Shown piece after piece: positions 1-64,000 of a stretch of 64,000 bases of DNA. The stretch covers positions 7,760-71,759 of the forward strand of contig NZ_JAPSHY010000011.1 of NCBI RefSeq assembly GCF_031179285.1. Reading direction: 5' to 3'. The position numbers and the translations under genes were made by a program. This stretch comes from Microbacterium sp. Its GTDB lineage: Bacteria > Actinomycetota > Actinomycetes > Actinomycetales > Microbacteriaceae. The notes beneath the pieces were generated by a model. That model saw only the letters and a list, made by a program, of their open reading frames with translations, had not been told where the DNA came from and did not search any database. Position 1 is the stretch's first letter, and every line of letters begins with the position of its first letter.

Positions 1-55
1 GCCCGGGTGGCCGGGGCGCGGCCACCCGGGCCGGTCGCCGGATCGCTCCGGCGAC
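1..55 (-). terminator. Tandem hairpins just after the YtfQ-like binding-protein gene
   Basis: Two GC-rich perfect inverted repeats lie directly downstream of the binding-protein stop codon. The first pairs 1-12 with 20-31 (12-bp stem, 7-nt loop); the second pairs 34-42 with 47-55 (9-bp stem, 4-nt loop). No U-tract can be seen inside the window. They could end transcription, or protect the binding-protein mRNA and lower expression of permease genes that probably follow beyond the left edge. Confidence 0.6.
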
Positions 56-59
56 GGGA

Positions 60-1064
60 TCAGTACTTGCGGTCGGCCAGGACCGCCTTGGCGGCCTCGG
101 CGGAGTCGAACTCCTCGCTCGGGACGACGATGTACGAGTCGACCTCTTCGCCGGCGAGGGTCCTCTCGACGACCTCGAGGGCGGTCTCGCCGAACAGCGG
201 GTTGTATTCGTGCACGTAGCTGAGCTGTCCGTCCGCGAGCGCCTGCATGGCGTTCTTGGTGCCGTCGATCGTGGCGATCTTGACGTCGGTGCCGACGACG
301 AGACCTGCCTCCTCAGCAGCCTGGGCGGCACCGAGACCCATCTCGTCGTTCTGAGCGAACACGAGCTGAATGTCGTTGTTGTTGGCCTTCAGCATGGTCT
401 CGAAGACGCTCTTGCCCTCTTCGGCCGACCAGTTCGCGGTCTGCGCGTCGAGCTTGGTCAGCGCGGCGTCGCCGAGGCCCTCATCGAATCCCTCGTTGCG
501 CTCGTTGACCACACCGACTCCCGCCGGACCCTCGAGCACGACGTAGTTGCCGCCGTCGGGGAACGTCTCCGCAGCCCACGTGCCGACCTGCTTGGCGACC
601 TCGACGTTGTCGGGGGCGATGCGGGTGACGTAGAGGCTGTCGTCATCGGGCTCGATGCCGCGGTCGAGCAGGATGACCGGGATCTCGGCCTCCTGCGCAC
701 GCTTGAGCGAGTCCTCCCACCCAGATGCCTCGGTGGCGGACAGCAGGATGACGTCGACGCCCTCGTCGACGAACGACGTGAACGCGTCGATCTGCGACTT
801 CTGATCGAGGTTGGTCGCGGGCGCGTACTTGAGTTCGTATCCGGCGTCCTCCGTGAAGGTGTCCTGAATGTTCTGCTCGTTGGCTTCCCGCCAGGCTCCC
901 TCCGGACCGACGGCGACGAAGCCGACGGTCGTCAGTTCGCCGGAGCCGCCGTCGCCGTTCGAGCCCTCGTTCGATTCGGGCGTCGAGCAGGCGGCGAGAC
1001 CGAGCGCCAGCGCGCTGACTGCGGCCAGACCCAGCACGGTGCGAATGCGCGTGTTCACGGACAT
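60..1064 (-). CDS. Sugar ABC transporter substrate-binding lipoprotein (YtfQ/RbsB type)
   Basis: A 334-aa periplasmic-binding-protein type 1 lipoprotein. It has a basic N-terminus, a hydrophobic segment and lipobox LAAC with the lipidated Cys at residue 26, followed by a Gly/Ser/Asn linker. The mature sequence (GFVAVGPEGAW near the start, then QIDAF, GVDVILLSAT and PVILLDR) closely resembles YtfQ-like galactofuranose/furanose binders, but the ligand cannot be fixed from sequence. The start is set by AAGGAGGA just upstream of ATG at 1064; a longer frame to 1193 lacks a signal peptide at its end. It would capture sugar outside the membrane for the ATPase encoded at 1245-2789. It has its own promoter and operator at 1166-1195. 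Confidence 0.9.
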   Translation of the reverse strand: MSVNTRIRTVLGLAAVSALALGLAACSTPESNEGSNGDGGSGELTTVGFVAVGPEGAWREANEQNIQDTFTEDAGYELKYAPATNLDQKSQIDAFTSFVDEGVDVILLSATEASGWEDSLKRAQEAEIPVILLDRGIEPDDDSLYVTRIAPDNVEVAKQVGTWAAETFPDGGNYVVLEGPAGVGVVNERNEGFDEGLGDAALTKLDAQTANWSAEEGKSVFETMLKANNNDIQLVFAQNDEMGLGAAQAAEEAGLVVGTDVKIATIDGTKNAMQALADGQLSYVHEYNPLFGETALEVVERTLAGEEVDSYIVVPSEEFDSAEAAKAVLADRKY

Positions 1065-1165
1065 GTTCTCCTCCTTGAGACGTCGGGGTTCTCCCCGGCA
1101 GATGTGTGGACCCTCGTGGTCCCCTGCGTGATTGCGGGACGCCGATCCTCCGTCGTCCTGTGGTG

Positions 1166-1195
1166 ATGTTACCGGGAACAATTTCTGAAGCACAA
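1166..1195 (-). promoter_or_regulatory. Promoter and LacI-type operator of the YtfQ-like gene
   Basis: Read on the minus strand: TTGTGC (-35), an 18-nt spacer, TAACAT (-10). The near-palindrome TGTTACCGGGAACA at 1167-1180 covers the -10 box. The same arrangement recurs at 3838-3867 before the lacI-type gene. The likely ligand is the LacI protein encoded at 2789-3808, repressing this gene until sugar is present. Confidence 0.7.
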
Positions 1196-1244
1196 TACGG
1201 AACTGAAATCCGACCGAATCCGTGATCGGTTTGTTAGTTACCGG

Positions 1245-2789
1245 TCACAGTGCGGCCGACGTCGTCCGATCGGCCGCGATCATCTCGACGACGGTGTCGA
1301 CGGTGACTCCGGGGCCGTTGCTGAGCTCGCCGATCTTCTCGCGATCCTTCAGCACGACGATGCGGTCGCTCAGCCGCACCACCTCCTCAAGCTCTGAGGA
1401 GATGAAGACCACCGCCATGCCGTCGCCGGCGAGCTGGGTGATCCGCCGCTGGATGTCGAGCTTCGCGGCGATGTCGATGCCGCGGGTCGGCTCATCGAGG
1501 ATCAGCACGTGCGGGCGCACGGCGAGGGCACGGGCGAGGAGCACCTTCTGCTGCGTTCCGCCGGAGAGCAGCTTGACCGGCCGATCGAGATCGTCGGGGT
1601 CCAGGTGCAGCGCCTCCACATAGGTGTCGATCAGGGCGGCGGCTTCCGACGGTGACAGCGGCCGCGACCAGCCCCGGAGCGCCTGCAGCGACAGCACGAT
1701 GTTCTCGCGCGCGGTGAGCTCGCCGATGACCCCCTGCGTGCGTCGGCTCTCGGTGGTCATGGCGATGCGATGCCGAAGAGCCACCGATGGACTGCGCAGG
1801 TCGACCTTCGCGCCGTCGACCCACATCTCCCCGCTGTCGGCGCGCACCGATCCGCTCAGCAGCGACGCGAGCTCGGTGCGGCCGGAGCCCCGAAGTCCCG
1901 CCAGACCGATGATCTCGCCGTGCTGCACCTCGACGTCCATCTCGTCGAGTTCGCCCCGACGCCCGAGCGATGTCGCCTGCAGCGCGGGCGTGCCGTCCGA
2001 TGCATAATGATGGGCTTTGCGCTCCGACTTCAGAGCGCGAAGGCTCTCGATGTCCTTTCCCAGCATCTGGGAGATCAGATCGGCTCGCTCCAGGTCGCGC
2101 GTGGCATGCTCGCCGATCAGGCGGCCACCGCGCAGCACCGTCATCCGATCGCTGATCGCGAACGCCTGCTCGAGGAAGTGCGAGACGAAGAGAATCGCCA
2201 CCCCTCGCTCGCGAAGGCCGCGGATGACCCGCATGAGCGTCGCGACCTCGGTCTGGTCCAGACTCGAGGTCGGCTCATCGAGAACCAGGACCCTCGGTTC
2301 GTCGAGGACTGCGCGTGCGATCGCGACGAGCTGCTTCTGAGCGGGGGAGAGCATCGACAGCGGAGTCTTCGGGTCGAGATCGTCCAGACCCAGGCGGGCG
2401 AGCGCCCCCGCAGCATCCGCTCGCGTCCGCCGCCAGTTGATGCCGAACCTGCCGCGCCTCTCGCGCCCCAGCGTCACGTTCTCGCCGACGCTGAGGTTCG
2501 GGCTCAGTCGGGTCTCCTGGAAGACGGTGGCTATCCCGGCCGCCTGCGAGTCGGCGACGCCCGAGAAGCGGCGCTCTTCGCCGGCCACGACGAGCGTCCC
2601 GGCCGCAGGCATGCAGGTGCCGGTGAGCACGGCGATGAGCGTCGACTTCCCCGCGCCGTTCTCCCCCATGAGTGCGTGCACCTCACCCTGGAACAGCCGG
2701 AAGTCGACGCTGTCGAGAGCGCGGACTCCGGGGAACTCGACCGTGATGCTCTCCAGCTCCACGATGGGCACGGCACCGGAAGCGGCCAT
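1245..2789 (-). CDS. Sugar ABC transporter double ATP-binding protein (RbsA/YtfR type)
   Basis: A 514-aa tandem-ATPase subunit that energises furanose/ribose-type sugar import at the inner face of the membrane. Domain 1 has Walker A GENGAGKST at residues 42-50, a relaxed signature LSPAQKQ and Walker B VLVLDEPTSSLD. Domain 2 has the degenerate P-loop (GLRGSGRTE) usual for this family, a canonical LSGGTQQ signature and VLILDEPTRGID. ATG at 2789 overlaps the stop codon of the upstream regulator by one base, so the two are co-transcribed. No permease gene lies between it and the binding-protein gene; the permeases are expected left of position 1. Confidence 0.92.
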   Translation of the reverse strand: MAASGAVPIVELESITVEFPGVRALDSVDFRLFQGEVHALMGENGAGKSTLIAVLTGTCMPAAGTLVVAGEERRFSGVADSQAAGIATVFQETRLSPNLSVGENVTLGRERRGRFGINWRRTRADAAGALARLGLDDLDPKTPLSMLSPAQKQLVAIARAVLDEPRVLVLDEPTSSLDQTEVATLMRVIRGLRERGVAILFVSHFLEQAFAISDRMTVLRGGRLIGEHATRDLERADLISQMLGKDIESLRALKSERKAHHYASDGTPALQATSLGRRGELDEMDVEVQHGEIIGLAGLRGSGRTELASLLSGSVRADSGEMWVDGAKVDLRSPSVALRHRIAMTTESRRTQGVIGELTARENIVLSLQALRGWSRPLSPSEAAALIDTYVEALHLDPDDLDRPVKLLSGGTQQKVLLARALAVRPHVLILDEPTRGIDIAAKLDIQRRITQLAGDGMAVVFISSELEEVVRLSDRIVVLKDREKIGELSNGPGVTVDTVVEMIAADRTTSAAL

Positions 2790-3808
2790 CAGCGTACCGC
2801 CCGCGGGGCCGCCGACGATGCGCGCGGCACGAGCTCGGTCGGGATCCGAGTGAGCGGCGGGATGTCGCGCTCCTCCATCGCGGCGCGGAGCATCTCCACG
2901 ACGGCGCCGCCGAGCGTCTGGAAGTCCTGGCGCACGGTCGTCAGCGGAGGGAGGAAGTGACGTGCCAGCGGGACGTCGTCGAACCCGACCACGCTCAGAT
3001 CCCCCGGTACCTCGAATCCCTTGTCGTGGAGCCCGTGGATGAGGCCGATCGCCATGTCATCGTTGGCGACGAACACCGCCGTGTAGTCGGGCAGACGGTT
3101 CAGCCCCATGGCGAAGTCGTACGCGAAGTCCGCCGTCCAGTCGCCGACGACGATGGGCCGCTCGCGTATCCCCCAGGACTTCGCCCTGGAGTGGAAGGCG
3201 CGCTCCCTGGCGCGGGCATCGAGCCAGTCCAGGGGACCGGCGATGTGCAGGATGTCCCGATGCCCGAGTGCGACGAGGTGATCGACGACGAGCGTCGTCC
3301 CCGCATGCTGGTCGATCGAGACGGTCAGGAATGTCGGATCGGCATCGGCCTTCACGACCAGCATCGGGACGTTGAGTGAGATCCTCCTGAGCGCCGCGAC
3401 CGACGACGAGCGCGGGGCGATCACGCACAGGGCGTCGACACCCTGGGTGACGAGGTTGTCGACGGCGTCCTGCGGCGACAGCGCATCATCGTCGTGGAGG
3501 GCGATCGGGGTCACCGAGTAGCCGGCCGCCCTGGCGGCGAGTTCGACGGCGCGCAGGATGCTGGTGGGCCCGAACGCGACGGCACTCTCGATGATCACGC
3601 CGATGCGGCGGGTGCGCTGGGTGGCGAGAGCGCGCGCCACGAGATTGGGGCGGTAGTCGAGCTCCTCGATCGCCTCGAGCACGCGCCGCCGGGTGTCGGG
3701 CTTGATGTTCGGGTGGTCGTTCAGGACCCGCGACACGGTCATGTGCGAGACGCCGGCGATCACTGCCACCTGACGGATGCCGGGCTTGTCCGAACCGACG
3801 TTCACCAT
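2789..3808 (-). CDS. LacI-family transcriptional regulator of the YtfQ/YtfR-type transporter
   Basis: A LacI repressor of 339 aa. Residues about 11-36 form the helix-turn-helix and hinge (IRQVAVIAGVSHMTVSRVL), followed by a periplasmic-binding-like effector domain. ATG at 3808 is chosen because GGAGG lies 5 nt upstream; a GTG two codons earlier would sit on the ribosome-binding site. It is first in the operon with the ATPase gene. The shared operator at 1167-1180 and 3839-3852 implies autoregulation plus control of the binding protein. The effector is presumably the transported sugar. Confidence 0.9.
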   Translation of the reverse strand: MVNVGSDKPGIRQVAVIAGVSHMTVSRVLNDHPNIKPDTRRRVLEAIEELDYRPNLVARALATQRTRRIGVIIESAVAFGPTSILRAVELAARAAGYSVTPIALHDDDALSPQDAVDNLVTQGVDALCVIAPRSSSVAALRRISLNVPMLVVKADADPTFLTVSIDQHAGTTLVVDHLVALGHRDILHIAGPLDWLDARARERAFHSRAKSWGIRERPIVVGDWTADFAYDFAMGLNRLPDYTAVFVANDDMAIGLIHGLHDKGFEVPGDLSVVGFDDVPLARHFLPPLTTVRQDFQTLGGAVVEMLRAAMEERDIPPLTRIPTELVPRASSAAPRAVR

Positions 3809-3837
3809 GCGCACCTCCGTCGGCCCGGCCTGGGGAG

Positions 3838-3867
3838 ATGTTACCGAGAACAGTTCCGGACGCGCAA
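3838..3867 (-). promoter_or_regulatory. Promoter and operator of the LacI-ATPase operon
   Basis: Minus strand: TTGCGC (-35), 18-nt spacer, TAACAT (-10). The operator TGTTACCGAGAACA at 3839-3852 overlaps the -10 and differs by one base from the site at 1167-1180, in the same position relative to the promoter. Confidence 0.7.
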
Positions 3868-3920
3868 TCGTGCCGGGCGCTCACCCGCCACGCAAGACCG
3901 CGGGTCAGCCGGGACCGCGG

Positions 3921-3944
3921 CGTCAGCGCCGGCGCTCGCTGACG
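3921..3944 (-). terminator. Possible terminator overlapping the end of the DUF624 gene
   Basis: CGTCAGCG at 3921-3928 is the exact complement of CGCTGACG at 3937-3944, with an 8-nt GC-rich loop. It spans the last codons and stop of the DUF624 gene. No U-run follows, so termination is only possible. Confidence 0.35.
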
Positions 3945-4543
3945 GCGACGACCGCGAACACGAGGCAACCGACCCCGGGCACGATCAGCGGTACCAGCTG
4001 CCAGGTGACGACGGCAGTGAGAAGGAGCGCGGCGACGAGGTAGACGGCGCCGGGCACATCGGCGACGAGTCGTGCCGGCACGGTTCGCACGGCCAGGCGC
4101 CAGCCGGTCTCGGCCGACCAGCCGCTCGCAGCGAGCAGCAGCGCCAGTCCGAGGGCGACGAGACCGGCCGCGCCGGCGATCCCCACCAGGGGGCCACCGG
4201 GCAGGACTCCCCCGGCGGCGAGTGACACATCCAGCACGAGCAGCAGGGCGGCGAGCACGGCCACGCCCCCGACGACGAGTCCGCCTGCCAGCGCGCGCCG
4301 GACATCGACGAGGAAGAGCCCGACGCCGGAGGCCTCCGCCGCCAGGAAGCGTCGAAGGTGCCGGATTCCGGCGGCGAGCGCCGCGGGAGCCGTGATGATC
4401 GGCAACGAGCAGGCGACGACGAGGATGCCGACCCAGAGCACCTCTCCGAACAGGGCGAAACGGTTCGCCGCCCCCGGCCACCGCAGGACGCTGCCGTCGA
4501 CCTCCGGCCGACGACGGCGTTCCCGGGGTGCCCGGCGGCCCAT
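3923..4543 (-). CDS. YesL/DUF624-family membrane protein
   Basis: A 206-aa integral membrane protein with about five hydrophobic segments. Its N-terminus (residues about 18-60: VLRWPGAANRFALFGEVLW, then LPIITAPAAL) matches the DUF624/YesL family, which commonly sits in carbohydrate ABC operons next to two permeases. The biochemical role of the family is not established. ATG at 4543 overlaps the stop of the preceding permease (ATGA), making it the last gene of the binding protein-permease-permease-DUF624 operon. Confidence 0.8.
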   Translation of the reverse strand: MGRRAPRERRRRPEVDGSVLRWPGAANRFALFGEVLWVGILVVACSLPIITAPAALAAGIRHLRRFLAAEASGVGLFLVDVRRALAGGLVVGGVAVLAALLLVLDVSLAAGGVLPGGPLVGIAGAAGLVALGLALLLAASGWSAETGWRLAVRTVPARLVADVPGAVYLVAALLLTAVVTWQLVPLIVPGVGCLVFAVVAVSERRR

Positions 4544-5454
4544 CAGCCCTTCAGACCCTGCGTCGCGACGCCCTCGACGAGGAATCGCTGGAAGACGATG
4601 AAGAAGGCCAGCACCGGCAGCAGGGCGAGCACGGACACCGCGATGGTCGCGCCGAGGTCGGAGGTCGACGTCTGGTCGTTGAAGATGCGCAGCGCCAGGG
4701 GAACCGGCTGCTTGTCCGGCGAGTTCAGATACAGCAGGGGTCCGAGGAAGTCGTTCCAGCTCCAGATGAACGCGAAGATCGACGACGTGATGAGGGCGGG
4801 TTTGATGAGCGGCAACGTGATGGAGAAGAACACTCGCGGATGGCCCGCTCCGTCGATGCGGGCGGCCTCGTCGAGCTCGCGCGGCAGGCCGCGGATGAAC
4901 TGCACCATGAGGAACACGAAGAAGGCCTCTGTCGCCAGGAACTTGCCGATCAGCAGCGGAATGAACGTGTCGACCAGTCCGAGGTTACGGAACAGCATGT
5001 ACTGCGGGATGATCAGCACGTGGAACGGCAGCAGCATCGTGCCGATCATGATCGTGAAGAGCACCGCGCGGCCCTTGAACTCCACGCGGGCGAAGGCGTA
5101 GGCGGCCATCGACGACGAGATCACGATGCCGATGACGGAGCCGACGGCGAGGATCAGCGAGTTCGCGAAGAACTGCCACAGCGGCACCCCCGCCACCCCT
5201 CCCAGCACCGTGATGTAGTTGTCGATCGTCGGGTTCTGCGGCAGCAGCCCCTGGTTCGCGCCGAACTCGGAGTGCGGCTTGAACGACGCCGCGAACATCC
5301 AGACCAGCGGGTAGAGCACGATGGCGGCGAGCGCGATCGCGACGACTGCCCACACGATCGTGATGACACGTGCCTTCGTGCGCGCGCGTCCGGTGCGAAC
5401 GGGGCGCCTCGCCTGACGATCGTCGACGGCCAGCAGCGTTCTGGTCTCGCTCAT
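4543..5454 (-). CDS. Carbohydrate ABC transporter permease, MalG/UgpE type
   Basis: A 303-aa inner-membrane permease with about six transmembrane segments. The EAA loop (EAARIDGAGHPRVFF) contacts the ATPase and the C-terminus ends in the family's usual GLKG-like tail. It overlaps the upstream permease by 4 nt and forms the transport channel with it, supplied by the binding protein at 6453-7772. No ATPase gene is in this operon, so a shared ATPase encoded elsewhere is inferred. Confidence 0.92.
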   Translation of the reverse strand: MSETRTLLAVDDRQARRPVRTGRARTKARVITIVWAVVAIALAAIVLYPLVWMFAASFKPHSEFGANQGLLPQNPTIDNYITVLGGVAGVPLWQFFANSLILAVGSVIGIVISSSMAAYAFARVEFKGRAVLFTIMIGTMLLPFHVLIIPQYMLFRNLGLVDTFIPLLIGKFLATEAFFVFLMVQFIRGLPRELDEAARIDGAGHPRVFFSITLPLIKPALITSSIFAFIWSWNDFLGPLLYLNSPDKQPVPLALRIFNDQTSTSDLGATIAVSVLALLPVLAFFIVFQRFLVEGVATQGLKG

Positions 5455-6434
5455 CGGGAATCACCTCCGTAGTGGACCCAGTTCCTCGAGGTGCGGAACA
5501 TCAGGAATGCGATGACTCCGACGGCCAGCAGCAGCACCCACGCCATGGCGGATGCGTAGCCGAGCTGTCCGTCACGGAATGCGCGCGTGTACAGGTAGAC
5601 GGTGTAGTAATTCGTGGCACCGGCAGGACCGCCGGTGCCGGAGCCGATGATGTACGCCGAGGCGAAGATCTGGAACGCGTGGATCATCTCCAGCAGCAGG
5701 TTGAAGAAGATCACCGGCGACAGCATCGGCAGGGTGACGTTGATGAACTTCCGCCATGGGCCCGCGCCGTCGACGGATGCCGCTTCGTAGAGTTCCGCAG
5801 GCACGCCCTTGAGGCCCGCGAGGAAGATCACCATGGGAGCACCGAACTGCCAGACGGCGAGCAGGATGATCATCGGGAGCACCAGGGCCGGGATGCCGAC
5901 CCACCCGCCGATCTCGATCCCGAAGAAACTCAGCGTGCCGTCGACCGGTCCGTCGGTGGCGAACATGGCGCGCCAGACGATCGCGATCGAGACGCTGGCG
6001 CCGATCAGCGAAGGGGCGTAGAAGGCGGAACGGAAGAAGCCGGAGCCGCGGGTGCGCGCATTCAGCAGCAGTGCGATGCCGAGCGCGGCGGCGAGCTTGA
6101 TCGGCGTGCCCACGAGAACGTAGGCGAGGGTGATCTGGACGGAGCCCCAGAACTTCTGGTCCTCCATCATGCGTTCGAAGTTGCCGAGGCCGATCCACTC
6201 GGGCGAGCTGAAGATGTTGTACGACGTGAACGCGAGGTAGAGCGAGAACAGCATCGGACCGGCGGTGAGGCCGATGAATCCGAGCAGCCACGGGGAGAGG
6301 AAGACGTAGCCGGCGACGGTGTCCCGTCGAAGGCCGCGACGGCGGCGCCCCGCTCCCCGGCCGTCGGCCGAGGAGCGGGTGCCGGAATCGGCGACGCGGG
6401 AAGCGGTCGGCGCGATCGCCGATTCGGTGGACAT
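5451..6434 (-). CDS. Carbohydrate ABC transporter permease, MalF/UgpA type
   Basis: A 327-aa permease with a basic cytoplasmic N-terminus rich in Arg/Gly, about six transmembrane helices and EAA loop EAASVDGAGPWRKF. It lies 18 nt after the binding-protein gene and overlaps the next permease by 4 nt. It is the partner of the MalG-type subunit in importing an oligosaccharide; the operator at 7838-7851 points to a rhamnose-related substrate. Confidence 0.92.
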   Translation of the reverse strand: MSTESAIAPTASRVADSGTRSSADGRGAGRRRRGLRRDTVAGYVFLSPWLLGFIGLTAGPMLFSLYLAFTSYNIFSSPEWIGLGNFERMMEDQKFWGSVQITLAYVLVGTPIKLAAALGIALLLNARTRGSGFFRSAFYAPSLIGASVSIAIVWRAMFATDGPVDGTLSFFGIEIGGWVGIPALVLPMIILLAVWQFGAPMVIFLAGLKGVPAELYEAASVDGAGPWRKFINVTLPMLSPVIFFNLLLEMIHAFQIFASAYIIGSGTGGPAGATNYYTVYLYTRAFRDGQLGYASAMAWVLLLAVGVIAFLMFRTSRNWVHYGGDSR

Positions 6435-6452
6435 CGTGTGATCCTTTCAGCG

Positions 6453-7772
6453 TCAGCCGGCGAGGATGACTTCGGCCTCGTCGAAGAATTGCGTGACCGC
6501 GTCGTCGACGGTGATCGCTCCGAGGCCCAGCGACTTGCCGAGGTCCCAGAAGGTCTGCTCGATCGAACCGTAGCCGACGACGGGCACGGGGGGCGCGTCG
6601 CCGATGCGGTCGGACACCGATTCGATGTAGTCGGCGACCAGTTTGTCAGGACCCTCCAGCTTCGCGCCCTCGAGCTTGCTCGAGGAGGCCGGGAAGCCGA
6701 GGCTCGTTCCGAAGATCTCGCCCGCCTCCGGAGAGTTGACGGCGAAGTCCAGGAAGATGGCGGCGGCTTCGGGGTGCTTCGTGCTCGCCGACACGGCCAT
6801 CTGCAGACCTGCCTGGCGGTAGAGATCCTTCGCACCGTCGTCACTGGTGGGTGGCGCCACCATCGACAGGTTCGCGTTGCCGGTCTCCGCCAGGTATCCG
6901 CCGAGGAAGTTCGACCAGGTCATCTCGCTCGCCGTCAGCTTCGCGCCGAGGCCGGACGTCGGGGTGATCTCCTCGAGCTTGGACTGCGGGATGCCGACGC
7001 CGTCGCGCACGGGTGCGCCCGATTCCCAGAACTCGCGGAGCTGATCCTCGTCGAAGCCGAGCTCACCCTCGTCGGTGAACAGGTTGCCGCCCTCCTGTCG
7101 CAGCAGGAGTTCGAAGTTCTGAATGCGCTGCGTGTAGTCGGTGCCGCCGAAGACGGTGCCGCCCGACGCCTCGGTGACGCTCGTCATCCACTCGTCGTAG
7201 TCCTCGTACGAGGTGCCGCCGGCGTACGGCTCCACGCCCACCTGGCCGAGAAGGTCGTCGTTCTGGAACATCGCCCACGCGCTGTAGCCGGTCGGCAGGG
7301 AGTACTGCGTCCCCTCCAGCTGACCGGTGCCGAGCAGTGCCTCATCGAACGTGGAGGTGTCGACGTAGTCGCCGTACTCGCCGAGGTCGAGCAGGAGTCC
7401 CGGCTGGCCGTATTGGCGGAGGTAGGTGTCCGAGAACTGCCAGACGTCGGGCAGGCCGTTGCCCGCCGCCTCCGTCTGACGCTTCTCCCAGTAGCTCGGG
7501 AAGTCGGTGAAGCTGCCCTCGATCGTGATGTTGGGGTGCTCTTCGTTGAAGGCGTCGATGAGCGCCTCGTAGCGGGCGGCGCGATCGTCGTTGCCCCACC
7601 AGGTGAAGGTCAGCGTGACCTTCTCGTCGGGGTCGTACTCCGAGCCGGTGTCGCCACCGGCTCCGCTGGAGCAGCTGGTGAGCGCAAGGGCGCCCACGGC
7701 GACGAGCGCCATGGTGCCGAGCCCGAGTCGCGTGGTGCGCGCGAGGCGCGAGGTGCGCGAATGGAACATCAT
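6453..7772 (-). CDS. Extracellular sugar-binding lipoprotein (MalE/SBP type 1)
   Basis: A 439-aa solute-binding lipoprotein with lipobox LTSC (Cys at residue 34), followed by a Gly/Ser/Asp linker and the MalE-family opening VTLTFTWWGNDDRAARYEALI. The start at 7772 follows AGGAGGACA. It is the first gene of a four-gene transporter operon. Its promoter carries a LacI operator resembling that of the divergently located rhamnose operon, so it may bind rhamnose or a rhamnose-containing oligosaccharide (inference). Confidence 0.9.
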   Translation of the reverse strand: MMFHSRTSRLARTTRLGLGTMALVAVGALALTSCSSGAGGDTGSEYDPDEKVTLTFTWWGNDDRAARYEALIDAFNEEHPNITIEGSFTDFPSYWEKRQTEAAGNGLPDVWQFSDTYLRQYGQPGLLLDLGEYGDYVDTSTFDEALLGTGQLEGTQYSLPTGYSAWAMFQNDDLLGQVGVEPYAGGTSYEDYDEWMTSVTEASGGTVFGGTDYTQRIQNFELLLRQEGGNLFTDEGELGFDEDQLREFWESGAPVRDGVGIPQSKLEEITPTSGLGAKLTASEMTWSNFLGGYLAETGNANLSMVAPPTSDDGAKDLYRQAGLQMAVSASTKHPEAAAIFLDFAVNSPEAGEIFGTSLGFPASSSKLEGAKLEGPDKLVADYIESVSDRIGDAPPVPVVGYGSIEQTFWDLGKSLGLGAITVDDAVTQFFDEAEVILAG

Positions 7773-7829
7773 TGTCCTCCTGGAGACGTCGCCGTGATCC
7801 GTGTCAGTGCGCCGGAAAGCGCATTCCTG

Positions 7830-7859
7830 ATGCTAAGTTGAATCGAATCAATTCGTCAA
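7830..7859 (-). promoter_or_regulatory. Promoter of the transporter operon with LacI operator in the spacer
   Basis: Minus strand: TTGACG (-35), 18-nt spacer, TAGCAT (-10). The spacer contains the near-palindrome TTGAATCGAATCAA (7838-7851), a classic LacI-family operator shape. It resembles the site at 10998-11011 in front of rhaM. Confidence 0.75.
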
Positions 7860-7909
7860 GCCGGATGTACCGCACCGTTATAAAAGCCCTCACGGCGAAG
7901 CGCCTCACA

Positions 7910-8782
7910 TCACGTTCCGTCGGCGTCGTCTCGAACATCGAGACGCCACACCCAGGTCGCCGATTCTCCGGGCGTCAGCTCGAAGACATCGTCGAAGAAG
8001 GGTGCGTCGCACAGCATCACCGACTCGCCGGTGCGCACGAACCACGTCGTCGGGCTGACCGGGTTGTCCGCCGCGGCCGTCATCGTCAGCACGGCTCCGC
8101 CCCCTCGAAGAGTCATCGCGTTGCCGCGGGATCCCATCGCCTTCTCCACCGGCACCGGATGGCCGTCGAGGAGCACCTCGGCATCGTGCAGGCTCGGCGC
8201 CGCCCGAAGGAACAGTCCGCCGTACCCCGCGGCAGGACGACCCGCGGTGGTCGGGCTGCCGAACCCGATCGGCTCATCGGCGACGTTCTGGAGCGCGCTG
8301 CGCCATTCCAGCGTCCAGCCCGGTTCGGGCGCCCCGTCGGCACACGCGAAGCGCAGCACCCTGGTCTCCTCCAGCAGCGGGCGCCCGGCGGCACTCCGCC
8401 AATCGAGCAGGAGACTGACGGCTGCGTCGCCCCCGTCCGACCGGATCTCGCGGACCACCTGGCTGCCGAGGTTGTCGAGCGTTCGGTATTGCCCGTCGGC
8501 GAACGTCGGTCCTCCCCAGAAGTTCGCACCCTGCGGTTCGCTCGCGAGCGTGACGTTGGCGATCGCCAGAGAGAGTCCGTGATGCCAGGGGTGGTCGGTT
8601 GGGCCGTCGTCGCTCACCACGCGACCGCTGAGGGTGCTGAGTGGGTGCAGGAATGGTCGCGGAGCGTCGCCGCCCGGCATCCGCTCGCCCGTGTCGATCA
8701 CCGCGATCCGGACGTCCCCCGCCCGGACAACGAGCGTCTCGCCGTCCCGATCGACCCGGATGGGCGGGCTCTGGGCGTTCAC
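7910..8782 (-). CDS. PmoA/DUF6807-family protein
   Basis: A 290-aa protein whose motif-rich core (HPWHHGLSLAIANV, NFWGGPTF, then PFFDDVFELTPGES near the end) matches the family annotated as PmoA or DUF6807. The family name comes from a database link to methane oxygenase; real members are cytoplasmic proteins that accompany Gfo/Idh/MocA oxidoreductases in sugar clusters and their reaction is not known to me. GTG at 8782 overlaps the oxidoreductase stop (GTGA), with GAGG just upstream. It is third in the LacI-oxidoreductase-PmoA operon facing the rhamnose genes. Confidence 0.8.
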   Translation of the reverse strand: MNAQSPPIRVDRDGETLVVRAGDVRIAVIDTGERMPGGDAPRPFLHPLSTLSGRVVSDDGPTDHPWHHGLSLAIANVTLASEPQGANFWGGPTFADGQYRTLDNLGSQVVREIRSDGGDAAVSLLLDWRSAAGRPLLEETRVLRFACADGAPEPGWTLEWRSALQNVADEPIGFGSPTTAGRPAAGYGGLFLRAAPSLHDAEVLLDGHPVPVEKAMGSRGNAMTLRGGGAVLTMTAAADNPVSPTTWFVRTGESVMLCDAPFFDDVFELTPGESATWVWRLDVRDDADGT

Positions 8783-9861
8783 GGCACCTCGACGGGCGCG
8801 TGGAGCGGGCCGCGCAGCGCGGGATCGGAGAGCTCGGCACGGCGGACGGACCGTCCAGCCGTCGCCGCTCGGTGCATCGCGGTCACGATCTCGAGAGCCC
8901 GCGCCGGGTCCGCGAACACCGCAGGCAACGGCGCGCCGTCCGCGATCGCGCGGTAGGCCTCGCCGAGCAGGGCGTCGTGGCCGGAGCGCTCCTCGAGGTC
9001 GGGAAGGGCCCACCCCGAGACGACGGCCGGGTCGACGCCCGACGCCGGCGTGATCCGCCAGTCCGCGTGAGTGTGCCCGTACAGGTGCTCGAGCTCGATG
9101 GTGGCGAGTTCGGTGTCGATGCGGAGCCGGCTCGACTCCCTTGCAGCGAGCGTGGTGGTCGTCATGGTGGCGATCGCACCGGACTCGAACACGACGGTCC
9201 CCTGCGACACATCCTCCATCTCGATGTCGTGAGCCAGGCGCCAGAATCTGCCGTCGGCCTCCGACCACTGGCCGAGCAGATGGGCGAGCAGATCGAGCTG
9301 GTGAACCGCCAGCCCGACGGTCGGGCCGCCGCCCTCCTCGGCCCAGGTGCCGCGCCAGGGCACGGCGTAGTAATCGGCGCCTCGACGCCAGAGAGTGTCG
9401 CACTGGGCGACGAGTGGCCGGCCCAGCGCGCCGGCCTGCAGCAGTCCTCTGATGTGGCGGACGGCACTTCCGGAGCGCTGCTGGAAGACGACCGCCAGGC
9501 GTCGTCCCGCGACCTCTCCGGCCCGCAGCATGGTGTCGAGCTCGGCGAGCGAGTTTGCCGGTGGCTTCTCGACGATCACGTCCGCGCCGGCGGCGAAAGC
9601 GAGGGCCGCCTGCTCGGCGTGCCCGGCCGGGGGTGTGCACAGGTGCACGACGTCGGGCGCGGCGCCGGCCAGCATCGACGGGAGATCCGCGAGAACATCC
9701 GGCGACCCGTGCTCCCCCGCGAAGGCGCGAGCACGCTCTTCGCTGCTGTCGGCGACGGCGACCAGGGTCACGTCACCGAGGCCCGCGATCGTCCGGGCAT
9801 GAAGGTGTGCGACGCCCCCGGTTCCGAGGATCGCCGCCCGCACGCTCGCATCACCGGTCAT
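8779..9861 (-). CDS. Gfo/Idh/MocA-family oxidoreductase
   Basis: A 360-aa NAD(P)-dependent sugar dehydrogenase-like protein. The Rossmann motif ILGTGGVAHLH is at residues 11-21 and the family EKP motif at 98-100, followed by the C-terminal alpha/beta domain. The substrate is unknown; members oxidise sugars, inositols or aminosugars. It lies 34 nt after the LacI gene and overlaps the PmoA-type gene, suggesting the two act on one sugar derivative, plausibly a modified rhamnose or uronide. Confidence 0.88.
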   Translation of the reverse strand: MTGDASVRAAILGTGGVAHLHARTIAGLGDVTLVAVADSSEERARAFAGEHGSPDVLADLPSMLAGAAPDVVHLCTPPAGHAEQAALAFAAGADVIVEKPPANSLAELDTMLRAGEVAGRRLAVVFQQRSGSAVRHIRGLLQAGALGRPLVAQCDTLWRRGADYYAVPWRGTWAEEGGGPTVGLAVHQLDLLAHLLGQWSEADGRFWRLAHDIEMEDVSQGTVVFESGAIATMTTTTLAARESSRLRIDTELATIELEHLYGHTHADWRITPASGVDPAVVSGWALPDLEERSGHDALLGEAYRAIADGAPLPAVFADPARALEIVTAMHRAATAGRSVRRAELSDPALRGPLHAPVEVP

Positions 9862-9895
9862 GTTCCGTCTCTCTCACGTCGGGTGCTCTGTCCGG

Positions 9896-10903
9896 TCAGC
9901 CGGAGGTCGATCGCCGCACGACCAGCTCCGGCTGGAACACGATCTGCTCCGCGACGAACCCCTCGGGATCCGCCGCCTCACGCAGCAGCAGATCCACGGC
10001 CGTGTCGCCGATCAGCGCGGCAGGCTGGCGGATCGACGTCAGCGGAACCACGGCTGCGGCGGCGAAATCGATGTCGTCGTATCCGATCAGAGCGATGTCC
10101 TCCGGCACCTCGATCGCCCCCTGCATCACGAGCGCTTGCAGCACGCCCAGCGCCAGGAGGTCGTTGGCGGCGAACACCGCATCCGGCCGCTCGGACGTGG
10201 GGCGCGCGCGAAGAGCTTCGCCTGCGGCACGCCCCTGCAGCACGGTCAGCGCGTCGGTCTCGATCACCTCGAGGGAGGCGCCCGGTGTCTCGGCGACCGC
10301 CTGCCGGGCGCCCGCGAGCCGGTCGGCCACCTGCCGGATCCCCGCGGGGCCTCCGACGAAGGCCAGTCTGCGCCTGCCTTGCGCCAGCAGGTGGGCGGCC
10401 GCGAGGCGGCCGCCGGCGACGTCATCCACGGCCACCGACGAGACGCTCCTGTCAGGAGCCTGCCGGTCGACCAGGACCACGGGGGTTCCCCGCGATCGAA
10501 GCCGCTCCAGGCGCGTCAAGTCCTCACCCAGCGGGGAGATGAGCACGCCGTGAACCCGCTGTTCCTCGAACAGGTCGACGTATGCCAGCTCCTGGTCGGC
10601 GTTCTCATCGCTGTTGCCGAGCAGCACGGTCATGCCCGCTTCGGCCGCCCGGGTCTCCGCACCACGGGCGACCTCGGTGAAGAAGGGGTTGCGCACGTCG
10701 AGGACGACCAGCCCGATCGAACGGCTGCGGCCGGCTCGCAACTGGCGTGCGGCGTCGTTGCGGACGAACCCGAGTTCGGCGATCACGGCGAGGACGCGGT
10801 CAGCGGTGGCGGCGGCCACCTTGCCCGGGCTGTTCAGCACGTTCGAGACGGTCCCGACGGACACTCCCGCCGCTGCCGCGACGTCCCGGACGCTCACCGC
10901 CAT
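9896..10903 (-). CDS. LacI-family regulator of the putative rhamnose regulon
   Basis: A LacI repressor of 335 aa with the HTH at the N-terminus (VRDVAAAAGVSVGTVSNVL) and a sugar-sensing domain. ATG at 10903 is preferred over the upstream codon at 10927 because GGAGGG precedes it and the HTH begins as usual at residue 4. It is divergent from rhaM, with related operators at 10998-11011 and 7838-7851. It probably represses both the rhamnose catabolic operon and the 3923-7772 transporter operon until L-rhamnose or a derivative is present (inference). Confidence 0.88.
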   Translation of the reverse strand: MAVSVRDVAAAAGVSVGTVSNVLNSPGKVAAATADRVLAVIAELGFVRNDAARQLRAGRSRSIGLVVLDVRNPFFTEVARGAETRAAEAGMTVLLGNSDENADQELAYVDLFEEQRVHGVLISPLGEDLTRLERLRSRGTPVVLVDRQAPDRSVSSVAVDDVAGGRLAAAHLLAQGRRRLAFVGGPAGIRQVADRLAGARQAVAETPGASLEVIETDALTVLQGRAAGEALRARPTSERPDAVFAANDLLALGVLQALVMQGAIEVPEDIALIGYDDIDFAAAAVVPLTSIRQPAALIGDTAVDLLLREAADPEGFVAEQIVFQPELVVRRSTSG

Positions 10904-10969
10904 CGTGCACTTCCCTCCACCGGTCAAGTCCTGCTGATGCTACCAGCGCCTCGGCAAGCGCATTCCCGG

Positions 10970-11011
10970 TTGCGCTGGGCGATGGGGTGCCCTATCTTTG
11001 AAACGATTCAT
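10970..11011 (+). promoter_or_regulatory. rhaM operon promoter and LacI operator
   Basis: TTGCGC (10970-10975), 17-nt spacer, TATCTT (10993-10998), immediately followed by the operator TTGAAACGATTCAT (10998-11011) at the expected transcription start. This leaves a leader of about 65 nt before the rhaM ATG. Confidence 0.7.
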
Positions 11012-11070
11012 TGCGCGGTCGCGGAAAACCCACGATCGCCCGCCGGCAGACGTGGTCGAGGGAGACGTTG

Positions 11071-11436
11071 ATGCACCGCACGGGCACCACCCAGCGAGTC
11101 TGCTTCCAGATGCAGGTCGATCCCGCGCGCCTCGAGGAGTACCGCGAACGTCACCGCGCGGTCTGGCCGGAGATGCTGCGCGCGATCGAGGAGTCCGGCC
11201 GTCGGAACTATTCGCTGTTCCTCAGCGAAGACGGCATGCTCATCGGCTACTACGAGACCGAGGATGACGAGGCCGCGCAGCGCGCACTGGCCGCCGATCC
11301 ACGCACGGCGCGATGGGAGGCGGAGATGGCTCCGTTCTTCGTCGCCCTGACGGGCACGCGTCCCGATCAGGGTGCTCCTCGGCTCGTCGAAGTGTTCCAT
11401 CTCGAAGATCAGCTGCGCGCCCTCGGCGACAGCTGA
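11071..11436 (+). CDS. rhaM: L-rhamnose mutarotase
   Basis: A 121-aa protein of the RhaM/YiiL family, which interconverts alpha- and beta-L-rhamnose to supply the isomerase. The core EEYRERHRAVWPEML contains the likely catalytic His (residue 28), followed by NYSLFL and the C-terminal RWEAEMAPFF typical of the family; E. coli RhaM is about 104 aa. ATG at 11071 follows GAGGGA and is chosen over an in-frame start at 11011. It is first in the rhaM-rhaI-rhaEW-rhaB operon. Confidence 0.92.
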   Translation: MHRTGTTQRVCFQMQVDPARLEEYRERHRAVWPEMLRAIEESGRRNYSLFLSEDGMLIGYYETEDDEAAQRALAADPRTARWEAEMAPFFVALTGTRPDQGAPRLVEVFHLEDQLRALGDS

Positions 11437-11462
11437 CCCACACTGGCTCCGACCTGAGTCCC

Positions 11463-12647
11463 ATGACGAAAGCGACCGACATGACCACCCTCACCCCCGA
11501 CGTCCTGACAGAGCTGACAGGACAGGCCATCGAGTTGCCGAGCTGGGCGTTCGGCAACTCCGGCACCCGCTTCAAGGTGTTCGGCACGCCGGGTACGCCG
11601 CGCGATCCGTACGAGAAGATCGCGGATGCCGCGCAGGTGCACGAGTACACCGCGCTCGCTCCGACCGTGGCCCTGCACATCCCGTGGGATCTCGTGAACT
11701 CCTTCGATGATCTGCGCCGGCACGCGGAAGGTCTCGGGGTGAAGCTCGGCACCATCAACTCGAACACCTTCCAGGACGACGACTACAAGTTCGGCGCACT
11801 CACCCACGAAGACCCCGCCATCCGTCAGAAGGCGATCGACCATCACTTCGAGTGCATCGACGTGATGAACGCCACCGGCAGCCGCGACCTGAAGATCTGG
11901 CTGGCCGAAGGCTCGAACTACCCGGGTCAGGCCGACCTCCGGGGGCGGCAGGATCGTCTGCAGGAATCTCTGCAGACGATCTACGCGCGCCTCGGCGACG
12001 ACCAGCGGCTCGTGCTGGAGTACAAGTTCTTCGAGCCGGCGTTCTACCACACCGATGTTCCCGACTGGGGCACCTCGTACGCCCAGGTGAGCGCACTCGG
12101 CGAGAGGGCGAAGGTGTGCCTCGACACCGGTCACCACGCCCCCGGCACCAACATCGAGTTCATCGTGATGCAGCTGCTGCGCCTGGGCAAGCTCGGCTCC
12201 TTCGACTTCAACTCGCGCTTCTACGCTGACGACGACCTCATCGTGGGCGCCGCCGACCCGTTCCAGCTCTTCCGCATCCTGTTCGAGGTGGTGCGCGGGG
12301 GCGGTCTGAACAACCCCGATGTCGCCTTCATGCTCGACCAGTGCCACAACGTCGAAGACAAGATCCCGGGCCAGATCCGCTCGGTGCTGAATGTGCAGGA
12401 GATGACGGCGCGCGCCCTGCTCGTCGACCGCGACGCGCTGACCGCCGCGCAGAAGTCGGGAGACGTCCTCGCCGCCAACGCCGTGTTCATGGACGCTTTC
12501 TACACCGACGTGCGCCCGGCGCTGGCCGAGTGGCGCGAGTCGCGCGGGCTTGCCGCCGACCCGATGGCCGCATATGCGGCATCCGGCTATCAGCAGCAGA
12601 TCGCCGCCGACCGCGTCGGTGGCGTGCAGGCCGGCTGGGGCGCCTGA
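11463..12647 (+). CDS. rhaI: L-rhamnose isomerase (RhaI type)
   Basis: A 394-aa TIM-barrel isomerase converting L-rhamnose to L-rhamnulose. It is of the RhaI (Pseudomonas stutzeri-like) type, not the RhaA type. Visible metal/substrate segments are LVLEYKFFEPAFYHTD, CLDTGHHAPGTN, SFDFNSRFYADDDL and DQCHNVEDKIPGQ. The start could also be the ATG at 11481; neither has a strong ribosome-binding site. It is 26 nt after rhaM and 38 nt before rhaEW. Confidence 0.93.
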   Translation: MTKATDMTTLTPDVLTELTGQAIELPSWAFGNSGTRFKVFGTPGTPRDPYEKIADAAQVHEYTALAPTVALHIPWDLVNSFDDLRRHAEGLGVKLGTINSNTFQDDDYKFGALTHEDPAIRQKAIDHHFECIDVMNATGSRDLKIWLAEGSNYPGQADLRGRQDRLQESLQTIYARLGDDQRLVLEYKFFEPAFYHTDVPDWGTSYAQVSALGERAKVCLDTGHHAPGTNIEFIVMQLLRLGKLGSFDFNSRFYADDDLIVGAADPFQLFRILFEVVRGGGLNNPDVAFMLDQCHNVEDKIPGQIRSVLNVQEMTARALLVDRDALTAAQKSGDVLAANAVFMDAFYTDVRPALAEWRESRGLAADPMAAYAASGYQQQIAADRVGGVQAGWGA

Positions 12648-12685
12648 GGGCGTCGCCACGAGACTTCGAACCGAGGACGGAACTG

Positions 12686-14722
12686 ATGACGAACCCCACC
12701 GCCGCCGCGCTCATCGCGCGAAGCAACCGTTTGGGCGCCGAACCCAAGAACACCAACTACGCCGGCGGGAACACCTCCGCCAAGGGCACCGACATCGACC
12801 CCGTGACCGGCCGACCGGTCGAGCTGCTCTGGGTGAAGGGTTCCGGCGGCGACCTGGGCACCCTCACGGAGCAGGGCCTGGCGGTGCTGCGCCTCGACCG
12901 CATGCGCGCGCTCGTCGACGTGTACCCGGGCATCGACCGCGAGGACGAGATGGTCGCGGCGTTCGACTACTGCCTGCACGGCAAGGGTGGTGCAGCACCC
13001 TCGATCGACACCGCCATGCACGGCCTCGTCGACGCAGCGCACGTCGATCACCTCCATCCCGACTCGGGCATCGCGATCGCGACGGCCGCCGACGGAGAGC
13101 AGCTGACGGCGACGATCTTCGGCGAACGGGTGGCATGGGTGCCGTGGCGTCGCCCGGGGTTCCAGCTGGGTCTCGACATCGCCGAGATCAAGAAGGCGAA
13201 CCCCCAGGCCGTCGGCTGCATCCTCGGCGGACACGGCATCACCGCGTGGGGCGACACCTCGGAAGAGGCGGAGTCGAATTCGCTGTGGATCATCGAGACG
13301 GCCGCTTCCTACATCGCACAGCACGGCGCTGCAGAGCCCTTCGGCGGCAGGCGGCCGGGTTTCGAAGCACTCCCCGAGACCGAGCGCCGCGAGCGCGCGG
13401 CGGCCCTCGCTCCCACCATCCGCAGCATCGCCTCGCAGGACAAGCCGATGATCGGGCACTTCACCGACGCCGACGTCGTGCTCGACTTCCTCGCCGCCGA
13501 AAAGGCACCGGCTCTCGCGGCCCTCGGCACCAGCTGCCCTGATCACTTCCTGCGCACGAAGGTGAAGCCGCTCATCCTCGACCTGCCCGCCACGGCGAGC
13601 CTGGAGGAGCAGCTCGTCCGGCTCCGCGAACTGCATGCGGAGTACCGCGCCGATTACCAGGCCTACTACGACGCGCACGCGACCGCCGATTCCCCGGCGA
13701 TCCGCGGTGCCGACCCGCTGATCGTGCTCGTGCCGGGCGTCGGCATGTTCTCGTACGGCGCGAACAAGCAGACCGCGCGTGTGGCGGGAGAGTTCTATGT
13801 GAACGCCATCAACGTCATGCGGGGCGCCGAGGCGCTCTCGACCTACTCCCCCATCTCTGACGCCGAGAAGTTCAATATCGAGTACTGGGCGCTGGAGGAG
13901 GCGAAGCTGCAGCGGATGCCGAAGCCGAAGAGCCACCAGGGGCGCATCGCCTTCGTCACGGGCGCCGCCAGCGGCATCGGCAAGGCGATCGCCACTCGCC
14001 TCGCCGCCGAGGGCGCCTGCGTCGTCGTCGCCGACCTCGATCTCGAGAAGGCGCAGGCCGCCGCCGCAGAGCTCGGCAGCACCGACGTCGCGATCGGAGT
14101 GGCAGCGAACGTGGCGGATGCGGATGCCGTGCAGGCCGCGCTGAACGAGGCGGTGCTCGCGTTCGGCGGCGTCGACCTCGTCGTGAACAACGCCGGCCTG
14201 TCGCTGTCGAAGCCGCTTTTGGAGACCACCGAGAAGGACTGGGACCTGCAGCACGACGTCATGGCGAAGGGCTCTTTCCTCGTGTCGAAGGCGGCCGCGA
14301 AGGTGCTGATCGACCAGAGACTCGGCGGCGACATCATCTACATCTCGTCGAAGAACTCGGTCTTCGCCGGCCCGAACAACATCGCCTACTCGGCGACGAA
14401 GGCCGATCAGGCGCATCAGGTGCGGCTGCTGGCTGTCGAACTCGGCGAGCACGGCGTGCGGGTCAACGGCATCAACCCGGACGGCGTCGTGCGCGGCTCG
14501 GGCATCTTCGCCTCCGGGTGGGGCGCCAACCGCGCCGCGACCTACGGAGTCGCGGAGGAGGACCTCGGTCAGTTCTATGCGAACCGCACGATCCTCAAGC
14601 GCGAGGTCGTGCCCGAGAACGTCGCGGATGCCGTCTACGTGCTCACCGGACCCGAGCTCACCCGCACCACGGGCCTGCATATCCCCGTCGACTCCGGCGT
14701 CGCCGCGGCATTCCTGCGATGA
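12686..14722 (+). CDS. rhaEW: Bifunctional rhamnulose-1-phosphate aldolase / short-chain dehydrogenase
   Basis: A natural fusion of 678 aa. The N-terminal class II aldolase (residues about 1-400; HLHPDSG and GGHG carry metal-binding His) splits L-rhamnulose-1-phosphate into dihydroxyacetone phosphate and L-lactaldehyde. The C-terminal SDR (from about 418: TGAASGIG at about 424-431, NNAG, then Tyr and Lys in YSATK) oxidises or reduces lactaldehyde. This matches the RhaEW fusion known from actinobacteria, Bacillus and Bacteroidetes-type rhamnose pathways. ATG at 12686 follows GAGGA. It is separated from rhaB by a 109-nt gap holding a short repeat array. Confidence 0.93.
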   Translation: MTNPTAAALIARSNRLGAEPKNTNYAGGNTSAKGTDIDPVTGRPVELLWVKGSGGDLGTLTEQGLAVLRLDRMRALVDVYPGIDREDEMVAAFDYCLHGKGGAAPSIDTAMHGLVDAAHVDHLHPDSGIAIATAADGEQLTATIFGERVAWVPWRRPGFQLGLDIAEIKKANPQAVGCILGGHGITAWGDTSEEAESNSLWIIETAASYIAQHGAAEPFGGRRPGFEALPETERRERAAALAPTIRSIASQDKPMIGHFTDADVVLDFLAAEKAPALAALGTSCPDHFLRTKVKPLILDLPATASLEEQLVRLRELHAEYRADYQAYYDAHATADSPAIRGADPLIVLVPGVGMFSYGANKQTARVAGEFYVNAINVMRGAEALSTYSPISDAEKFNIEYWALEEAKLQRMPKPKSHQGRIAFVTGAASGIGKAIATRLAAEGACVVVADLDLEKAQAAAAELGSTDVAIGVAANVADADAVQAALNEAVLAFGGVDLVVNNAGLSLSKPLLETTEKDWDLQHDVMAKGSFLVSKAAAKVLIDQRLGGDIIYISSKNSVFAGPNNIAYSATKADQAHQVRLLAVELGEHGVRVNGINPDGVVRGSGIFASGWGANRAATYGVAEEDLGQFYANRTILKREVVPENVADAVYVLTGPELTRTTGLHIPVDSGVAAAFLR

Positions 14723-14742
14723 GATTTGTCCTCGCGACTCCT

Positions 14743-14820
14743 CGAGTGCACGGCTCGTCGCCGAGTGCACGGGTTGTTGACGCCGACAAGCCGTGCACTC
14801 GCACGAATGCCGTGCATTCG
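14743..14820. repeat. Inverted pair of 19-bp-period repeats between rhaEW and rhaB
   Basis: Two direct copies of CGAGTGCACGG start at 14743 and 14762, 19 bp apart. Two opposite copies (CCGTGCACTCG at 14791 and CCGTGCATTCG at 14810) are also 19 bp apart. The whole forms an imperfect inverted repeat able to fold as a long hairpin inside the rhamnose mRNA. The 19-bp period equals that of the arrays around the DUF559-type gene, although the core sequence differs. Confidence 0.8.
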
Positions 14821-14831
14821 GCGGGCTTCCG

Positions 14832-16238
14832 ATGACGGTGCACGCGGTCGCCGCCGTCGACCTCGGCGCGACCAGCGGACGGGTCGTGATCGGCCGCGTC
14901 GGCCCGGGCGTTCTCGAGCTCGAACTCGTCTCGCGTTTCCCGAACGGCCGGGTCCACGGGCCGGCCGGGCTGCACTGGGACTTCGACGCACTCTACGAGC
15001 ATGTTCTCGACGGTCTCGCGGAGGCGGTGCGCCGAGAGCCGTCGATCGAGAGCATCGGCATCGACTCCTGGGCGGTCGACTACGCCCTGGTGCGCGGCGG
15101 CCGTCTGCTCGGGCAGCCGTTCCACTACCGCGACGAGCGGACGGCACGGGGCGTCGCCGAGGTGCACGAGCTCATCCCGTTCACCGAGCTGTACGCCCGC
15201 AACGGGCTGCAATTCCTGCCCTTCAACTCGCTGTACCAGTACCGCGTCGACCCTGGGACAGCGGATGCCGACAGTGCCCTGCTCATCCCCGACCTGCTCG
15301 CATTCCTTCTCACCGGAGCACGCGTCGCGGAGCGGACGAACGCATCGACGACCGGGCTGCTCGGTGTGCACTCCGGCGAGTGGGACCTCGAACTCGCCGA
15401 TCGCCTGGCGATCCCGCGCCATCTGCTGCCCGACCTCGTCGACCCCGGAACGGTTCTCGGCACTCTGCGTCCCGAGATCGCGACCCGCGTCGGCAAGGAA
15501 CTCCCGGTGATCGCGGTCGGATCGCACGACACCGCCTCCGCCGTCGTCGCCGTACCGATGCTCTCGCCGGGAGCGGCGTACATCTCGTGCGGCACCTGGG
15601 GTCTGGTCGGGGTGGAACTCGCGCAGCCGGTGGTGACGGATGCTGCGCGCGAGGCGAACTTCACGAACGAGCGCGGTGTGGACGGCCGGTTCCGTTTCCT
15701 GCACAACGTCACTGGGCTCTGGCTGCTCAGCGAGAGCGTGCGCGCGTGGGAGGCGGAGGACGGCGCACCGATCGACCTGCCGAAACTGCTGGCGGCGGCA
15801 TCCGCGGTCACCGGTGAGGGCTCGGTGTTCGACGCGGATGATCCGTCCCTCACCACTCCGGGCGACATGCCGGCGCGGATCGGCGCGCTTCTGCGCGCCG
15901 CAGGAGCTGCCGTGCCCGCCGAGCGCGCCGGATTCGTGCGCACCATCGTCGAATCGATCGCGGCCGCGTTCGCTGACGCTCTGCGAACGGTCGCCGAGCT
16001 CACGGGTCGCGAACTCGACAGCATCCACCTCGTCGGCGGCGGCTCACTCAACGCGCTGCTGTGTCAGGCGACCGCAGATCGTACGGGGCTTCCGGTGCTG
16101 GCGGGCCCCGTCGAGGCGACGGCGCTCGGGAACGTGCTGGTGCAGGCGCGATCCAATGCTGCCGCACCCCCGACCCTCGAGGGCATCCGGGCGCTCGTGA
16201 GCGAGACGCACCCGCCCCGGCGGTTCGAGCCGCGCTGA
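14832..16238 (+). CDS. rhaB: Rhamnulokinase
   Basis: A 468-aa FGGY-family sugar kinase phosphorylating L-rhamnulose at C1 with ATP. The N-terminal phosphate-binding motif DLGATSGRVVIG, the central GSHDTASAV, SCGTWGLVGVE and the C-terminal LVGGGSLNALLCQATAD are typical of RhaB. ATG at 14832 aligns with the DLGATSGR motif at the usual distance; the longer frame begins inside the repeat array. It is the last gene of the rhamnose operon and converges on the alditol oxidase gene with only 24 nt between them. Confidence 0.93.
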   Translation: MTVHAVAAVDLGATSGRVVIGRVGPGVLELELVSRFPNGRVHGPAGLHWDFDALYEHVLDGLAEAVRREPSIESIGIDSWAVDYALVRGGRLLGQPFHYRDERTARGVAEVHELIPFTELYARNGLQFLPFNSLYQYRVDPGTADADSALLIPDLLAFLLTGARVAERTNASTTGLLGVHSGEWDLELADRLAIPRHLLPDLVDPGTVLGTLRPEIATRVGKELPVIAVGSHDTASAVVAVPMLSPGAAYISCGTWGLVGVELAQPVVTDAAREANFTNERGVDGRFRFLHNVTGLWLLSESVRAWEAEDGAPIDLPKLLAAASAVTGEGSVFDADDPSLTTPGDMPARIGALLRAAGAAVPAERAGFVRTIVESIAAAFADALRTVAELTGRELDSIHLVGGGSLNALLCQATADRTGLPVLAGPVEATALGNVLVQARSNAAAPPTLEGIRALVSETHPPRRFEPR

Positions 16239-16262
16239 ATCGTCGGGCGCGGGCCGGGCGGG

Positions 16263-17516
16263 TCAGAGCCCGAGGCGCTCGAGGTAGTCGTTCATCAGCC
16301 GGCGTTCCGGGTCGAACTCGGCCCGGAGGGCCGCGAAGTCGTCGAAGCGGGGGTAGCGGCTCTGCACCTCGGCTCCGTCGAGCGTGAACACCTTGCCCCA
16401 GTGCGGACGCGCCGTCGGCGGCAGCGCTGCCTCGAGAGTGGGAAGGAACGCGCGGATCGCTGCCTCATCGGGCCGCCATGTGAAGTGCAGTCCCACCGCG
16501 TCGACACCGTAGGACGAGCTCAGCCACAGGTCGTCGGCCTTGACCGTGCGGATCTCGTTCACCAGCAGCAGCGGGGCGATGCGTCCGGCGAGGAGCCGGA
16601 TCGCCTGGATCGCGGCGACCGCATCGGCGCGCGGCACCAGGTACTCGCTCTGGATCTCCGCTCCCGCCGACGGTGTGAACTCGAGCTTGAAGTGCGGCAG
16701 GCGCTCGAACCAGGCGCCGGGTACACCGCCCTGTTCGGTGCAGGCGACGGGATCGACACCGAGAATCGGATGCCGCTTGCCCGGGGCAGGTTCCGCGCCG
16801 AGCCTTGCCAGCTGCTCGGTGCGTTCGCTCGTGTGCACATCGGGTTGGCGCTGCTTGACCCAGATCTGGTCGGCGACGTCGGTGTGCTGCCAGGTGGAGA
16901 AGATGCTCACGCTCGAACCTGCCGACGTGACGGCATCGAGGTCCGCGAGGATCTCGTCCCAGCTCGGGTGCTCGTACACGTGCTGGGCGACGGCATACGT
17001 GGGTTCAACGTCGAGCGTGACCTCGAGGACGGCGCCGAGCGCCCCCAGGCTGACGACCGCGCCGTCGAAGCCGTCGTCACCGCGGTTCAGAGTTCGCACC
17101 TCGCCCGAGGGGGTCAGGATGGTGAGTCCGCGGACGGCCGCGGCGAGCGAGCCGATGGCGTCTCCGGAGCCGTGCGTGCCCGTCGCGATCGCGCCGGCCA
17201 CGGAGATGTGCGGCAGGGATGCCAGGTTCGACAGGGCGAGTCCCTCGGCCTCGAGTACGGGAGCAAGGTCCCCGTAGCGCAGGGCGCCGGCGACGCGGAC
17301 GGCGTCTCGTCGATCGTTCACCTCGATCACCCGGGGCAGACGGTCCAGTGCGAGAAGCACGCCGGTGGTGTCGGCGATGTCGTTGAAGCAGTGACGGGAA
17401 CCGAGGATCCGCACCGCCTCGCCGCGGGCGATGAGGCCCCGCAGCTCATCGACGGATTCGGGGTGCTCGATCCCGGTCGCCCGGTAGGTCAGATTTCCTG
17501 CCCAGTTCTGCTCCAC
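16263..17516 (-). CDS. aldO: FAD-dependent alditol oxidase (AldO/xylitol oxidase family)
   Basis: A 417-aa flavoprotein very similar in plan to Streptomyces AldO (418 aa). It has the FAD PCMH domain with GSRHCFNDIA (His42 at the place of the covalent FAD His), SLPHISVAGAIATGTHGSG, and the C-terminal ARPHWGKVF and RYPRF elements. The family oxidises the terminal hydroxyl of alditols such as xylitol, sorbitol or arabitol with O2, giving an aldose and H2O2. GTG at 17516 is the start. It follows the GH43 gene by 42 nt, so it may be the tail of the arabinan operon. Confidence 0.88.
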   Translation of the reverse strand: MEQNWAGNLTYRATGIEHPESVDELRGLIARGEAVRILGSRHCFNDIADTTGVLLALDRLPRVIEVNDRRDAVRVAGALRYGDLAPVLEAEGLALSNLASLPHISVAGAIATGTHGSGDAIGSLAAAVRGLTILTPSGEVRTLNRGDDGFDGAVVSLGALGAVLEVTLDVEPTYAVAQHVYEHPSWDEILADLDAVTSAGSSVSIFSTWQHTDVADQIWVKQRQPDVHTSERTEQLARLGAEPAPGKRHPILGVDPVACTEQGGVPGAWFERLPHFKLEFTPSAGAEIQSEYLVPRADAVAAIQAIRLLAGRIAPLLLVNEIRTVKADDLWLSSSYGVDAVGLHFTWRPDEAAIRAFLPTLEAALPPTARPHWGKVFTLDGAEVQSRYPRFDDFAALRAEFDPERRLMNDYLERLGL

Positions 17517-17558
17517 AGCTGCTGCGTCCTCTCCGTGACCCGCCTGGTTGTCACCATG

Positions 17559-18533
17559 TCACCATGTGACCGAGGGCCAACCGCCATCGTCCCAGGTGAG
17601 GGGCAGCAGCGCGAGCTGGAATGCACCGCCGAGGTCCTCGTCGTAGTAGTGGATCGCGAGGGTGTCGCCCCAGACGGACTGGCCGCCCGGGCCGATGCGG
17701 GAGCCTTCGGTCGCGAGCAGCGGGGTCCCGCCGTCCTCGAGCAACGGCCTCCCCTCGCGGTCGACATACGGCCCCTGCGGTGCGTCGGCGCGGCCGACGG
17801 CGATGTTGTAGGTGCTCTTCACGCCCTGGCAGCACGCGTCGCGTGAGACGAAGAGGAAGTAGTCGCCGCCGCGCTCGAGGATGTAGGGCGCCTCGATCGC
17901 GTTCGGAGGCGCACCGCGGTCGGCGAGCGCGAGGGGCTCCGCATCGTCGGTGCGCATGCCGCTCGGCCATTCGAGTTCGACCATGCGGATGCCGCTCCAG
18001 AACGATCCGAACGACATCCACGGGGTCCCGTCCTCGTCGACGACGACGCCGGGATCGATGGCGTTGAAGTCATCCCCCGTGTCCGACTCCAGTACCGCGC
18101 CGCGGTCCACCCACTCGTAGTCGGGATCGTCGGGGTCGAGTGTCGTATTGGTCGCCAGCGCGATCAGCGAGGTGTTCTTTCCGAACCGAGAGGCCGAGTA
18201 GTACAGGTACCACGTGCCGTCATGCTCGATGAGCTCGGGGGCCCAGAGGTTGTCCACCCCGCGGATGCGGTCGTCCAGCCACGCGGGCTTCTGCTCCCAC
18301 ACCTCGCCTTCGTACCGCCAGTCGGTGCCGTCCTCCGACGACCGGATCTGCACGTTGCCGTCCGCGACGGTTCCGTTGCCGGTGGAGTACACGTACCAGA
18401 CGCCGTCGTGCTGCGCGAGAGCCGGGTCGTGCACGGAGAGGTCGCCGGTGAGGGAGGCGGCTCCCGCCGGCGCACACGCGGCGCAGGCGAGCGCCGCCGC
18501 GATGATCACGGCGGCGCTCGCGAGACGCCTCAT
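17559..18533 (-). CDS. GH43 arabinan endo-1,5-alpha-L-arabinosidase, exported
   Basis: A 324-aa secreted enzyme cutting the alpha-1,5-arabinan backbone. It has a signal sequence with a possible lipobox Cys at 17 or 20. The GH43 five-blade propeller residues are visible: Asp36 in SVHDPAL (general base), Asp in NAIDPGV and Glu in AIEAPYI (general acid). ATG at 18533 overlaps the GH51 stop (ATGA). Length and motifs fit the AbnA-like subgroup. It releases arabino-oligosaccharides for the importer in the same operon. Confidence 0.88.
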   Translation of the reverse strand: MRRLASAAVIIAAALACAACAPAGAASLTGDLSVHDPALAQHDGVWYVYSTGNGTVADGNVQIRSSEDGTDWRYEGEVWEQKPAWLDDRIRGVDNLWAPELIEHDGTWYLYYSASRFGKNTSLIALATNTTLDPDDPDYEWVDRGAVLESDTGDDFNAIDPGVVVDEDGTPWMSFGSFWSGIRMVELEWPSGMRTDDAEPLALADRGAPPNAIEAPYILERGGDYFLFVSRDACCQGVKSTYNIAVGRADAPQGPYVDREGRPLLEDGGTPLLATEGSRIGPGGQSVWGDTLAIHYYDEDLGGAFQLALLPLTWDDGGWPSVTW

Positions 18534-20044
18534 CAGCCGAGGGCGATCGCCGACCATGACACCGGCGGCAGCGTGACCGTGAGTTCGCCCGCGTCGACCC
18601 GGACCGTGTCGTTGGTGCGCACCGTGACGCGCTCCGGCTGTTCGAGCGTGTTCTTGGCATACACGTCGTCATCGCTGAGCGTGTGGCTCTCGAGCACCGA
18701 CACGTCGCCGAGGCCGGTGACGTCGACGGTCACCGTGACCGCCTCGGTCTGACTGCGGTTCACCAGGAACACCGCCGAGCGGCCGTTCTCGGCGTCGTGG
18801 GTGGCGACGGCATCCACCAGCGAGACCTCGCCGTATGCCTCGGTCGTGTAGGTCGGCGCGTCGAGCTTCAGCTCGAGCGCCTCGCCCTGCGCGAGGCGCG
18901 AGGTGATCGAGAACGGGTAGAAGGTGGTCTGACGCCAGGCCGGTCCGCCCGGCTCCGTCATGATCGGCGCGATGACGTTCACCAGCTGCGCGAGCGACGC
19001 GCTGGTGACGCGGTCCGCGTGCTTGAGCAGCGAGATCATCAGGTTGCCGAAGACGACGGCATCCACCACGGAGTAGACGTCCTCGAGCAGGCGGGGGGCG
19101 ACCGGCCAATTGTCGATGCCCTCGATCTTGTCGACACCGTGGAAGCGGTCGATGTACCAGACGTTCCACTCGTCGAAGGAGATGTCGATCTTCTTCGTGC
19201 TGCCGCGGACCGCGCCGACGTGGTCGGCGGTGGCGACCACAGTGTCGATGAAGTGGTCCATGTCGACGGCGGACGCCAGGAACGAGCCGATGTCGCCACC
19301 CTTCTCCTCGTAGTACGCGTGGCACGAGATGTAGTCGACGTCGTCGTAGGTGTGACCGAGCACGACGCGCTCCCACTCGCCGAACGTCGGCATGTGCGCA
19401 CTGGAGGATCCACAGACGACGAGCTTGATGTCGGGATCGAGCTGGCGCATCCCCTTGGCGGTCTGCGAGGCGATCTTGCCGTAGTCGTCGGCGGAGCGGT
19501 GGCCGAGCTGCCATGGGCCGTCCATCTCGTTGCCGAGGCACCACATCTCCACGGCGAACGGCTCGTCGCGGCCGTTGGCGCGGCGCCGCTCGCTGAGCTC
19601 GGTGCCGCCGGCGATGTTGGAGTACTCCAGCAGGTCCAGCGCCTCGAGCGTGCCGCGGGTGCCGAGGTTGACCGCGAGCATCAGGTCGCTGCCGACCTTG
19701 TCGAGCCACGACGAGAACTCGTGAAGGCCCACCTCGTTCGTCTCGGTGGAGTGCCAGGCGAGGTCCAGGCGCCGGGGCCGCTGCTCCCGGGGTCCGACAG
19801 AGTCCTCCCAGCGGAAGCCCGAGACGAAGTTGCCGCCGGGGTAGCGGATCGTCGAGACGCCGAGTTCCCGCACCAGCTCGATCACGTCCTGCCGGAAGCC
19901 CTCCGCATCCGCGGTCTCGTGGCCGGGCTCGTAGATGCCGTCGTAGACGTGACGGCCGAGGTGCTCGACGAAGCCGCCGAAGAGGCGGCGCTGGATGCGA
20001 CCGGTGACGAAGTGGGGATCGATGGTCAGACGTGCGGTGGGCAT
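18533..20044 (-). CDS. abfA: GH51 alpha-L-arabinofuranosidase
   Basis: A 503-aa intracellular enzyme with no signal peptide, removing terminal L-arabinofuranose from imported arabino-oligosaccharides. The acid/base Glu is in CLGNEMDGPW, the nucleophile Glu in SFDEWNVWY, and the N-terminal RRLFGGFVEHLGRHVYDGIY is diagnostic of GH51. ATG at 20044 follows AAAGGAAG. It lies 50 nt after the second permease in the arabinan operon. Confidence 0.94.
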   Translation of the reverse strand: MPTARLTIDPHFVTGRIQRRLFGGFVEHLGRHVYDGIYEPGHETADAEGFRQDVIELVRELGVSTIRYPGGNFVSGFRWEDSVGPREQRPRRLDLAWHSTETNEVGLHEFSSWLDKVGSDLMLAVNLGTRGTLEALDLLEYSNIAGGTELSERRRANGRDEPFAVEMWCLGNEMDGPWQLGHRSADDYGKIASQTAKGMRQLDPDIKLVVCGSSSAHMPTFGEWERVVLGHTYDDVDYISCHAYYEEKGGDIGSFLASAVDMDHFIDTVVATADHVGAVRGSTKKIDISFDEWNVWYIDRFHGVDKIEGIDNWPVAPRLLEDVYSVVDAVVFGNLMISLLKHADRVTSASLAQLVNVIAPIMTEPGGPAWRQTTFYPFSITSRLAQGEALELKLDAPTYTTEAYGEVSLVDAVATHDAENGRSAVFLVNRSQTEAVTVTVDVTGLGDVSVLESHTLSDDDVYAKNTLEQPERVTVRTNDTVRVDAGELTVTLPPVSWSAIALG

Positions 20045-20094
20045 GGTGGTGCTTTCCTTCTCAGGGTCGTGGGAGGTCTGGGGCGCGCGAGCTG

Positions 20095-21042
20095 CTACTT
20101 GATGCTTCCGACGGAGAGCCCGCCCTGCCAGTAGCGCTGCAGGAAGAGGAACGACAGGATGAGCGGCAGCACCGAGATGAACGATCCGGTGGTGATGAGA
20201 TTCCACACCTGCTCGCCACCCGCCCCCGCGTTGGACAGCGCCGTCCAGCGGTTGAGCCCGACGGTGACCGGAAGCAGCTGCGGATCGTTGAGAACGGCGA
20301 GCGGCAGGAAGAAGTTGTTCCAGGTGCCGACAACGCTCAGGAGCAGGACGGTCACGATGGCCGGGCGCAGGAGGGGAAGGGCGACCTGGAAGAAGGTGCG
20401 GATCTCACCGGCACCGTCGATGCGGGCAGCCTCGAGCATCTCGTCCGGCACGGCATCCTGCGCGTAGACGCGCATGAGGTAGACGCCGAAGGGGCTGAGC
20501 AGAGACGGCAGGATGACCGCCCACGGGGTGTTGATGATGCCGTACTGGCTGAGCAGCATGAATGTCGGGATGACGAGGGCCGTGAGCGGCACCATCACCG
20601 AGCCGAGGATCACGGTGAAGACGGCGGTACGCCCGCGGAAGCTGTACTTCGCGAAGCCGTAGCCCGCGAGCACGCACAGGACGGTCGCGCCGATCCCGCC
20701 GGCGAAGGCATAGAGGAACGAGTTGCCGATCCAGCGCCAGTAGATGCCGCCCTGGTGGCTGAACAGCCCCGCGATGTTCTCGAACAGGGCGAACGAGTCC
20801 GCGAACCAGAACGCGGGGCTCGCGAACAGGCCGGGGGTCGACTTCGTCGCGGCGACCGTGAGCCACCAGATCGGGATGACGAAGTAGATCGCCAGGATCA
20901 CGAGGAAGACGTGAGACCCGATCCGGCGGCGGCCCAGGCCGCGGCGCACACCACGGTCGGCGTGGGTCGGGAGCCCGGTCGTGGTGGTCTCCGGTGCCGC
21001 GCCGTCGGCGGGGCGGGCGGTGCGGGAGAGAAGAGACATCAT
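20095..21042 (-). CDS. Arabino-oligosaccharide ABC permease, MalG type
   Basis: A 315-aa permease with about six transmembrane helices and EAA loop EAARIDGAGEIRTFF. It has a disordered Ala/Thr-rich N-terminus. The start is the first of two consecutive ATGs (21042, 21039), overlapping the MalF-type gene's stop codon. The substrate is assigned from operon context (GH43, GH51, arabinan-type regulator), not from the permease itself. Confidence 0.88.
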   Translation of the reverse strand: MMSLLSRTARPADGAAPETTTTGLPTHADRGVRRGLGRRRIGSHVFLVILAIYFVIPIWWLTVAATKSTPGLFASPAFWFADSFALFENIAGLFSHQGGIYWRWIGNSFLYAFAGGIGATVLCVLAGYGFAKYSFRGRTAVFTVILGSVMVPLTALVIPTFMLLSQYGIINTPWAVILPSLLSPFGVYLMRVYAQDAVPDEMLEAARIDGAGEIRTFFQVALPLLRPAIVTVLLLSVVGTWNNFFLPLAVLNDPQLLPVTVGLNRWTALSNAGAGGEQVWNLITTGSFISVLPLILSFLFLQRYWQGGLSVGSIK

Positions 21043-21986
21043 TTCAGTCCGCTCTGCTTGCGCGTGAGGAAGAGGAAGAAGAACGAGCCGATGAACACCA
21101 GGATGCCGAGCGAGAACGCGATCGCCGAGGCGTAGTTGAACTGGCTGTAGGAGAAGGCGAGGGAGTACGCGTACATGTTCGGCGTGTAGGACGCGTCGAT
21201 CGCTCCCTGGGCGACGTTTCGCAGCACCACGGGCTCGGTGAAGAACTGCAGCGTGCCGATGAGGGCGAACATGATGATCATCACCATGGACGACGAGATC
21301 ATCGGGATCTTGATCCGAGTGGCCGTCTGCCAGCCGTTGGCGCCGTCGATGCGGGCGGCCTCGTAGATCGACGGATCGATCGAGCGGAGCGCGGCGTAGA
21401 TCACGATCATGTAGTAGCCGGACCACTGCCAGGTGACGATGTTCACGAGGCTGCCGAAGATGCTGTCCGGAGCGAGGAACTGCGGCGCCTCGAGGCCGAC
21501 CACGCTGAACAGGGTCGCGGCTGGGCCGAAGCGGGGACTGTAGAGGAAGCTCCACATGAGTGCACCGATCACGACCGGGATCGCATAGGGCACGAAGATG
21601 AGCAGCCTCGACAGCTTCGAGAGCCACGAGCTCAGGCTGTCGAGCACGAGAGCGGCGGCGAGCGCGACGAGCAGCTGGGCCGGGATCATCACGATCGCGT
21701 ACAGCAGCACGCGCCCCATGCCCCCGAGGAACAGCGGGTCGGAGAAGGCTCGCACGTAGTTGGCGATGCCGGTGAAGTCGGTGCCGGTCGCCAGCGTCGA
21801 GGTGAACAGGCTCATCCCGAACGCATACCCGAGCGGGAAGATGAGGAACGCCGCGAACACGACGAGGAACGGGGTCACGAAGAGCCATCCCCAGCGCTGC
21901 CTGCGGCGCACCAGGGTGGATCCACCGGACTGCGCGCGGTGCCCGCGGCCGCGGGATCCGGCCGTGGTGATCGTCTGGGTGGTCAT
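21039..21986 (-). CDS. Arabino-oligosaccharide ABC permease, MalF type
   Basis: A 315-aa integral membrane permease with about six helices and EAA loop EAARIDGANGWQTATRI. It follows the binding-protein gene after an 87-nt gap that contains a 13-bp-stem hairpin. It pairs with the MalG-type subunit; no ATPase is encoded nearby. Confidence 0.88.
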   Translation of the reverse strand: MTTQTITTAGSRGRGHRAQSGGSTLVRRRQRWGWLFVTPFLVVFAAFLIFPLGYAFGMSLFTSTLATGTDFTGIANYVRAFSDPLFLGGMGRVLLYAIVMIPAQLLVALAAALVLDSLSSWLSKLSRLLIFVPYAIPVVIGALMWSFLYSPRFGPAATLFSVVGLEAPQFLAPDSIFGSLVNIVTWQWSGYYMIVIYAALRSIDPSIYEAARIDGANGWQTATRIKIPMISSSMVMIIMFALIGTLQFFTEPVVLRNVAQGAIDASYTPNMYAYSLAFSYSQFNYASAIAFSLGILVFIGSFFFLFLTRKQSGLK

Positions 21987-22039
21987 GTCTGCTCTCTGCT
22001 CGTCGGAGTCGGTGCGGGGCGTCTGTCGGCGGGTGGTGC

Positions 22040-22068
22040 GGGGGACTCCGGCGGGGCCGGAGTCCCCC
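22040..22068 (-). terminator. Intercistronic hairpin between binding-protein and permease genes
   Basis: Perfect 13-bp inverted repeat (22040-22052 with 22056-22068) with a 3-nt loop, 5 nt beyond the binding-protein stop codon. It has no U-tract. In this position it would be expected to act as a partial terminator or 3' mRNA stabiliser, raising binding-protein output over the permeases. Confidence 0.7.
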
Positions 22069-22073
22069 GGGTC

Positions 22074-23414
22074 TCATTTCAGCGTGAAGCCCTGCTCTGT
22101 GGCGTATTTCTCGAGTGACGCCTGCAGGTCATCGAGAGCAGCATCCGGCTCCTTCTCGCCCTGCACCATCGCGAACAGCTGCTCGGTGAGCTGGTCGTAG
22201 GCGTAGTTCTGGAAGGGGCTGAAGGTGAAGCCGGTGTAACCGGAAGCCGCCGGGAGGAACACGTCCTTGTTGATCTGCTGACCTCCGAAGAACGGGTACT
22301 CCAGGTCGCGGAAGTAGTCCGACTCGAGGATCGGCTTCCACAGCGGGAACAGGGCCGCCTCTTCGATGCCGATCTTCCAGGCCTCCTCCGTGCCGAAGAT
22401 CTCCTTCGCGACCAGAGCCGCCGCCTCGGGGTCCTTGGCCTGGCTGGTCACGGCGAAGGTCGATCCGCCCCAGTTGATCTGCACGGGGTTCGCGAGGTCC
22501 CACTGCGGCACGGGAGCGACGCGCCACACGGCCGTCTCGTCGGCATCCGCGAGTCCCTGCAGGTAGCCGGGGCCCCAGGCTGCGGCCACATAGATGGCGT
22601 ACGAGCCGTCGACGAGCTTCGTGTTGTAGTCGGCGGTGAACGCGTCGTCGGTGGCGACGAGTCCCTTGCTGACGAGGTCGTTCCAGTAGTTGAGGACCTT
22701 CTTCGAGCCCTCGTCATTGACCTCGATGCCGATCTCGGTGGGCTTGGAATTGTCGTACTCGAACGGCACGGAGCCCGCCTGGGCGAACAGCGCCTGGTTG
22801 TACGCTCGACCGTTGGTCGGGAAATCCGCCAGGACGCCGGGGGCTCCGGCATCCTTCAGCGCCTGCGCGGCCGCGGCGAACTCATCCCAGGTGGTGGGGG
22901 CCGCGATGCCGTACTGGTCGAGGATGTCCTGACGGTAGAGCATGCCCATCGGGCCACCGTCCACCGGGATCGCGTAGACCGCGTCACCCGAGGAGACGTC
23001 CTTCCAGGCGCCCTCGGTGTAGTCGTCCTTCACGTCGCCGGCGCCGTACTCGGACAGGTCGACGAGCGCATCGCGGATGGAGAAGCTCGAGAGCACCTCG
23101 GCCTCGAGCATGATGACGTCGGGCGCGCCGGAGCCGGCCTCGATCGCGGTGGAGAACTTCGTGTACTCGTCGTTGCCCTGACCGGCGTTGGTCCAGCAGA
23201 TCTGTACGTCGTCGTGGCTCTCGTTGAACAGGTCGACGACCTGCTCGAAGGCCGGGTACCAGGCCCAGACGCTCACCTGGGTGGCATCGGCGTTGACGAT
23301 CTTGTTCGTACACGAGTCGCCGCCGCCTGATGCGTCGGCGCCTGCGGCGCAGCCCGTCAAAGCGGCTGCCGCGACGGCGATGACGCCGGTCGCTGCGAGG
23401 ATCTTCCTCTTCAT
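22074..23414 (-). CDS. Arabino-oligosaccharide-binding lipoprotein
   Basis: A 446-aa MalE-type solute-binding lipoprotein with lipobox LTGC (Cys22) and a Gly/Ser linker. The sequence VSVWAWYPAFEQVVDLFNESHDD and QICWTNAGQGNDEY fits the family. ATG at 23414 follows AGAGGAAA; an upstream in-frame start at 23573 has no signal sequence and would include the operator. It is the first gene of the arabinan operon, controlled by twin LacI-type operators. Confidence 0.9.
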   Translation of the reverse strand: MKRKILAATGVIAVAAAALTGCAAGADASGGGDSCTNKIVNADATQVSVWAWYPAFEQVVDLFNESHDDVQICWTNAGQGNDEYTKFSTAIEAGSGAPDVIMLEAEVLSSFSIRDALVDLSEYGAGDVKDDYTEGAWKDVSSGDAVYAIPVDGGPMGMLYRQDILDQYGIAAPTTWDEFAAAAQALKDAGAPGVLADFPTNGRAYNQALFAQAGSVPFEYDNSKPTEIGIEVNDEGSKKVLNYWNDLVSKGLVATDDAFTADYNTKLVDGSYAIYVAAAWGPGYLQGLADADETAVWRVAPVPQWDLANPVQINWGGSTFAVTSQAKDPEAAALVAKEIFGTEEAWKIGIEEAALFPLWKPILESDYFRDLEYPFFGGQQINKDVFLPAASGYTGFTFSPFQNYAYDQLTEQLFAMVQGEKEPDAALDDLQASLEKYATEQGFTLK

Positions 23415-23510
23415 GCGCTGTTTCCTCTCACGGTGCGTGGGACACCCTTGTCTCGGGAAGAGGGGCTCGAGTCGCGCGGAAGCCGGAGAGGCACACCGTC
23501 GGACCCAAGT

Positions 23511-23573
23511 CTCTACAACGTTGGAAAGTAAACGTTGTAGAGCCATGATGAACGAGGTTGACGCGTCTGTCAA
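23511..23573 (-). promoter_or_regulatory. Arabinan operon promoter with twin operators
   Basis: Minus strand: TTGACA (complement of 23568-23573), 17-nt spacer, a weak -10 CATCAT (complement of 23545-23550). Downstream lies a perfect 12-bp inverted repeat, CTCTACAACGTT (23511-23522) and its complement at 23531-23542, separated by 8 nt. Each arm carries an ACAACGTTG-like palindromic core, so it can be read as two operators about 20 bp apart. The core recurs before the regulator at 24657-24668. Confidence 0.75.
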
Positions 23574-23612
23574 GCAGCGTCGTCGGATCGTGATCGCGGC
23601 GGGCGCGAGAGC

Positions 23613-24629
23613 TCAATCCGCGCGGTGCGCGGACTCGCGCTCGACGATCCGGAACTCGGCGAGCAACTGCCGTGGTGCCTCGATCGCGTCGGCGCGCGCG
23701 ATGCGATCAAGCAGCGTCGCCACAGCCGTCTTCGCGATCCAGTCCCGTCCGGGATCCACCGTCGTCAGCGACGGAATCGAGTACTCGGCCTCGTCGAGGT
23801 CGTCGAAGCCGACCACCTGCACGTCGTGAGGAACACGCACGCCGGACTCCTGCAGCACGCGCATCGCTCCGAGCGCCAGAGTGTCGTTCAGGCCGAACAC
23901 GGCGTCGAACTCCACCCCTCGCGCGAGCAGCTCGCGCATCGAGTCGGCGCCGTTCGCCCGATGCCAGAGCGTGGTGTACCCCACGATGCTCTCGTCGAAG
24001 TCGATGCCGGCAGCATCCAGTGCCTGACGATAACCGCGCAATCGAAGCCCCGCCGAGCCGATCACCTCGCCCTCATGGGCGCCGATCACGGCGATCCGGC
24101 GGCATCCGCTCGCGATGAGGAACTCGGTCGCGGCCCGTGCCGCCTCGACGTTGCGCATCGTGACGTGGTCGGTGGGCCCGTCAAAGATGCGCTCACCGAG
24201 CAGCACCATTGGATAGCTCACGTCGAGCGCTCTCACGTCGTCCTGGCTCATGCCGAGAGCGCTGAAGATGAGCCCGTCCGTGAGCTGCAGCCGCGGACTG
24301 CGCAGCAGATCCAGCTCGCGAGCGCGGTCGCCGCCGGTCTGCTCGACGAGGACGACCACCCCGGCGGCCTCGGCCTCGTGGATCACTTGGGCCGCGAGTT
24401 CGGCGAAATACGCGAGGCTGAGGTCGGGCAGGGCGAGCGCGATCGCGCCGGTGCGCCCGGAGCGGAGGTTGCGTGCGGTGAGGTTCGGCGTGTAGCCGAG
24501 CTCGGAGATCGCGGCCTCGACCTTCTCGCGGGTGGACGGACGGATGTGCGGGTAGTCGTTGATGACGTTCGAGACCGTCTTGATCGAGACGCCGGCGATC
24601 CTCGCCACGTCGTGCAGCGTTGCCGCCAT
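23613..24629 (-). CDS. LacI-family regulator of the arabinan operon
   Basis: A repressor of 338 aa with N-terminal HTH (LHDVARIAGVSIKTVSNVI) and an effector-binding domain. ATG at 24629 begins MAATLHDV; a GTG two codons earlier lacks better spacing. It lies upstream of, and in the same direction as, the binding-protein gene. The shared TACAACGTTG sites indicate autorepression and control of 17559-23414. The effector is probably arabinose or an arabino-oligosaccharide (inference). Confidence 0.88.
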   Translation of the reverse strand: MAATLHDVARIAGVSIKTVSNVINDYPHIRPSTREKVEAAISELGYTPNLTARNLRSGRTGAIALALPDLSLAYFAELAAQVIHEAEAAGVVVLVEQTGGDRARELDLLRSPRLQLTDGLIFSALGMSQDDVRALDVSYPMVLLGERIFDGPTDHVTMRNVEAARAATEFLIASGCRRIAVIGAHEGEVIGSAGLRLRGYRQALDAAGIDFDESIVGYTTLWHRANGADSMRELLARGVEFDAVFGLNDTLALGAMRVLQESGVRVPHDVQVVGFDDLDEAEYSIPSLTTVDPGRDWIAKTAVATLLDRIARADAIEAPRQLLAEFRIVERESAHRAD

Positions 24630-24656
24630 GCGCACCCCCTCATCCTGCGACCACTC

Positions 24657-24668
24657 TACAACGTTGCA
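24657..24668 (-). promoter_or_regulatory. Autoregulatory LacI operator
   Basis: TACAACGTTGCA, near-palindromic, 28 nt before the regulator's ATG; it shares the CTCTACAACGTTG sequence of the operon operator at 23511. Confidence 0.7.
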
Positions 24669-24730
24669 GAATCGCTCCGCGCCCGCGAGTTCACCCTACA
24701 ACTCCCGCCTCGCCCGAGTGCGGCCTGCGC

Positions 24731-24865
24731 CGTGACCCCACTTCTGTCGTGAAACCCCACTCTGTCGTGAGACTCCACTTCTGTCGTGAAACCCCACTTC
24801 TGTCGTGAGACTCCACGCCGGGCATGGTGTCTCACGCGAAAACCGAAGTCTCGCTCACGACGCCG
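24731..24865. repeat. 19-bp-period array, module A
   Basis: Part of a 505-nt gene-free stretch. Units beginning CGTGA start at 24731, 24748, 24766, 24785 and 24804 (spacing 17, 18, 19, 19) with core CGTGARACYCCACTTCTGT. The last unit (GTGAGACTCCA) is answered by an inverted copy TGGTGTCTCAC at 24825, starting a 41-nt tail that ends ACGCCG at 24865. No reading frame here looks coding. Confidence 0.9.
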
Positions 24866-24869
24866 TCTC

Positions 24870-25023
24870 GAGACACCACATCTGCCACCAGACACCACAT
24901 CTGCCACGAGACACCATCTCGAGCACGAGACGCCACTGCCGTCATCAAACCCCGCCTGCGTTGTGAGACACCACGCCATGCATGGGGTCTCACGCGAATA
25001 CCTGCGTCTCGCTCACCACGCCG
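24870..25023. repeat. 19-bp-period array, module B
   Basis: Units of exactly 19 bp start at 24870, 24889, 24908, 24927, 24946 and 24965. The first reads GAGACACCACATCTGCCAC; the conserved part is GAGACNCCAC. It ends with an inverted unit and a 41-nt tail at 24983-25023 that is nearly identical to the tail of module A, 158 bp further on. Confidence 0.9.
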
Positions 25024-25041
25024 CCTCGCCTCACCACCCGC

Positions 25042-25070
25042 ACTTCTCCTCCACCGATGAGGAGTGAAGT
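25042..25070. repeat. Hairpin before the DUF559-type gene
   Basis: ACTTCTCCTC at 25042-25051 pairs with GAGGAGTGAAGT at 25059-25070 with a one- to two-base bulge and a 7-nt loop. It may be a terminator for the flanking arrays or the end of the repeat element; function is not known. Confidence 0.5.
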
Positions 25071-25134
25071 CGTCTGTTCACACGTGCGGTGAATGACGAC
25101 GCGAGGACGCTGGGCGGGCGGCGAGGATGCCGGG

Positions 25135-26106
25135 ATGCCGTTGCTCCTCTCCGATCGCGCTGTGACCGAATCGCCGGTGCCGATCATCACCGCCGCCGAA
25201 GCGCGTTCCCTCGGCCTCCGCCTCTCGGGGCACGCGTGGCGACGCGTCCGCGTCGGGATGTATGTCGAACGCAACGCATTCGAAAAGCTCCCGCCCTGGC
25301 AGCGTTACGCGGTCCGGGTCCATGCCTTCGCACGCGCTCACCCGGATGCCGCGCTATGCCTCGAATCCGCCGCAGTCGTGCAGGGTCTTCCGCTGTTCGG
25401 CGAGCCGCGCGACATCCATGTGTTCGATCCCGATCGCCGCACGTCGCGCCGGTTCGGCGACGTTGTCGTGCACACCAGCATCCTGCCTCGCAGCGTCGAG
25501 CGCGTGCGCGGCGTGCTGGTGACGCGGCCGCTCGAGACGGTGTCCGATCTCGCGCGTGCTCTGCCACCGGCGCAGGCGCTGGCGACCGCGGACAGTGCGG
25601 TCTCGCCGGCACAGGGTGGCGGCCTTCGGGTCGAAGATCTCCAGGCCTTCACGGACAGCGTCCCGGACCGGCGCGGGCGCGCACGCGCACGATGGGTCTG
25701 GGAGCGCGCCGACGGACGCGCGGAGTCGCCGGCGGAGAGCATCAGCCGTGCCGTCATCGAATGGAGCGGGTTCGAAACGCCCGAGCTCCAGCGGGAGTTC
25801 CGCTACGACGGCCACCTCGACCGCGTCGACTTTCATTTCCCATCATGCGACGCGATCGGCGAGTCAGACGGCTGGCAGAAGTATCAGCTCGACGACGGTG
25901 CGTCAGCCGCGCGGCGACTCGCCGACGAGAAGCGTCGCGAAGACAGACTCCGGCGTAACGGCCACGCCTTCGCCAGATGGGACCTCGCGGATGCCTGGCG
26001 GGTGGCCCCGCTCGTGCGCGCACTCTCGTCCGCCGGTGTGCAGCAGACCGCCCCGGCGCAGTCAGCGATGCTGGCGTCGTTCGCCCGCACGGCGTTCTCC
26101 GCGTGA
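25135..26106 (+). CDS. DUF559 / AbiEi-like protein with putative nuclease fold
   Basis: A protein of 323 aa (337 aa if the ATG at 25093 is used). The N-terminal part (ITAAEARSLGLRLSGHAWRR, then GMYV) resembles the AbiEi-antitoxin-type winged helix domain of many actinobacterial proteins. The C-terminal part (PAESISRAVIEWSGFETPEL, then HLDRVDFHFP, and GESDGWQKY) resembles a DUF559/Vsr-like PD-(D/E)XK nuclease, with Glu, Asp and Glu spaced like the usual acidic residues. No toxin partner is next to it. Repeat arrays flank it on both sides and its TGA stop lies inside the first downstream repeat unit. Function is not established. Confidence 0.75.
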   Translation: MPLLLSDRAVTESPVPIITAAEARSLGLRLSGHAWRRVRVGMYVERNAFEKLPPWQRYAVRVHAFARAHPDAALCLESAAVVQGLPLFGEPRDIHVFDPDRRTSRRFGDVVVHTSILPRSVERVRGVLVTRPLETVSDLARALPPAQALATADSAVSPAQGGGLRVEDLQAFTDSVPDRRGRARARWVWERADGRAESPAESISRAVIEWSGFETPELQREFRYDGHLDRVDFHFPSCDAIGESDGWQKYQLDDGASAARRLADEKRREDRLRRNGHAFARWDLADAWRVAPLVRALSSAGVQQTAPAQSAMLASFARTAFSA

Positions 26107-26198
26107 GACACCACTTTCCGCGCGAGACACCTCACCCCACCTGGTGTTTCGCGCCGCGACTGGCGTTTCACGCCGCGACTGGTGTGTCAGACAGAAGC
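26103..26198. repeat. 19-bp-period array downstream of the DUF559-type gene
   Basis: Two direct units (GAGACACC...) start at 26105 and 26124. Three inverted units (TGGTGTTTC-like) start at 26142, 26161 and 26180. All spacings within an orientation are 19 bp. The core is the same GAGACACCAC as upstream, and the array begins within the stop codon of the gene. Confidence 0.88.
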
Positions 26199-26240
26199 TG
26201 TTCGTGCGTCACGCGGAACCGCCGTCACGGGCAACTCCGC

Positions 26241-26246
26241 TAATGT
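26241..26246 (+). promoter_or_regulatory. -10 box of a probable leaderless gene
   Basis: TAATGT ends 7 nt before the acetyl xylan esterase ATG, so transcription should start at or next to the start codon. No ribosome-binding site is visible. Confidence 0.55.
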
Positions 26247-26253
26247 GACGCGA

Positions 26254-27219
26254 ATGGCACTCACCGACCTCCCGCTCGATCAGCTGCGCACCTTCCGTCC
26301 GGACGTCGCGGAACCGGCAGACTTCGACGAGTTCTGGACGCGCACGCTCGAAGAATCACGCGCACTCGCCTCGGCGCCGAGGATCGCACCGGTCGCGACC
26401 CCGATCACGGAGCTGATCGTCGAGGACCTCACCTTCAGCGGATTCGGCGGCGAGCCGATCCGCGCCTGGATCACTCGCCCTCGCTCCGACCGGCCTCTGC
26501 CGGCCGTGGTCGAGTACATCGGCTACAACGGCGGGCGCGGAGCGCCGGGCGAACGCCTGCAGTGGGCGGCAGCCGGCTACGTCCATGTACTGATGGACAC
26601 CCGCGGACAGGGCAGCGGCTGGGGATCCGGCGGGGACACGCCGGATCCGCACGGCTCCGACGGTTCCGTGCCCGGCTTCATGACCCGCGGCATCCAGAAC
26701 CCCGAGACGTACTACTACCGCCGGGTGTTCACGGACGCGGCGCTGCTGATCGACGCCGTGGCCGACCTTCCCACCGTCGACGCGGACCGCATCAGCGTGA
26801 CCGGTGGCAGCCAGGGCGGCGGCATCAGCCTGGCGGCGGCCGCGCTGAACCCCGCGGTGCGCGCCGCGATGCCCGACGTGCCGTTCCTGTGCCATTTCCG
26901 CCGATCGGTGCAGTTGACGCCCGAAAATCCCTTCAAAGAGGTCGAGCGCTATCTCGCCGTGCACCGCGGCCGGGTCGATGAGGTCTTCGAGACGCTCTCG
27001 TACTTCGACGGCGTGAACTTCTCACGTCGCATCTCGGCGAGCGCCCTCTTCTCGGTCGCGCTGATGGACGCCGTCGTGCTGCCCTCCAGCGTGTTCGCGG
27101 CATTCAATCACTGCGGCTCGCCCGACGCTGAAATCGCCGTCTACGAGTTCAACGGTCACGAGGGAGGGCAGATCGTGCAGTGGCTGCGTCAGACCGAGTG
27201 GCTCGCCGCACGCCTGTAG
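26254..27219 (+). CDS. Acetyl xylan esterase / cephalosporin-C deacetylase (AXE1 family)
   Basis: A 321-aa alpha/beta hydrolase removing acetyl groups from xylo-oligosaccharides. It has the nucleophile Ser186 in GGSQGGG, oxyanion-region Tyr91 in YIGYNGG, the DTRGQGS motif and the catalytic His in FNGHEGG near the C-terminus. The absence of a signal peptide suggests it deacetylates imported oligosaccharides. ATG at 26254 is chosen over 26182 because the latter begins within the repeat array. It is a single-gene unit. Confidence 0.92.
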   Translation: MALTDLPLDQLRTFRPDVAEPADFDEFWTRTLEESRALASAPRIAPVATPITELIVEDLTFSGFGGEPIRAWITRPRSDRPLPAVVEYIGYNGGRGAPGERLQWAAAGYVHVLMDTRGQGSGWGSGGDTPDPHGSDGSVPGFMTRGIQNPETYYYRRVFTDAALLIDAVADLPTVDADRISVTGGSQGGGISLAAAALNPAVRAAMPDVPFLCHFRRSVQLTPENPFKEVERYLAVHRGRVDEVFETLSYFDGVNFSRRISASALFSVALMDAVVLPSSVFAAFNHCGSPDAEIAVYEFNGHEGGQIVQWLRQTEWLAARL

Positions 27220-27243
27220 CGACAGCGGCCACGCGCCTCGTCG

Positions 27244-28377
27244 TCAGTCGGTGACGTGCCGCTCCTCGACGCCGTCGTAGTGCGACAGCGGACGGATGAG
27301 GGCGTTGGATCCGGCCTGCTCGATGATGTGGGCGGTCCAGCCCGTCACCCGCGCCGCGACGAACAGCGGCGTGAACGTGAGCGTGTCGAAGCCGATGAGG
27401 TTGTACGCGGGCCCTGACGGGTAGTCGAGGTTCGGGTAGATCCCCTTGCGCGCGACGAACTCGCTCTCGAGCGCGTCATAGAGATCCGCGACCTCGGTGC
27501 GACCGTAGTGCTCGACGAGCGTGTCGAGCGCCCCCTTCATGGTCGGCACGCGCGAGTCGCCCTTCTTGTACACCCGGTGCCCGAAGCCCATGATCTTGCG
27601 CTTCTCGGCGAGCGCGGTGTCCAGCCACGACGACACGTTCGCAGCGTCGCCGATCTCGTCGAAGATGTGCAGCACGGCCTCGTTCGCACCGCCGTGAAGC
27701 GGTCCCTTGAGGGCGCCGATGGCCCCGACGACGGCCGAGTACAGATCGCTGAGCGTCGAGGTGATCACGCGCGCCGTGAAGGTCGACGCATTGAAGGAGT
27801 GCTCGGCGTACAGGATCATCGAGCGGTTGAACGCGTCGACGACCACCGGATCGGGCAGCTCTCCGAAGGTCATCCACAGGAAGTTGGCGGAGTAGTCGAG
27901 GTCGTCGCGGGGCGCGATGACGTCCTCGCCGCGACGGCGACGCTGACCGTAGGCGACGATCGCCGGCAGTGCCGCGAACAGGCGGATGCTGCGCTCGAGG
28001 TTCTCCTCGGCAGTACCGCCCGCGTCCAGCACCGATCCGCCCGCCGCGGGGTCGGTCGCGCCCAGCAGGCTCACCGCGGTGCGAACCTCATCCATCGGAT
28101 GCGACTCCCGCGGCACCAGATCGATGGCCGCCTTCACGTTGTCGGCGAGGGCGCGATGTCGGCGCTCCTCGAGGCGGAATGTCGCCAGCTCCTCCGGAGT
28201 CGGCAGCTCGCCGTGCCACAGCAGGTACGCCACAGCCTCGAACGGCTGGGTCGCTGCGAGCTCCTGCACCGGATAGCCGCGGTAGAGCAGGCTGTTGGTC
28301 TCCGGGTTGACCTTCGAGATCGCCGTCGTGTCGACGACAACGCCGGCGAGGCCCTTCTTGATGTCGGGGTCGGTCAT
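27244..28377 (-). CDS. prpC: 2-methylcitrate synthase (citrate synthase family)
   Basis: A 377-aa enzyme condensing propionyl-CoA with oxaloacetate. Catalytic His residues are in PLHGGANEAV and GFGHRVYKKGD, with Asp in YNLIGFDT. The length and KKGLAGVVVDTTAISKV opening fit actinobacterial PrpC-type synthases, and the operon supports methylcitrate rather than housekeeping citrate synthase. ATG at 28377 has AAGGAG 5 nt upstream; a GTG at 28383 would overlap that site. It is the last gene of the operon. Confidence 0.93.
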   Translation of the reverse strand: MTDPDIKKGLAGVVVDTTAISKVNPETNSLLYRGYPVQELAATQPFEAVAYLLWHGELPTPEELATFRLEERRHRALADNVKAAIDLVPRESHPMDEVRTAVSLLGATDPAAGGSVLDAGGTAEENLERSIRLFAALPAIVAYGQRRRRGEDVIAPRDDLDYSANFLWMTFGELPDPVVVDAFNRSMILYAEHSFNASTFTARVITSTLSDLYSAVVGAIGALKGPLHGGANEAVLHIFDEIGDAANVSSWLDTALAEKRKIMGFGHRVYKKGDSRVPTMKGALDTLVEHYGRTEVADLYDALESEFVARKGIYPNLDYPSGPAYNLIGFDTLTFTPLFVAARVTGWTAHIIEQAGSNALIRPLSHYDGVEERHVTD

Positions 28378-28379
28378 GG

Positions 28380-29282
28380 TCACTCCTTCGTGATGGTGAA
28401 GTTGAAGACGCCGGAGTCGAAGTGGTTGTAGGACTCGTAGTCGATGAGGTCGTAGAGATCGGCGCGGTGCTGCATCTCGCCGAGCCGTGAGGTGAGGTGC
28501 CCCTCCTCGTTCAGCGTATCGAGTGCGCGTCCGGCTGCTCCCATCGCGATGCGCAGCAGCGAGACCGGCCAGATCACGATGCTGACGCCGGCGTTCTGCA
28601 GCTGGGCGGTCGAGAACAGCTCGCTCTTGCCGAACTCGGTCATGTTCGCCAGGATCGGCACGTCGAGTGCCGTCGCCATGGCCTCGAACTCGGCGAGGTC
28701 GCGCATCGCCTCGGGGAAGATCGCGTCGGCCCCGGCATCCACCAGCGCCTTCGCCCGATCGATGGCCGCATCCAACCCCTCCACCGCGCGGATGTCGGTG
28801 CGGGCCATGATGAGGAAGTTCGCGTCGCGCCGGGCGTCGGCCGCCGCGCGGATGCGTTTGATCGCAGTGCTCTCGTCGACGACGCTCTTGCCGTCGAGGT
28901 GCCCGCAGCGCTTGGGATTGACCTGGTCCTCGATGTGGGTGCCGGCGAGCCCTGCATCCTCGAGCTCCTGGATCGTCCGCGCGACGTTCATCGGCTCGCC
29001 GAAACCGGTGTCAGCGTCGACGATCGCCGGTAGGTCGGTCATGCGGGCGATCTGCTTCGCCCGCCCCGCGACCTCGCTCAGCGTGGTGAGTCCGATGTCG
29101 GGGAGGCCTAGGTCGGCCGAGAGCACCGCTCCTGAGATGTAGACGCCGTCGAAGCCCTTCTGCTCGATGAGGCGGGCCGAGAGAGGGTTGAACGCGCCGG
29201 GAAACTGCAGCAGCTCACCCGAGCCGAGCCGCTCCCGCAGCAGCCGCCGCTTCTCACCGGGTGCGACGTTCGAGTACAGCAT
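28380..29282 (-). CDS. prpB: Methylisocitrate lyase
   Basis: A 300-aa ICL/PEP-mutase barrel cleaving 2-methylisocitrate to pyruvate and succinate. Visible motifs are DADTGFGE (metal binding), EDQVNPKRCGHL with the catalytic Cys, and QFPGAFNPLSARL near the N-terminus. ATG at 29282 overlaps the PrpD stop codon, and its end abuts prpC. Confidence 0.94.
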   Translation of the reverse strand: MLYSNVAPGEKRRLLRERLGSGELLQFPGAFNPLSARLIEQKGFDGVYISGAVLSADLGLPDIGLTTLSEVAGRAKQIARMTDLPAIVDADTGFGEPMNVARTIQELEDAGLAGTHIEDQVNPKRCGHLDGKSVVDESTAIKRIRAAADARRDANFLIMARTDIRAVEGLDAAIDRAKALVDAGADAIFPEAMRDLAEFEAMATALDVPILANMTEFGKSELFSTAQLQNAGVSIVIWPVSLLRIAMGAAGRALDTLNEEGHLTSRLGEMQHRADLYDLIDYESYNHFDSGVFNFTITKE

Positions 29283-30808
29283 CAGAACAGCCCACCGGGC
29301 GCCGGCGTGATCTCCAGCAGTCCCGGCCTCGCGATGATCGAGAGTTCACCGACCTCGGCTGCGGGGAGTTCCGGCAGGCGCTGGACGAGCGAGAGGAAGC
29401 GCTCGATCTCGGCGGGTTCGAGCACGGGCTCTGCGAGGATGCGGAACTTCGCGATGTAGTCCTCTCGGGCGAACGGACGGGCTCCGAGCGGATGGGCGTC
29501 GGCGACGGCGATCTCGTCGACGACGGTGCTGCCGTCGGTGAGGCGGATCTCGACGCGACCTCCGAACGCCTTCTCGTCTGGGTCCTCGGAGTGGTAGCGG
29601 CGCGTCCACTCGGCATCCTCGGCAGTCGTGACCTTCTGCCACAGCGCGATCGTGTCCTGGCGCGACGCGCGCGACGGCGTGTACGAGTCGACGTGGTGCC
29701 AGCCGCCGTCCTGCAGGGCGACCGCGAAGATGTACGGGATCGAATGGTCGAGCGTCTCGCGCGAGGCGGTCGGGTCGTACTTCTGGGGGTCGTTCGCGCC
29801 GGAGCCGATCACATTGTGCGTGTGGTGGCTGGTGTGGATGACGATCGACTCGACGTTCGCCGGATCCGCGAGCTGCGGGTGGGCGCGGTGCAGCCGGCGT
29901 GCGAGGTCGATGAGCGCCTGCGCCTGGTACTCCGCGGAGTGCTCCTTCGTGTACGAGTCGAGGATGGCGCGCTTCGGCTCCCCCGCCGCCGGAAGCGGCA
30001 CCTGGTACGAGGCGTCCTTGCCGTCGAGCATCCAGGCGATCACGCCGTCCTCGCCCTCGTAGATCGGCGAGGGGCTCGTCTGCCCGCGCATCGCCCGGTC
30101 GACGGCCTCGACCGCCATCTTGCCGGCGAAGGCGGGGGCGTGCGCCTTCCACGTCGAGATCTCGCCCTTGCGGCTCTGCCGGGTGGCGGTCGTCGTGTGA
30201 AGCGCCTGGCCGACCGCCTGGTAGATCGTCTCGGGGGTGAGCCCGAGCAGGGTCCCGATGCCGGCGGCGGCGGACGGGCCGAGGTGGGCGACATGATCGA
30301 TCTTGTGCTTGTGCAGGCAGATCGCGCGCACCAGATCCATCTGGATCTCGTAGCCGGTGGCGATGGCCCGCACCAGCGCACGGCCGTCGGCGCCGGTGTG
30401 CTGGGCGACGGCGAGGATCGGCGGGATGTTGTCGCCGGGGTGCGAGTACTCCGCTGCCAGGAACGTGTCGTGGTAGTCGAGTTCGCGCACCGCGACGCCG
30501 TTCGCCCACGCCGCCCACTCGGGGCTGGTGCGCTTCTCGAGCGGGGCACCGAACACGGTCGCGCCCCCTCCACCGGTCGACACCGGGTGGCTGAACGCCT
30601 GGGCCCTGGCGGCGTTGATGGGGGCTCGAGTCAGGGATGCCGCCGCGACCGCGGCGTTGTCGATGACGCGGTTAATGATCATCTCGGTGACGTCGCTCTC
30701 GACCTCCACCGGGTCGGCGGCGACCTCGGCGATCTTCCAGGCGAGCTGAGCCGTGCGATCGAGCTTCTCTTCGCTGCGGTGGACGCGGACGTGATGGGTG
30801 ATCGTCAT
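29282..30808 (-). CDS. prpD: 2-methylcitrate dehydratase (MmgE/PrpD family)
   Basis: A 508-aa cofactor-free dehydratase producing 2-methylaconitate (and possibly hydrating it). Family landmarks are [35 protein letters not shown] and the [12 protein letters not shown] region near the C-terminus. ATG at 30808 overlaps the regulator's stop codon. With PrpB and PrpC it completes the methylcitrate cycle for propionate use and detoxification. Confidence 0.94.
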
Positions 30809-31485
30809 TGCATGCCTTCGGTGTCGTGGGGAGTGTCGTCGGAGAGGGAGTCGAGGATGCCGGCGAGCGCGTTGTGCAGGTGCACGTGCGTGGCGTGGGC
30901 GGCGAGTTCGCCGTCGCGGGCGGCGAGCGCCTCGGCGATGGCGCGGTGCTCGGCCGCGGATGCCGCCAGCCGGGCCGGCCGGTCGCTGGCCATCCTGCGC
31001 ACGCGCACCAGATGGGTCCGCACGGTGCGCAGGGCTGCGGCCAGGTAATCGTTGGCGACGGCGGCATCCAACGCCGCATCGAACCGGCCGATGAGTTCGT
31101 AGTACTCCGCTCGGCCGGCGCCGGCTGAGAGGTCGACGGCTGCGAACTCTCGCGCGAGAGCTGCGAAGTTAGCGGCGTCGCCGCGGGTGGCGGCGAGACG
31201 GGCGGCGGACTCCTCGAGCGCCCGGCGGATCTCGAAGAGCGCACGAATGTCGTCGGCATCGAGGTCGGCGACGACGGTGACGCGCGGCGACTGCTGCACG
31301 ACGAGCCCGTCGGCGCTGAGCCGCCCCAGCGCCTCGCGCAGGGGCGTACGACTCACGCCGAGTCGCGCGGCCTGCTCGACCTCGCCGAGCACCATTCCGG
31401 GAGCGAGGGCGCCGGACTGGATCTCCTCGAGCAGGACGGCGTATGCGCGATCGCTCGCTGAGATGCGCTCCGAGGCGAGAGTCAT
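30805..31485 (-). CDS. GntR/FadR-type regulator of the prp operon
   Basis: A 226-aa repressor or activator. The N-terminal winged helix (residues about 10-75, [19 protein letters not shown]) is followed by an all-helical FCD domain with its metal-site His residues. ATG at 31485 lies 6 nt after a TACAAT -10 box, so the mRNA is probably leaderless; the upstream frame to 31554 crosses the promoter. It is the first gene of the gntR-prpD-prpB-prpC operon. The effector may be methylcitrate or a CoA intermediate (inference). Confidence 0.9.
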
Positions 31486-31491
31486 GCCCTC

Positions 31492-31505
31492 ATTGTATAC
31501 ACAAT
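31492..31505 (-). promoter_or_regulatory. GntR operator overlapping the -10 of the prp operon
   Basis: ATTGTATACACAAT, palindromic at 12 of 14 positions. On the minus strand it contains TACAAT, the probable -10. A further half-site GTATACAA lies at about 31547, which supports GntR binding and autoregulation. Confidence 0.65.
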
Positions 31506-31587
31506 CAGCACTCTCCACGTCGGTACGCAGGATATTCACGTTCAGGGTATACAAACCTGACGAGCGCCGTCGGGTGAGGCGGCGGGG

Positions 31588-32574
31588 TCACCTCTTCGTC
31601 GCAGTGCGCTCCGCTTCGGACGGGAGAGGTTCGAGCTGCACGGTCGGCACGGGCTCGCCCAGTTTGACGATCACCACGCCGGCGAGAACCAGTGCACCGC
31701 CCAGCGCCTGCAGCGGGTCGGGCAGCTGACCGAGCATCAACCAGGCGAACAGCAGCGCGGCGACGACCTCGGTGAGTGCGACGAACGACGCCAGGCGTGA
31801 GCCCAGCATCCGCGTCGACGCGATACCGAGCAGGAACGCCAGAGCCGTGGCGATGACGCCCATCGCCAGCACCGGCACATACCAGGGCACGCTTCCGGAC
31901 CGGTACTCGATGGGCGCCGTGGTCCACGCGATCGGCAGGACGCCGATGACCCCGGCGAGGCCCAGCCCGATCGCGCCGAGCAGCATGCCGCTCCCGGCGA
32001 GCGCGATCGGCGGGAGCCCGGTGTCGGTGCGGCCGGAGAGGACGAAGTACATCGCCGCGCCGACCATCGCCCCGAGAGCCCAGAGGATGCCGATGGGATC
32101 GACCTCTGCACCCGTGATGACGTCGAGCATCAGCACGAGCCCGACGAAGGCGATGATCGCACCGATGATGCTGCGGCGGCTCGGCCGCTCTCCGCGACGC
32201 AGCCAGAGCCACAGCACCACGGCCACCGGCGCGGTGTATTCGATGAGCAGGGCGAGGCCGACATCCATCACGGCCACGGCCTGGAAGTAGAACAGCTGGG
32301 TCGCGCCGACCGCGAGAAGGCCGTACGCCGCGATGAATCCGGCACTCCGGCGTACCGCCCCCCACCGACCGCGCAGTGCGACAAGCGTCGGGACGAGCAG
32401 GACGACCGCTGCCACCGAGACACGCGCGGTGACCGCAGCACCCGGAGTCCATCCGGCATCGATGAGTCCGCGGGCCCAGGAGCCCGACATCCCGAAGGTG
32501 AACGCCGCAGCGACCGCCAGCGGCAGACCGAGCCGGATGTTGCGCACTGTCGTGTCATCTGCCACTTTGCTCAT
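31588..32574 (-). CDS. EamA/DMT-superfamily exporter (RhtA type)
   Basis: A 328-aa membrane protein with ten predicted helices as two EamA repeats, and a short charged C-terminal tail. RhtA-type members export amino acids or small metabolites; the substrate is unknown here. ATG at 32574 is 8 nt after a TAGCGT -10, so leaderless translation is likely. It is divergent from the CGNR regulator, which probably controls it. Confidence 0.88.
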   Translation of the reverse strand: MSKVADDTTVRNIRLGLPLAVAAAFTFGMSGSWARGLIDAGWTPGAAVTARVSVAAVVLLVPTLVALRGRWGAVRRSAGFIAAYGLLAVGATQLFYFQAVAVMDVGLALLIEYTAPVAVVLWLWLRRGERPSRRSIIGAIIAFVGLVLMLDVITGAEVDPIGILWALGAMVGAAMYFVLSGRTDTGLPPIALAGSGMLLGAIGLGLAGVIGVLPIAWTTAPIEYRSGSVPWYVPVLAMGVIATALAFLLGIASTRMLGSRLASFVALTEVVAALLFAWLMLGQLPDPLQALGGALVLAGVVIVKLGEPVPTVQLEPLPSEAERTATKR

Positions 32575-32582
32575 GGTCGATG

Positions 32583-32612
32583 ACGCTACTCCGCGGGGAT
32601 GTAAGGTGTCAA
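32583..32612 (-). promoter_or_regulatory. Overlapping divergent promoters of the EamA and CGNR genes
   Basis: Minus strand: TTGACA (complement of 32607-32612), 18-nt spacer, TAGCGT (complement of 32583-32588). Plus strand: a TAAGGT -10 at 32602-32607, 6 nt before the CGNR ATG. The minus -35 and plus -10 touch at 32607, so the two promoters compete for one site. Confidence 0.65.
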
Positions 32613-32613
32613 C

Positions 32614-33150
32614 ATGATCTTCACCGATGACACGGAAGAGACGCTTCGCGCGGCGGTGTGGCTCGTCAACTCCGCCGCCCCACCTGAGACGCTCCGCGAC
32701 CTCGAGGACGAAGATGTCTTCCTGCGCGAGTTCACCTACACCGGCCGCATCGACCGCGACCAGCGAGAACTCTCGTCACTGCGGGAGCTGCGTCCACGGC
32801 TTCGCCGCATGCTCCTCGCTCCCCGCGATGACATGGTCAAAGAGGTCAACAGTGCCCTCGCGGCATCCACCCTGACGCCCCGGCTCGTGCGTCACGACGG
32901 TGCCGATTGGCATCTCCATGCCGTCGGCGACGATCGGCCCCTCACGGAGCGCGTGCTCATCGAGACCGCGATGGCGCTGATCGACGTGATCCGCGCCGAC
33001 GAAGGATCCCGGATCTCGATCTGCGCCGACGACGAGTGCGAAGCGCTCGCGCTGGACCTCTCGCGCAACCGCTCCCGCCGGTACTGCTCGACGATCTGCT
33101 CCAACCGCAACGCCGTCGCCGCGTACCGCGCGAGGCGTCAGGACGCCTGA
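32614..33150 (+). CDS. CGNR zinc-finger/ABATE-domain regulator
   Basis: A 178-aa protein. The N-terminal ABATE-type domain is followed by the C-terminal CGNR zinc finger (residues about 136-172): CADDECEAL, RRYCSTICSNRNAVAAYR with the four zinc-binding Cys. Such proteins are DNA-binding regulators, often next to the transporter they control. ATG at 32614 is probably leaderless. Binding in the 39-nt intergenic region could switch both promoters. Confidence 0.85.
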   Translation: MIFTDDTEETLRAAVWLVNSAAPPETLRDLEDEDVFLREFTYTGRIDRDQRELSSLRELRPRLRRMLLAPRDDMVKEVNSALAASTLTPRLVRHDGADWHLHAVGDDRPLTERVLIETAMALIDVIRADEGSRISICADDECEALALDLSRNRSRRYCSTICSNRNAVAAYRARRQDA

Positions 33151-33164
33151 CGCTCCGAGGCCGG

Positions 33165-33170
33165 TAGCGT
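33165..33170 (+). promoter_or_regulatory. -10 box of the proline-rich protein gene
   Basis: TAGCGT, 9 nt before ATG at 33180. Confidence 0.45.
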
Positions 33171-33179
33171 GGGAGCACG

Positions 33180-33887
33180 ATGGCGAACACCTCCGGCGAA
33201 TCCGACCAGGCCCGCGGCGGCGCGGAGGTCGTCCCGCCTGCGCCCGTCTCGCCGTACATCCCGCCGACGACCGTGCCTCTCGCCCCGCCCGTCCCCGCAT
33301 CGCCCGCTCCTGCGGTGACCCGGGTGATCCCGCATCCCGGTCCCCCACATCTCACCGCGCCCCCTTCGCAGGCGTCGCCGCCGGCCCCCGGGTGGGTGCC
33401 CGCCGCCGTGATCGCGACGATCGTGGTCGTCGTCGTCACAGCGATCATCGCCGCCACCGCACTGCTGACCTCCCAGCCGGACGCACCGGCACTCCCGACG
33501 CCAGCGGCCACGGCATCGCCCGATGAGGGCGCGGACCCCGGGAACGGCGCGGTCGACGCCAGTTCGATCGAGGGCCATCTCGAGGCGAAGATCGAGCAGT
33601 ACAAGCGCGCCCGCGACGACGGATCACTGTGGACGCAGATTCCCCGCAGCGACTTCAATCTCACCGCAGTCACCGCCTTCCTCTTCTTCCTCACCGACAT
33701 GAAGCTGGCGGCATCCTTCGGGGTCGATGATGCGACCGCCGGAGAGTACCTCGCCGAGTCCGCGGAGCTCGAGAGGCTGCTGCTTGCGCAGGAGCCACTG
33801 GGGTCCGACATCGAGATCACCTTCAGTGAGGACCGGGTGTTCCGCTATGACGGTGACACCGGCGAGGGCGGGTATTCGACGGAGTGA
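33180..33887 (+). CDS. Proline-rich single-pass membrane protein, unknown
   Basis: A 235-aa protein not recognised as any named family. The first 70 residues are Pro/Ala-rich and cytoplasmic. One transmembrane helix (residues about 73-98, with a [10 protein letters not shown] core) is followed by an Ala/Pro linker and an extracellular domain of about 120 aa rich in acidic residues. The layout resembles actinobacterial cell-envelope proteins of unknown role. The start is likely leaderless. No clear operon partner. Confidence 0.75.
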
Positions 33888-33893
33888 CCCCGG

Positions 33894-33899
33894 TACGCT
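33894..33899 (+). promoter_or_regulatory. -10 box of the cysteine desulfhydrase-like gene
   Basis: TACGCT, 7 nt before GTG at 33907, indicating a leaderless transcript. Confidence 0.5.
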
Positions 33900-33906
33900 C
33901 GAGGGC

Positions 33907-34962
33907 GTGACCACCTGGACCAGCACCGCGATCGCCCTGCTGGAGGCTGACGCCAATCGCAGCGCCGACACGCATCTCCACCTCTTCCCGCTGCCCGTGG
34001 AATGGGACATCGACCTCTATCTGAAAGACGAGTCGGTGCATCCCACCGGCTCGCTCAAGCACCGCCTCGCACGTTCCCTCATCCTCTACGGACTGGTGAA
34101 CGGACGCATCGACGAAGACACCACCCTCGTGGAGTCCTCGAGCGGGTCGACAGCGGTGTCCGAGGCGTACTTCGCCCGGATGCTCGGGCTGCCGTTCATC
34201 ACCGTGATGCCGCGTTCGACCAGCCAGGAGAAGATCGACCTCATCGAGTTCTACGGCGGACAGTGCCACTTCGTCGATCGGGCGGAGGACATGTCGCCGA
34301 CGGCACAGCGGCTGGCCGCGGACTGCAACGGGCACTATCTCGACCAGTTCACCTACGCCGAGCGCGCCACCGATTGGCGCGGCAACAACAACATCGCCGA
34401 GAGCGTGTTCAACCAGCTCGCCCAGGAGCGGCATCCGATCCCGCGCTGGATCGTCACGGGCGCCGGGACCGGCGGCACCAGCGCCACCTTCGGCCGATAC
34501 GTGAAGTACCGCCGGTACGCGACGCAGGTCGCAGTGGTCGACCCTGAGGGATCGGCCTTCTACGACGGCTGGGCTGGCACCGTCGACCCGCCGGCCGGCA
34601 GGCCCAGCCGCATCGAGGGGATCGGCCGGCCGCGCGTCGAGCCGTCGTTCGTGCCGACGGTCATCGACGAGATGATCCGCGTGCCCGATGCCGGGTCGAT
34701 CGCCGCGATCCGCGTGCTGAAGGAGCGCACGCTCCATTGGGCAGGAGGCTCGACCGGGGCGAACCTCTACGGAGCGTTCGAGCTGATCTCGCGGATGCGC
34801 GCAGCCGGCGAGTCCGGCAGCGTGGTCACCCTCATTTGCGACAGCGGCATCCGCTACGCCGGCACGTACTACTCCGATGATTGGGTCGCGGCCCAGGGCT
34901 GGGACCTCGCGCCGCACCGCGCTCGCCTGGAGCATTTCCTCGACACCGGCACCTGGGACTGA
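33907..34962 (+). CDS. PLP-dependent cysteine synthase-family protein (Cds1-like)
   Basis: A 351-aa fold-type II PLP enzyme. The PLP Lys lies in [13 protein letters not shown], with a phosphate loop [11 protein letters not shown] and substrate loop SSSGSTAVS. The long C-terminal part and overall length match mycobacterial Cds1, an L-cysteine desulfhydrase releasing H2S, pyruvate and ammonia, rather than CysK/CysM. GTG at 33907 is preferred, as the upstream frame overlaps the previous gene. It is a monocistronic gene. Confidence 0.85.
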
Positions 34963-35117
34963 CCGTCCCGCACGTTGCGGTCGCAATTCAGGAGAGTCGA
35001 GCAGACACGCCCCTGATCCGCCTCTCTCGGGCCGAGGAGCGGTCATTGTTCCTGAGTTGTGAACGGCGCCGGCCGGGGACCGCCGGCCTGAGGCTGGGGG
35101 CGCTGAGCACTCCTCGC

Positions 35118-35123
35118 TACGCT
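35118..35123 (+). promoter_or_regulatory. -10 box of the ACT-domain gene
   Basis: TACGCT, 6 nt before ATG at 35130; leaderless arrangement. Confidence 0.5.
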
Positions 35124-35129
35124 GACCCC

Positions 35130-35645
35130 ATGACAACTCTGATCCTCACCGTCGCCGGCGCCGATCGCCCGGGTCTCGTCGCCGCCGTCGCCGATGTCGT
35201 CGACGCCCACGGTGGCAACTGGGAGAACAGCCAGCTCGCCGAGCTCGCAGGCACCTTCGCCGGTGTCATCGAGGTATCGGTGGCCACGGAGCGAGCCACC
35301 GAACTCGAGGCGGCACTGCGGGGTTTGCAAGGACAGGGCATGCTCACGGTCGCCGTACTCACCGGCAGCGAGGCGACCGCTGCGACCGATGGCGAGCGGC
35401 TGACGATCCAGGTGCTCGGCAACGACCATCCCGGCATCGTCCGCGAGGTGTCCGTCGCGCTCAACGCGCACGAGCTCAGCATCGATGGTCTGACCACGAC
35501 CACCAGGGATGCCGCGATGTCGGGCGGCCGGCTGTTCGAGGCCACCGTCGTGGCGCGGGTGCCGGCATCCGTCGACCTCGACAGGCTGCGCACCGACCTG
35601 GAGCGCCTCGCGGCCGAGATCCAGGTAGACATCACGCTCGGCTGA
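35130..35645 (+). CDS. Tandem ACT-domain protein (GcvR-like)
   Basis: A 171-aa protein made of two ACT domains, residues about 1-80 and 90-171, each beginning with an ILTVAGADRPGLVAAVAD-like or IQVLGNDHPGIVREVSVAL segment. The architecture resembles GcvR, the glycine cleavage repressor, and other amino-acid sensors. Its partner is not visible. ATG at 35130 is set by the -10 box and by alignment to the ACT fold. It ends 5 nt from the convergent GntR gene. Confidence 0.85.
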   Translation: MTTLILTVAGADRPGLVAAVADVVDAHGGNWENSQLAELAGTFAGVIEVSVATERATELEAALRGLQGQGMLTVAVLTGSEATAATDGERLTIQVLGNDHPGIVREVSVALNAHELSIDGLTTTTRDAAMSGGRLFEATVVARVPASVDLDRLRTDLERLAAEIQVDITLG

Positions 35646-35650
35646 GCCGG

Positions 35651-36361
35651 TCAGCCGGCGGCATCTCCCTCGCGCTGTTCTCCCTCGACGTCCGTGTACC
35701 GGCGCACCCAGTACTCCGTGTAGGCCACGTGCGACGATGCGGCGGCGGATGCTGCCACGGGGTCAGCGGCGGCCAGTCCGCGCAGGATCGCGCGGTGTCC
35801 TGCGTCGGAGTGCAGCTTGAGCTCGGCGGCGTCTCCCGCATCCGGGATGCGGTAGGCGCGTGACCGCGACCGCAGCACGTCGATCAGGCTCGTGAGGGCG
35901 CTGTTGCCGGCGGCCTCCGAGATGGTCATGTGGAACTCATGGTCGAGCCGGGAGTGATCTTCGAAGTCGTCGCTCGCCTCGATCTGGTCGAGAAGCCCAC
36001 TGAGCGCCTCGACCGTGTCGGGGCCGATCCGTGCAGCGGCGAGCGCGGCTGCGTGCGGCTCCAGCACCCGCCGCAGCTCGGTGAGCTCGAGCACCCCCGC
36101 CATCGGCAGGAGTCCGACGGTGAGGGAGAGGCTCCCGATCAGGTCGGCCGCCCGCAACTCGCTGACATAGCTGCCAGAGCCGTGGCGCGTGTCGAGGACG
36201 CCGAGGGCCGCGAGGGTGCGGATGGCCTCGCGCAGCGACCCCCGGGAGACGCCGAGCCGCTCGCACAGCTCGCCCTCACTCGGCAGTCGATCGCCCGGGC
36301 GCAGCGCGCCGTCGGCGATGAGAGCCCGCAGCCCGTGCAGCGCCTTGTCCAACGCGCTCAT
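35651..36361 (-). CDS. FadR/GntR-family regulator
   Basis: A 236-aa regulator with a wHTH (residues about 10-70, GVSRGSLREAIRTLAALGV) and FCD effector domain with LDHEFHMTI carrying a metal-ligand His. The start at 36361 follows GGGAGGAA. It is divergent from the aminotransferase-transporter operon at 36523-40971 and likely controls it through sites in the 161-nt gap. Confidence 0.88.
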   Translation of the reverse strand: MSALDKALHGLRALIADGALRPGDRLPSEGELCERLGVSRGSLREAIRTLAALGVLDTRHGSGSYVSELRAADLIGSLSLTVGLLPMAGVLELTELRRVLEPHAAALAAARIGPDTVEALSGLLDQIEASDDFEDHSRLDHEFHMTISEAAGNSALTSLIDVLRSRSRAYRIPDAGDAAELKLHSDAGHRAILRGLAAADPVAASAAASSHVAYTEYWVRRYTDVEGEQREGDAAG

Positions 36362-36485
36362 CGTGTTCCTCCCTGGCACCCGGATCTCCTGCGAGTCTGT
36401 CGGACAGCCGTCGCTCGACAAACTTGTATGACGACTTTGTAAAATTGTGCCCGATCCCTCGCCTTGAGATGCCGCTTATGGCAAA

Positions 36486-36498
36486 GTTGTGCAACAAC
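36486..36498. promoter_or_regulatory. Candidate FadR-type operator
   Basis: GTTGTGCAACAAC, palindromic except at the centre, between divergent genes. A second, weaker near-palindrome, ACAAACTTGT, lies at 36418-36427, and TAAAAT (36440-36445) is a good plus-strand -10. Confidence 0.55.
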
Positions 36499-36522
36499 TC
36501 TCTTACTCGCTGATGAGGATTC

Positions 36523-37758
36523 ATGCCAGCCGCCCCCTTTCCCGCACCGCTTCGACTGACGTCGTTCGACCGCGCTCGAGACGCGTGGCCGCTGGATCCG
36601 GCGATCGTGCACCTCAACCACGGATCGTTCGGTGCCGTCCCCTCGGCGGTCGTCGCGCATCAGGATGCGCTGCGGCGACAGGCCGACCTCAGCCCGGTCG
36701 AGTGGTTCCCGCGCATCGCCGAGCGAGTGCGAGCCGCTCGTGAGCGAACCGCACCGTTCGTGGGCGCTCGCCCCGAGGACAGCGCCTTCGTGCCGAACGC
36801 CTCGGCCGCGGCGACTGTCGTCTACAACGCTCTGCGTCTCGAGACCGGCGACGAGATCCTCGTCACCGATCAGGGCTATGGCGCGATCACGATGGGGGCG
36901 CAGCGTCTCGCCCGGCGCTTTGGCGCGACCGTGCGGGTCGTCGAGCTTCCGCTGCTCGCCGACGACGACGAGATCGTCGAGCGCTTCAGCGACGCACTCA
37001 CCCCGCGCACCAGGCTCGTCATCATCGACCAGATCACCTCCCCCACCGCGCGCGAAATGCCGACGCGGCGCATCGCCGACAGCGCGGCCCGGCACGGCGT
37101 GCGCACCCTCGTGGACGGCGCTCACGCACCCGGCCTCATCCCCGACGCAGCGGCAGCCGCCGGCGGCGACTGGTGGTTCGGCAACCTGCACAAGTGGCCA
37201 TGCGCCCCGCGTGGCTCGGCTCTGCTCGTGACCGCGGCCCATGATCGGGATGATCTCTGGCCCCTCATCGACTCGTGGGCTGCGCGCGAGACGTTCCCCG
37301 CCCGTTTCGACACCCAGGGCACGATCGATGCGACGACCTATCTCGCCACACCGGCAGCGATCGACTTCATCGAGAACGAGTTCGGCTGGCAGCAGGCGCG
37401 GGAAGCGATGGCACAGCTCGTGGATGCCGGTGCCGAGATCATCGCCGAGGGCTTGCGCCCCTTCGCCGACGAAGAGCCGCTCACGACCCTGCCGTCGCCG
37501 GTGCCGTCGATGCGCCTCGTCCGCCTTCCGCTGGGTCTCGGCGCCACTCGCGAAGAGGCCGATGCGCTGCGCATGGAACTGCTCGACGAGACCGGCGTCG
37601 AGACGGCGTTCACCAGCTTCCGCGGCATCGGATACTTCCGCCTGTCGGCGCATCTGTACACCGAAGCATCCGATTTCGACGCGTTCGTCGGGCGCTGCAT
37701 CCCGCAGATCCTCCGCCGCGCCGGCATCCGGTCTGCCGAATCGATCGTCGTCCCCTGA
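36523..37758 (+). CDS. Class V aminotransferase (isopenicillin-N epimerase-like)
   Basis: A 411-aa PLP enzyme. The N-terminal HLNHGSFGAVPSAV, Asp in LVDGAHAPG and PLP Lys in NLHKWPCAPRG are typical. Family members act as epimerases, desulfurases or transaminases, so the reaction is not predictable. The start has GAGG upstream. It is the first gene of an operon with a solute importer, suggesting the imported compound carries an amino group or is transaminated after uptake (inference). Confidence 0.85.
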   Translation: MPAAPFPAPLRLTSFDRARDAWPLDPAIVHLNHGSFGAVPSAVVAHQDALRRQADLSPVEWFPRIAERVRAARERTAPFVGARPEDSAFVPNASAAATVVYNALRLETGDEILVTDQGYGAITMGAQRLARRFGATVRVVELPLLADDDEIVERFSDALTPRTRLVIIDQITSPTAREMPTRRIADSAARHGVRTLVDGAHAPGLIPDAAAAAGGDWWFGNLHKWPCAPRGSALLVTAAHDRDDLWPLIDSWAARETFPARFDTQGTIDATTYLATPAAIDFIENEFGWQQAREAMAQLVDAGAEIIAEGLRPFADEEPLTTLPSPVPSMRLVRLPLGLGATREEADALRMELLDETGVETAFTSFRGIGYFRLSAHLYTEASDFDAFVGRCIPQILRRAGIRSAESIVVP

Positions 37759-37798
37759 CCCTGCATCCCCACCCGAATCACCAACTGAGAGGCACATC

Positions 37799-39109
37799 GT
37801 GAAGAACAAGATCTTGACGACAGCGGCGGGAGTCGGCACCGTTGCCGTTCTCGCACTCACCGGCTGCTCCGCCGGAGGCGGCGCGTCCTCCGACGGAGCC
37901 GTCACCCTGCAGATGGTCGAGAGTCTGACCAACCCCGCCCGTACCGACCTGATCAGGGGGCTTCTCGACGACTTCGAGGAGAAGAACCCGAAGATCAAGG
38001 TCAACCTCATCTCGCCGCCGACCGAGCAGGCCGACCAGAAGATCCAGCAGATGCTGCAGTCCGGTAAGGGAGTCGACGTCCTGGAGGTGCGCGACATCAC
38101 CGTCGGACCGTTCGCGAACAACGGCTGGCTCCACGACCTCACGGACGACCTCGAGGACTGGGACGGCTGGGACGCGCTGACGGACAACGCCAAGTCCGCA
38201 TCGGTCGCCGAGGACGGCAAGAGCTACTTCGTGCCCTACGGCTTCTACGGTCTGTCGCTGTTCTATCGCACCGACCTCGTCGCCGACGCCGGTTTCGACG
38301 GACCTCCGCACAGCTGGAAGGAACTGCTGGAGCAGGCATCCGCCATTCAGGACCCGGCGAACAACGTCTACGGCTACGCGTTCCGCGGCGGCCCGAACGC
38401 GAGCAGCAACGTCGTGGCCGCCATCGAGGCGTACACGATCGACGACCTGAACGTCGATGACGCCTTCCTCATGGAAGACGGTTCCACGATCTTCGCCGCC
38501 CCCGAGGCGCAGGAAGCCGTCGACGACTACTTCGCGTTGTTCGAGCAGGCCTCGCCGCCCTCGGCCGTATCGTGGGGCTACCCCGAGATGGTGGCCGGCT
38601 TCACCAACGGCACGACCGCCTTCCTGCTGCAGGATCCCGAGGTCATCGCCACCGTGCAGGACTCGTCGCTGACCGAGGACCAGTGGGACACCGCTCCGCT
38701 CCTCGTCGGGCCCTCCGGCAAGGCCGCACAACCGCTGGCGGTCGCCGGCTGGGGCGTGGCGCAGAAGAGCGAGAACAAGGACGCGGCGGTGAAGCTCGTC
38801 GAGTTCCTGTCATCGGCCGAACCGGCGACCGAGTTCGCGCAGGCCAACAGTCTCGTGCCGATCATCACCGAGGCTGCCGACGACGAGTTCTACTCCTCGG
38901 GCCCGTGGACCAGCTACGTCACCATGACGGAAGACCCCGAGACGTACGTCAACGTGCGCCAGCCGCGAGGTGTCAGCTGGTGGACGGAGTGGATCCAGAA
39001 GGCGGATCAGGATGTGCAGAACGTGCTGCTCGGCAACATGTCCACCAGCGACCTGCTCGCCTCGTGGGACGCATTCTGGACTGAGAAGTACGCCGCGGAG
39101 AAGGGCTGA
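37799..39109 (+). CDS. Extracellular solute-binding lipoprotein (MalE type)
   Basis: A 436-aa lipoprotein with lipobox LTGC (Cys23) and Ser/Gly linker, followed by TLQMVESLTNPARTDLI and KIKVNLISPPTEQADQKIQ. GTG at 37799 follows GAGAGG. It sits between the aminotransferase and two permease genes. The ligand is unknown; the family binds mono- and oligosaccharides, polyols or glycerol phosphates. Confidence 0.9.
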   Translation: MKNKILTTAAGVGTVAVLALTGCSAGGGASSDGAVTLQMVESLTNPARTDLIRGLLDDFEEKNPKIKVNLISPPTEQADQKIQQMLQSGKGVDVLEVRDITVGPFANNGWLHDLTDDLEDWDGWDALTDNAKSASVAEDGKSYFVPYGFYGLSLFYRTDLVADAGFDGPPHSWKELLEQASAIQDPANNVYGYAFRGGPNASSNVVAAIEAYTIDDLNVDDAFLMEDGSTIFAAPEAQEAVDDYFALFEQASPPSAVSWGYPEMVAGFTNGTTAFLLQDPEVIATVQDSSLTEDQWDTAPLLVGPSGKAAQPLAVAGWGVAQKSENKDAAVKLVEFLSSAEPATEFAQANSLVPIITEAADDEFYSSGPWTSYVTMTEDPETYVNVRQPRGVSWWTEWIQKADQDVQNVLLGNMSTSDLLASWDAFWTEKYAAEKG

Positions 39110-39112
39110 CCC

Positions 39113-40060
39113 GTGGCCCGCTCCGATCGTCAAGGAGGCTCCGTCGGCATCGCCGGCGGGGCCTCCCCGGCATCCCGCAGGCGCCCCTTCCGAAGTCGTC
39201 ACGCGCTGACGCTGCTGGCCTTCCTCGCGCCGGCGATCGTCTTCGTGTGCTGGTTCACCTACTGGCCGATGCTGCAGGGTGCCCGCATGGCCTTCCACGA
39301 CTGGAATCTCTGGGACCTCACCTCGACCCCGTTCGTCGGCTTCGCCAACTTCGTCGCGGTGTTCCAGGATCCGGCCTTTCCGATCGTGGCGTGGAACTCC
39401 GTGCTCTGGGTCGTCGGCTCGCTGGTGCCGCAGCTCGTGATCGGATTCCTGATCGCGCTCGCGCTGCGCAAGCGTTTCCGCTTCCGCGGCCTGTATCAGG
39501 CCCTGGTCTTCTTCCCGTGGGCCGTCTCCGGCTTCCTGATCGGGATGCTGTTCCGCTGGATGTTCAATGCCGAGTTCGGCGTGGTCAACGACCTGCTCAT
39601 GAAGGCGGGCCTCATCGACGCTCCCCTTCCCTGGCTCGCGGACCCGAAGCTGGCGATGTTCGCGGTGATCGTGGCGAACATCTGGTACGGGGTGACGTTC
39701 TTCGCGATCATGATCCTCGCCGCTCTCCAGTCCGTTCCGGACGAGATGCTGGAGGCGGCGAGCCTCGACGGAGCCGGACGGTTCCGGCAGCTGTTCTCGA
39801 TCATCATCCCGTACATCTCGATGACGCTGTTCCTCACGATCCTGCTGCGCATCATCTGGATCTTCAACTTCCCCGACATCATCTACGCGATGACCAACGG
39901 TGGCCCCGCCAACCAGACGCACATCATCACGACCTGGATGGTCAATTACACCCAGCAGGGCAACTACGGCATCGCAAGCTCCATCGGGCTCATCGTCGTC
40001 GCGTTCCTGTTCGTGTTCTGCGCGTTCTATCTGATGGCGATGCGGAGGGCTCAGCGATGA
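39113..40060 (+). CDS. ABC transporter permease, MalF type
   Basis: A 315-aa permease with about six helices and EAA loop EAASLDGAGRFRQLF. It begins with GTG 3 nt after the binding-protein stop. It precedes and overlaps the second permease by 4 nt. Confidence 0.9.
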   Translation: MARSDRQGGSVGIAGGASPASRRRPFRSRHALTLLAFLAPAIVFVCWFTYWPMLQGARMAFHDWNLWDLTSTPFVGFANFVAVFQDPAFPIVAWNSVLWVVGSLVPQLVIGFLIALALRKRFRFRGLYQALVFFPWAVSGFLIGMLFRWMFNAEFGVVNDLLMKAGLIDAPLPWLADPKLAMFAVIVANIWYGVTFFAIMILAALQSVPDEMLEAASLDGAGRFRQLFSIIIPYISMTLFLTILLRIIWIFNFPDIIYAMTNGGPANQTHIITTWMVNYTQQGNYGIASSIGLIVVAFLFVFCAFYLMAMRRAQR

Positions 40061-40971
40061 CCATGACAGGCACTCACCCGACAGGCGCGTCGCAGACGCG
40101 GAGGATCACCGTTCCCGATCCCGCAGCCGCCCCGCGCCCGAAGCCGCGGGTCACGGTCGGCGGCGTGGCCCGTGTCGTCGGGCTCGCGCTGTGGCTCGTC
40201 ATCACGCTGTTCCCGCTGTACTGGATCGCGCTGACGTCGATCAAGTCGCCTGGCACGATCAACCGGTTCCCGATCGAGTACTGGCCGAGCGAGCCGTCGC
40301 TGGAGAACTACGTCGGCCTGTTCCAGCACAGCTCGTTCGGCGTCTTCCTCGGCAACTCGGCTCTGGTTGCGGTGATCGGCGGCGCGGTGGCGACGCTGAT
40401 CGCCTTGCTCAGTGCGTACGTGCTTGCGCGGTTCGAGTTCCGCGGCAAGGGCGCGATCCTCATCGCGTTCCTCCTGACGCAGATGATCCCGGCGTTCATC
40501 GCGCTGGGTCCGCTGTATTCGATGATGACCGAGCTCGGCCTCGTCGACACCAAGTCGGGGCTCATCCTCGTGTACATCGCGATCTGCATCCCGTTCTCGA
40601 CGGTGATGCTGCGAGGTTTCTTCGCGAACGTGCCCGACGCACTCGAGGAGGCGGCCATGATCGACGGGTGCTCCCGCCTCGGCGCCCTGTTTCGGGTGCT
40701 CGTGCCTGTGATGACCCCCGGGATCATCGCCGCGTTCATCTTCAACTTCGTGAACTGCTGGAACGAGTTGTTCCTGTCAGTCGTCCTGATGAACACCGAC
40801 GAGAACCGCACCGTGCCGTCCGCATTGAACGGCTTCATCTCGACCTTCAACATCGATTGGGGTTCGATGTCGGCTGCCGCTGTGCTGACCATCCTGCCCA
40901 CCATGGTGATGTTCGCGCTCGCGAGCCGATGGATCGTGCAGGGCCTGACCGCCGGGGCGGTCAAGGAGTAG
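40057..40971 (+). CDS. ABC transporter permease, MalG type
   Basis: A 304-aa permease with about six helices and EAA loop EAAMIDGCSRLGALF. ATG at 40057 overlaps the previous stop (ATGA); the long in-frame extension upstream is not used. It is the last gene of the operon, followed 10 nt later by a strong terminator. There is no local ATPase. Confidence 0.9.
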   Translation: MTMTGTHPTGASQTRRITVPDPAAAPRPKPRVTVGGVARVVGLALWLVITLFPLYWIALTSIKSPGTINRFPIEYWPSEPSLENYVGLFQHSSFGVFLGNSALVAVIGGAVATLIALLSAYVLARFEFRGKGAILIAFLLTQMIPAFIALGPLYSMMTELGLVDTKSGLILVYIAICIPFSTVMLRGFFANVPDALEEAAMIDGCSRLGALFRVLVPVMTPGIIAAFIFNFVNCWNELFLSVVLMNTDENRTVPSALNGFISTFNIDWGSMSAAAVLTILPTMVMFALASRWIVQGLTAGAVKE

Positions 40972-40981
40972 CAGCGACACG

Positions 40982-41017
40982 ACGAAGGCCGCCGTTCCGG
41001 GGAACGGCGGCCTTCGT
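40982..41017 (+). terminator. Strong hairpin terminator
   Basis: A perfect 17-bp stem pairs 40982-40998 with 41001-41017 with only two unpaired loop bases. It lies between the permease operon and the convergent aldo/keto reductase gene (stop at 41038), so it can stop transcription from both sides. Confidence 0.85.
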
Positions 41018-41037
41018 GCTGTCATGGGCCGGGTCGG

Positions 41038-42051
41038 TCAGACCAGGCGCGACTTCGGCGAGACCGTGTACGTGTTCTCGGGGTCGGAGAACACCGCGTC
41101 ACCGAGGGCGGTGTCGATGGCGGCCATCGTGTCGGCGTCGAGCGTGACACCCGATGCCTTCACCGTGTCGGCGAGCTGCTCGGGGCGCGAGGCTCCCACG
41201 AGCGCGGCCGCGATGTTCGGGTTCTGCAGCACCCAGGCGATGGCCAGCTGCGGCATGGTGAGCCCGGCGTCGGCCGCGATCGGCTTCAGCCGTTGCACGG
41301 CGGTGAGCACGTCGTCGGTCAGGAAGCTCTTGATGAAGTGCGCGCCGCTCTTCTCGTCGGTGGCGCGCGAGCCCTCCGGCACGGGCTGTCCTGGCAGGTA
41401 CTTGCCCGACAGGACGCCCTGCGCCATCGGCGACCAGACGATCTGCGAGATGCCGAGCTCTTCAGATGCCGGCACGACCTTGCCCTCGATGACGCGGTGC
41501 AGCATCGAGTACTGCGGCTGGTTCGAGATGAGCTGCACGCCCAATTGCTTCGCCAGCGCGTGGCCTTCGCGCAGCTGCTCGGCCGTCCACTCGGAAACGC
41601 CGATGTAGAGGGCCTTGCCCTGGCGGACGACATCGGCGAAGGCCTGGAACGTCTCCTCGAGCGGGGTCTCGTAGTCGAACCTGTGCGCCTGATACAGGTC
41701 GACGTAGTCGGTGCCGAGGCGCTTCAGGGAGCCGTTGATCGACTCGAGGATGTGCTTGCGAGACAGGCCGGTGTCGTTCGGCCCCTTCGGGCCGGTCGGG
41801 AAGTACACCTTCGTGAAGATCTCGAGACCCTCTCGGCGCTGACCCGACAGCGCCTTGCCGAGCACGACCTCGGCGGCCGTGTTCGCGTAGGTGTCTGCGG
41901 TGTCGAATGTCGTGATCCCGGCATCCAGTGCCGCGTGCACCGTCTTCAGCGCCGCGTCGTCTTCGACCTGCGAGGCGTGCGTGACCCAGTTGCCGTAGGT
42001 GATCTCCGAGACCTTGAGACCGCTGTTACCGAGGAAGCGATAGTTGACCAT
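41038..42051 (-). CDS. Aldo/keto reductase
   Basis: A 337-aa NADPH-dependent oxidoreductase with the (beta/alpha)8 fold. The tetrad is visible as Asp50 and Tyr55 in FDTADTYANTA, Lys81 in FTKVYF and His122 in QAHRFD. It belongs with the YghZ/Kv-beta-like AKR group. The substrate is unknown. It is a monocistronic gene. Confidence 0.9.
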   Translation of the reverse strand: MVNYRFLGNSGLKVSEITYGNWVTHASQVEDDAALKTVHAALDAGITTFDTADTYANTAAEVVLGKALSGQRREGLEIFTKVYFPTGPKGPNDTGLSRKHILESINGSLKRLGTDYVDLYQAHRFDYETPLEETFQAFADVVRQGKALYIGVSEWTAEQLREGHALAKQLGVQLISNQPQYSMLHRVIEGKVVPASEELGISQIVWSPMAQGVLSGKYLPGQPVPEGSRATDEKSGAHFIKSFLTDDVLTAVQRLKPIAADAGLTMPQLAIAWVLQNPNIAAALVGASRPEQLADTVKASGVTLDADTMAAIDTALGDAVFSDPENTYTVSPKSRLV

Positions 42052-42100
42052 GTATCAACGCTACTTGCTCGCGCGGGTGGCGGGGACGGATCGACCGGTC

Positions 42101-42592
42101 TCACGCAGGTGCCGGAGCGCGGCGATCACGTACGACTGTCGAAATCCCGACGACGATCACGGCGATCGCGGCGAGGGCGCTCACCACGTACAGCGCCACC
42201 GCCCACGGGGAGTAGTCGGCGCCGCTGATCCCGAACGTGTCGGCGAGACCCATACCGGCTCCGAACGACGCGGCGAAGTATGCGAAGGCCCCGAAAGTCA
42301 GTAGCGCGAGAAGAGTCATCCCGGGGACGATCGGCGGCGCCTTCGTGATGACGGAGACCACGGCGACCCCGACAGCCAGCGCCACCCCGATCCCGAGGAT
42401 GAAGAGAACTCGCTCGTGCCCCAGGCTCTCCCCTGCGCCTGACATCTCTGCGCGGATCGCATCTAGCGTGAGTCCGGGCGCGGCGGCGAGCGGATTCAGG
42501 ACGAGGATCTGCACCGCGGCGAGCGTCGCATACGCGGTGACCCCGAGCACGCCGGCGATCGAGATCCACAGCGTCTGCGTCTGGCGCGTCAT
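42101..42592 (-). CDS. Small four-helix membrane protein, unknown
   Basis: A 163-aa integral membrane protein, with hydrophobic stretches near residues 10-32, 60-80, 90-110 and 130-150. Between the first and second there is a short acidic-polar loop. I recognise no family. It lies 9 nt from the MocR gene end (same strand), so the two may be co-transcribed. Confidence 0.75.
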   Translation of the reverse strand: MTRQTQTLWISIAGVLGVTAYATLAAVQILVLNPLAAAPGLTLDAIRAEMSGAGESLGHERVLFILGIGVALAVGVAVVSVITKAPPIVPGMTLLALLTFGAFAYFAASFGAGMGLADTFGISGADYSPWAVALYVVSALAAIAVIVVGISTVVRDRRAPAPA

Positions 42593-42601
42593 GCGCTCAC
42601 T

Positions 42602-44098
42602 CTAGAACGCGCCATCGAGAGACTCCCGATACTCCCGCCATGCGGCACCCAATCGGCGGACCCCTTCGACGAGGACGTCGTCCGGCGCCGTGAACGGAAG
42701 ACGGATGTGATCGTCGGGCGAGACGGACGCAGCGAATGCGGCACTTCCGGCGACCGACACACCGTGGCCGGCGGCGAGGCGCGCCACGGCGGCGGCCGAT
42801 CCGATGGGCAATCGGGCCCAGAGCGAGAGACCGCCGCGGGGCGGGTCGTACGTCCAGTCGGGTAGGTGTTCGGCGAGTTGCTCCTGCAGCAGCCGCAGCT
42901 TCTGCGCGTGCCGTCTGCTGCTGTCGCGCCGCTGCTCGTCGGCGTGAGCGATCAGGTCGAGGGCGAGCAGCTGCCCGGGAACGCTCGTCGACTGATCCGC
43001 GAGTTGCCTGGCACCGCGCAGTCGTCGCACGAGCACGGGGTCGGCACGCAGCCATCCGATCCGAAGCCCCGCCCACGCCCACTTCGACACGGACTCGACC
43101 ACGATCACCGGTGCGTCCGGGCGCTCAGCCGCCAGCGACGCCGGAACCACGCCGTCGAAGGAGATGCCGGCGACGACGCGGTCCTCGATCACCGTCACGC
43201 CGTACTGCGCGGCGAGCTCGGCCACTCGATGTCGGGCCGACGCGGGCAGTCGCGTGCCGGTCGGGTTCTGGTGGTGCGGGTTGAGCGCGACGAGTGCCGG
43301 CCGGAGCCGCGCCATCGCCACCTCCAGCGCGTCGACGTCGAGGCCGTCGCCGGTCATCGGCACACCGTGGACTGTGCCGCCGCGGAGGCCGACCGAATCG
43401 GTCACGCCCGGCCACGTGACCTCCTCGGCCAACACCACGTCGCCCGGGCCGACGAGCGCGTTCACGACGAGGCTGATCGCCTGCTGCGCGCCATGCGTCA
43501 CGAGGATCTGTTCCGCGGTGGTCGGTGTGCCTTCGGCCTGGAACAGTTTGGCGATCTGGGCGCGCAGTGCGGGGAGCCCGGCGGGATCGGTCTCGGGCAG
43601 CAGCGCCAGGTCGAGCCGCGGTTCGTGTTCACGGATGAGCCGCGTCGTGAGGTTCGACAGATGAGGGACGGTGCGCAACAGGTCGATCGCGTTGGGGAGG
43701 GCCGAGAACAGCACCTCGCCCCTCCCGGGCCGTTGGAAGGGAACCGCGGATGCCGCCACTCCGGCGATCCTCGTGCCACTGCCCTGCCTCCGCTCGACGA
43801 GACCATCTTCGGCGAGTCGCGCGTAGGCCACGACGACCGTGCCGCGAGAGACAGAACTGACCGCTGCCAGGGTGCGCTCCGCCGGCAATCGATCACCCGG
43901 ACGCAGCTCTCCGCTTTCGATCAGCCCGGCGATGCCCCGCGCCAATCGCGTCGCGAGCGTGCCCTCCCCCTGCGTCCATCGGCCGAGGCGAGCGGCCAGC
44001 GTGTCGGAGGACACCTCGCCTGCTCGCACGAGAGTCGGGGCATCATCGACCGATCGCTGGCCCACTGGCTGAAGATTGGCCCTGTAGCGCTCGTCCAT
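42602..44098 (-). CDS. MocR-family regulator (GntR HTH fused to aminotransferase-like domain)
   Basis: A 498-aa protein. The winged HTH (residues about 50-115: GELRPGDRLPAERTLA, then VSRGTVVVAYARLAEDGLV) is fused to a fold-type I aminotransferase domain that binds PLP as a sensor (ALNPHHQNPTG, VVESVSKWAWAGLRIGW with the PLP Lys). ATG at 44098 is chosen; another at 44128 would put the operator inside the coding region. It sits divergent from a short open frame and close to the membrane-protein gene. Confidence 0.88.
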   Translation of the reverse strand: MDERYRANLQPVGQRSVDDAPTLVRAGEVSSDTLAARLGRWTQGEGTLATRLARGIAGLIESGELRPGDRLPAERTLAAVSSVSRGTVVVAYARLAEDGLVERRQGSGTRIAGVAASAVPFQRPGRGEVLFSALPNAIDLLRTVPHLSNLTTRLIREHEPRLDLALLPETDPAGLPALRAQIAKLFQAEGTPTTAEQILVTHGAQQAISLVVNALVGPGDVVLAEEVTWPGVTDSVGLRGGTVHGVPMTGDGLDVDALEVAMARLRPALVALNPHHQNPTGTRLPASARHRVAELAAQYGVTVIEDRVVAGISFDGVVPASLAAERPDAPVIVVESVSKWAWAGLRIGWLRADPVLVRRLRGARQLADQSTSVPGQLLALDLIAHADEQRRDSSRRHAQKLRLLQEQLAEHLPDWTYDPPRGGLSLWARLPIGSAAAVARLAAGHGVSVAGSAAFAASVSPDDHIRLPFTAPDDVLVEGVRRLGAAWREYRESLDGAF

Positions 44099-44110
44099 AA
44101 GGCTCGATTC

Positions 44111-44178
44111 TGGTCCAATGAACATCACATTCGCACGAAGAAGCTCGTTTCATACACCAATGAATCCCGATTGGACCA
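44111..44178. promoter_or_regulatory. MocR operator region
   Basis: TGGTCCAAT at 44111-44119 and its complement ATTGGACCA at 44170-44178; CCAATGAA is also directly repeated at 44115 and 44157. MocR proteins commonly use such paired sites. They lie upstream of the MocR start. Confidence 0.6.
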
Positions 44179-44399
44179 TTGCCGACCTGCTGCAGTGGGT
44201 CAGTGACGACCGGCACCAGCACGATGCGAGTCTCCGAGACCCGCTCGTCCTCATCGAGTCGGCATTGACCGGCAGTTCGTGGGCCCGTCAGCCGTCGACC
44301 GTCGCCTTGACCCGCTCCATCGCCGCCGCCGTCCGCGCTACGCCATCGCTCGGCTCGCTCTCGATCGGCAGCCTGGTCCGGCGTGCCGACGCCGCGTAA
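44160..44399 (+). CDS. Small hypothetical protein
   Basis: A possible 79-aa protein starting near the operator and ending before rlmN. It has no ribosome-binding site or recognised motif. The first residues include DWTIADLLQWVSDDRHQHDA, and the rest is helix-like and Ala/Ser-rich. It may be a regulatory-region open frame only, or a small partner of MocR. Confidence 0.35.
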   Translation: MNPDWTIADLLQWVSDDRHQHDASLRDPLVLIESALTGSSWARQPSTVALTRSIAAAVRATPSLGSLSIGSLVRRADAA

Positions 44400-44447
44400 G
44401 AGCGCGCGAACGCGCCGGCCGTCGACGTCACAGACAGTCGCGTGCGG

Positions 44448-45743
44448 TCACGCCAGGGCGGCGGAGGCGGCCTCGTCTTCGGTCGTGGCGACCAACTGCC
44501 CGCAGGCGCCGTCGATCTCCTTGCCGCGGGTGTCGCGGAGGGTCGTCGGGATGCCGGCGTCGTTGAGCCGGCGCACGAACTCGTTCTGCACCGGGATCTC
44601 GGACGAGGTCCAGATGGAGCCGGGCGTCGGGTTCAGCGGGATCGGGTTGACGTGCACCCAACCCCGACCGCGCGCGTTCAGCTTCTCTGCGAGAAGGTCC
44701 GCCCGCCAGGCGTGGTCATTCATGTCCTTGATGAGCGCGTACTCGATCGAGACGCGGCGCCCCGTCTTCTCGTAGTACTCGCGTGCGGCGTCGAGGGCCT
44801 CGTCGACCTTCCAGCGAGAGTTCACCGGGATCAGCTCATCGCGCAGCTGGTCGTCCGGCGCGTGCAGCGAAAGGGCGAAGGTCACGGGGATGTTCTCGTC
44901 GGCGAGCTTCTTGATCGCGGGCACGAGACCGACCGTCGACACGGTGATACCCCGGGCGCTCATGCCGAGGCCGTCCGGCTGCGGTGCCACCATGCTGCGC
45001 ACGGCATCCATGACTCTCTTGTAGTTCGCGAGCGGCTCGCCCATGCCCATGAAGACGATGTTCGAGACGCGCTCCATGCTGTGGTCGTCGGCCTTCTTGC
45101 CGCCGAGGCCGCCCTCGGCGATCAGGCGGTTCGCCCTCACGATCTGCTCGATGATCTCGGCGGTCGACATGTTGCGGGTGAGACCGGCCTGACCCGTCGC
45201 GCAGAACGGGCAGTTCATGCCGCAGCCGGCTTGACTCGACACGCAGAGCGTGATCCGGCCCGGGTAGCGCATCAGCACGGACTCAACGAGGGCGCCGTCG
45301 TGCAGGCGCCAGAGGAACTTGATGGTGTCGCCGCGGTCGGTCTCGAGCCGCCTGACCTCGGTCAGCAGTGGCGGCAGGAGGCCGGCGACGAGTTCGTCGC
45401 GCGTACCGGCGGGAAGGTCCGTCATCTCAGCCGGGTCGGAGGTGTAGTGACGGAAGTAGTGGGTGGCGAGCTGCTTCGCACGGAATCCAGGGAGTCCGAG
45501 CTCCTTAACCTTCTCGATGCGCTCGGCCGGCGTGAGGTCGGCGAGATGTACGGGCGGCTTTCCGCGCTTGGGGCTGGCGAACTGCAGCAGCGGACGCCCC
45601 TCGGCATCCTTCTGCTGGGTCCAGCCCTCCGTCTTGGGCCTGACCTGCTGCCCGCCGGTGGTGCGGATCTTCCCCGGCGAGGCGGCGGGCGACGCGGATG
45701 CCGTCGCAGAACGCGGCTCGCGCGCGCGGGGAGTGTCAGTCAT
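44448..45743 (-). CDS. rlmN: 23S rRNA (adenine-2503-C2)-methyltransferase
   Basis: A 431-aa radical-SAM enzyme that methylates A2503 of 23S rRNA and A37 of some tRNAs. The radical-SAM cluster is CGMNCPFC, preceded by TLCVSSQAG; the Cys of the C-terminal GACGQ motif receives the methyl group. The first 60 residues are a disordered Ser/Pro/Lys-rich extension absent from E. coli RlmN. ATG at 45743. A housekeeping gene among the sugar genes. Confidence 0.94.
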
Positions 45744-45832
45744 GACTACCAGGGTACGCGGTGACGGATGGGAGGCTGCTGGGGCGACGCGGGCGACGGT
45801 GATGACCGTGGTTCTGCCGTGAGCGCTGGACG

Positions 45833-46651
45833 TCATTCGCGGACAGCGCCCTCAAGCATCCCCTTGATGAAGTGCCGCTGCAGGAAGACGTAGAGAGCGA
45901 CGACCGGCAGTGCCACCAGCACCGCACCGGCCGCGAGGAGCGACGTGCCCTGCGTGTACTGCCCCTGGAAGAAGGCCAGACCGAGGGGCGCCGTGCGCAC
46001 CGCCCCGTTGGGCGACATCACCAGCGGGATGAGGAACTCGTTCCAGGTCCACATGAAGGTCAGCAGCACCAGCGTGAGGATCGCCGGCCTCCCGATCGGA
46101 ACCAGGATCTGCCACAGGATGCGCAGGCTGCCCGCGCCGTCAAGACGCGCCGCCTCGATCATGGCGCGGCTCGAGGTACGGAAGTAGGTGCGCATCCAAT
46201 AGGTGCCGAAAGCGATGGACATCGCGATCTGCGGGAGCGCGACGCCCCACACCGTGTTGGTCAGCCCGAGCATCCTCATGTCGAAGAACAACGGCACGAT
46301 GAACGCTTCGGTCGGCACCATGATGCCCAGGAGGAAAAGGTAGAAGAAGAACGTGGCTCCGCGGAATGTCATCGTCCCCAGGGCATAGCCGGCGAGGATC
46401 GACACGGTCACCGCGACCACGACGACGATCACCGCCACCGCGACGCTGGTCAGCATGTACTGGCCGAATCGTCCCACTTCCCAGGCCTCGGCGAAGTTCG
46501 CGGGATGGAACCAGCCACCCTCCCGCTCCGCCGTCGCGCTCTGCGGCCCGAAGGCCGTTGCGAGCATGACGCCGACGGGGCCGAGCACGATCGCCGCGAA
46601 CACGAGCAGGATGACGTAGTTGGCGGCGTTCTCGAACGCAGAGACCTTCAC
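45833..46651 (-). CDS. Sugar ABC permease, MalG type
   Basis: A 272-aa permease with about six helices and EAA loop [15 protein letters not shown]. It ends in [12 protein letters not shown] at 46651 overlaps the upstream permease by 4 nt. It is the distal gene of the kinase-binding protein-permease-permease operon. Confidence 0.9.
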
Positions 46652-47556
46652 TTCTTCTCTCCGATCACGTTGACGAGCGCATTGATCGCGAACACGATCA
46701 CGGTGAGGACGATCCCGACCGCCGCTGCCGCTCCGACCTCGCCGAGTTCGAACGCGCGCCGGTAGACCTCGTAGCTCGGCACGGTGGTCGAGTTGCCGGG
46801 CCCGCCTCGCGTCGTGACATAGACGAGGTCGAAGGTCTTCAGAGCGGCGACGATCGTCAGCGTGAGGGCGACCGTGATCTCGCCCCTGACCGAAGGCAGC
46901 GTGAGGGCGAAGAATTCACGGACGGCCCCTGCGCCGTCCAGGCGCGCGGCCTCGTAGAGCTCACGAGGTGTCCGGCTCATGCCGGCCATCAGCAGCACGG
47001 TGACGAGTCCTGTCGACACCCATGTCCCGATCAGTCCGACCGCGGGCAGCGTCCACACGTAGTCACCGAGCCACGCCCGTGTCAGGGCGTCGAGTCCGAT
47101 CGCGCGCAGGAACTGGTTGAGCGGCCCGTCCGGAGCGTAGATCTGGCGCCATGTCACGGCGACCACGACCATGGCGATCACCTGAGGGAGGAAGATGATC
47201 GTCCGGAAGAAGCCCAGCCCACGAACGTTCGAGCGCGTCAGGATCGCGGCAAGGACGAGTCCGATCAGGAGCGGGATGACCGCGAAGAAGATGATGAGCA
47301 CCAACGCATGCCAGAAGGCTTCCCGAAGCTGCCCGTTGCGAGCGATCTCGACGTAGTTGTCGAGACCGACGAATGTGGATGCCCCCAGGCCGTCCCATTC
47401 GAAGAACGAGAACTGGACGGCACGTCCGAGTGGGAAGAGGAGGAAAGCCGCGTACAGCACCAGCGCGGGTGCCAGGTATGCGAACGGAACCCACCGACGC
47501 TGTGAACGGCCGGGGCGCCGGGCAGCCCCCCGGCCGTTCAGAACCGCGTCAGCCAT
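46648..47556 (-). CDS. Sugar ABC permease, MalF type
   Basis: A 302-aa permease, with a basic N-terminus, about six helices and EAA loop [18 protein letters not shown] at 47556 overlaps the binding-protein stop by 8 nt; a start at 47577 would overlap more deeply. Confidence 0.88.
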   Translation of the reverse strand: MADAVLNGRGAARRPGRSQRRWVPFAYLAPALVLYAAFLLFPLGRAVQFSFFEWDGLGASTFVGLDNYVEIARNGQLREAFWHALVLIIFFAVIPLLIGLVLAAILTRSNVRGLGFFRTIIFLPQVIAMVVVAVTWRQIYAPDGPLNQFLRAIGLDALTRAWLGDYVWTLPAVGLIGTWVSTGLVTVLLMAGMSRTPRELYEAARLDGAGAVREFFALTLPSVRGEITVALTLTIVAALKTFDLVYVTTRGGPGNSTTVPSYEVYRRAFELGEVGAAAAVGIVLTVIVFAINALVNVIGEKK

Positions 47557-48904
47557 TCGATGCGACGAACTCCGCATAGTCGGCCTGAAGCGCCTCGGTG
47601 AAGGCGTCGGGCGTCAGCCTGCCGTCGATGAGTCCTTGCAGGGCGTCGCCGAGTGTGTCGCTGAACGTGGGTGTCGCATAGTCCAGATAGGGGAGCAGGG
47701 CGCCTTCCTCGGTGACCCGTCCGAACTCGGTGAACACGTCGGCCTGCACACCTTCCGACGGCGCAAGGTCAGCGGTGCCGTTCACCGGCATGTTGCCGGT
47801 CTCGGCCAGGATCGACATCGCCTCATCGCTGGTGATGAAGTCGATGTAGGCCGCCGCGACATCGGTGTTCTCCGCCGCCGAGGTGATCGCGAACGGGAGC
47901 CCGGTTCCCCCCGTCGTCGCCGGAGTCCCCCCGGAGGTGTCGGGCACGAAGAAGCCCACATCGTCACCCATGGCGTCCTCCAGGTCCGCGGCCAGCCACG
48001 AGCCACCGATGAGGAACGTACCCTCCCCGTCGCCGAAGGACTGCCATGCGGCGTCGTAGTCGGAGCCATTGGGCCCGTCGTTGAAGTACCCCTTCGCTGA
48101 CCAGTCGGCGAGCTGCTGCGCGGCCGCGGCGTTCTCGTCCGATGTCCACTCGGCCCCTTCGTTGCCGAGGCCGAGATCGCGGATCGTGTCAGCGTCGACG
48201 TGCTCACCCTGGATCGGGCCGAACACATGGATGGCGGGCCATTTGTCGATGTTGCCGAGCACCAGCGGTTTCTGGCCGGCGCTGTGCGCCTTCTCCAGCG
48301 CGCTCTCGAACTCCGTCCAGTTCATGGGGACCTCGACTCCGAGGTCTGCAAGAGCTGACTTCGAATAGAACACGCCGACGATCTCCCCCACCTGCGGCAG
48401 GCCGTAGATCGTCCCGGCCCCGAACTCGACCGCACCTTCGCCGTAGGTGGAGTACTGCAGGACCGAGTCGGGGAAGCGATCGCTCCATCCGTACAGTTCC
48501 GCGTAGTCGTCGAGCCCTCGCAGTTGTCCTGCCTTCACGAAGGCGCCCATGGTGTTGCGGCCGTTGTTGGCCTGTACCACGTCTGGGGCATCCTCGCCGG
48601 TGAGGGCGAGCCGGAGCGTCGTGTTGAGATCTTCGAACGCCTGCGACTCGCGATCGATCGTGACGTTGGGATACTTGTCCTCGAAGGCGGCGTTGAGCTG
48701 CTCCATCTGCTCGTTCTGTCCCCCACGGACCTCCTGGTCCCAGACGGTGAGCGTGACCTCGCCTGCGGCCGCGACGTCGGTGCTGATGTCGGTGCTCTGC
48801 TCGTCAGGAGACGCCGGGCCACCGGTACCGGGTGCGCATGCCACAAGCCCCAAAGCCAAGGCGGCACCGGAGACGGCCGCCAGGGATCGCATGTGTCGAT
48901 TCAT
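47549..48904 (-). CDS. Sugar-binding lipoprotein of the kinase/GH4 locus
   Basis: A 451-aa MalE-type binding protein with a hydrophobic signal and lipobox VAC (Cys23), followed by a Ser/Asp/Thr linker. EVTLTVWDQEVRGGQNEQM and LTGEDAPDVVQANNGRNTM fit the disaccharide-binding group. ATG at 48904 follows AAAGGA. It is 10 nt after the kinase gene, an unusual order in which the enzyme precedes the transporter. Confidence 0.9.
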   Translation of the reverse strand: MNRHMRSLAAVSGAALALGLVACAPGTGGPASPDEQSTDISTDVAAAGEVTLTVWDQEVRGGQNEQMEQLNAAFEDKYPNVTIDRESQAFEDLNTTLRLALTGEDAPDVVQANNGRNTMGAFVKAGQLRGLDDYAELYGWSDRFPDSVLQYSTYGEGAVEFGAGTIYGLPQVGEIVGVFYSKSALADLGVEVPMNWTEFESALEKAHSAGQKPLVLGNIDKWPAIHVFGPIQGEHVDADTIRDLGLGNEGAEWTSDENAAAAQQLADWSAKGYFNDGPNGSDYDAAWQSFGDGEGTFLIGGSWLAADLEDAMGDDVGFFVPDTSGGTPATTGGTGLPFAITSAAENTDVAAAYIDFITSDEAMSILAETGNMPVNGTADLAPSEGVQADVFTEFGRVTEEGALLPYLDYATPTFSDTLGDALQGLIDGRLTPDAFTEALQADYAEFVASNG

Positions 48905-48914
48905 CGGGTTCCTT

Positions 48915-49982
48915 TCATGGGTGAGATCCAACTGGTCGCTCAACATCACGGAGTACGGAGGAGGGCAGGGCGTCGGGCGCTCCCGCCACCTCGGCATGCG
49001 TCCCGGGAGGGATGACACCGTCCAGGAAGTCGTATCGGGTGCGGAGCTCGGCGTCTCCGCTGTCGCGGTTCTCTCGCCACCAGCGGCTGATATCGCCCCA
49101 GCCGGGAGCCGAGAGTGCGCTGCCGCGGCGCGTCACCGCGATTCCGCTGGCCAGCACGGCGAACGCCGCCTGCTCATGCAACGCCAGCCCCAGAAGGCTC
49201 GCGCGGACGAGCGCTGCGGTGAACACGTCACCCGCTCCGGTCGGATCCAGCACGGGGACAGAGAGCGCCGGCACGATGACCTCGATGCCCGAGGCCGAGT
49301 CGATCGCGACCACGCCGTCGGCTCCGCGTGTCACGACCACGAGCGGCACGCGTTCGGCGAGGGCTCGCGCTGCGCCGACGGGATCCGCGGCGCGCGTGTA
49401 CGCCATCGCCTCTCGCTCGTTGGGAGTGAACGCGTAGCAGGCGTCCAGCGGAGCGAGGTCGGCGCCGAGCCAGCGCTCGGAGGAGTCCCACCCGATGTCC
49501 GCGAAGATGCGGGTTCCGTCGTCGGCGGCTCGTCGCCACCAGGAATCATGAGCAGCGTCGAGGCTCTTCAGGTCCGCGATGATGACGCGCGCAGACGTCG
49601 CGGCATGGATGCTGCGCGCTGCAGCCGAGACGCCAGGGGCGTAGGTGATCATGCTTCGATCCCCGGCAGAAGACAACGCGACGGTCATCGGCGTCGGCAT
49701 CCCGACGATGCGCCGCGACGATGACAGATCGATGCCCTCCTGGTCACACAGCACCGTCCAGCACCAGTCACCGAAGGCGTCCGACCCGAAGGGGGCGGCC
49801 ATCGAGGTGCGCAGACCCAGACGTGCCGAAGCCACGGCGAGGTTCGCGATCCCGCCCGGACTGATGCCGACGACATCCGCGAAGACCTCGGTGCCGTTGT
49901 GGGGACTCGAATCCAGTTCGGCGAAGCCGTAGTCAAGGAAGACCGGCCCCGCGAGAGCCACGTCCCACTCGTATTCGGTCAC
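48915..49982 (-). CDS. PfkB-family carbohydrate kinase
   Basis: A 355-aa ribokinase-like enzyme. The N-terminal GGIANLAVASARLG and C-terminal DPTGAGDVFTAAL with the catalytic Asp are clear. The substrate is not predictable; the neighbouring GH4 enzyme requires a sugar phosphate, so the kinase may phosphorylate the imported glycoside. GTG at 49982 is chosen because AAGGAG lies about 7 nt upstream. It is the first gene of the transporter operon. Confidence 0.85.
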   Translation of the reverse strand: MTEYEWDVALAGPVFLDYGFAELDSSPHNGTEVFADVVGISPGGIANLAVASARLGLRTSMAAPFGSDAFGDWCWTVLCDQEGIDLSSSRRIVGMPTPMTVALSSAGDRSMITYAPGVSAAARSIHAATSARVIIADLKSLDAAHDSWWRRAADDGTRIFADIGWDSSERWLGADLAPLDACYAFTPNEREAMAYTRAADPVGAARALAERVPLVVVTRGADGVVAIDSASGIEVIVPALSVPVLDPTGAGDVFTAALVRASLLGLALHEQAAFAVLASGIAVTRRGSALSAPGWGDISRWWRENRDSGDAELRTRYDFLDGVIPPGTHAEVAGAPDALPSSVLRDVERPVGSHP

Positions 49983-50043
49983 CTGCCCGCTCCTTCTCAT
50001 CCACATCGATTCCAGGTTTGTTAGACCATACTCGCAAATGCGC

Positions 50044-50080
50044 ACTGATGCATACTGATGCTCGATAGTGACTGATATGC
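50044..50080. promoter_or_regulatory. DeoR-type direct-repeat operator
   Basis: ACTGATGC occurs at 50044-50051 and 50054-50061, exactly one helical turn (10 bp) apart, with a related ACTGATATGC at 50071-50080. It lies between the divergent kinase operon and the DeoR gene. Confidence 0.6.
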
Positions 50081-50088
50081 TCGGCCGC

Positions 50089-50838
50089 ATGCTCACGACC
50101 ACACGTCAGGCTCGCATCCTGAATTCGCTGCGCACCGACGGGCAGGTGACTGTGGAGGAGCTCGCCGATCAGTTCGGCGTGTCCGCCTCGACCATCCGGC
50201 GCGACCTGAACGCGCTCAGCTCGGAGGGACTCCTGCGCAGAGTCCGTGGTGGGGGCAGTATCGAATCGGATCGGGTTCCCTTCGCCGATGTGCAGCATCA
50301 GCAGGCGGAGGAGAAGTCGCGCATCGCGGCGACCGCGGCCGGCCTGGTGCGCGATGGCGACATCGTCCTGCTCGACATCGGCACGACGACGTCTCTGCTG
50401 GCGCGCGCGCTTCGTGGCCGACGCATCACTGTGGTGACCTCGAGTCTCGCAGCGGTCGACCAGCTGCGAGACGACGACGCCGTCGAGCTCATCATCCTCG
50501 GCGGCGCCGTCCGCAAGAACTACAACTCCATGGTCGGCGTTCTCACCGAGCAGGCGCTGGCGCAGATCCGTGCGACCATCTGCTTTCTCGGCACCAGCGG
50601 CATCCGCTCCGATGGAACGATCATGGACACCACCGGCATGGAGGTGCCTGTGAAACGCGCGATGATCGAATCCTCTCAGCGCGTCGTCGTCCTCGCGGAT
50701 GCGACGAAGCTGCCGGGCGTCGGGTTGCTCAGCGTCTGCGGCGCCGAGTCCGTCGACACGCTCATCACCGACGCCGACCGGGCATCCGAGACGGTGCGAT
50801 CCATGCAGGACAACGACGTCGAGGTGATCTTCGCATGA
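50089..50838 (+). CDS. DeoR/GlpR-family regulator
   Basis: A 249-aa repressor. The N-terminal HTH_DeoR (residues about 5-60, with VTVEELADQFGVSASTIRRD) is followed by the sugar-phosphate isomerase-like sensor domain with DIGTTTSLLARAL. GTG at 50068 and ATG at 50077 are alternative starts; 50089 gives the usual family N-terminus. It overlaps the GH4 gene and is divergent from the kinase operon. Such regulators respond to phosphorylated sugars, in line with the kinase. Confidence 0.85.
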   Translation: MLTTTRQARILNSLRTDGQVTVEELADQFGVSASTIRRDLNALSSEGLLRRVRGGGSIESDRVPFADVQHQQAEEKSRIAATAAGLVRDGDIVLLDIGTTTSLLARALRGRRITVVTSSLAAVDQLRDDDAVELIILGGAVRKNYNSMVGVLTEQALAQIRATICFLGTSGIRSDGTIMDTTGMEVPVKRAMIESSQRVVVLADATKLPGVGLLSVCGAESVDTLITDADRASETVRSMQDNDVEVIFA

Positions 50839-52169
50839 AGCTCACGATCGTCGGCGGTGGCGGTTTCCGGGTGCCTCAGGTGTTCGAAGCCGTCGCGGCC
50901 GAGGGCGCACCGACGAGAATCGACGAGCTCTGCCTGTACGACGTCTCCCCCGAACGCCTGGCCGTCATCGGCGCGGTGATCGACCGGCTTTCCGTCTCGT
51001 ATCCGCACGCTCCTCTGGTCACGACCACCACCGACGTCACCGAAGCGATGCGCGGTGCGGACTTCGTCTTCTCGGCCGTGCGGGTGGGCGGCACGAAGGG
51101 GCGGATCGTCGACGAACGAACGGCCCTGGATCTCGGTGTGCTCGGGCAGGAGACGGTCGGCCCGGGCGGACTCGCCTATGCGCTGCGCACGGTTCCGTTC
51201 ATGGTCGAGCTCGCCAGGACGATTCGCGACGTGGCTCCTGACGCATGGGTCATCAATTTCACGAACCCGGCAGGCATCGTCACCGAGGCGATGCGCGCGA
51301 TTCTCGGCGACCGTGTGGTCGGGATCTGCGACACCCCCATCGGACTGATGCGCCGCGCCGTTGCGGCGACGGGCGCCGCGACGACGCAGAGTGAGGTCTC
51401 GTTCGACTATGTCGGATTGAACCACCTGGGCTGGCTGCGCGCCGTCACCGTGGACGGGCAGGACCGGCTGCCCGGCCTGCTGTCTTCGGATCGGGCGCTG
51501 GAGTCCATCGAGGAGGCGCGCCTGATGGGGTTCGATTGGGTGCGCGCGCTCGGAGCACTGCCGAACGAATACCTGTACTACTACTACTTCACGCGGGAGG
51601 CGACCGCGGCGATCCGTGCGGCCGATGCCACGCGCGGCGAGTACCTGGACGCTCAGCAGTCGGCGTTCTTCGCCTCTCGCCCAGCTGACCCGCTGCACGA
51701 GTGGCAGAGCGTCCGCCACGCGCGGGAATCGACATACATGGCCGAATCCCGCGGGGAGGGCGAGTCTCGACATGACGAGGACGTCGATTCCGGCGGATAC
51801 CAGCAGGTGGCGCTGGACCTGATGGCGGCCATCGCGACCGGCCGCCCCGCCACCATGATCCTGAACGTCCGAAACGGCGGCCTCGTCCCGCAACTGCCGG
51901 AAGACTCGGTCGTCGAGGTGGGCTGCGTGGTGGACTCCGACGGTGTGCGACCGTGGCGAGTGGCTCCGGTCTCGGGCGACATGCTCGGTCTGATGACCGC
52001 GGTGAAGTCGGCCGAGCAGCTGGTCATCGAAGCGGCCACCCTGGGTTCCCGCGAGCTGGCATGGCGAGCGTTCGCCGCTCATCCGCTCGTCGACTCGGTG
52101 ACGGTCGGCCGGAAGCTCGTCGACGGATATCGCTCGCGGTTCGCGTCGCTGGGTGAGCTGCTGAGCTGA
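50835..52169 (+). CDS. GH4 family 6-phospho-glycosidase
   Basis: A 444-aa NAD+- and metal-dependent glycosidase. It has the N-terminal Rossmann GGGGFRVPQV, then NFTNPAGIV, GLNHLGWLR and the metal-site Cys in ICDTPIG (residues 164-170). GH4 members carry a diagnostic tetrad after Cys; here it is CDTP, not the CNVP/CNIP of typical 6-phospho-beta-glucosidases, so substrate preference is open. ATG overlaps the DeoR stop (ATGA). It ends 14 nt from the convergent iolD. Confidence 0.85.
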   Translation: MKLTIVGGGGFRVPQVFEAVAAEGAPTRIDELCLYDVSPERLAVIGAVIDRLSVSYPHAPLVTTTTDVTEAMRGADFVFSAVRVGGTKGRIVDERTALDLGVLGQETVGPGGLAYALRTVPFMVELARTIRDVAPDAWVINFTNPAGIVTEAMRAILGDRVVGICDTPIGLMRRAVAATGAATTQSEVSFDYVGLNHLGWLRAVTVDGQDRLPGLLSSDRALESIEEARLMGFDWVRALGALPNEYLYYYYFTREATAAIRAADATRGEYLDAQQSAFFASRPADPLHEWQSVRHARESTYMAESRGEGESRHDEDVDSGGYQQVALDLMAAIATGRPATMILNVRNGGLVPQLPEDSVVEVGCVVDSDGVRPWRVAPVSGDMLGLMTAVKSAEQLVIEAATLGSRELAWRAFAAHPLVDSVTVGRKLVDGYRSRFASLGELLS

Positions 52170-52183
52170 CTCCGCGCGGGTAC

Positions 52184-54097
52184 TCAGCCCAGCAGCGGAC
52201 GCTGCGCCCCGCGGTCCTGCACGTACCGCGCCCTCGCGCTCTGCGCGGTCTCGGTTGCACTGAGCTCTGCGACCGGGACGTCCCACCAGCCCTCGCCGTC
52301 CGGAGCGTAGATCGTCGGGTCGCTGTCGATGTGGATCACGGTGGCTCGGTCCGAGGCCTTGGCCGTGGCCACAGCGTCGCGGAGATCGTCGATCGCGGAG
52401 GCTCCGCGAGCGATCTCGATGACGTCGATGCCGTAGCTGCGTGCGTTCATGGCGAGATCCACGGGGAGGATGTCGCCGCTCTGGAAGTTGCGCGCCTCGT
52501 GATCGTAGCTGCGGTACTTCGTGCCGAAGCGTGCCGTCCCCACCGTCTCGGAGAGGTGACCGATCGAGGCGAAGCCATGATTCTGGATCAGGATGACGAT
52601 GACCTTGAGGCGCTCGGCGACAGCGGACGCGAGCTCCGAACTGAGCATCAGATAGGAGCCGTCGCCCACCATGACGACCACGTCGCGGTCGTCCCCTGAC
52701 GCCTCCAGGCCGCGTTTCACGCCGAGTCCGCCCGCGATCTCATATCCCATGCAGGAGTACGCGTACTCGACGTGGTAGCCGAGCGGGTCGCGTACGCGCC
52801 AGAGCTTGTGGAGATCGCCGGGGAGGGAACCGGCGGCTTGCACGATGACGTCCTCGTCGGCGACGGCCGCGCGAACCGCGCCGATGATCTCCGGCTGGCC
52901 TGGCAGCTCTCGGCCCGTCGACGCCAGCGCGGCATCCACCGCCGCGTCCCACTCGGACTTCTCCCCCGCGATCCGCCCGGCCCACTCCGTCGATACGCGG
53001 ACGCCGTGAAGCTCACCGGCCAGTGCGGTCAGCGCTTCCCTCGCGTCGGCGACCAGCGGCAGTTGCGTGCCGTGTTTGTAGGCGTCGAACGCGGCGACGT
53101 TGACGTTGACGAAGCGTGCGTCCGGGTCCCGGAAGGCGGTACGGGATGCTGTGGTGAAGTCGCTGTATCTGGTTCCGATGCCGATCACCACGTCGGACTC
53201 GGCCGCGAGGCGATTCGCCGCCGTGGACCCGGTGGCACCGATCCCGCCGAGGTTCTGCGGATGGTCCCACGCCAGGGCGCCACCGCCGGCCTGTGTCGTC
53301 GCCACAGGGATGCCGGTCGCTTCCGCGAAGGCTCGCAGCGCGTGCTCGGCTCCGGAATAGATCACGCCGCCGCCGGCGACGATGATCGGCCGGCGAGCCT
53401 CGCGGATCGCGGCGACGGCGCGCTCCAACGGCCCACGTTCGGGCAGCGGTCGGCGGATGTGCCATTCGCGCTCCTGCAGGAACTCGAGCGGCACATCCAG
53501 CGCCTCCGCCTGAACATCCTCGGGCAGGGCGATCGTCACGGCTCCCGTCTCGGAAGGGTCGGTGAGCACGCGCATGGCGGCCAGCGCGATCGAGAAGAGC
53601 TGCTCGGGGCGCTGCACCCGGTCGAAGAACACCGACAGCGGCCGGAATGCATCGTTCACCGTGAGCCCGACGTCGTGCGGTCGCTCCAGCTGCTGGAGAA
53701 CGGGGTCGGCGACACGGGTGGCGAAGGTGTCGCTGGGAAGCAGCAGGGCCGGCAGGCGGTTGGTGGTCGCCAGCGCCGCACCGGTGAGCATGTTCGTGGC
53801 GCCCGGACCCACGGACGCCGCACTGGCGAACGTGGCCCTGCGGCGCCGCATGCGAGCAAAACCCACCGACTGGTGGACCATCGCCTGCTCGTTGCGGGCC
53901 TGGTGGTACGGCATGAGGTCGGGTTGCTCGAGGTTGGACTGATGCAATGCCTGTCCGAGACCTGCCACATTGCCATGGCCGAAGATTCCGAACATCCCGG
54001 GGATCGTGCGCTCGCGGATGTCACCGTCGACCGTCCACTGTCTGGCCAGGAACTCGACCAGCGCCTGCGCGACCGTCATCCTCTTCGTCTGGTTCAT
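52184..54097 (-). CDS. iolD: 3D-(3,5/4)-trihydroxycyclohexane-1,2-dione hydrolase
   Basis: A 637-aa thiamine-diphosphate enzyme opening the inositol-derived ring to 5-deoxy-D-glucuronate. The TPP motif VGDGSYLM with the NHGF turn in the C-terminal third and the N-terminal VAQALVEFLARQW, then GIFGHGNVAGLGQAL, are characteristic of IolD. ATG at 54097 follows GGAGAGA. It is the last gene of the iol operon. Confidence 0.93.
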   Translation of the reverse strand: MNQTKRMTVAQALVEFLARQWTVDGDIRERTIPGMFGIFGHGNVAGLGQALHQSNLEQPDLMPYHQARNEQAMVHQSVGFARMRRRRATFASAASVGPGATNMLTGAALATTNRLPALLLPSDTFATRVADPVLQQLERPHDVGLTVNDAFRPLSVFFDRVQRPEQLFSIALAAMRVLTDPSETGAVTIALPEDVQAEALDVPLEFLQEREWHIRRPLPERGPLERAVAAIREARRPIIVAGGGVIYSGAEHALRAFAEATGIPVATTQAGGGALAWDHPQNLGGIGATGSTAANRLAAESDVVIGIGTRYSDFTTASRTAFRDPDARFVNVNVAAFDAYKHGTQLPLVADAREALTALAGELHGVRVSTEWAGRIAGEKSEWDAAVDAALASTGRELPGQPEIIGAVRAAVADEDVIVQAAGSLPGDLHKLWRVRDPLGYHVEYAYSCMGYEIAGGLGVKRGLEASGDDRDVVVMVGDGSYLMLSSELASAVAERLKVIVILIQNHGFASIGHLSETVGTARFGTKYRSYDHEARNFQSGDILPVDLAMNARSYGIDVIEIARGASAIDDLRDAVATAKASDRATVIHIDSDPTIYAPDGEGWWDVPVAELSATETAQSARARYVQDRGAQRPLLG

Positions 54098-55023
54098 TGC
54101 GCTCTCTCCGTGCTCTGAGGGATCGGGCGATAGGGAAGCCGTGAGTCCAGCTCCTGCCCGGCCCAGCTGTCGCGCACCCATGCGTGCGCCGGGTCGTCGG
54201 TGATCAGCCAGCGCCGGTGGGGATCCGGGCCGGCCATGACGTTCAGGTAGTAGAGGTCGTATCCTGGCGCCGCGACGGCGGGACCGTGGAATCCGAAGGG
54301 GACGAGCGCGACGTCGCCGGTTCGGACCATCGCATTGATCTCGATCTCGCCGGCGGGGGATCCGTAGGTCGAGAAAAGCCCGAACGCGGCATCGTCGGCA
54401 TCCGCTCGCCCCCCGTCACGGGCCGGCGCCGCCTCGAAGTAGTAGATCTCCTCCAGTCGCGACTCCTGGCCGGGCACGTGCTGGTCATGCTTGTGAGGCG
54501 GGTACGACGACCAGTTCTCTGCCGGCGTGATCACCTCGCACACGATGAGCCGCGCCGCATCCAGCGACTCGGGAGTGCCGAAGTTGTGCACCTGCCGGCT
54601 GGAGGCACCGGTTCCGCGCAGCTCGATCGGTGTCTCGGCTGCCGAGATGTGTCGCGTGGGGTGCACGGCGGACGTCGGCGATGTCGCCACCGCCACTCGG
54701 CCGTCACCGCTGATCACGGCTGTCGCGACCGCAGAGAGGTAGAGCACGTCGGTGGGTCCGTCGAAGACGGATGCCCGTCCGGCAAGGAGAACCTGCGAAC
54801 TCCTGCCGTTCTCGGTGTAGCTCGCCGAGAAGGAACCACTGAGAGGAATGATGATCCGCTCCATGCCCGCCTCGGGCAGAGCGAGCGTCGCCCCCTTCTC
54901 CAGCACGCCGATCCGCAGGCCGGTGTGCTGCCAGCCGGGGGTGGATCCGTCGACGACCGTCTCCCAGCCGTCGTGGGCAAGGGTGCCGCGGCGATGGAAC
55001 CAGCGCGATGGGTCTGCGCTCAT
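54094..55023 (-). CDS. iolB: 5-deoxy-glucuronate isomerase
   Basis: A 309-aa cupin enzyme converting 5-deoxy-glucuronate to 2-deoxy-5-keto-gluconate. Typical features are SSYPPHKHD with metal-binding His residues, EEIYYFE and GFHGPAVAAPGYDLYYLNVM. ATG at 55023; it overlaps iolD by 4 nt. Confidence 0.93.
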   Translation of the reverse strand: MSADPSRWFHRRGTLAHDGWETVVDGSTPGWQHTGLRIGVLEKGATLALPEAGMERIIIPLSGSFSASYTENGRSSQVLLAGRASVFDGPTDVLYLSAVATAVISGDGRVAVATSPTSAVHPTRHISAAETPIELRGTGASSRQVHNFGTPESLDAARLIVCEVITPAENWSSYPPHKHDQHVPGQESRLEEIYYFEAAPARDGGRADADDAAFGLFSTYGSPAGEIEINAMVRTGDVALVPFGFHGPAVAAPGYDLYYLNVMAGPDPHRRWLITDDPAHAWVRDSWAGQELDSRLPYRPIPQSTERAQ

Positions 55024-55049
55024 TGTGGGCTCCTCGTCAGACTCGGTCG

Positions 55050-56573
55050 TCAGCTGTTCTGCGGGAAGCCGAGGTCGATCCCGCCGTGCGTCGCGGGGTC
55101 GAGCCATCGGCTCGTGACGGCCTTCTCGCGGGTGAAGAAATCGAAGCCGTGCACGCCGTAGGCCTTGGCGTCGCCGAACAGAGACGCCTTCCAGCCACCG
55201 AAGGAATGGTAAGCCACCGGAACCGGGATCGGCACGTTGATCCCGATCATCCCCACCTCCACCTCGTGCTGGAACCGGCGGGCTGCCCCGCCGTCGTTGG
55301 TGAAGATCGCAGTGCCGTTGCCGAAACGACCCGAGTTGATCAGGTCCACTCCCTCCTGGAAGGAGCTGATACGCACCACCTGGAGCACCGGTCCGAAGAT
55401 CTCCTCCTGGTACGCCCGCGACGTCGTGGGGAGATCGTCGATCAGGGTCGGGCCGAACCAGAATCCGCCCTCCTGCCCTTCGACCGCTCTGTTGCGGCCG
55501 TCGACGACGATCCGTGCGCCGTCCTGTTCGGCGATGTCGACGTACGACGACACTCTGTCGCGGTGCTCGGCGGTGATGAGCGGCCCCATGTCGGGTTCGC
55601 CCTCGGCTCCGCCCGCTCCGTCCCCGAGGCGCAGATCTCCGATACGCGTGGCGATCCGCGCGATCAGTTCGTCGGCCACCGGCTCGACCGCGAGAATCAC
55701 CGACACGGCCATGCAGCGCTCACCGGCCGCACCGTAGCCCGCGTTGACCGCCTGATCGGCGGCGAGGTCGAGATCGGCATCCGGCAGCACCAGCATGTGG
55801 TTCTTCGCGCCGCCCAGCGCCTGCACGCGCTTGCCGTTGCGGGCCGCCGTCTCGTAGATGTACTGGGCGATGGGAGTCGACCCCACGAACGAGATCGACT
55901 TCACCGCAGGACTCTCCAGCAGTCCGTCCACCGCCTGCTTGTCCCCCTGCAGCACCGTGAACACCCCATCCGGAAGACCGGCCTCTGCCCAGAGGCGGGC
56001 GAGCCAGAGCGCGGCTGAGGGGTCCTTCTCGCTGGGCTTGAGGATGACGGCGTTTCCTGCAGCGATCGCGATGGGGAAGAACCACATCGGGACCATCGCC
56101 GGGAAGTTGAACGGGGAGATGATGCCGACGACACCGAGCGGCTGCTTGAGTGAATAGACGTCCACTCCGGTGGAGACGTTCTCGGAGTACGCGCCCTTGA
56201 CGAGGTGCGGAAATCCCGTGGCCAGTTCCACGACCTCCTGCCCGCGCAGGATCTCACCCATCGCGTCCGAGAGCACCTTGCCGTGCTCTGCCGTGATGAT
56301 CGCCGCAAGCTCCGCCTTGCGGGCATTCAACAGCTCGCGGAACGCGAAGAGCACGTTCTGGCGCTTGGCCATGGAGTAGCCACTCCACTGCAGGAACCCG
56401 CGCTGAGCCGAGGCGATCGCGGCCTCGATGTCGGTGCCCTCGGCCAGCGCGACGCGCGCGGTGATCCGGCCCGTCGCCGGGTTGAAGACGGGTGCGGTGC
56501 GACCACCGGCGGATGCTCGGGCGATGCCGTCGATCCAGTGGCCGACCGTGGGGACGTCGGTGGCGTTGATCAT
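55050..56573 (-). CDS. iolA: Methylmalonate-semialdehyde dehydrogenase (CoA-acylating)
   Basis: A 507-aa aldehyde dehydrogenase. The catalytic Cys is in GERCMAVSV, with GGAKNHMLVLPDADLD and the SFVGSTPIA motif as in IolA/MmsA. It turns malonate semialdehyde into acetyl-CoA and CO2, completing inositol breakdown. ATG overlaps the upstream gene's stop by 4 nt. Confidence 0.92.
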   Translation of the reverse strand: MINATDVPTVGHWIDGIARASAGGRTAPVFNPATGRITARVALAEGTDIEAAIASAQRGFLQWSGYSMAKRQNVLFAFRELLNARKAELAAIITAEHGKVLSDAMGEILRGQEVVELATGFPHLVKGAYSENVSTGVDVYSLKQPLGVVGIISPFNFPAMVPMWFFPIAIAAGNAVILKPSEKDPSAALWLARLWAEAGLPDGVFTVLQGDKQAVDGLLESPAVKSISFVGSTPIAQYIYETAARNGKRVQALGGAKNHMLVLPDADLDLAADQAVNAGYGAAGERCMAVSVILAVEPVADELIARIATRIGDLRLGDGAGGAEGEPDMGPLITAEHRDRVSSYVDIAEQDGARIVVDGRNRAVEGQEGGFWFGPTLIDDLPTTSRAYQEEIFGPVLQVVRISSFQEGVDLINSGRFGNGTAIFTNDGGAARRFQHEVEVGMIGINVPIPVPVAYHSFGGWKASLFGDAKAYGVHGFDFFTREKAVTSRWLDPATHGGIDLGFPQNS

Positions 56574-57499
56574 GACTGTCCTTCCGGATGCGAGGATGGT
56601 CCGTCGAGCGATCCCGGATGCACCAGGGACGCAGCGACATCGATGGCGGACGCCACGTCGATGTCGGAGGAGTACAGTAGCGTCCGGCCGACCGTGAGGC
56701 CTCGGACGCCGGGGAGCGACAGCGCATCCTCCCAGGAGGAGAAGGTGTCATCGGGATCCGCGCCCGCATCGCCGCCCAGCAACAGCACCGGCAGCGTCGT
56801 GGCGGCGAGCACGCGTTCCATCTCGTCGACGACCGGCAGCTTCAGCCACGTGCGAGCGCTGCTCGTACCGAGACCACTGGCGATCGCGATCGACAGCATC
56901 ACCGCTTCCGGGGACAGGTCGTTGACGATGCGGCCGTCGACGCGCCTGCTGAGGAAGGGCTCCAACATGATCGGCAGCTCTGCACGGGCTGCTGCCGTCA
57001 CCGCTTGCGCCGTCGAGGCGAGTGTCGGCGCCGTCGCCTCATCTTCGAGGTTGATCCGTACGAGGGCCTTGGCGAAGTCGATGCCGGAGTCTCCCAGCCC
57101 CGGCACGTCATACCCGGTGTATCGGTCGTCCATCTCGAACGACGCTCCGCGGAGGCCGCCACGGTTCATCGAGCCGACGACGATCTTGTCGTCGAGCAGG
57201 CCGAGGACGGCGAGGTCATCGATGATGTCGGGCGTGCCGAGCACTCCATCCACACCCGGATGGCGCAGCGCGGTCGCCAATCGATCCAGCAGCACATAGC
57301 GGTCTGCCATCGCATACGGCGACCCGCCCACGGCCAAGGCCCCTCTGGCGGGGTGGTCGGCCGCGATGATGAACAGCCGGCCATCTCCGCGGATGATCTC
57401 GCGGCGGCGCCTGCCGGCGAGGGCATCACGGATCGTGCGCGGCGACTCCGCGCGAACCGTCCGCAGTCGGCGGAAGTCGTCCTCGGTCAGAGCGTTCAT
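56570..57499 (-). CDS. Cgl0158-family (beta/alpha)8-barrel protein (probable aldolase)
   Basis: A 309-aa barrel protein with FIIAADHPARGALAVG and VGSMNRGGLRGASFEMDDR, matching the Cgl0158 family that lies in actinobacterial iol operons. Its position between iolC and iolA fits the aldolase step (2-deoxy-5-keto-gluconate-6-phosphate to malonate semialdehyde and DHAP), but this is inferred from context. ATG at 57499 has GGAG upstream. Confidence 0.8.
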   Translation of the reverse strand: MNALTEDDFRRLRTVRAESPRTIRDALAGRRRREIIRGDGRLFIIAADHPARGALAVGGSPYAMADRYVLLDRLATALRHPGVDGVLGTPDIIDDLAVLGLLDDKIVVGSMNRGGLRGASFEMDDRYTGYDVPGLGDSGIDFAKALVRINLEDEATAPTLASTAQAVTAAARAELPIMLEPFLSRRVDGRIVNDLSPEAVMLSIAIASGLGTSSARTWLKLPVVDEMERVLAATTLPVLLLGGDAGADPDDTFSSWEDALSLPGVRGLTVGRTLLYSSDIDVASAIDVAASLVHPGSLDGPSSHPEGQS

Positions 57500-57500
57500 G

Positions 57501-58457
57501 TCATGCATCTCCGTTCACGACCTCCGCGACCTCGCGTTCCGTGGGCATCGCCGTGGAGCATTCCCGGCGACCCGCGACGATGCCGCCGGCCGCGTTCGCA
57601 TATGCGAGAGTCTTCTGGAGTTCCCATCCCTCCAGCAGTCCGTGGCACAGAGCACCACCGAACGCGTCGCCCGCACCGAGCCCGTTGACGACCTCGACGG
57701 GCGTCGCGGCGATCTCCACCTCACCGGACCGCGTCTTGGCGAGCACTCCGCGGGGTCCCTGCTTGACGATCGCCAGCTCGATCCCGCGTTCGATCAGTGC
57801 GGCCGCGGCGCGGTGCGGATCGGTCTCTCCGACCGCCACTTCGCACTCCTCGAGATTGCCCACGGCGACAGTGGCGAACGCGAGGGCTCGCTGGACCTGG
57901 GCGCGTGCATCCTCCGGCGACTTCCAGAACATGGGCCGGTAGTCCAAATCGAACACCGTGTGCGCACGTCGCTCGCGGGACGCGAGAAGCTCGAGATGCG
58001 TCTGCCTGCTGGGGGCCTCACTCAGACCCGTCGCCGTGAACCACACCAGCGACGCATCGCGGACGACGTCCTCGTCGACGTCTCCCGGGCGGATCTGCAG
58101 GTCGGGCGCGGAGGGCTCGCGATAGAAGTACAGCGGGAAGTGGTCCGGCGGGAAGATCTCGCAGAACGTGATGGGGGTCTTGAAGGTTGGATCCGTCGCC
58201 ACGAAGCGGTTCTGCACCCCGAGCCTCTCGAGCTCGGCCTGCAGATATTCACCGAGCGGGTCGTCTCCCACGCGCGAGAGCAACGCTGTCGGGTGCCCAT
58301 ACCGTGCTGCGGCGACCGCGACGTTGGCGGCACTTCCGCCGAGGAATTTCCCGAAGCTGCTGACTTCTCCGAGGCCCACCCCGTCCTGCAGCGGGTAGAG
58401 GTCGACGCCCAGGCGACCGATGGTCAGGATCTCGGGCAGGGTTCGATCACCGCTCAT
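57501..58457 (-). CDS. iolC: 5-dehydro-2-deoxygluconokinase
   Basis: A 318-aa PfkB kinase phosphorylating 2-deoxy-5-keto-gluconate. It has GGSAANVAVAAARYG near residue 40, DLDYRPMFW, and NGLGAGDAFGGALCHG with the catalytic Asp. ATG at 58457 follows GAGGAGGG. It is the first gene of iolC-Cgl0158-iolA-iolB-iolD. No iolE, iolG or iolT is in view. Confidence 0.92.
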   Translation of the reverse strand: MSGDRTLPEILTIGRLGVDLYPLQDGVGLGEVSSFGKFLGGSAANVAVAAARYGHPTALLSRVGDDPLGEYLQAELERLGVQNRFVATDPTFKTPITFCEIFPPDHFPLYFYREPSAPDLQIRPGDVDEDVVRDASLVWFTATGLSEAPSRQTHLELLASRERRAHTVFDLDYRPMFWKSPEDARAQVQRALAFATVAVGNLEECEVAVGETDPHRAAAALIERGIELAIVKQGPRGVLAKTRSGEVEIAATPVEVVNGLGAGDAFGGALCHGLLEGWELQKTLAYANAAGGIVAGRRECSTAMPTEREVAEVVNGDA

Positions 58458-58481
58458 GGACCCTCCTCTCGCTTTCCTATA

Positions 58482-58509
58482 TGTATTGACATTAGCACTT
58501 TGTGATACA
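58482..58509 (-). promoter_or_regulatory. Putative iol operon operator
   Basis: TGTATTGACA (58482-58491) and TGTGATACA (58501-58509) form an imperfect inverted repeat just upstream of iolC. The first half agrees at nine of ten positions with my recollection of the Corynebacterium IolR motif KGWCHTRACA. No iolR gene is in the window. Confidence 0.45.
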
Positions 58510-58516
58510 ACCTCGT

Positions 58517-61246
58517 CTACACATCCATCGTGCGTCGGAGGGTGAGGATGTCCCCGCCCGCCAGCGAGGCGTCCCCCGTGCGCACCCCGCGCTCCAGGAC
58601 CTGCCCGGTGAGGTCGACACGGTTCCACTCTCCGGCAGACACGAGCCGGAGGTCGCGCTCATCCTCCAGGTAGTTGACGAATCGCAACTCCGCCTCAGAG
58701 GCGACGCGCCGCGCCGACTCCAGAACGGTGTCGCCGGTGAGGTCAAAAGACAGCGTCGGCTGCGGCAGCGTCCCGAAGGCGCCACCCGTCCCCCGCATCA
58801 CGAGCGGATCGTGCCGGAACAGATCAGCACTTCGGACGACGGCCGCATCGTCCGCGCCGACCATGATCGCGAGGTCCGTGTGCACCGCGACGCCCAGGTA
58901 TTGGGCGCCCGGTACCGGGACCTCAGACCCTGCGGGTTCGTCGCGCAGCGGATGGACGTTCACGCTCATCATGCCCACCGAGCGCGAGAGCGTCACCGCG
59001 AGAGCGTCGGGCGCGCCTGCGGTCGAGACGACCTCGTACTCTGACAGTTTCTGGACCAGGACGGCGGTCGAGCCTGCGCAGGCGAAGCGGTAGGCGGGAT
59101 AGGTCGGAAGGGGGAACTCGCCCCATCCTCCCTCGGCTTCGCGGCCACGCACCGTCGTGCCGTATTGCCCCGCGCTCTGAGAGAACTCGAGGTCGGTACC
59201 GCCGGTGGGCACCAGCACTCGCAACCGGTGATCGGCAGCGGTGTTGACGTAGTCGATCGCAACCCGAAGGAAGCGTTCGCCCTCGCGAAGCTCGATCGTC
59301 GTCTCGGTCACCAGTGGCACCGTCGCCGGGCTACGGCGACGATCGCCGTCGAGTCGCTCGGGCAGGTCATAGACCCGGCGGATGCGGATACGACCGCGGA
59401 GCGGTCCGCGCTCCAGGACGGAGATCTCGACCGCAGACGGAGCCGTGATCGCGGACGCCGCATCGACGGGTCCGTAGTTGTAGGAGTCGCCGCAGTCGCC
59501 CTCATCGATCAGGGCGAGGGCACCGTCGATGGACGAGCCGTCCGCACCACTGATCCGTACCGTCCCATCTTCGTTCACCGTCGCCGTGAGAGCGGCGTTG
59601 AACAGCGTACGGTCGTGGACCTGAATCGGGTCGACGGGTGCCGGCGCATCGGCCTTGCCGACCGCGGTCGCGGCGAGCCCCGCGACGTCGACTGCGAGGA
59701 GCGCACCTCGGCGGGGGTCAGCGATGGTCTCCACACGCCAGATCATGTCTCCGGTGGCATCCGCCGCAACCCGCTCCTCCAGCTCTGCGACGAACGCAGT
59801 GAGATCCCAGACCCCCACGGGGCTCTCCGCCACCCGGAAGCGCAGCGACCGCTCGCCCCATTCGTACCCGTTGATCTGCTGACCGAACAGCTCGCGCCCG
59901 TGGATACGACGCAGGAGTCTTGGCAGATCCGCTGTGGACATCTGCTCGTCGCCGAGGACGGTCGGCATCGGGTCGAGCAGTTGCACGCCCGGCGAGAGCG
60001 CCTCGGCGTCGACGTCATGCAGGGTCACTTCCACCTGCGCCCGACGCGCGAAGCCGGAGGGGTTGAACACCACGTGTTGTTCAGGCGACACTGCCACCGA
60101 GAGATCACGGAGCACACTGTCGATGACGCCGCGCGCGATGTGCCCGGCGGTGTGGATGCGAGTACCGACCTGTTCAGCCGTCGCATCGACGCCGCAGCCG
60201 GTCACCGAATCGTGGGCCGTGCTCTCGACGAGCCGGTACCACGCCGTGTCGAAAAAGGCCCGGTGATCCCGCGTGCCGTAGACCAGGTCGAGCCGCTCCG
60301 CCACCGTCAGCGCCTGCTCCGATCGCGCCATCTCACGCTTGAGGTTGGTGCGGATGGAGAACACGCCAGGAAGCAGGTTCCCGCGTGCGTGCGAGCGCAT
60401 CTCTCCGTGCACCTGCGGAAGGGCGGCGAGGGTCCTGTCGTCGGTCGCATACCGCGAGAGGTGCTCATCCAGTGTCGCGATCGACAGAAGGGGACCTTGT
60501 GCCGCCGAGCCGTAGGCGGTCACGACGTCGACGAGGTCCTCCGGCGGAGCGGAGTGATCGGTGCCGAGCATCGCGAGCACAGGATCTCCCTGATACCAGG
60601 ACTCGCTACGGGATGCGTAGTCCGGCGCGAGGTGCGGCAGCTGGCCCGGCAGCGCGAACATGTCGAGTCCGTTGCCGTACCCGTCGAACAGATACTCGCA
60701 CCGGACGGCATCGCCGTTGGGCGCGACCCAGGCGAAGGCGTGCGTGGACACGTCGGCCGGGACGCCGCGCCAGAGGGCGCTGTGGCGGATGCCGAAACCG
60801 GCCAGGATCTGTGGCATCTGCGCCGCATGCCCGAACATGTCCGGGAGGTACCCGACCGGCATGATCCGCCCGAGCTGCGCGCTCGCCGCTCGCCCGAGTT
60901 CGAGGTTGCGGATGATGGTTTCCCCGTCGCATCCGAACTCGTCGAGCAGGATGAGGAAGGGCCCGATGCTGAGCTGTCCCCGCTCGACGAGCGCGACGAC
61001 GCGATCGCGATTCTCCTGGCGCATCTCGAGATAGTCCTCGATCGCCGCCGCCTGTCCGTCGAGCGTGAACCGATACGCGGGATGGGACTCGAGAGTCTCG
61101 ATCAGCCGATCCAGCATGTGCACCAGCCGCAGCCGGAAGACATCATGCGGCTCGTACCACTCGCGGTCCCAATGGGTGTGGGGAACGACGACGATCTCGG
61201 TGCTCACGTGCGGGGACTCCTGTATCTCGGGGGCATCGGTGGTCAT
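58517..61246 (-). CDS. GH38 alpha-mannosidase
   Basis: A 909-aa retaining, zinc-dependent alpha-mannosidase. Zinc-ligand residues are in VPHTHWDREW (His25, Asp27), the nucleophile is Asp136 in GYLPDMFGHAAQMPQIL, and STAHDSVTGCGVD follows near residue 390. No signal peptide is seen, suggesting cytoplasmic action on imported mannosides or 2-O-modified mannose. ATG at 61246 overlaps the upstream PHP-domain gene. The length fits the bacterial GH38 MngB-like group. Confidence 0.92.
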   Translation of the reverse strand: MTTDAPEIQESPHVSTEIVVVPHTHWDREWYEPHDVFRLRLVHMLDRLIETLESHPAYRFTLDGQAAAIEDYLEMRQENRDRVVALVERGQLSIGPFLILLDEFGCDGETIIRNLELGRAASAQLGRIMPVGYLPDMFGHAAQMPQILAGFGIRHSALWRGVPADVSTHAFAWVAPNGDAVRCEYLFDGYGNGLDMFALPGQLPHLAPDYASRSESWYQGDPVLAMLGTDHSAPPEDLVDVVTAYGSAAQGPLLSIATLDEHLSRYATDDRTLAALPQVHGEMRSHARGNLLPGVFSIRTNLKREMARSEQALTVAERLDLVYGTRDHRAFFDTAWYRLVESTAHDSVTGCGVDATAEQVGTRIHTAGHIARGVIDSVLRDLSVAVSPEQHVVFNPSGFARRAQVEVTLHDVDAEALSPGVQLLDPMPTVLGDEQMSTADLPRLLRRIHGRELFGQQINGYEWGERSLRFRVAESPVGVWDLTAFVAELEERVAADATGDMIWRVETIADPRRGALLAVDVAGLAATAVGKADAPAPVDPIQVHDRTLFNAALTATVNEDGTVRISGADGSSIDGALALIDEGDCGDSYNYGPVDAASAITAPSAVEISVLERGPLRGRIRIRRVYDLPERLDGDRRRSPATVPLVTETTIELREGERFLRVAIDYVNTAADHRLRVLVPTGGTDLEFSQSAGQYGTTVRGREAEGGWGEFPLPTYPAYRFACAGSTAVLVQKLSEYEVVSTAGAPDALAVTLSRSVGMMSVNVHPLRDEPAGSEVPVPGAQYLGVAVHTDLAIMVGADDAAVVRSADLFRHDPLVMRGTGGAFGTLPQPTLSFDLTGDTVLESARRVASEAELRFVNYLEDERDLRLVSAGEWNRVDLTGQVLERGVRTGDASLAGGDILTLRRTMDV

Positions 61247-62499
61247 GCGCACAACGCGGCGATCCGCCTGTCGGGGTGCAGCAGGTAGTACGGGCCGGCA
61301 GCGGGATCGGCTTCGAAGACCGACAGGTCGTCGCGGACGGAACGCCGGCGCCCTTCGCCGTCGACGAGGATCGTCCCGTCGGCGTCGGTCGCGATCACAT
61401 CGCCCTCGATGCGGACGAGCACGGGGGCGGTGAAGACATCCGGCACCGTGAGACCGTCTTCCACCCTCACTCCGCCCATGATCGCGGTACGCCCCGCGGC
61501 GACGCCGGCGAGGATCGCATCGGGGGACGCGTCCTCCGCCGCGACCCAGGTCGTCGGCGTTCCCGGGCCGACGCCCTGGTCGCGTATGTGGAAGTCGGCC
61601 CCGCCCAGCAGAACAGCGTCTCGGTCCCATCGGGCGTGGAACGCGAGCGGTGAGGTGGCGATGAGCTCGTGATACCACGTCGAGTGCCAGAGTTCGATCG
61701 CCCGGGGTGCCCGTGACAGAGGGTGCAGCCACGAGCAGTCCCCCGAGATCGGATGATTCACGCTGAGCACGCCACCGCGACTGTCGACTTCATCGACCCA
61801 GTCCTGCGCAGGGAGCCGGAAATCGATCCATCCGATGTCCCCGAACGCGTTCGCGTGACCGCGGTGGGTGGTGACCTCCTGCCCCGGGAGCAGCGTGATG
61901 TCCTGCTGTGCTCCGATCACGGGCAGGTGCGGGTGATGGCTGATGGTGTTGTGGTCGGTCACTGCGAGGAAGTCGAGCCCTGCGCGCGCGGCGAGCGCAG
62001 CCAGTCCTGAGATGCTCTCGCGGCCGTCGGAGTGGAGGGTGTGGGCATGGAAGTCCCCGGCAAACCAGCGCAGGCCCTCAGGAGCCGGCAGGTTCCTCGT
62101 ACTGCCGCGCGCGCTCCCGGTCGTCGGCGACGCCGTCGGGCCGTGGTCGATCATCGACTCTGCGGGACGGAGGATCTCGACGATGACGTCGGCGCCGGCG
62201 TCGCTCAGGCGGTGGATCCCGAGGATCACGTTCCATTCGCCTTCCTCCGGACGTCCCGGCAGATATCCGGGCGTCGCATCGTCGGTCCGGATCACGAAGG
62301 CGCGCCGCGCACCACCCGACCATCCCCGCCATCCGGCAGCGCCTTCGCAACCGAGATCGATCACCGCCTTCTCGGTGTCGTACGAGATGCGCACCTCCAG
62401 CGTGTCCGTGCCGGACGGCACATCGAACGGCACCCGGACGTAGCGGTCCTCGTTCTGGAGCTCGTGAGTCAGGCGGACGGTGGTGCGGATGATGCTCAT
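61243..62499 (-). CDS. PHP-domain metallo-phosphoesterase (CehA/McbA-like)
   Basis: A 418-aa protein. An N-terminal beta-sandwich of about 130 aa precedes a PHP domain (DFHAHTLHSDG, DHNTISHHPHL, GQEVTTHRGHANAFG, NHPISGDCSW, GGADFH) with His and Asp metal ligands. Members hydrolyse phosphate or carbamate esters. The substrate is unknown; an operon with GH38 and an ABC transporter suggests a phosphate- or ester-modified mannoside (inference). Confidence 0.82.
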   Translation of the reverse strand: MSIIRTTVRLTHELQNEDRYVRVPFDVPSGTDTLEVRISYDTEKAVIDLGCEGAAGWRGWSGGARRAFVIRTDDATPGYLPGRPEEGEWNVILGIHRLSDAGADVIVEILRPAESMIDHGPTASPTTGSARGSTRNLPAPEGLRWFAGDFHAHTLHSDGRESISGLAALAARAGLDFLAVTDHNTISHHPHLPVIGAQQDITLLPGQEVTTHRGHANAFGDIGWIDFRLPAQDWVDEVDSRGGVLSVNHPISGDCSWLHPLSRAPRAIELWHSTWYHELIATSPLAFHARWDRDAVLLGGADFHIRDQGVGPGTPTTWVAAEDASPDAILAGVAAGRTAIMGGVRVEDGLTVPDVFTAPVLVRIEGDVIATDADGTILVDGEGRRRSVRDDLSVFEADPAAGPYYLLHPDRRIAALCA

Positions 62500-63572
62500 C
62501 AGCCGATGCGCTCGGTCGTCTCTGCGTCGAACAGCAGACTGCGATTGAGCTGCGGCACGATCCATCCACGATCGCCGGGAGTGGGTTCGTGCTCCTCGGG
62601 GACGACGACCTGAAGTTTGTGCTCGCCGGCGCTCACCAGCAGAAGGGTCGTGGCACCGAGGGTCTCGGTGACCACCACCTCGGCGGGGATGCCTTCGTCG
62701 ACCGGCTCGGTCGACCAACGGAGATACTCGGGACGGATGCCCCAGCTGACGGCCTGCCCCTCGCGCACCGATGCTTCGGCCTCGACCGGGACCGGGACCT
62801 CGGTTTCGCCGATCCGGATGCGCCCGGCGGTGACCACGGTCTCGACCAGATTCATGGGAACTGATCCGATGAAGCCCGCGACGAACATGTTGTTCGGGCG
62901 ATGGAAGATCTCTCGCGGAGTGCCGAGCTGCTGCAGCTTCCCCGCCTTCATCACGGCGATGCGATCGGCGAGCGCGAGCGCCTCCGCCTGGTCGTGGGTG
63001 ACGAACACCGTCGTCACACCGAGGTCGCGCTGCAACTCTTTGAGGAAGGTCCGCGCCTCCAGCCGCAGCCGGGCGTCGAGGTTCGACAACGGCTCATCGA
63101 GCAGGAGCACATCGGGGCGCGTCGCGACAGCCCTGGCCAGAGCGACTCGCTGCTGCTGGCCACCGGAGAGCTGTCCTGGGCGCCGCTCGATGAGGCCGTC
63201 GAGCGACAGGCCGTTCGCCACGGATTCGGCTGTCGTGCGTCGCTCGGACTTTCCGACTCGCCGGATGCGCAGCGGGTAGGCGATGTTGTCACCCACGTCC
63301 ATGTGCGGGAACAGCGCATAGTCCTGGAAGACCATCGCCACTCCGCGCTCTCCTGGTTCGGCGTTGGTGACATCCTTCTCGCCGATGATGAGCCTGCCCG
63401 AGGTGATGCTCTCAAGCCCCGCGATGGAGCGCAGCAGGGTGGTCTTTCCGCACCCGGAGGGACCGAGCAGCGCGAAGAACTCACCGTCCGCGATCTCGAC
63501 GTCGATGCTGTCGACGCCTCTCACTCCCCCGGGGTACTCCTTGACGAGCTCTGTTGCGATGATGGTGGCCAT
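62499..63572 (-). CDS. ABC transporter ATP-binding protein (UgpC/MsmX type)
   Basis: A 357-aa ATPase. Walker A GPSGCGKTT, signature LSGGQQQRVALARA, Walker B LLLDEPLSNLD and switch His in THD are canonical, followed by a C-terminal TOBE/OB domain. ATG at 63572 overlaps the permease stop (ATGA) and the gene overlaps the PHP stop at its end. As the only single-domain sugar ATPase here, it might also serve the ATPase-less transporters in the region. Confidence 0.93.
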   Translation of the reverse strand: MATIIATELVKEYPGGVRGVDSIDVEIADGEFFALLGPSGCGKTTLLRSIAGLESITSGRLIIGEKDVTNAEPGERGVAMVFQDYALFPHMDVGDNIAYPLRIRRVGKSERRTTAESVANGLSLDGLIERRPGQLSGGQQQRVALARAVATRPDVLLLDEPLSNLDARLRLEARTFLKELQRDLGVTTVFVTHDQAEALALADRIAVMKAGKLQQLGTPREIFHRPNNMFVAGFIGSVPMNLVETVVTAGRIRIGETEVPVPVEAEASVREGQAVSWGIRPEYLRWSTEPVDEGIPAEVVVTETLGATTLLLVSAGEHKLQVVVPEEHEPTPGDRGWIVPQLNRSLLFDAETTERIG

Positions 63573-64000
63573 CAGGACTTGATCCCTCCGTGGAAGCGGA
63601 AGCCGTAGCGGCGGTTGACGAAGAAGTAGATGAGCAGGACCGGGACCGAGAAGACCAGCGAGAACGCGGAGATCAGGCGGAGATCGGCTTGACCGCTCTC
63701 GGTGTAGAAGGTGTACATGAGCACAGCGGCCGGCTGCATGTCCGGGGTGCGCAGGAGCAGGAAGGGCACGAGGAAGTTGCCCCACACCTGAACGATCGTC
63801 CAGATCGCGATGAAGGCGAGACCGGGTCGCGCGATCGGGGCCACGATGTCCTTCAGGATCCGGAAGGGCCCGGCACCGTACAGCCGGGCCGATTCCTCAT
63901 ACGACTTGGGGATCGAATCCATGAAGTCCTTGAGGATGAAGATCACCGTCGGCAGAATGCCGCCGGCGAGCACCAGGATGACCCCGACGTGCGTGTTGAT
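63572..64000 (-). CDS. ABC transporter permease, MalG type (partial; 5' end beyond window)
   Basis: The C-terminal 142 residues of a permease. The EAA loop ESARLYGAGPFRILKD, three helices and the tail FHGGIKS are present. It runs off the window at 64000, so the start is not visible. It forms the transporter partner for the ATPase at 62499-63572; the MalF-type permease and binding protein should lie to the right. Confidence 0.88.
   Translation of the reverse strand: MNTHVGVILVLAGGILPTVIFILKDFMDSIPKSYEESARLYGAGPFRILKDIVAPIARPGLAFIAIWTIVQVWGNFLVPFLLLRTPDMQPAAVLMYTFYTESGQADLRLISAFSLVFSVPVLLIYFFVNRRYGFRFHGGIKS

Follow-up and report, generated by a model that had tools for sequence, protein, structure and literature searches.

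A repeat-flanked gene and its predicted protein

The window analysed here is a stretch of 64,000 nucleotides from a Microbacterium genome of 3.59 Mb in 79 contigs, where it lies in contig 79. It contains a gene with repeat elements on both sides (Table 1). If translation starts instead at the ATG at 25135 the protein is 323 aa long, which equals the length of the database copy P0001.

Table 1 Repeat elements, gene and predicted domain identified in the window.
Feature	Position	Strand	Details and evidence
Upstream element 1	24732..24833	.	Forward units 24732, 24751, 24769, 24788, 24807; reverse unit 24824-24833 (turn); core scan, Tandem Repeats Finder, inverted pair I1
Upstream element 2	24870..24991	.	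Forward units 24870, 24889, 24908, 24927, 24965; reverse unit 24982-24991 (turn); core scan, Tandem Repeats Finder, direct repeat D3
AbiEi-like/EDxHD-nuclease-like protein	25093..26106	+	337 aa from ATG 25093; ORF, AF2 model, fold matches
Predicted nuclease domain	25720..26046	+	Approximately residues 210-318 of the window protein (196-304 in the model, offset 14)
Downstream element	26105..26188	.	Forward units 26105, 26124; reverse units 26141, 26160 (3 mismatches), 26179; core scan, direct repeats D5/D14

We scanned the window for the core GAGACNCCAC, allowing ≤ 2 mismatches. Upstream of the gene, units with this core lie on the + strand at 24732-24816 and 24870-24974 in 19-bp steps, apart from one step of 18 and one step of 38 where a unit is missing, and each array turns into its own reverse complement 17 bp past the start of the last forward unit. 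The scan confirmed the units of 19-bp period which a first-pass annotation had described on both sides of the gene, placing the elements at 24732-24991 and 26105-26188, as well as its observation that the stop codon (TGA, 26104-26106) is inside the first downstream unit; the turn into the reverse complement is a feature which that annotation had missed. Across the window 15 core sites had a partner at a distance of 19 bp or across the 17-bp turn, and all 15 flank this gene, while the reversed-core control gave 3 paired sites, inside the same array. The first array also had the top Tandem Repeats Finder score in the window (152, and 129 at a shorter period). Positions 24769-24879 and 24927-25037 have 111 nt in common at 79% identity, which suggests an element duplication on the upstream side.

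Searches of Pfam, NCBIfam and PDB sequences returned no usable family for the protein, and no Pfam family, DUF559 included, matched at the cut-off; the earlier DUF559 label was therefore not upheld at the sequence level, and a relation is apparent in the fold only. Fold comparison of the AF2 model gave an AbiEi-type DNA-binding fold for the N-terminal half and, for the C-terminal half, a fold like those of the homing endonuclease I-Bth0305I and Vsr, with a homing endonuclease domain as the top VIA-align match. Among 31 aligned family members, the two commonest PADLOC AbiEi models matched the N-terminal half in 28, Pfam AbiEi_4 matched only 2, and Pfam found no Y1 (HUH) transposase domain in any of them or in the window protein. 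Residues E215, D246, E257, D259, K263 and W296 of the predicted nuclease domain are invariant in 31/31 members (alignment A1); across a larger set of 88 aligned close relatives, D246 and K263 are no longer invariant, though still at least 90% conserved. The 31-member alignment was too divergent for a back-translated scan. On the basis of the model, the protein is predicted to consist of an AbiEi-like half and an EDxHD-nuclease-like half with a putative active site. Pfam matches at the neighbouring genes were a LacI-type regulator and an acetyl xylan esterase (AXE1), with no AbiEii toxin. Those database relatives which carry organism names are mostly from Microbacterium and are annotated as "hypothetical protein" or "AbiEi antitoxin".

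Matching flanks in relatives of the gene

Relatives of the window protein were present in 87 of the 99 genus genomes drawn, the window's genome included. From the listed matches we fetched 60 closer and 20 more distant members together with their 4.5-kb flanks, which were clipped where a contig ended. The core GAGACACCAC gave 106 paired sites in the 60 kb lying no more than 500 bp from the 60 closer members and the window gene, compared with 7 in 468 kb further out (reversed core: 3 near, 2 far); at the 20 more distant members the flank scan found 0 paired sites of this core. As a marker of the family, the exact hairpin GAGACACCAC-N5..9-GTGGTGTCTC was tried and rejected: it occurs in 6/149 genus genomes, the window's own not being one of them, and the repeat differs between genes, so that relying on the hairpin alone would have meant dismissing the link to the gene. 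As it differs from gene to gene, a search with GAGACNCCAC only misses much of the family (0/20 of the more distant members have it).

Since many members lack the GAGACACCAC core, we used a sequence-free test, in which the upstream flank of a gene is locally matched to its downstream flank, with a threshold score of 20. Direct matches of ≥ 20 were found at 59/74 loci and at 0/74 for windows 2 kb away. With either orientation allowed and stop codons used, 64 of 80 testable loci matched (one locus was too short), made up of 47/60 closer members including the window and 17/20 more distant ones; the window itself scores 18.0 and is counted among the 16 misses. Random cross-locus flank pairs reached the threshold in 104/2000 cases and rplK control flanks in 0/30. 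Against their own reverse complement, 31 of the 64 matched elements score ≥ 20, whereas no shuffled copies do. The proposal that arrays cluster beside such nuclease-like genes was thus supported within the genus, and arrays are not missing beside close orthologues. The layout suggested for the window, in which a family of repeats encloses its own nuclease-like gene in the manner of a RAYT without a Y1 transposase, is borne out in the relatives by comparison with these controls. It should also be noted that two members (L091 and L118) have frames which are interrupted before the end of the homology.

Geometry of the elements

Half-sites 19 bp apart with a 27-bp turn are common across the genus, though the repeat sequences differ. 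We counted 177 lag-19 self-matches near the genes (64 kb; 59/81 loci) compared with 4 in far windows (124 kb); near the genes the remaining lags between 10 and 40 gave at most 39, and in the far windows the only peaks were at multiples of three (up to 59). Units containing GAGA[CA] lie 19 bp apart on the same strand in 30/46 cases (range 10-39 bp; far windows 1), and 36/41 spans between GAGA[CA] and the inverted [GT]TCTC measure 27 bp (range 18-39 bp; far windows 1). The ideal genus element reads 10-9-10-7-10-9-10 bp; some arrays, including those of the window, have additional units. At one locus (L116) the stretch 227-339 bp ahead of the start of the matched gene holds eight copies of TCCGGCGGTCC in 16-bp steps, unlike the 19 bp of the genus.

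One large family, in genome G035, has 8-11-8 spacing in 20/20 copies read, with spacers which vary freely. In this single family from a single genome, whose copies are high-ranking BLAST matches (a ranking that favours equal lengths), spacer complementarity across the axis was 0.512 vs 0.602 when shuffled, and 495/500 shuffles reached 0.512. Fixed spacing together with non-covarying spacers may favour double-stranded half-sites over a conserved hairpin, for copies chosen by BLAST rank. Reading of the repeat as RNA or as a single-stranded hairpin was also considered, and this family would argue against it.

Dispersal and turnover of the elements

In the window's genome four other family members were found, whose flanking repeats are of other sequences. 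Two of these had clear direct flank scores (47 and 48.5), one was just below the threshold (19) and one was weak (13 direct, 16 inverted), with far windows scoring ≤ 15.5. Among loci with clear elements, matches at ≥ 20 were found for 19/297 pairs from different genomes that belong to one chromosomal position group, for 4/1290 pairs from different position groups and for 0/9 pairs within one genome. The two copies at one gene thus usually agree, and those at orthologous positions in other species mostly differ.

Elements are also dispersed. GAGACNCCACG occurs 24 times in the window's genome compared with 6 times for the reversed pattern, and 12 of the 15 places listed have the array-turn-array design (L027, L028 and L041 do not). 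The first-pass annotation would have regarded arrays found equally often far from such genes as evidence against a link; this applies here in so far as most arrays seen in this genome are dispersed (12 of 13 array loci lie away from the gene), and REP elements are likewise dispersed. At another place (L032, G000:C35; locus positions ~1620-1760) a second inverted repeat of GAGAAACGTC units and a direct repeat ATGCTGAAACTCCTGTCTCGGCAG lie beside a GAGACACCAC array. A joined query of 14 elements found matches in 13/13 source genomes, 12 of them with 16 to 73 and one (G098) with 4; these are upper figures among the matches listed, including both palindrome strands, gene-flanking copies and elements of other genomes. 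We read 20 listed places in each of G067 and G035, gene-flanking copies among them, with alignment scores of 52-71 of 71 and 52-94 of 94 respectively. An open-frame count over 40 dispersed copies does not separate intergenic from coding positions at this G+C.

We compared solo elements of one family between G076 and G036, which are 93% identical at the locus compared, with G042 as outgroup. For seven of the nine G076 sites first tested both flanks were located in G036. The element was absent in G036 at five G076 sites (L278, L280, L286, L290 and L292) and present by coordinates at two (L284 and L289), and at two more sites (L293/L281 and L295/L285) it looks, by eye, common to both genomes. The element of L298 is likewise absent in G036, and that of L277, a G036 site, is absent in G042. 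At L286, L290 and L292 only G076 has the element when compared with G036 and G042, which points to gain; at L278 G042 has it too, which points to loss in G036. The spacers are too diverged for exact insertion junctions or target duplication to be read. At L481 in G042, which is orthologous to L277, a different inverted array of GAGCCACC units stands where G036 has its element, perhaps belonging to another element family.

The genes themselves group by their neighbours, with 214 locus pairs in the genus having both-side neighbours in common. The three largest position clusters comprise 18, 18 and 13 loci, and in the third the gene lies between nusG and rplK in the four members read. The chromosomal position of the window copy is common to no other fetched locus. 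In genomes without the gene at nusG-rplK, no single cognate element was seen by eye as a scar, nusG being recognised in 9/30 genomes and intergenic lengths in this comparison being 104-624 bp. At L351 and L359, both at nusG-rplK, genomes without that position's family gene hold other palindromes, as if the spot collects them. With the gene mostly fixed in position, it is the scattered element and not the gene which is seen to come and go, and the earlier idea of a mobile unit is corrected to that extent.

Occurrence across the order and phylum

A search with the 31-member alignment found matches in 89/119 genomes of the order and 49/198 genomes of the phylum Actinomycetota. Flanks matched at ≥ 20 at 17 of the 28 testable order-level loci (2 were too short, and a few repeat earlier loci) and at 14/26 loci of the phylum draw (1 was too short), with 0 far controls matching in either. 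Lag-19 runs numbered 37 near and 5 far in the order draw, and 1 run was found in the phylum draw; as the signal is missing from the latter, the 19-bp spacing is not phylum-wide. One member from the same class carries a palindrome of 62 bp, whose two copies show a single difference. We also assembled a named set of 79 loci, mostly from Microbacterium, with others from Cellulomonas, Arthrobacter, Georgenia, Zhihengliuella and Galactobacter. Flanks matched at 50/72 testable loci (7 were too short) vs 0/65 far windows, with 130 lag-19 runs vs 3 far, in a set which overlaps the first genus set and is a check with names, not an independent one.

Proposed mechanism and alternatives

The explanation we favour, to which we give a probability of roughly 0.57, is that the gene product binds and cuts its dispersed palindromic repeat, so that copies spread and stay alike. 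The N-terminal AbiEi-type half would read half-sites in double-stranded DNA and the C-terminal half would nick or cut at or beside the element. Repair or replicative recombination may then copy the element into the break, and such copying could both insert new solo elements and homogenise old ones. The gene itself mostly stays in place and would be passed on vertically, much like RAYT genes. Because cutting every dispersed copy would break the cell's own chromosome, cutting must be conditional or single-stranded. Evidence against this explanation comes from the loci which fall below the threshold (16/80 in the genus, 22/72 in the named set, 11/28 in the order and 12/26 in the phylum draw) and from G098, one genome of 13 with just 4 element matches. 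Other points which speak against it are insertion junctions blurred by spacer divergence with no legible target duplication, the 19-bp period missing in the phylum draw, the incomplete conservation of D246 and K263 among the 88 close relatives and the lack of a single cognate scar, by eye, at nusG-rplK.

A rather unlikely alternative is that the protein is a regulator or nucleoid organiser, with the elements as operator or anchoring sites, a gene which controls itself via its flanking copies and a nuclease-like half which is structural or dormant. AbiEi proteins are described in an excerpt of PMC7319586 as autoregulators which bind inverted repeats, and fixed spacing with free spacers looks like a set of protein-binding half-sites. 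However, the putative active-site residues are invariant in 31 divergent members and a dead nuclease would not need them; whole elements are gained and lost between close species and their sequences vary between species, unlike conserved operators; and autoregulation needs no copy downstream of the gene. We think it scarcely credible that the gene is the antitoxin of a type IV (AbiE) toxin-antitoxin system with promoter repeats: the match of the N-terminal half to AbiEi in both the PADLOC models and the fold would fit, but the neighbours of the window gene (LacI-type and AXE1) do not include AbiEii, repeats occur on either side of the gene as well as at other places in the genome, and there is an additional nuclease-fold domain.

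The nuclease could also spread its own gene by cutting chromosomes which carry a bare element, in which case solo elements would be empty targets and the element-gene-element arrangement would result from repair into a bare element. The homing endonuclease domain found as highest VIA-align match, the position of the gene between two like elements (as such repair would leave) and the unshared chromosomal position of the window copy all agree with this. We nevertheless judge it improbable, as most fetched genus members sit at a few conserved positions and the gene therefore seldom moves, inspection by eye of nusG-rplK in the 9/30 readable genomes showed no bare cognate element, and dispersed elements would turn the whole genome into a target. 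If the elements were REP-like repeats of the ordinary kind, which some unrelated enzyme moves and which gather beside the gene for another reason such as tolerated insertion, this would account for the other palindromes at nusG-rplK in genomes without that position's gene. This is very improbable given that the same family is present on both flanks, that paralogues in one genome have different families and that nothing comparable was found at distant flanks or rplK flanks.

Relationship to known systems

To our knowledge, RAYT is the sole bacterial enzyme family which is paired with its own dispersed extragenic palindromes. In an excerpt of PMC3116915, the REPIN/RAYT system is described as a gene flanked by dispersed short palindromes, mostly inverted doublets, with groups of elements tied to particular genes, and the spread of such dispersed repeats is called poorly understood in an excerpt of PMC8266576. 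The present family is similar in layout and population behaviour, as its gene lies between copies of a palindromic repeat of its own which is dispersed in the genome. It differs in that the enzyme has an AbiEi-like and a PD-(D/E)XK/EDxHD-like fold, in that the arms of the genus element have two units each at a 19-bp period, and in that, in the single family examined, the spacers on the two sides of the axis do not covary. As no Y1 domain was found, the family is not a member of RAYT. The DNA-binding fold is shared with AbiEi antitoxins (Streptococcus agalactiae AbiEi, 6y8q; Mycobacterium tuberculosis Rv2827c, 1zel), but the window protein has an extra C-terminal nuclease-fold domain, no AbiEii partner beside its gene and matching sites which are dispersed in the genome. 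The fold of the catalytic domain is shared with the EDxHD homing endonuclease I-Bth0305I and the mismatch nicking enzyme Vsr; unlike in these, it is fused to an AbiEi-like half and flanked by palindromic elements, and was not seen in an intron or intein. The open-licence literature searched, partly available as excerpts, yielded no report of this gene/repeat pairing and no co-mention of "DUF559" and "AbiEi".

Taken across the Actinomycetota, these genes and repeats probably represent a phylum-wide, undescribed class of repeat system, in which an AbiEi-EDxHD nuclease recognises a palindrome of its own as double-stranded DNA, distributes it along the chromosome and rewrites the copies in step, with several separate gene/repeat pairs per genome. 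Possibly this is a new kind of resident, or tamed, DNA parasite. If true, RAYT would have an unrelated counterpart, a second solution from a different phylum in which the repeat is perhaps read as double-stranded DNA and not as a hairpin, and many natural protein/repeat pairs would be available for comparison. Genes now named "hypothetical protein" or "AbiEi antitoxin" would gain a testable role, and each gene/repeat pair would supply a candidate module for sequence-specific DNA binding, together with its candidate target.
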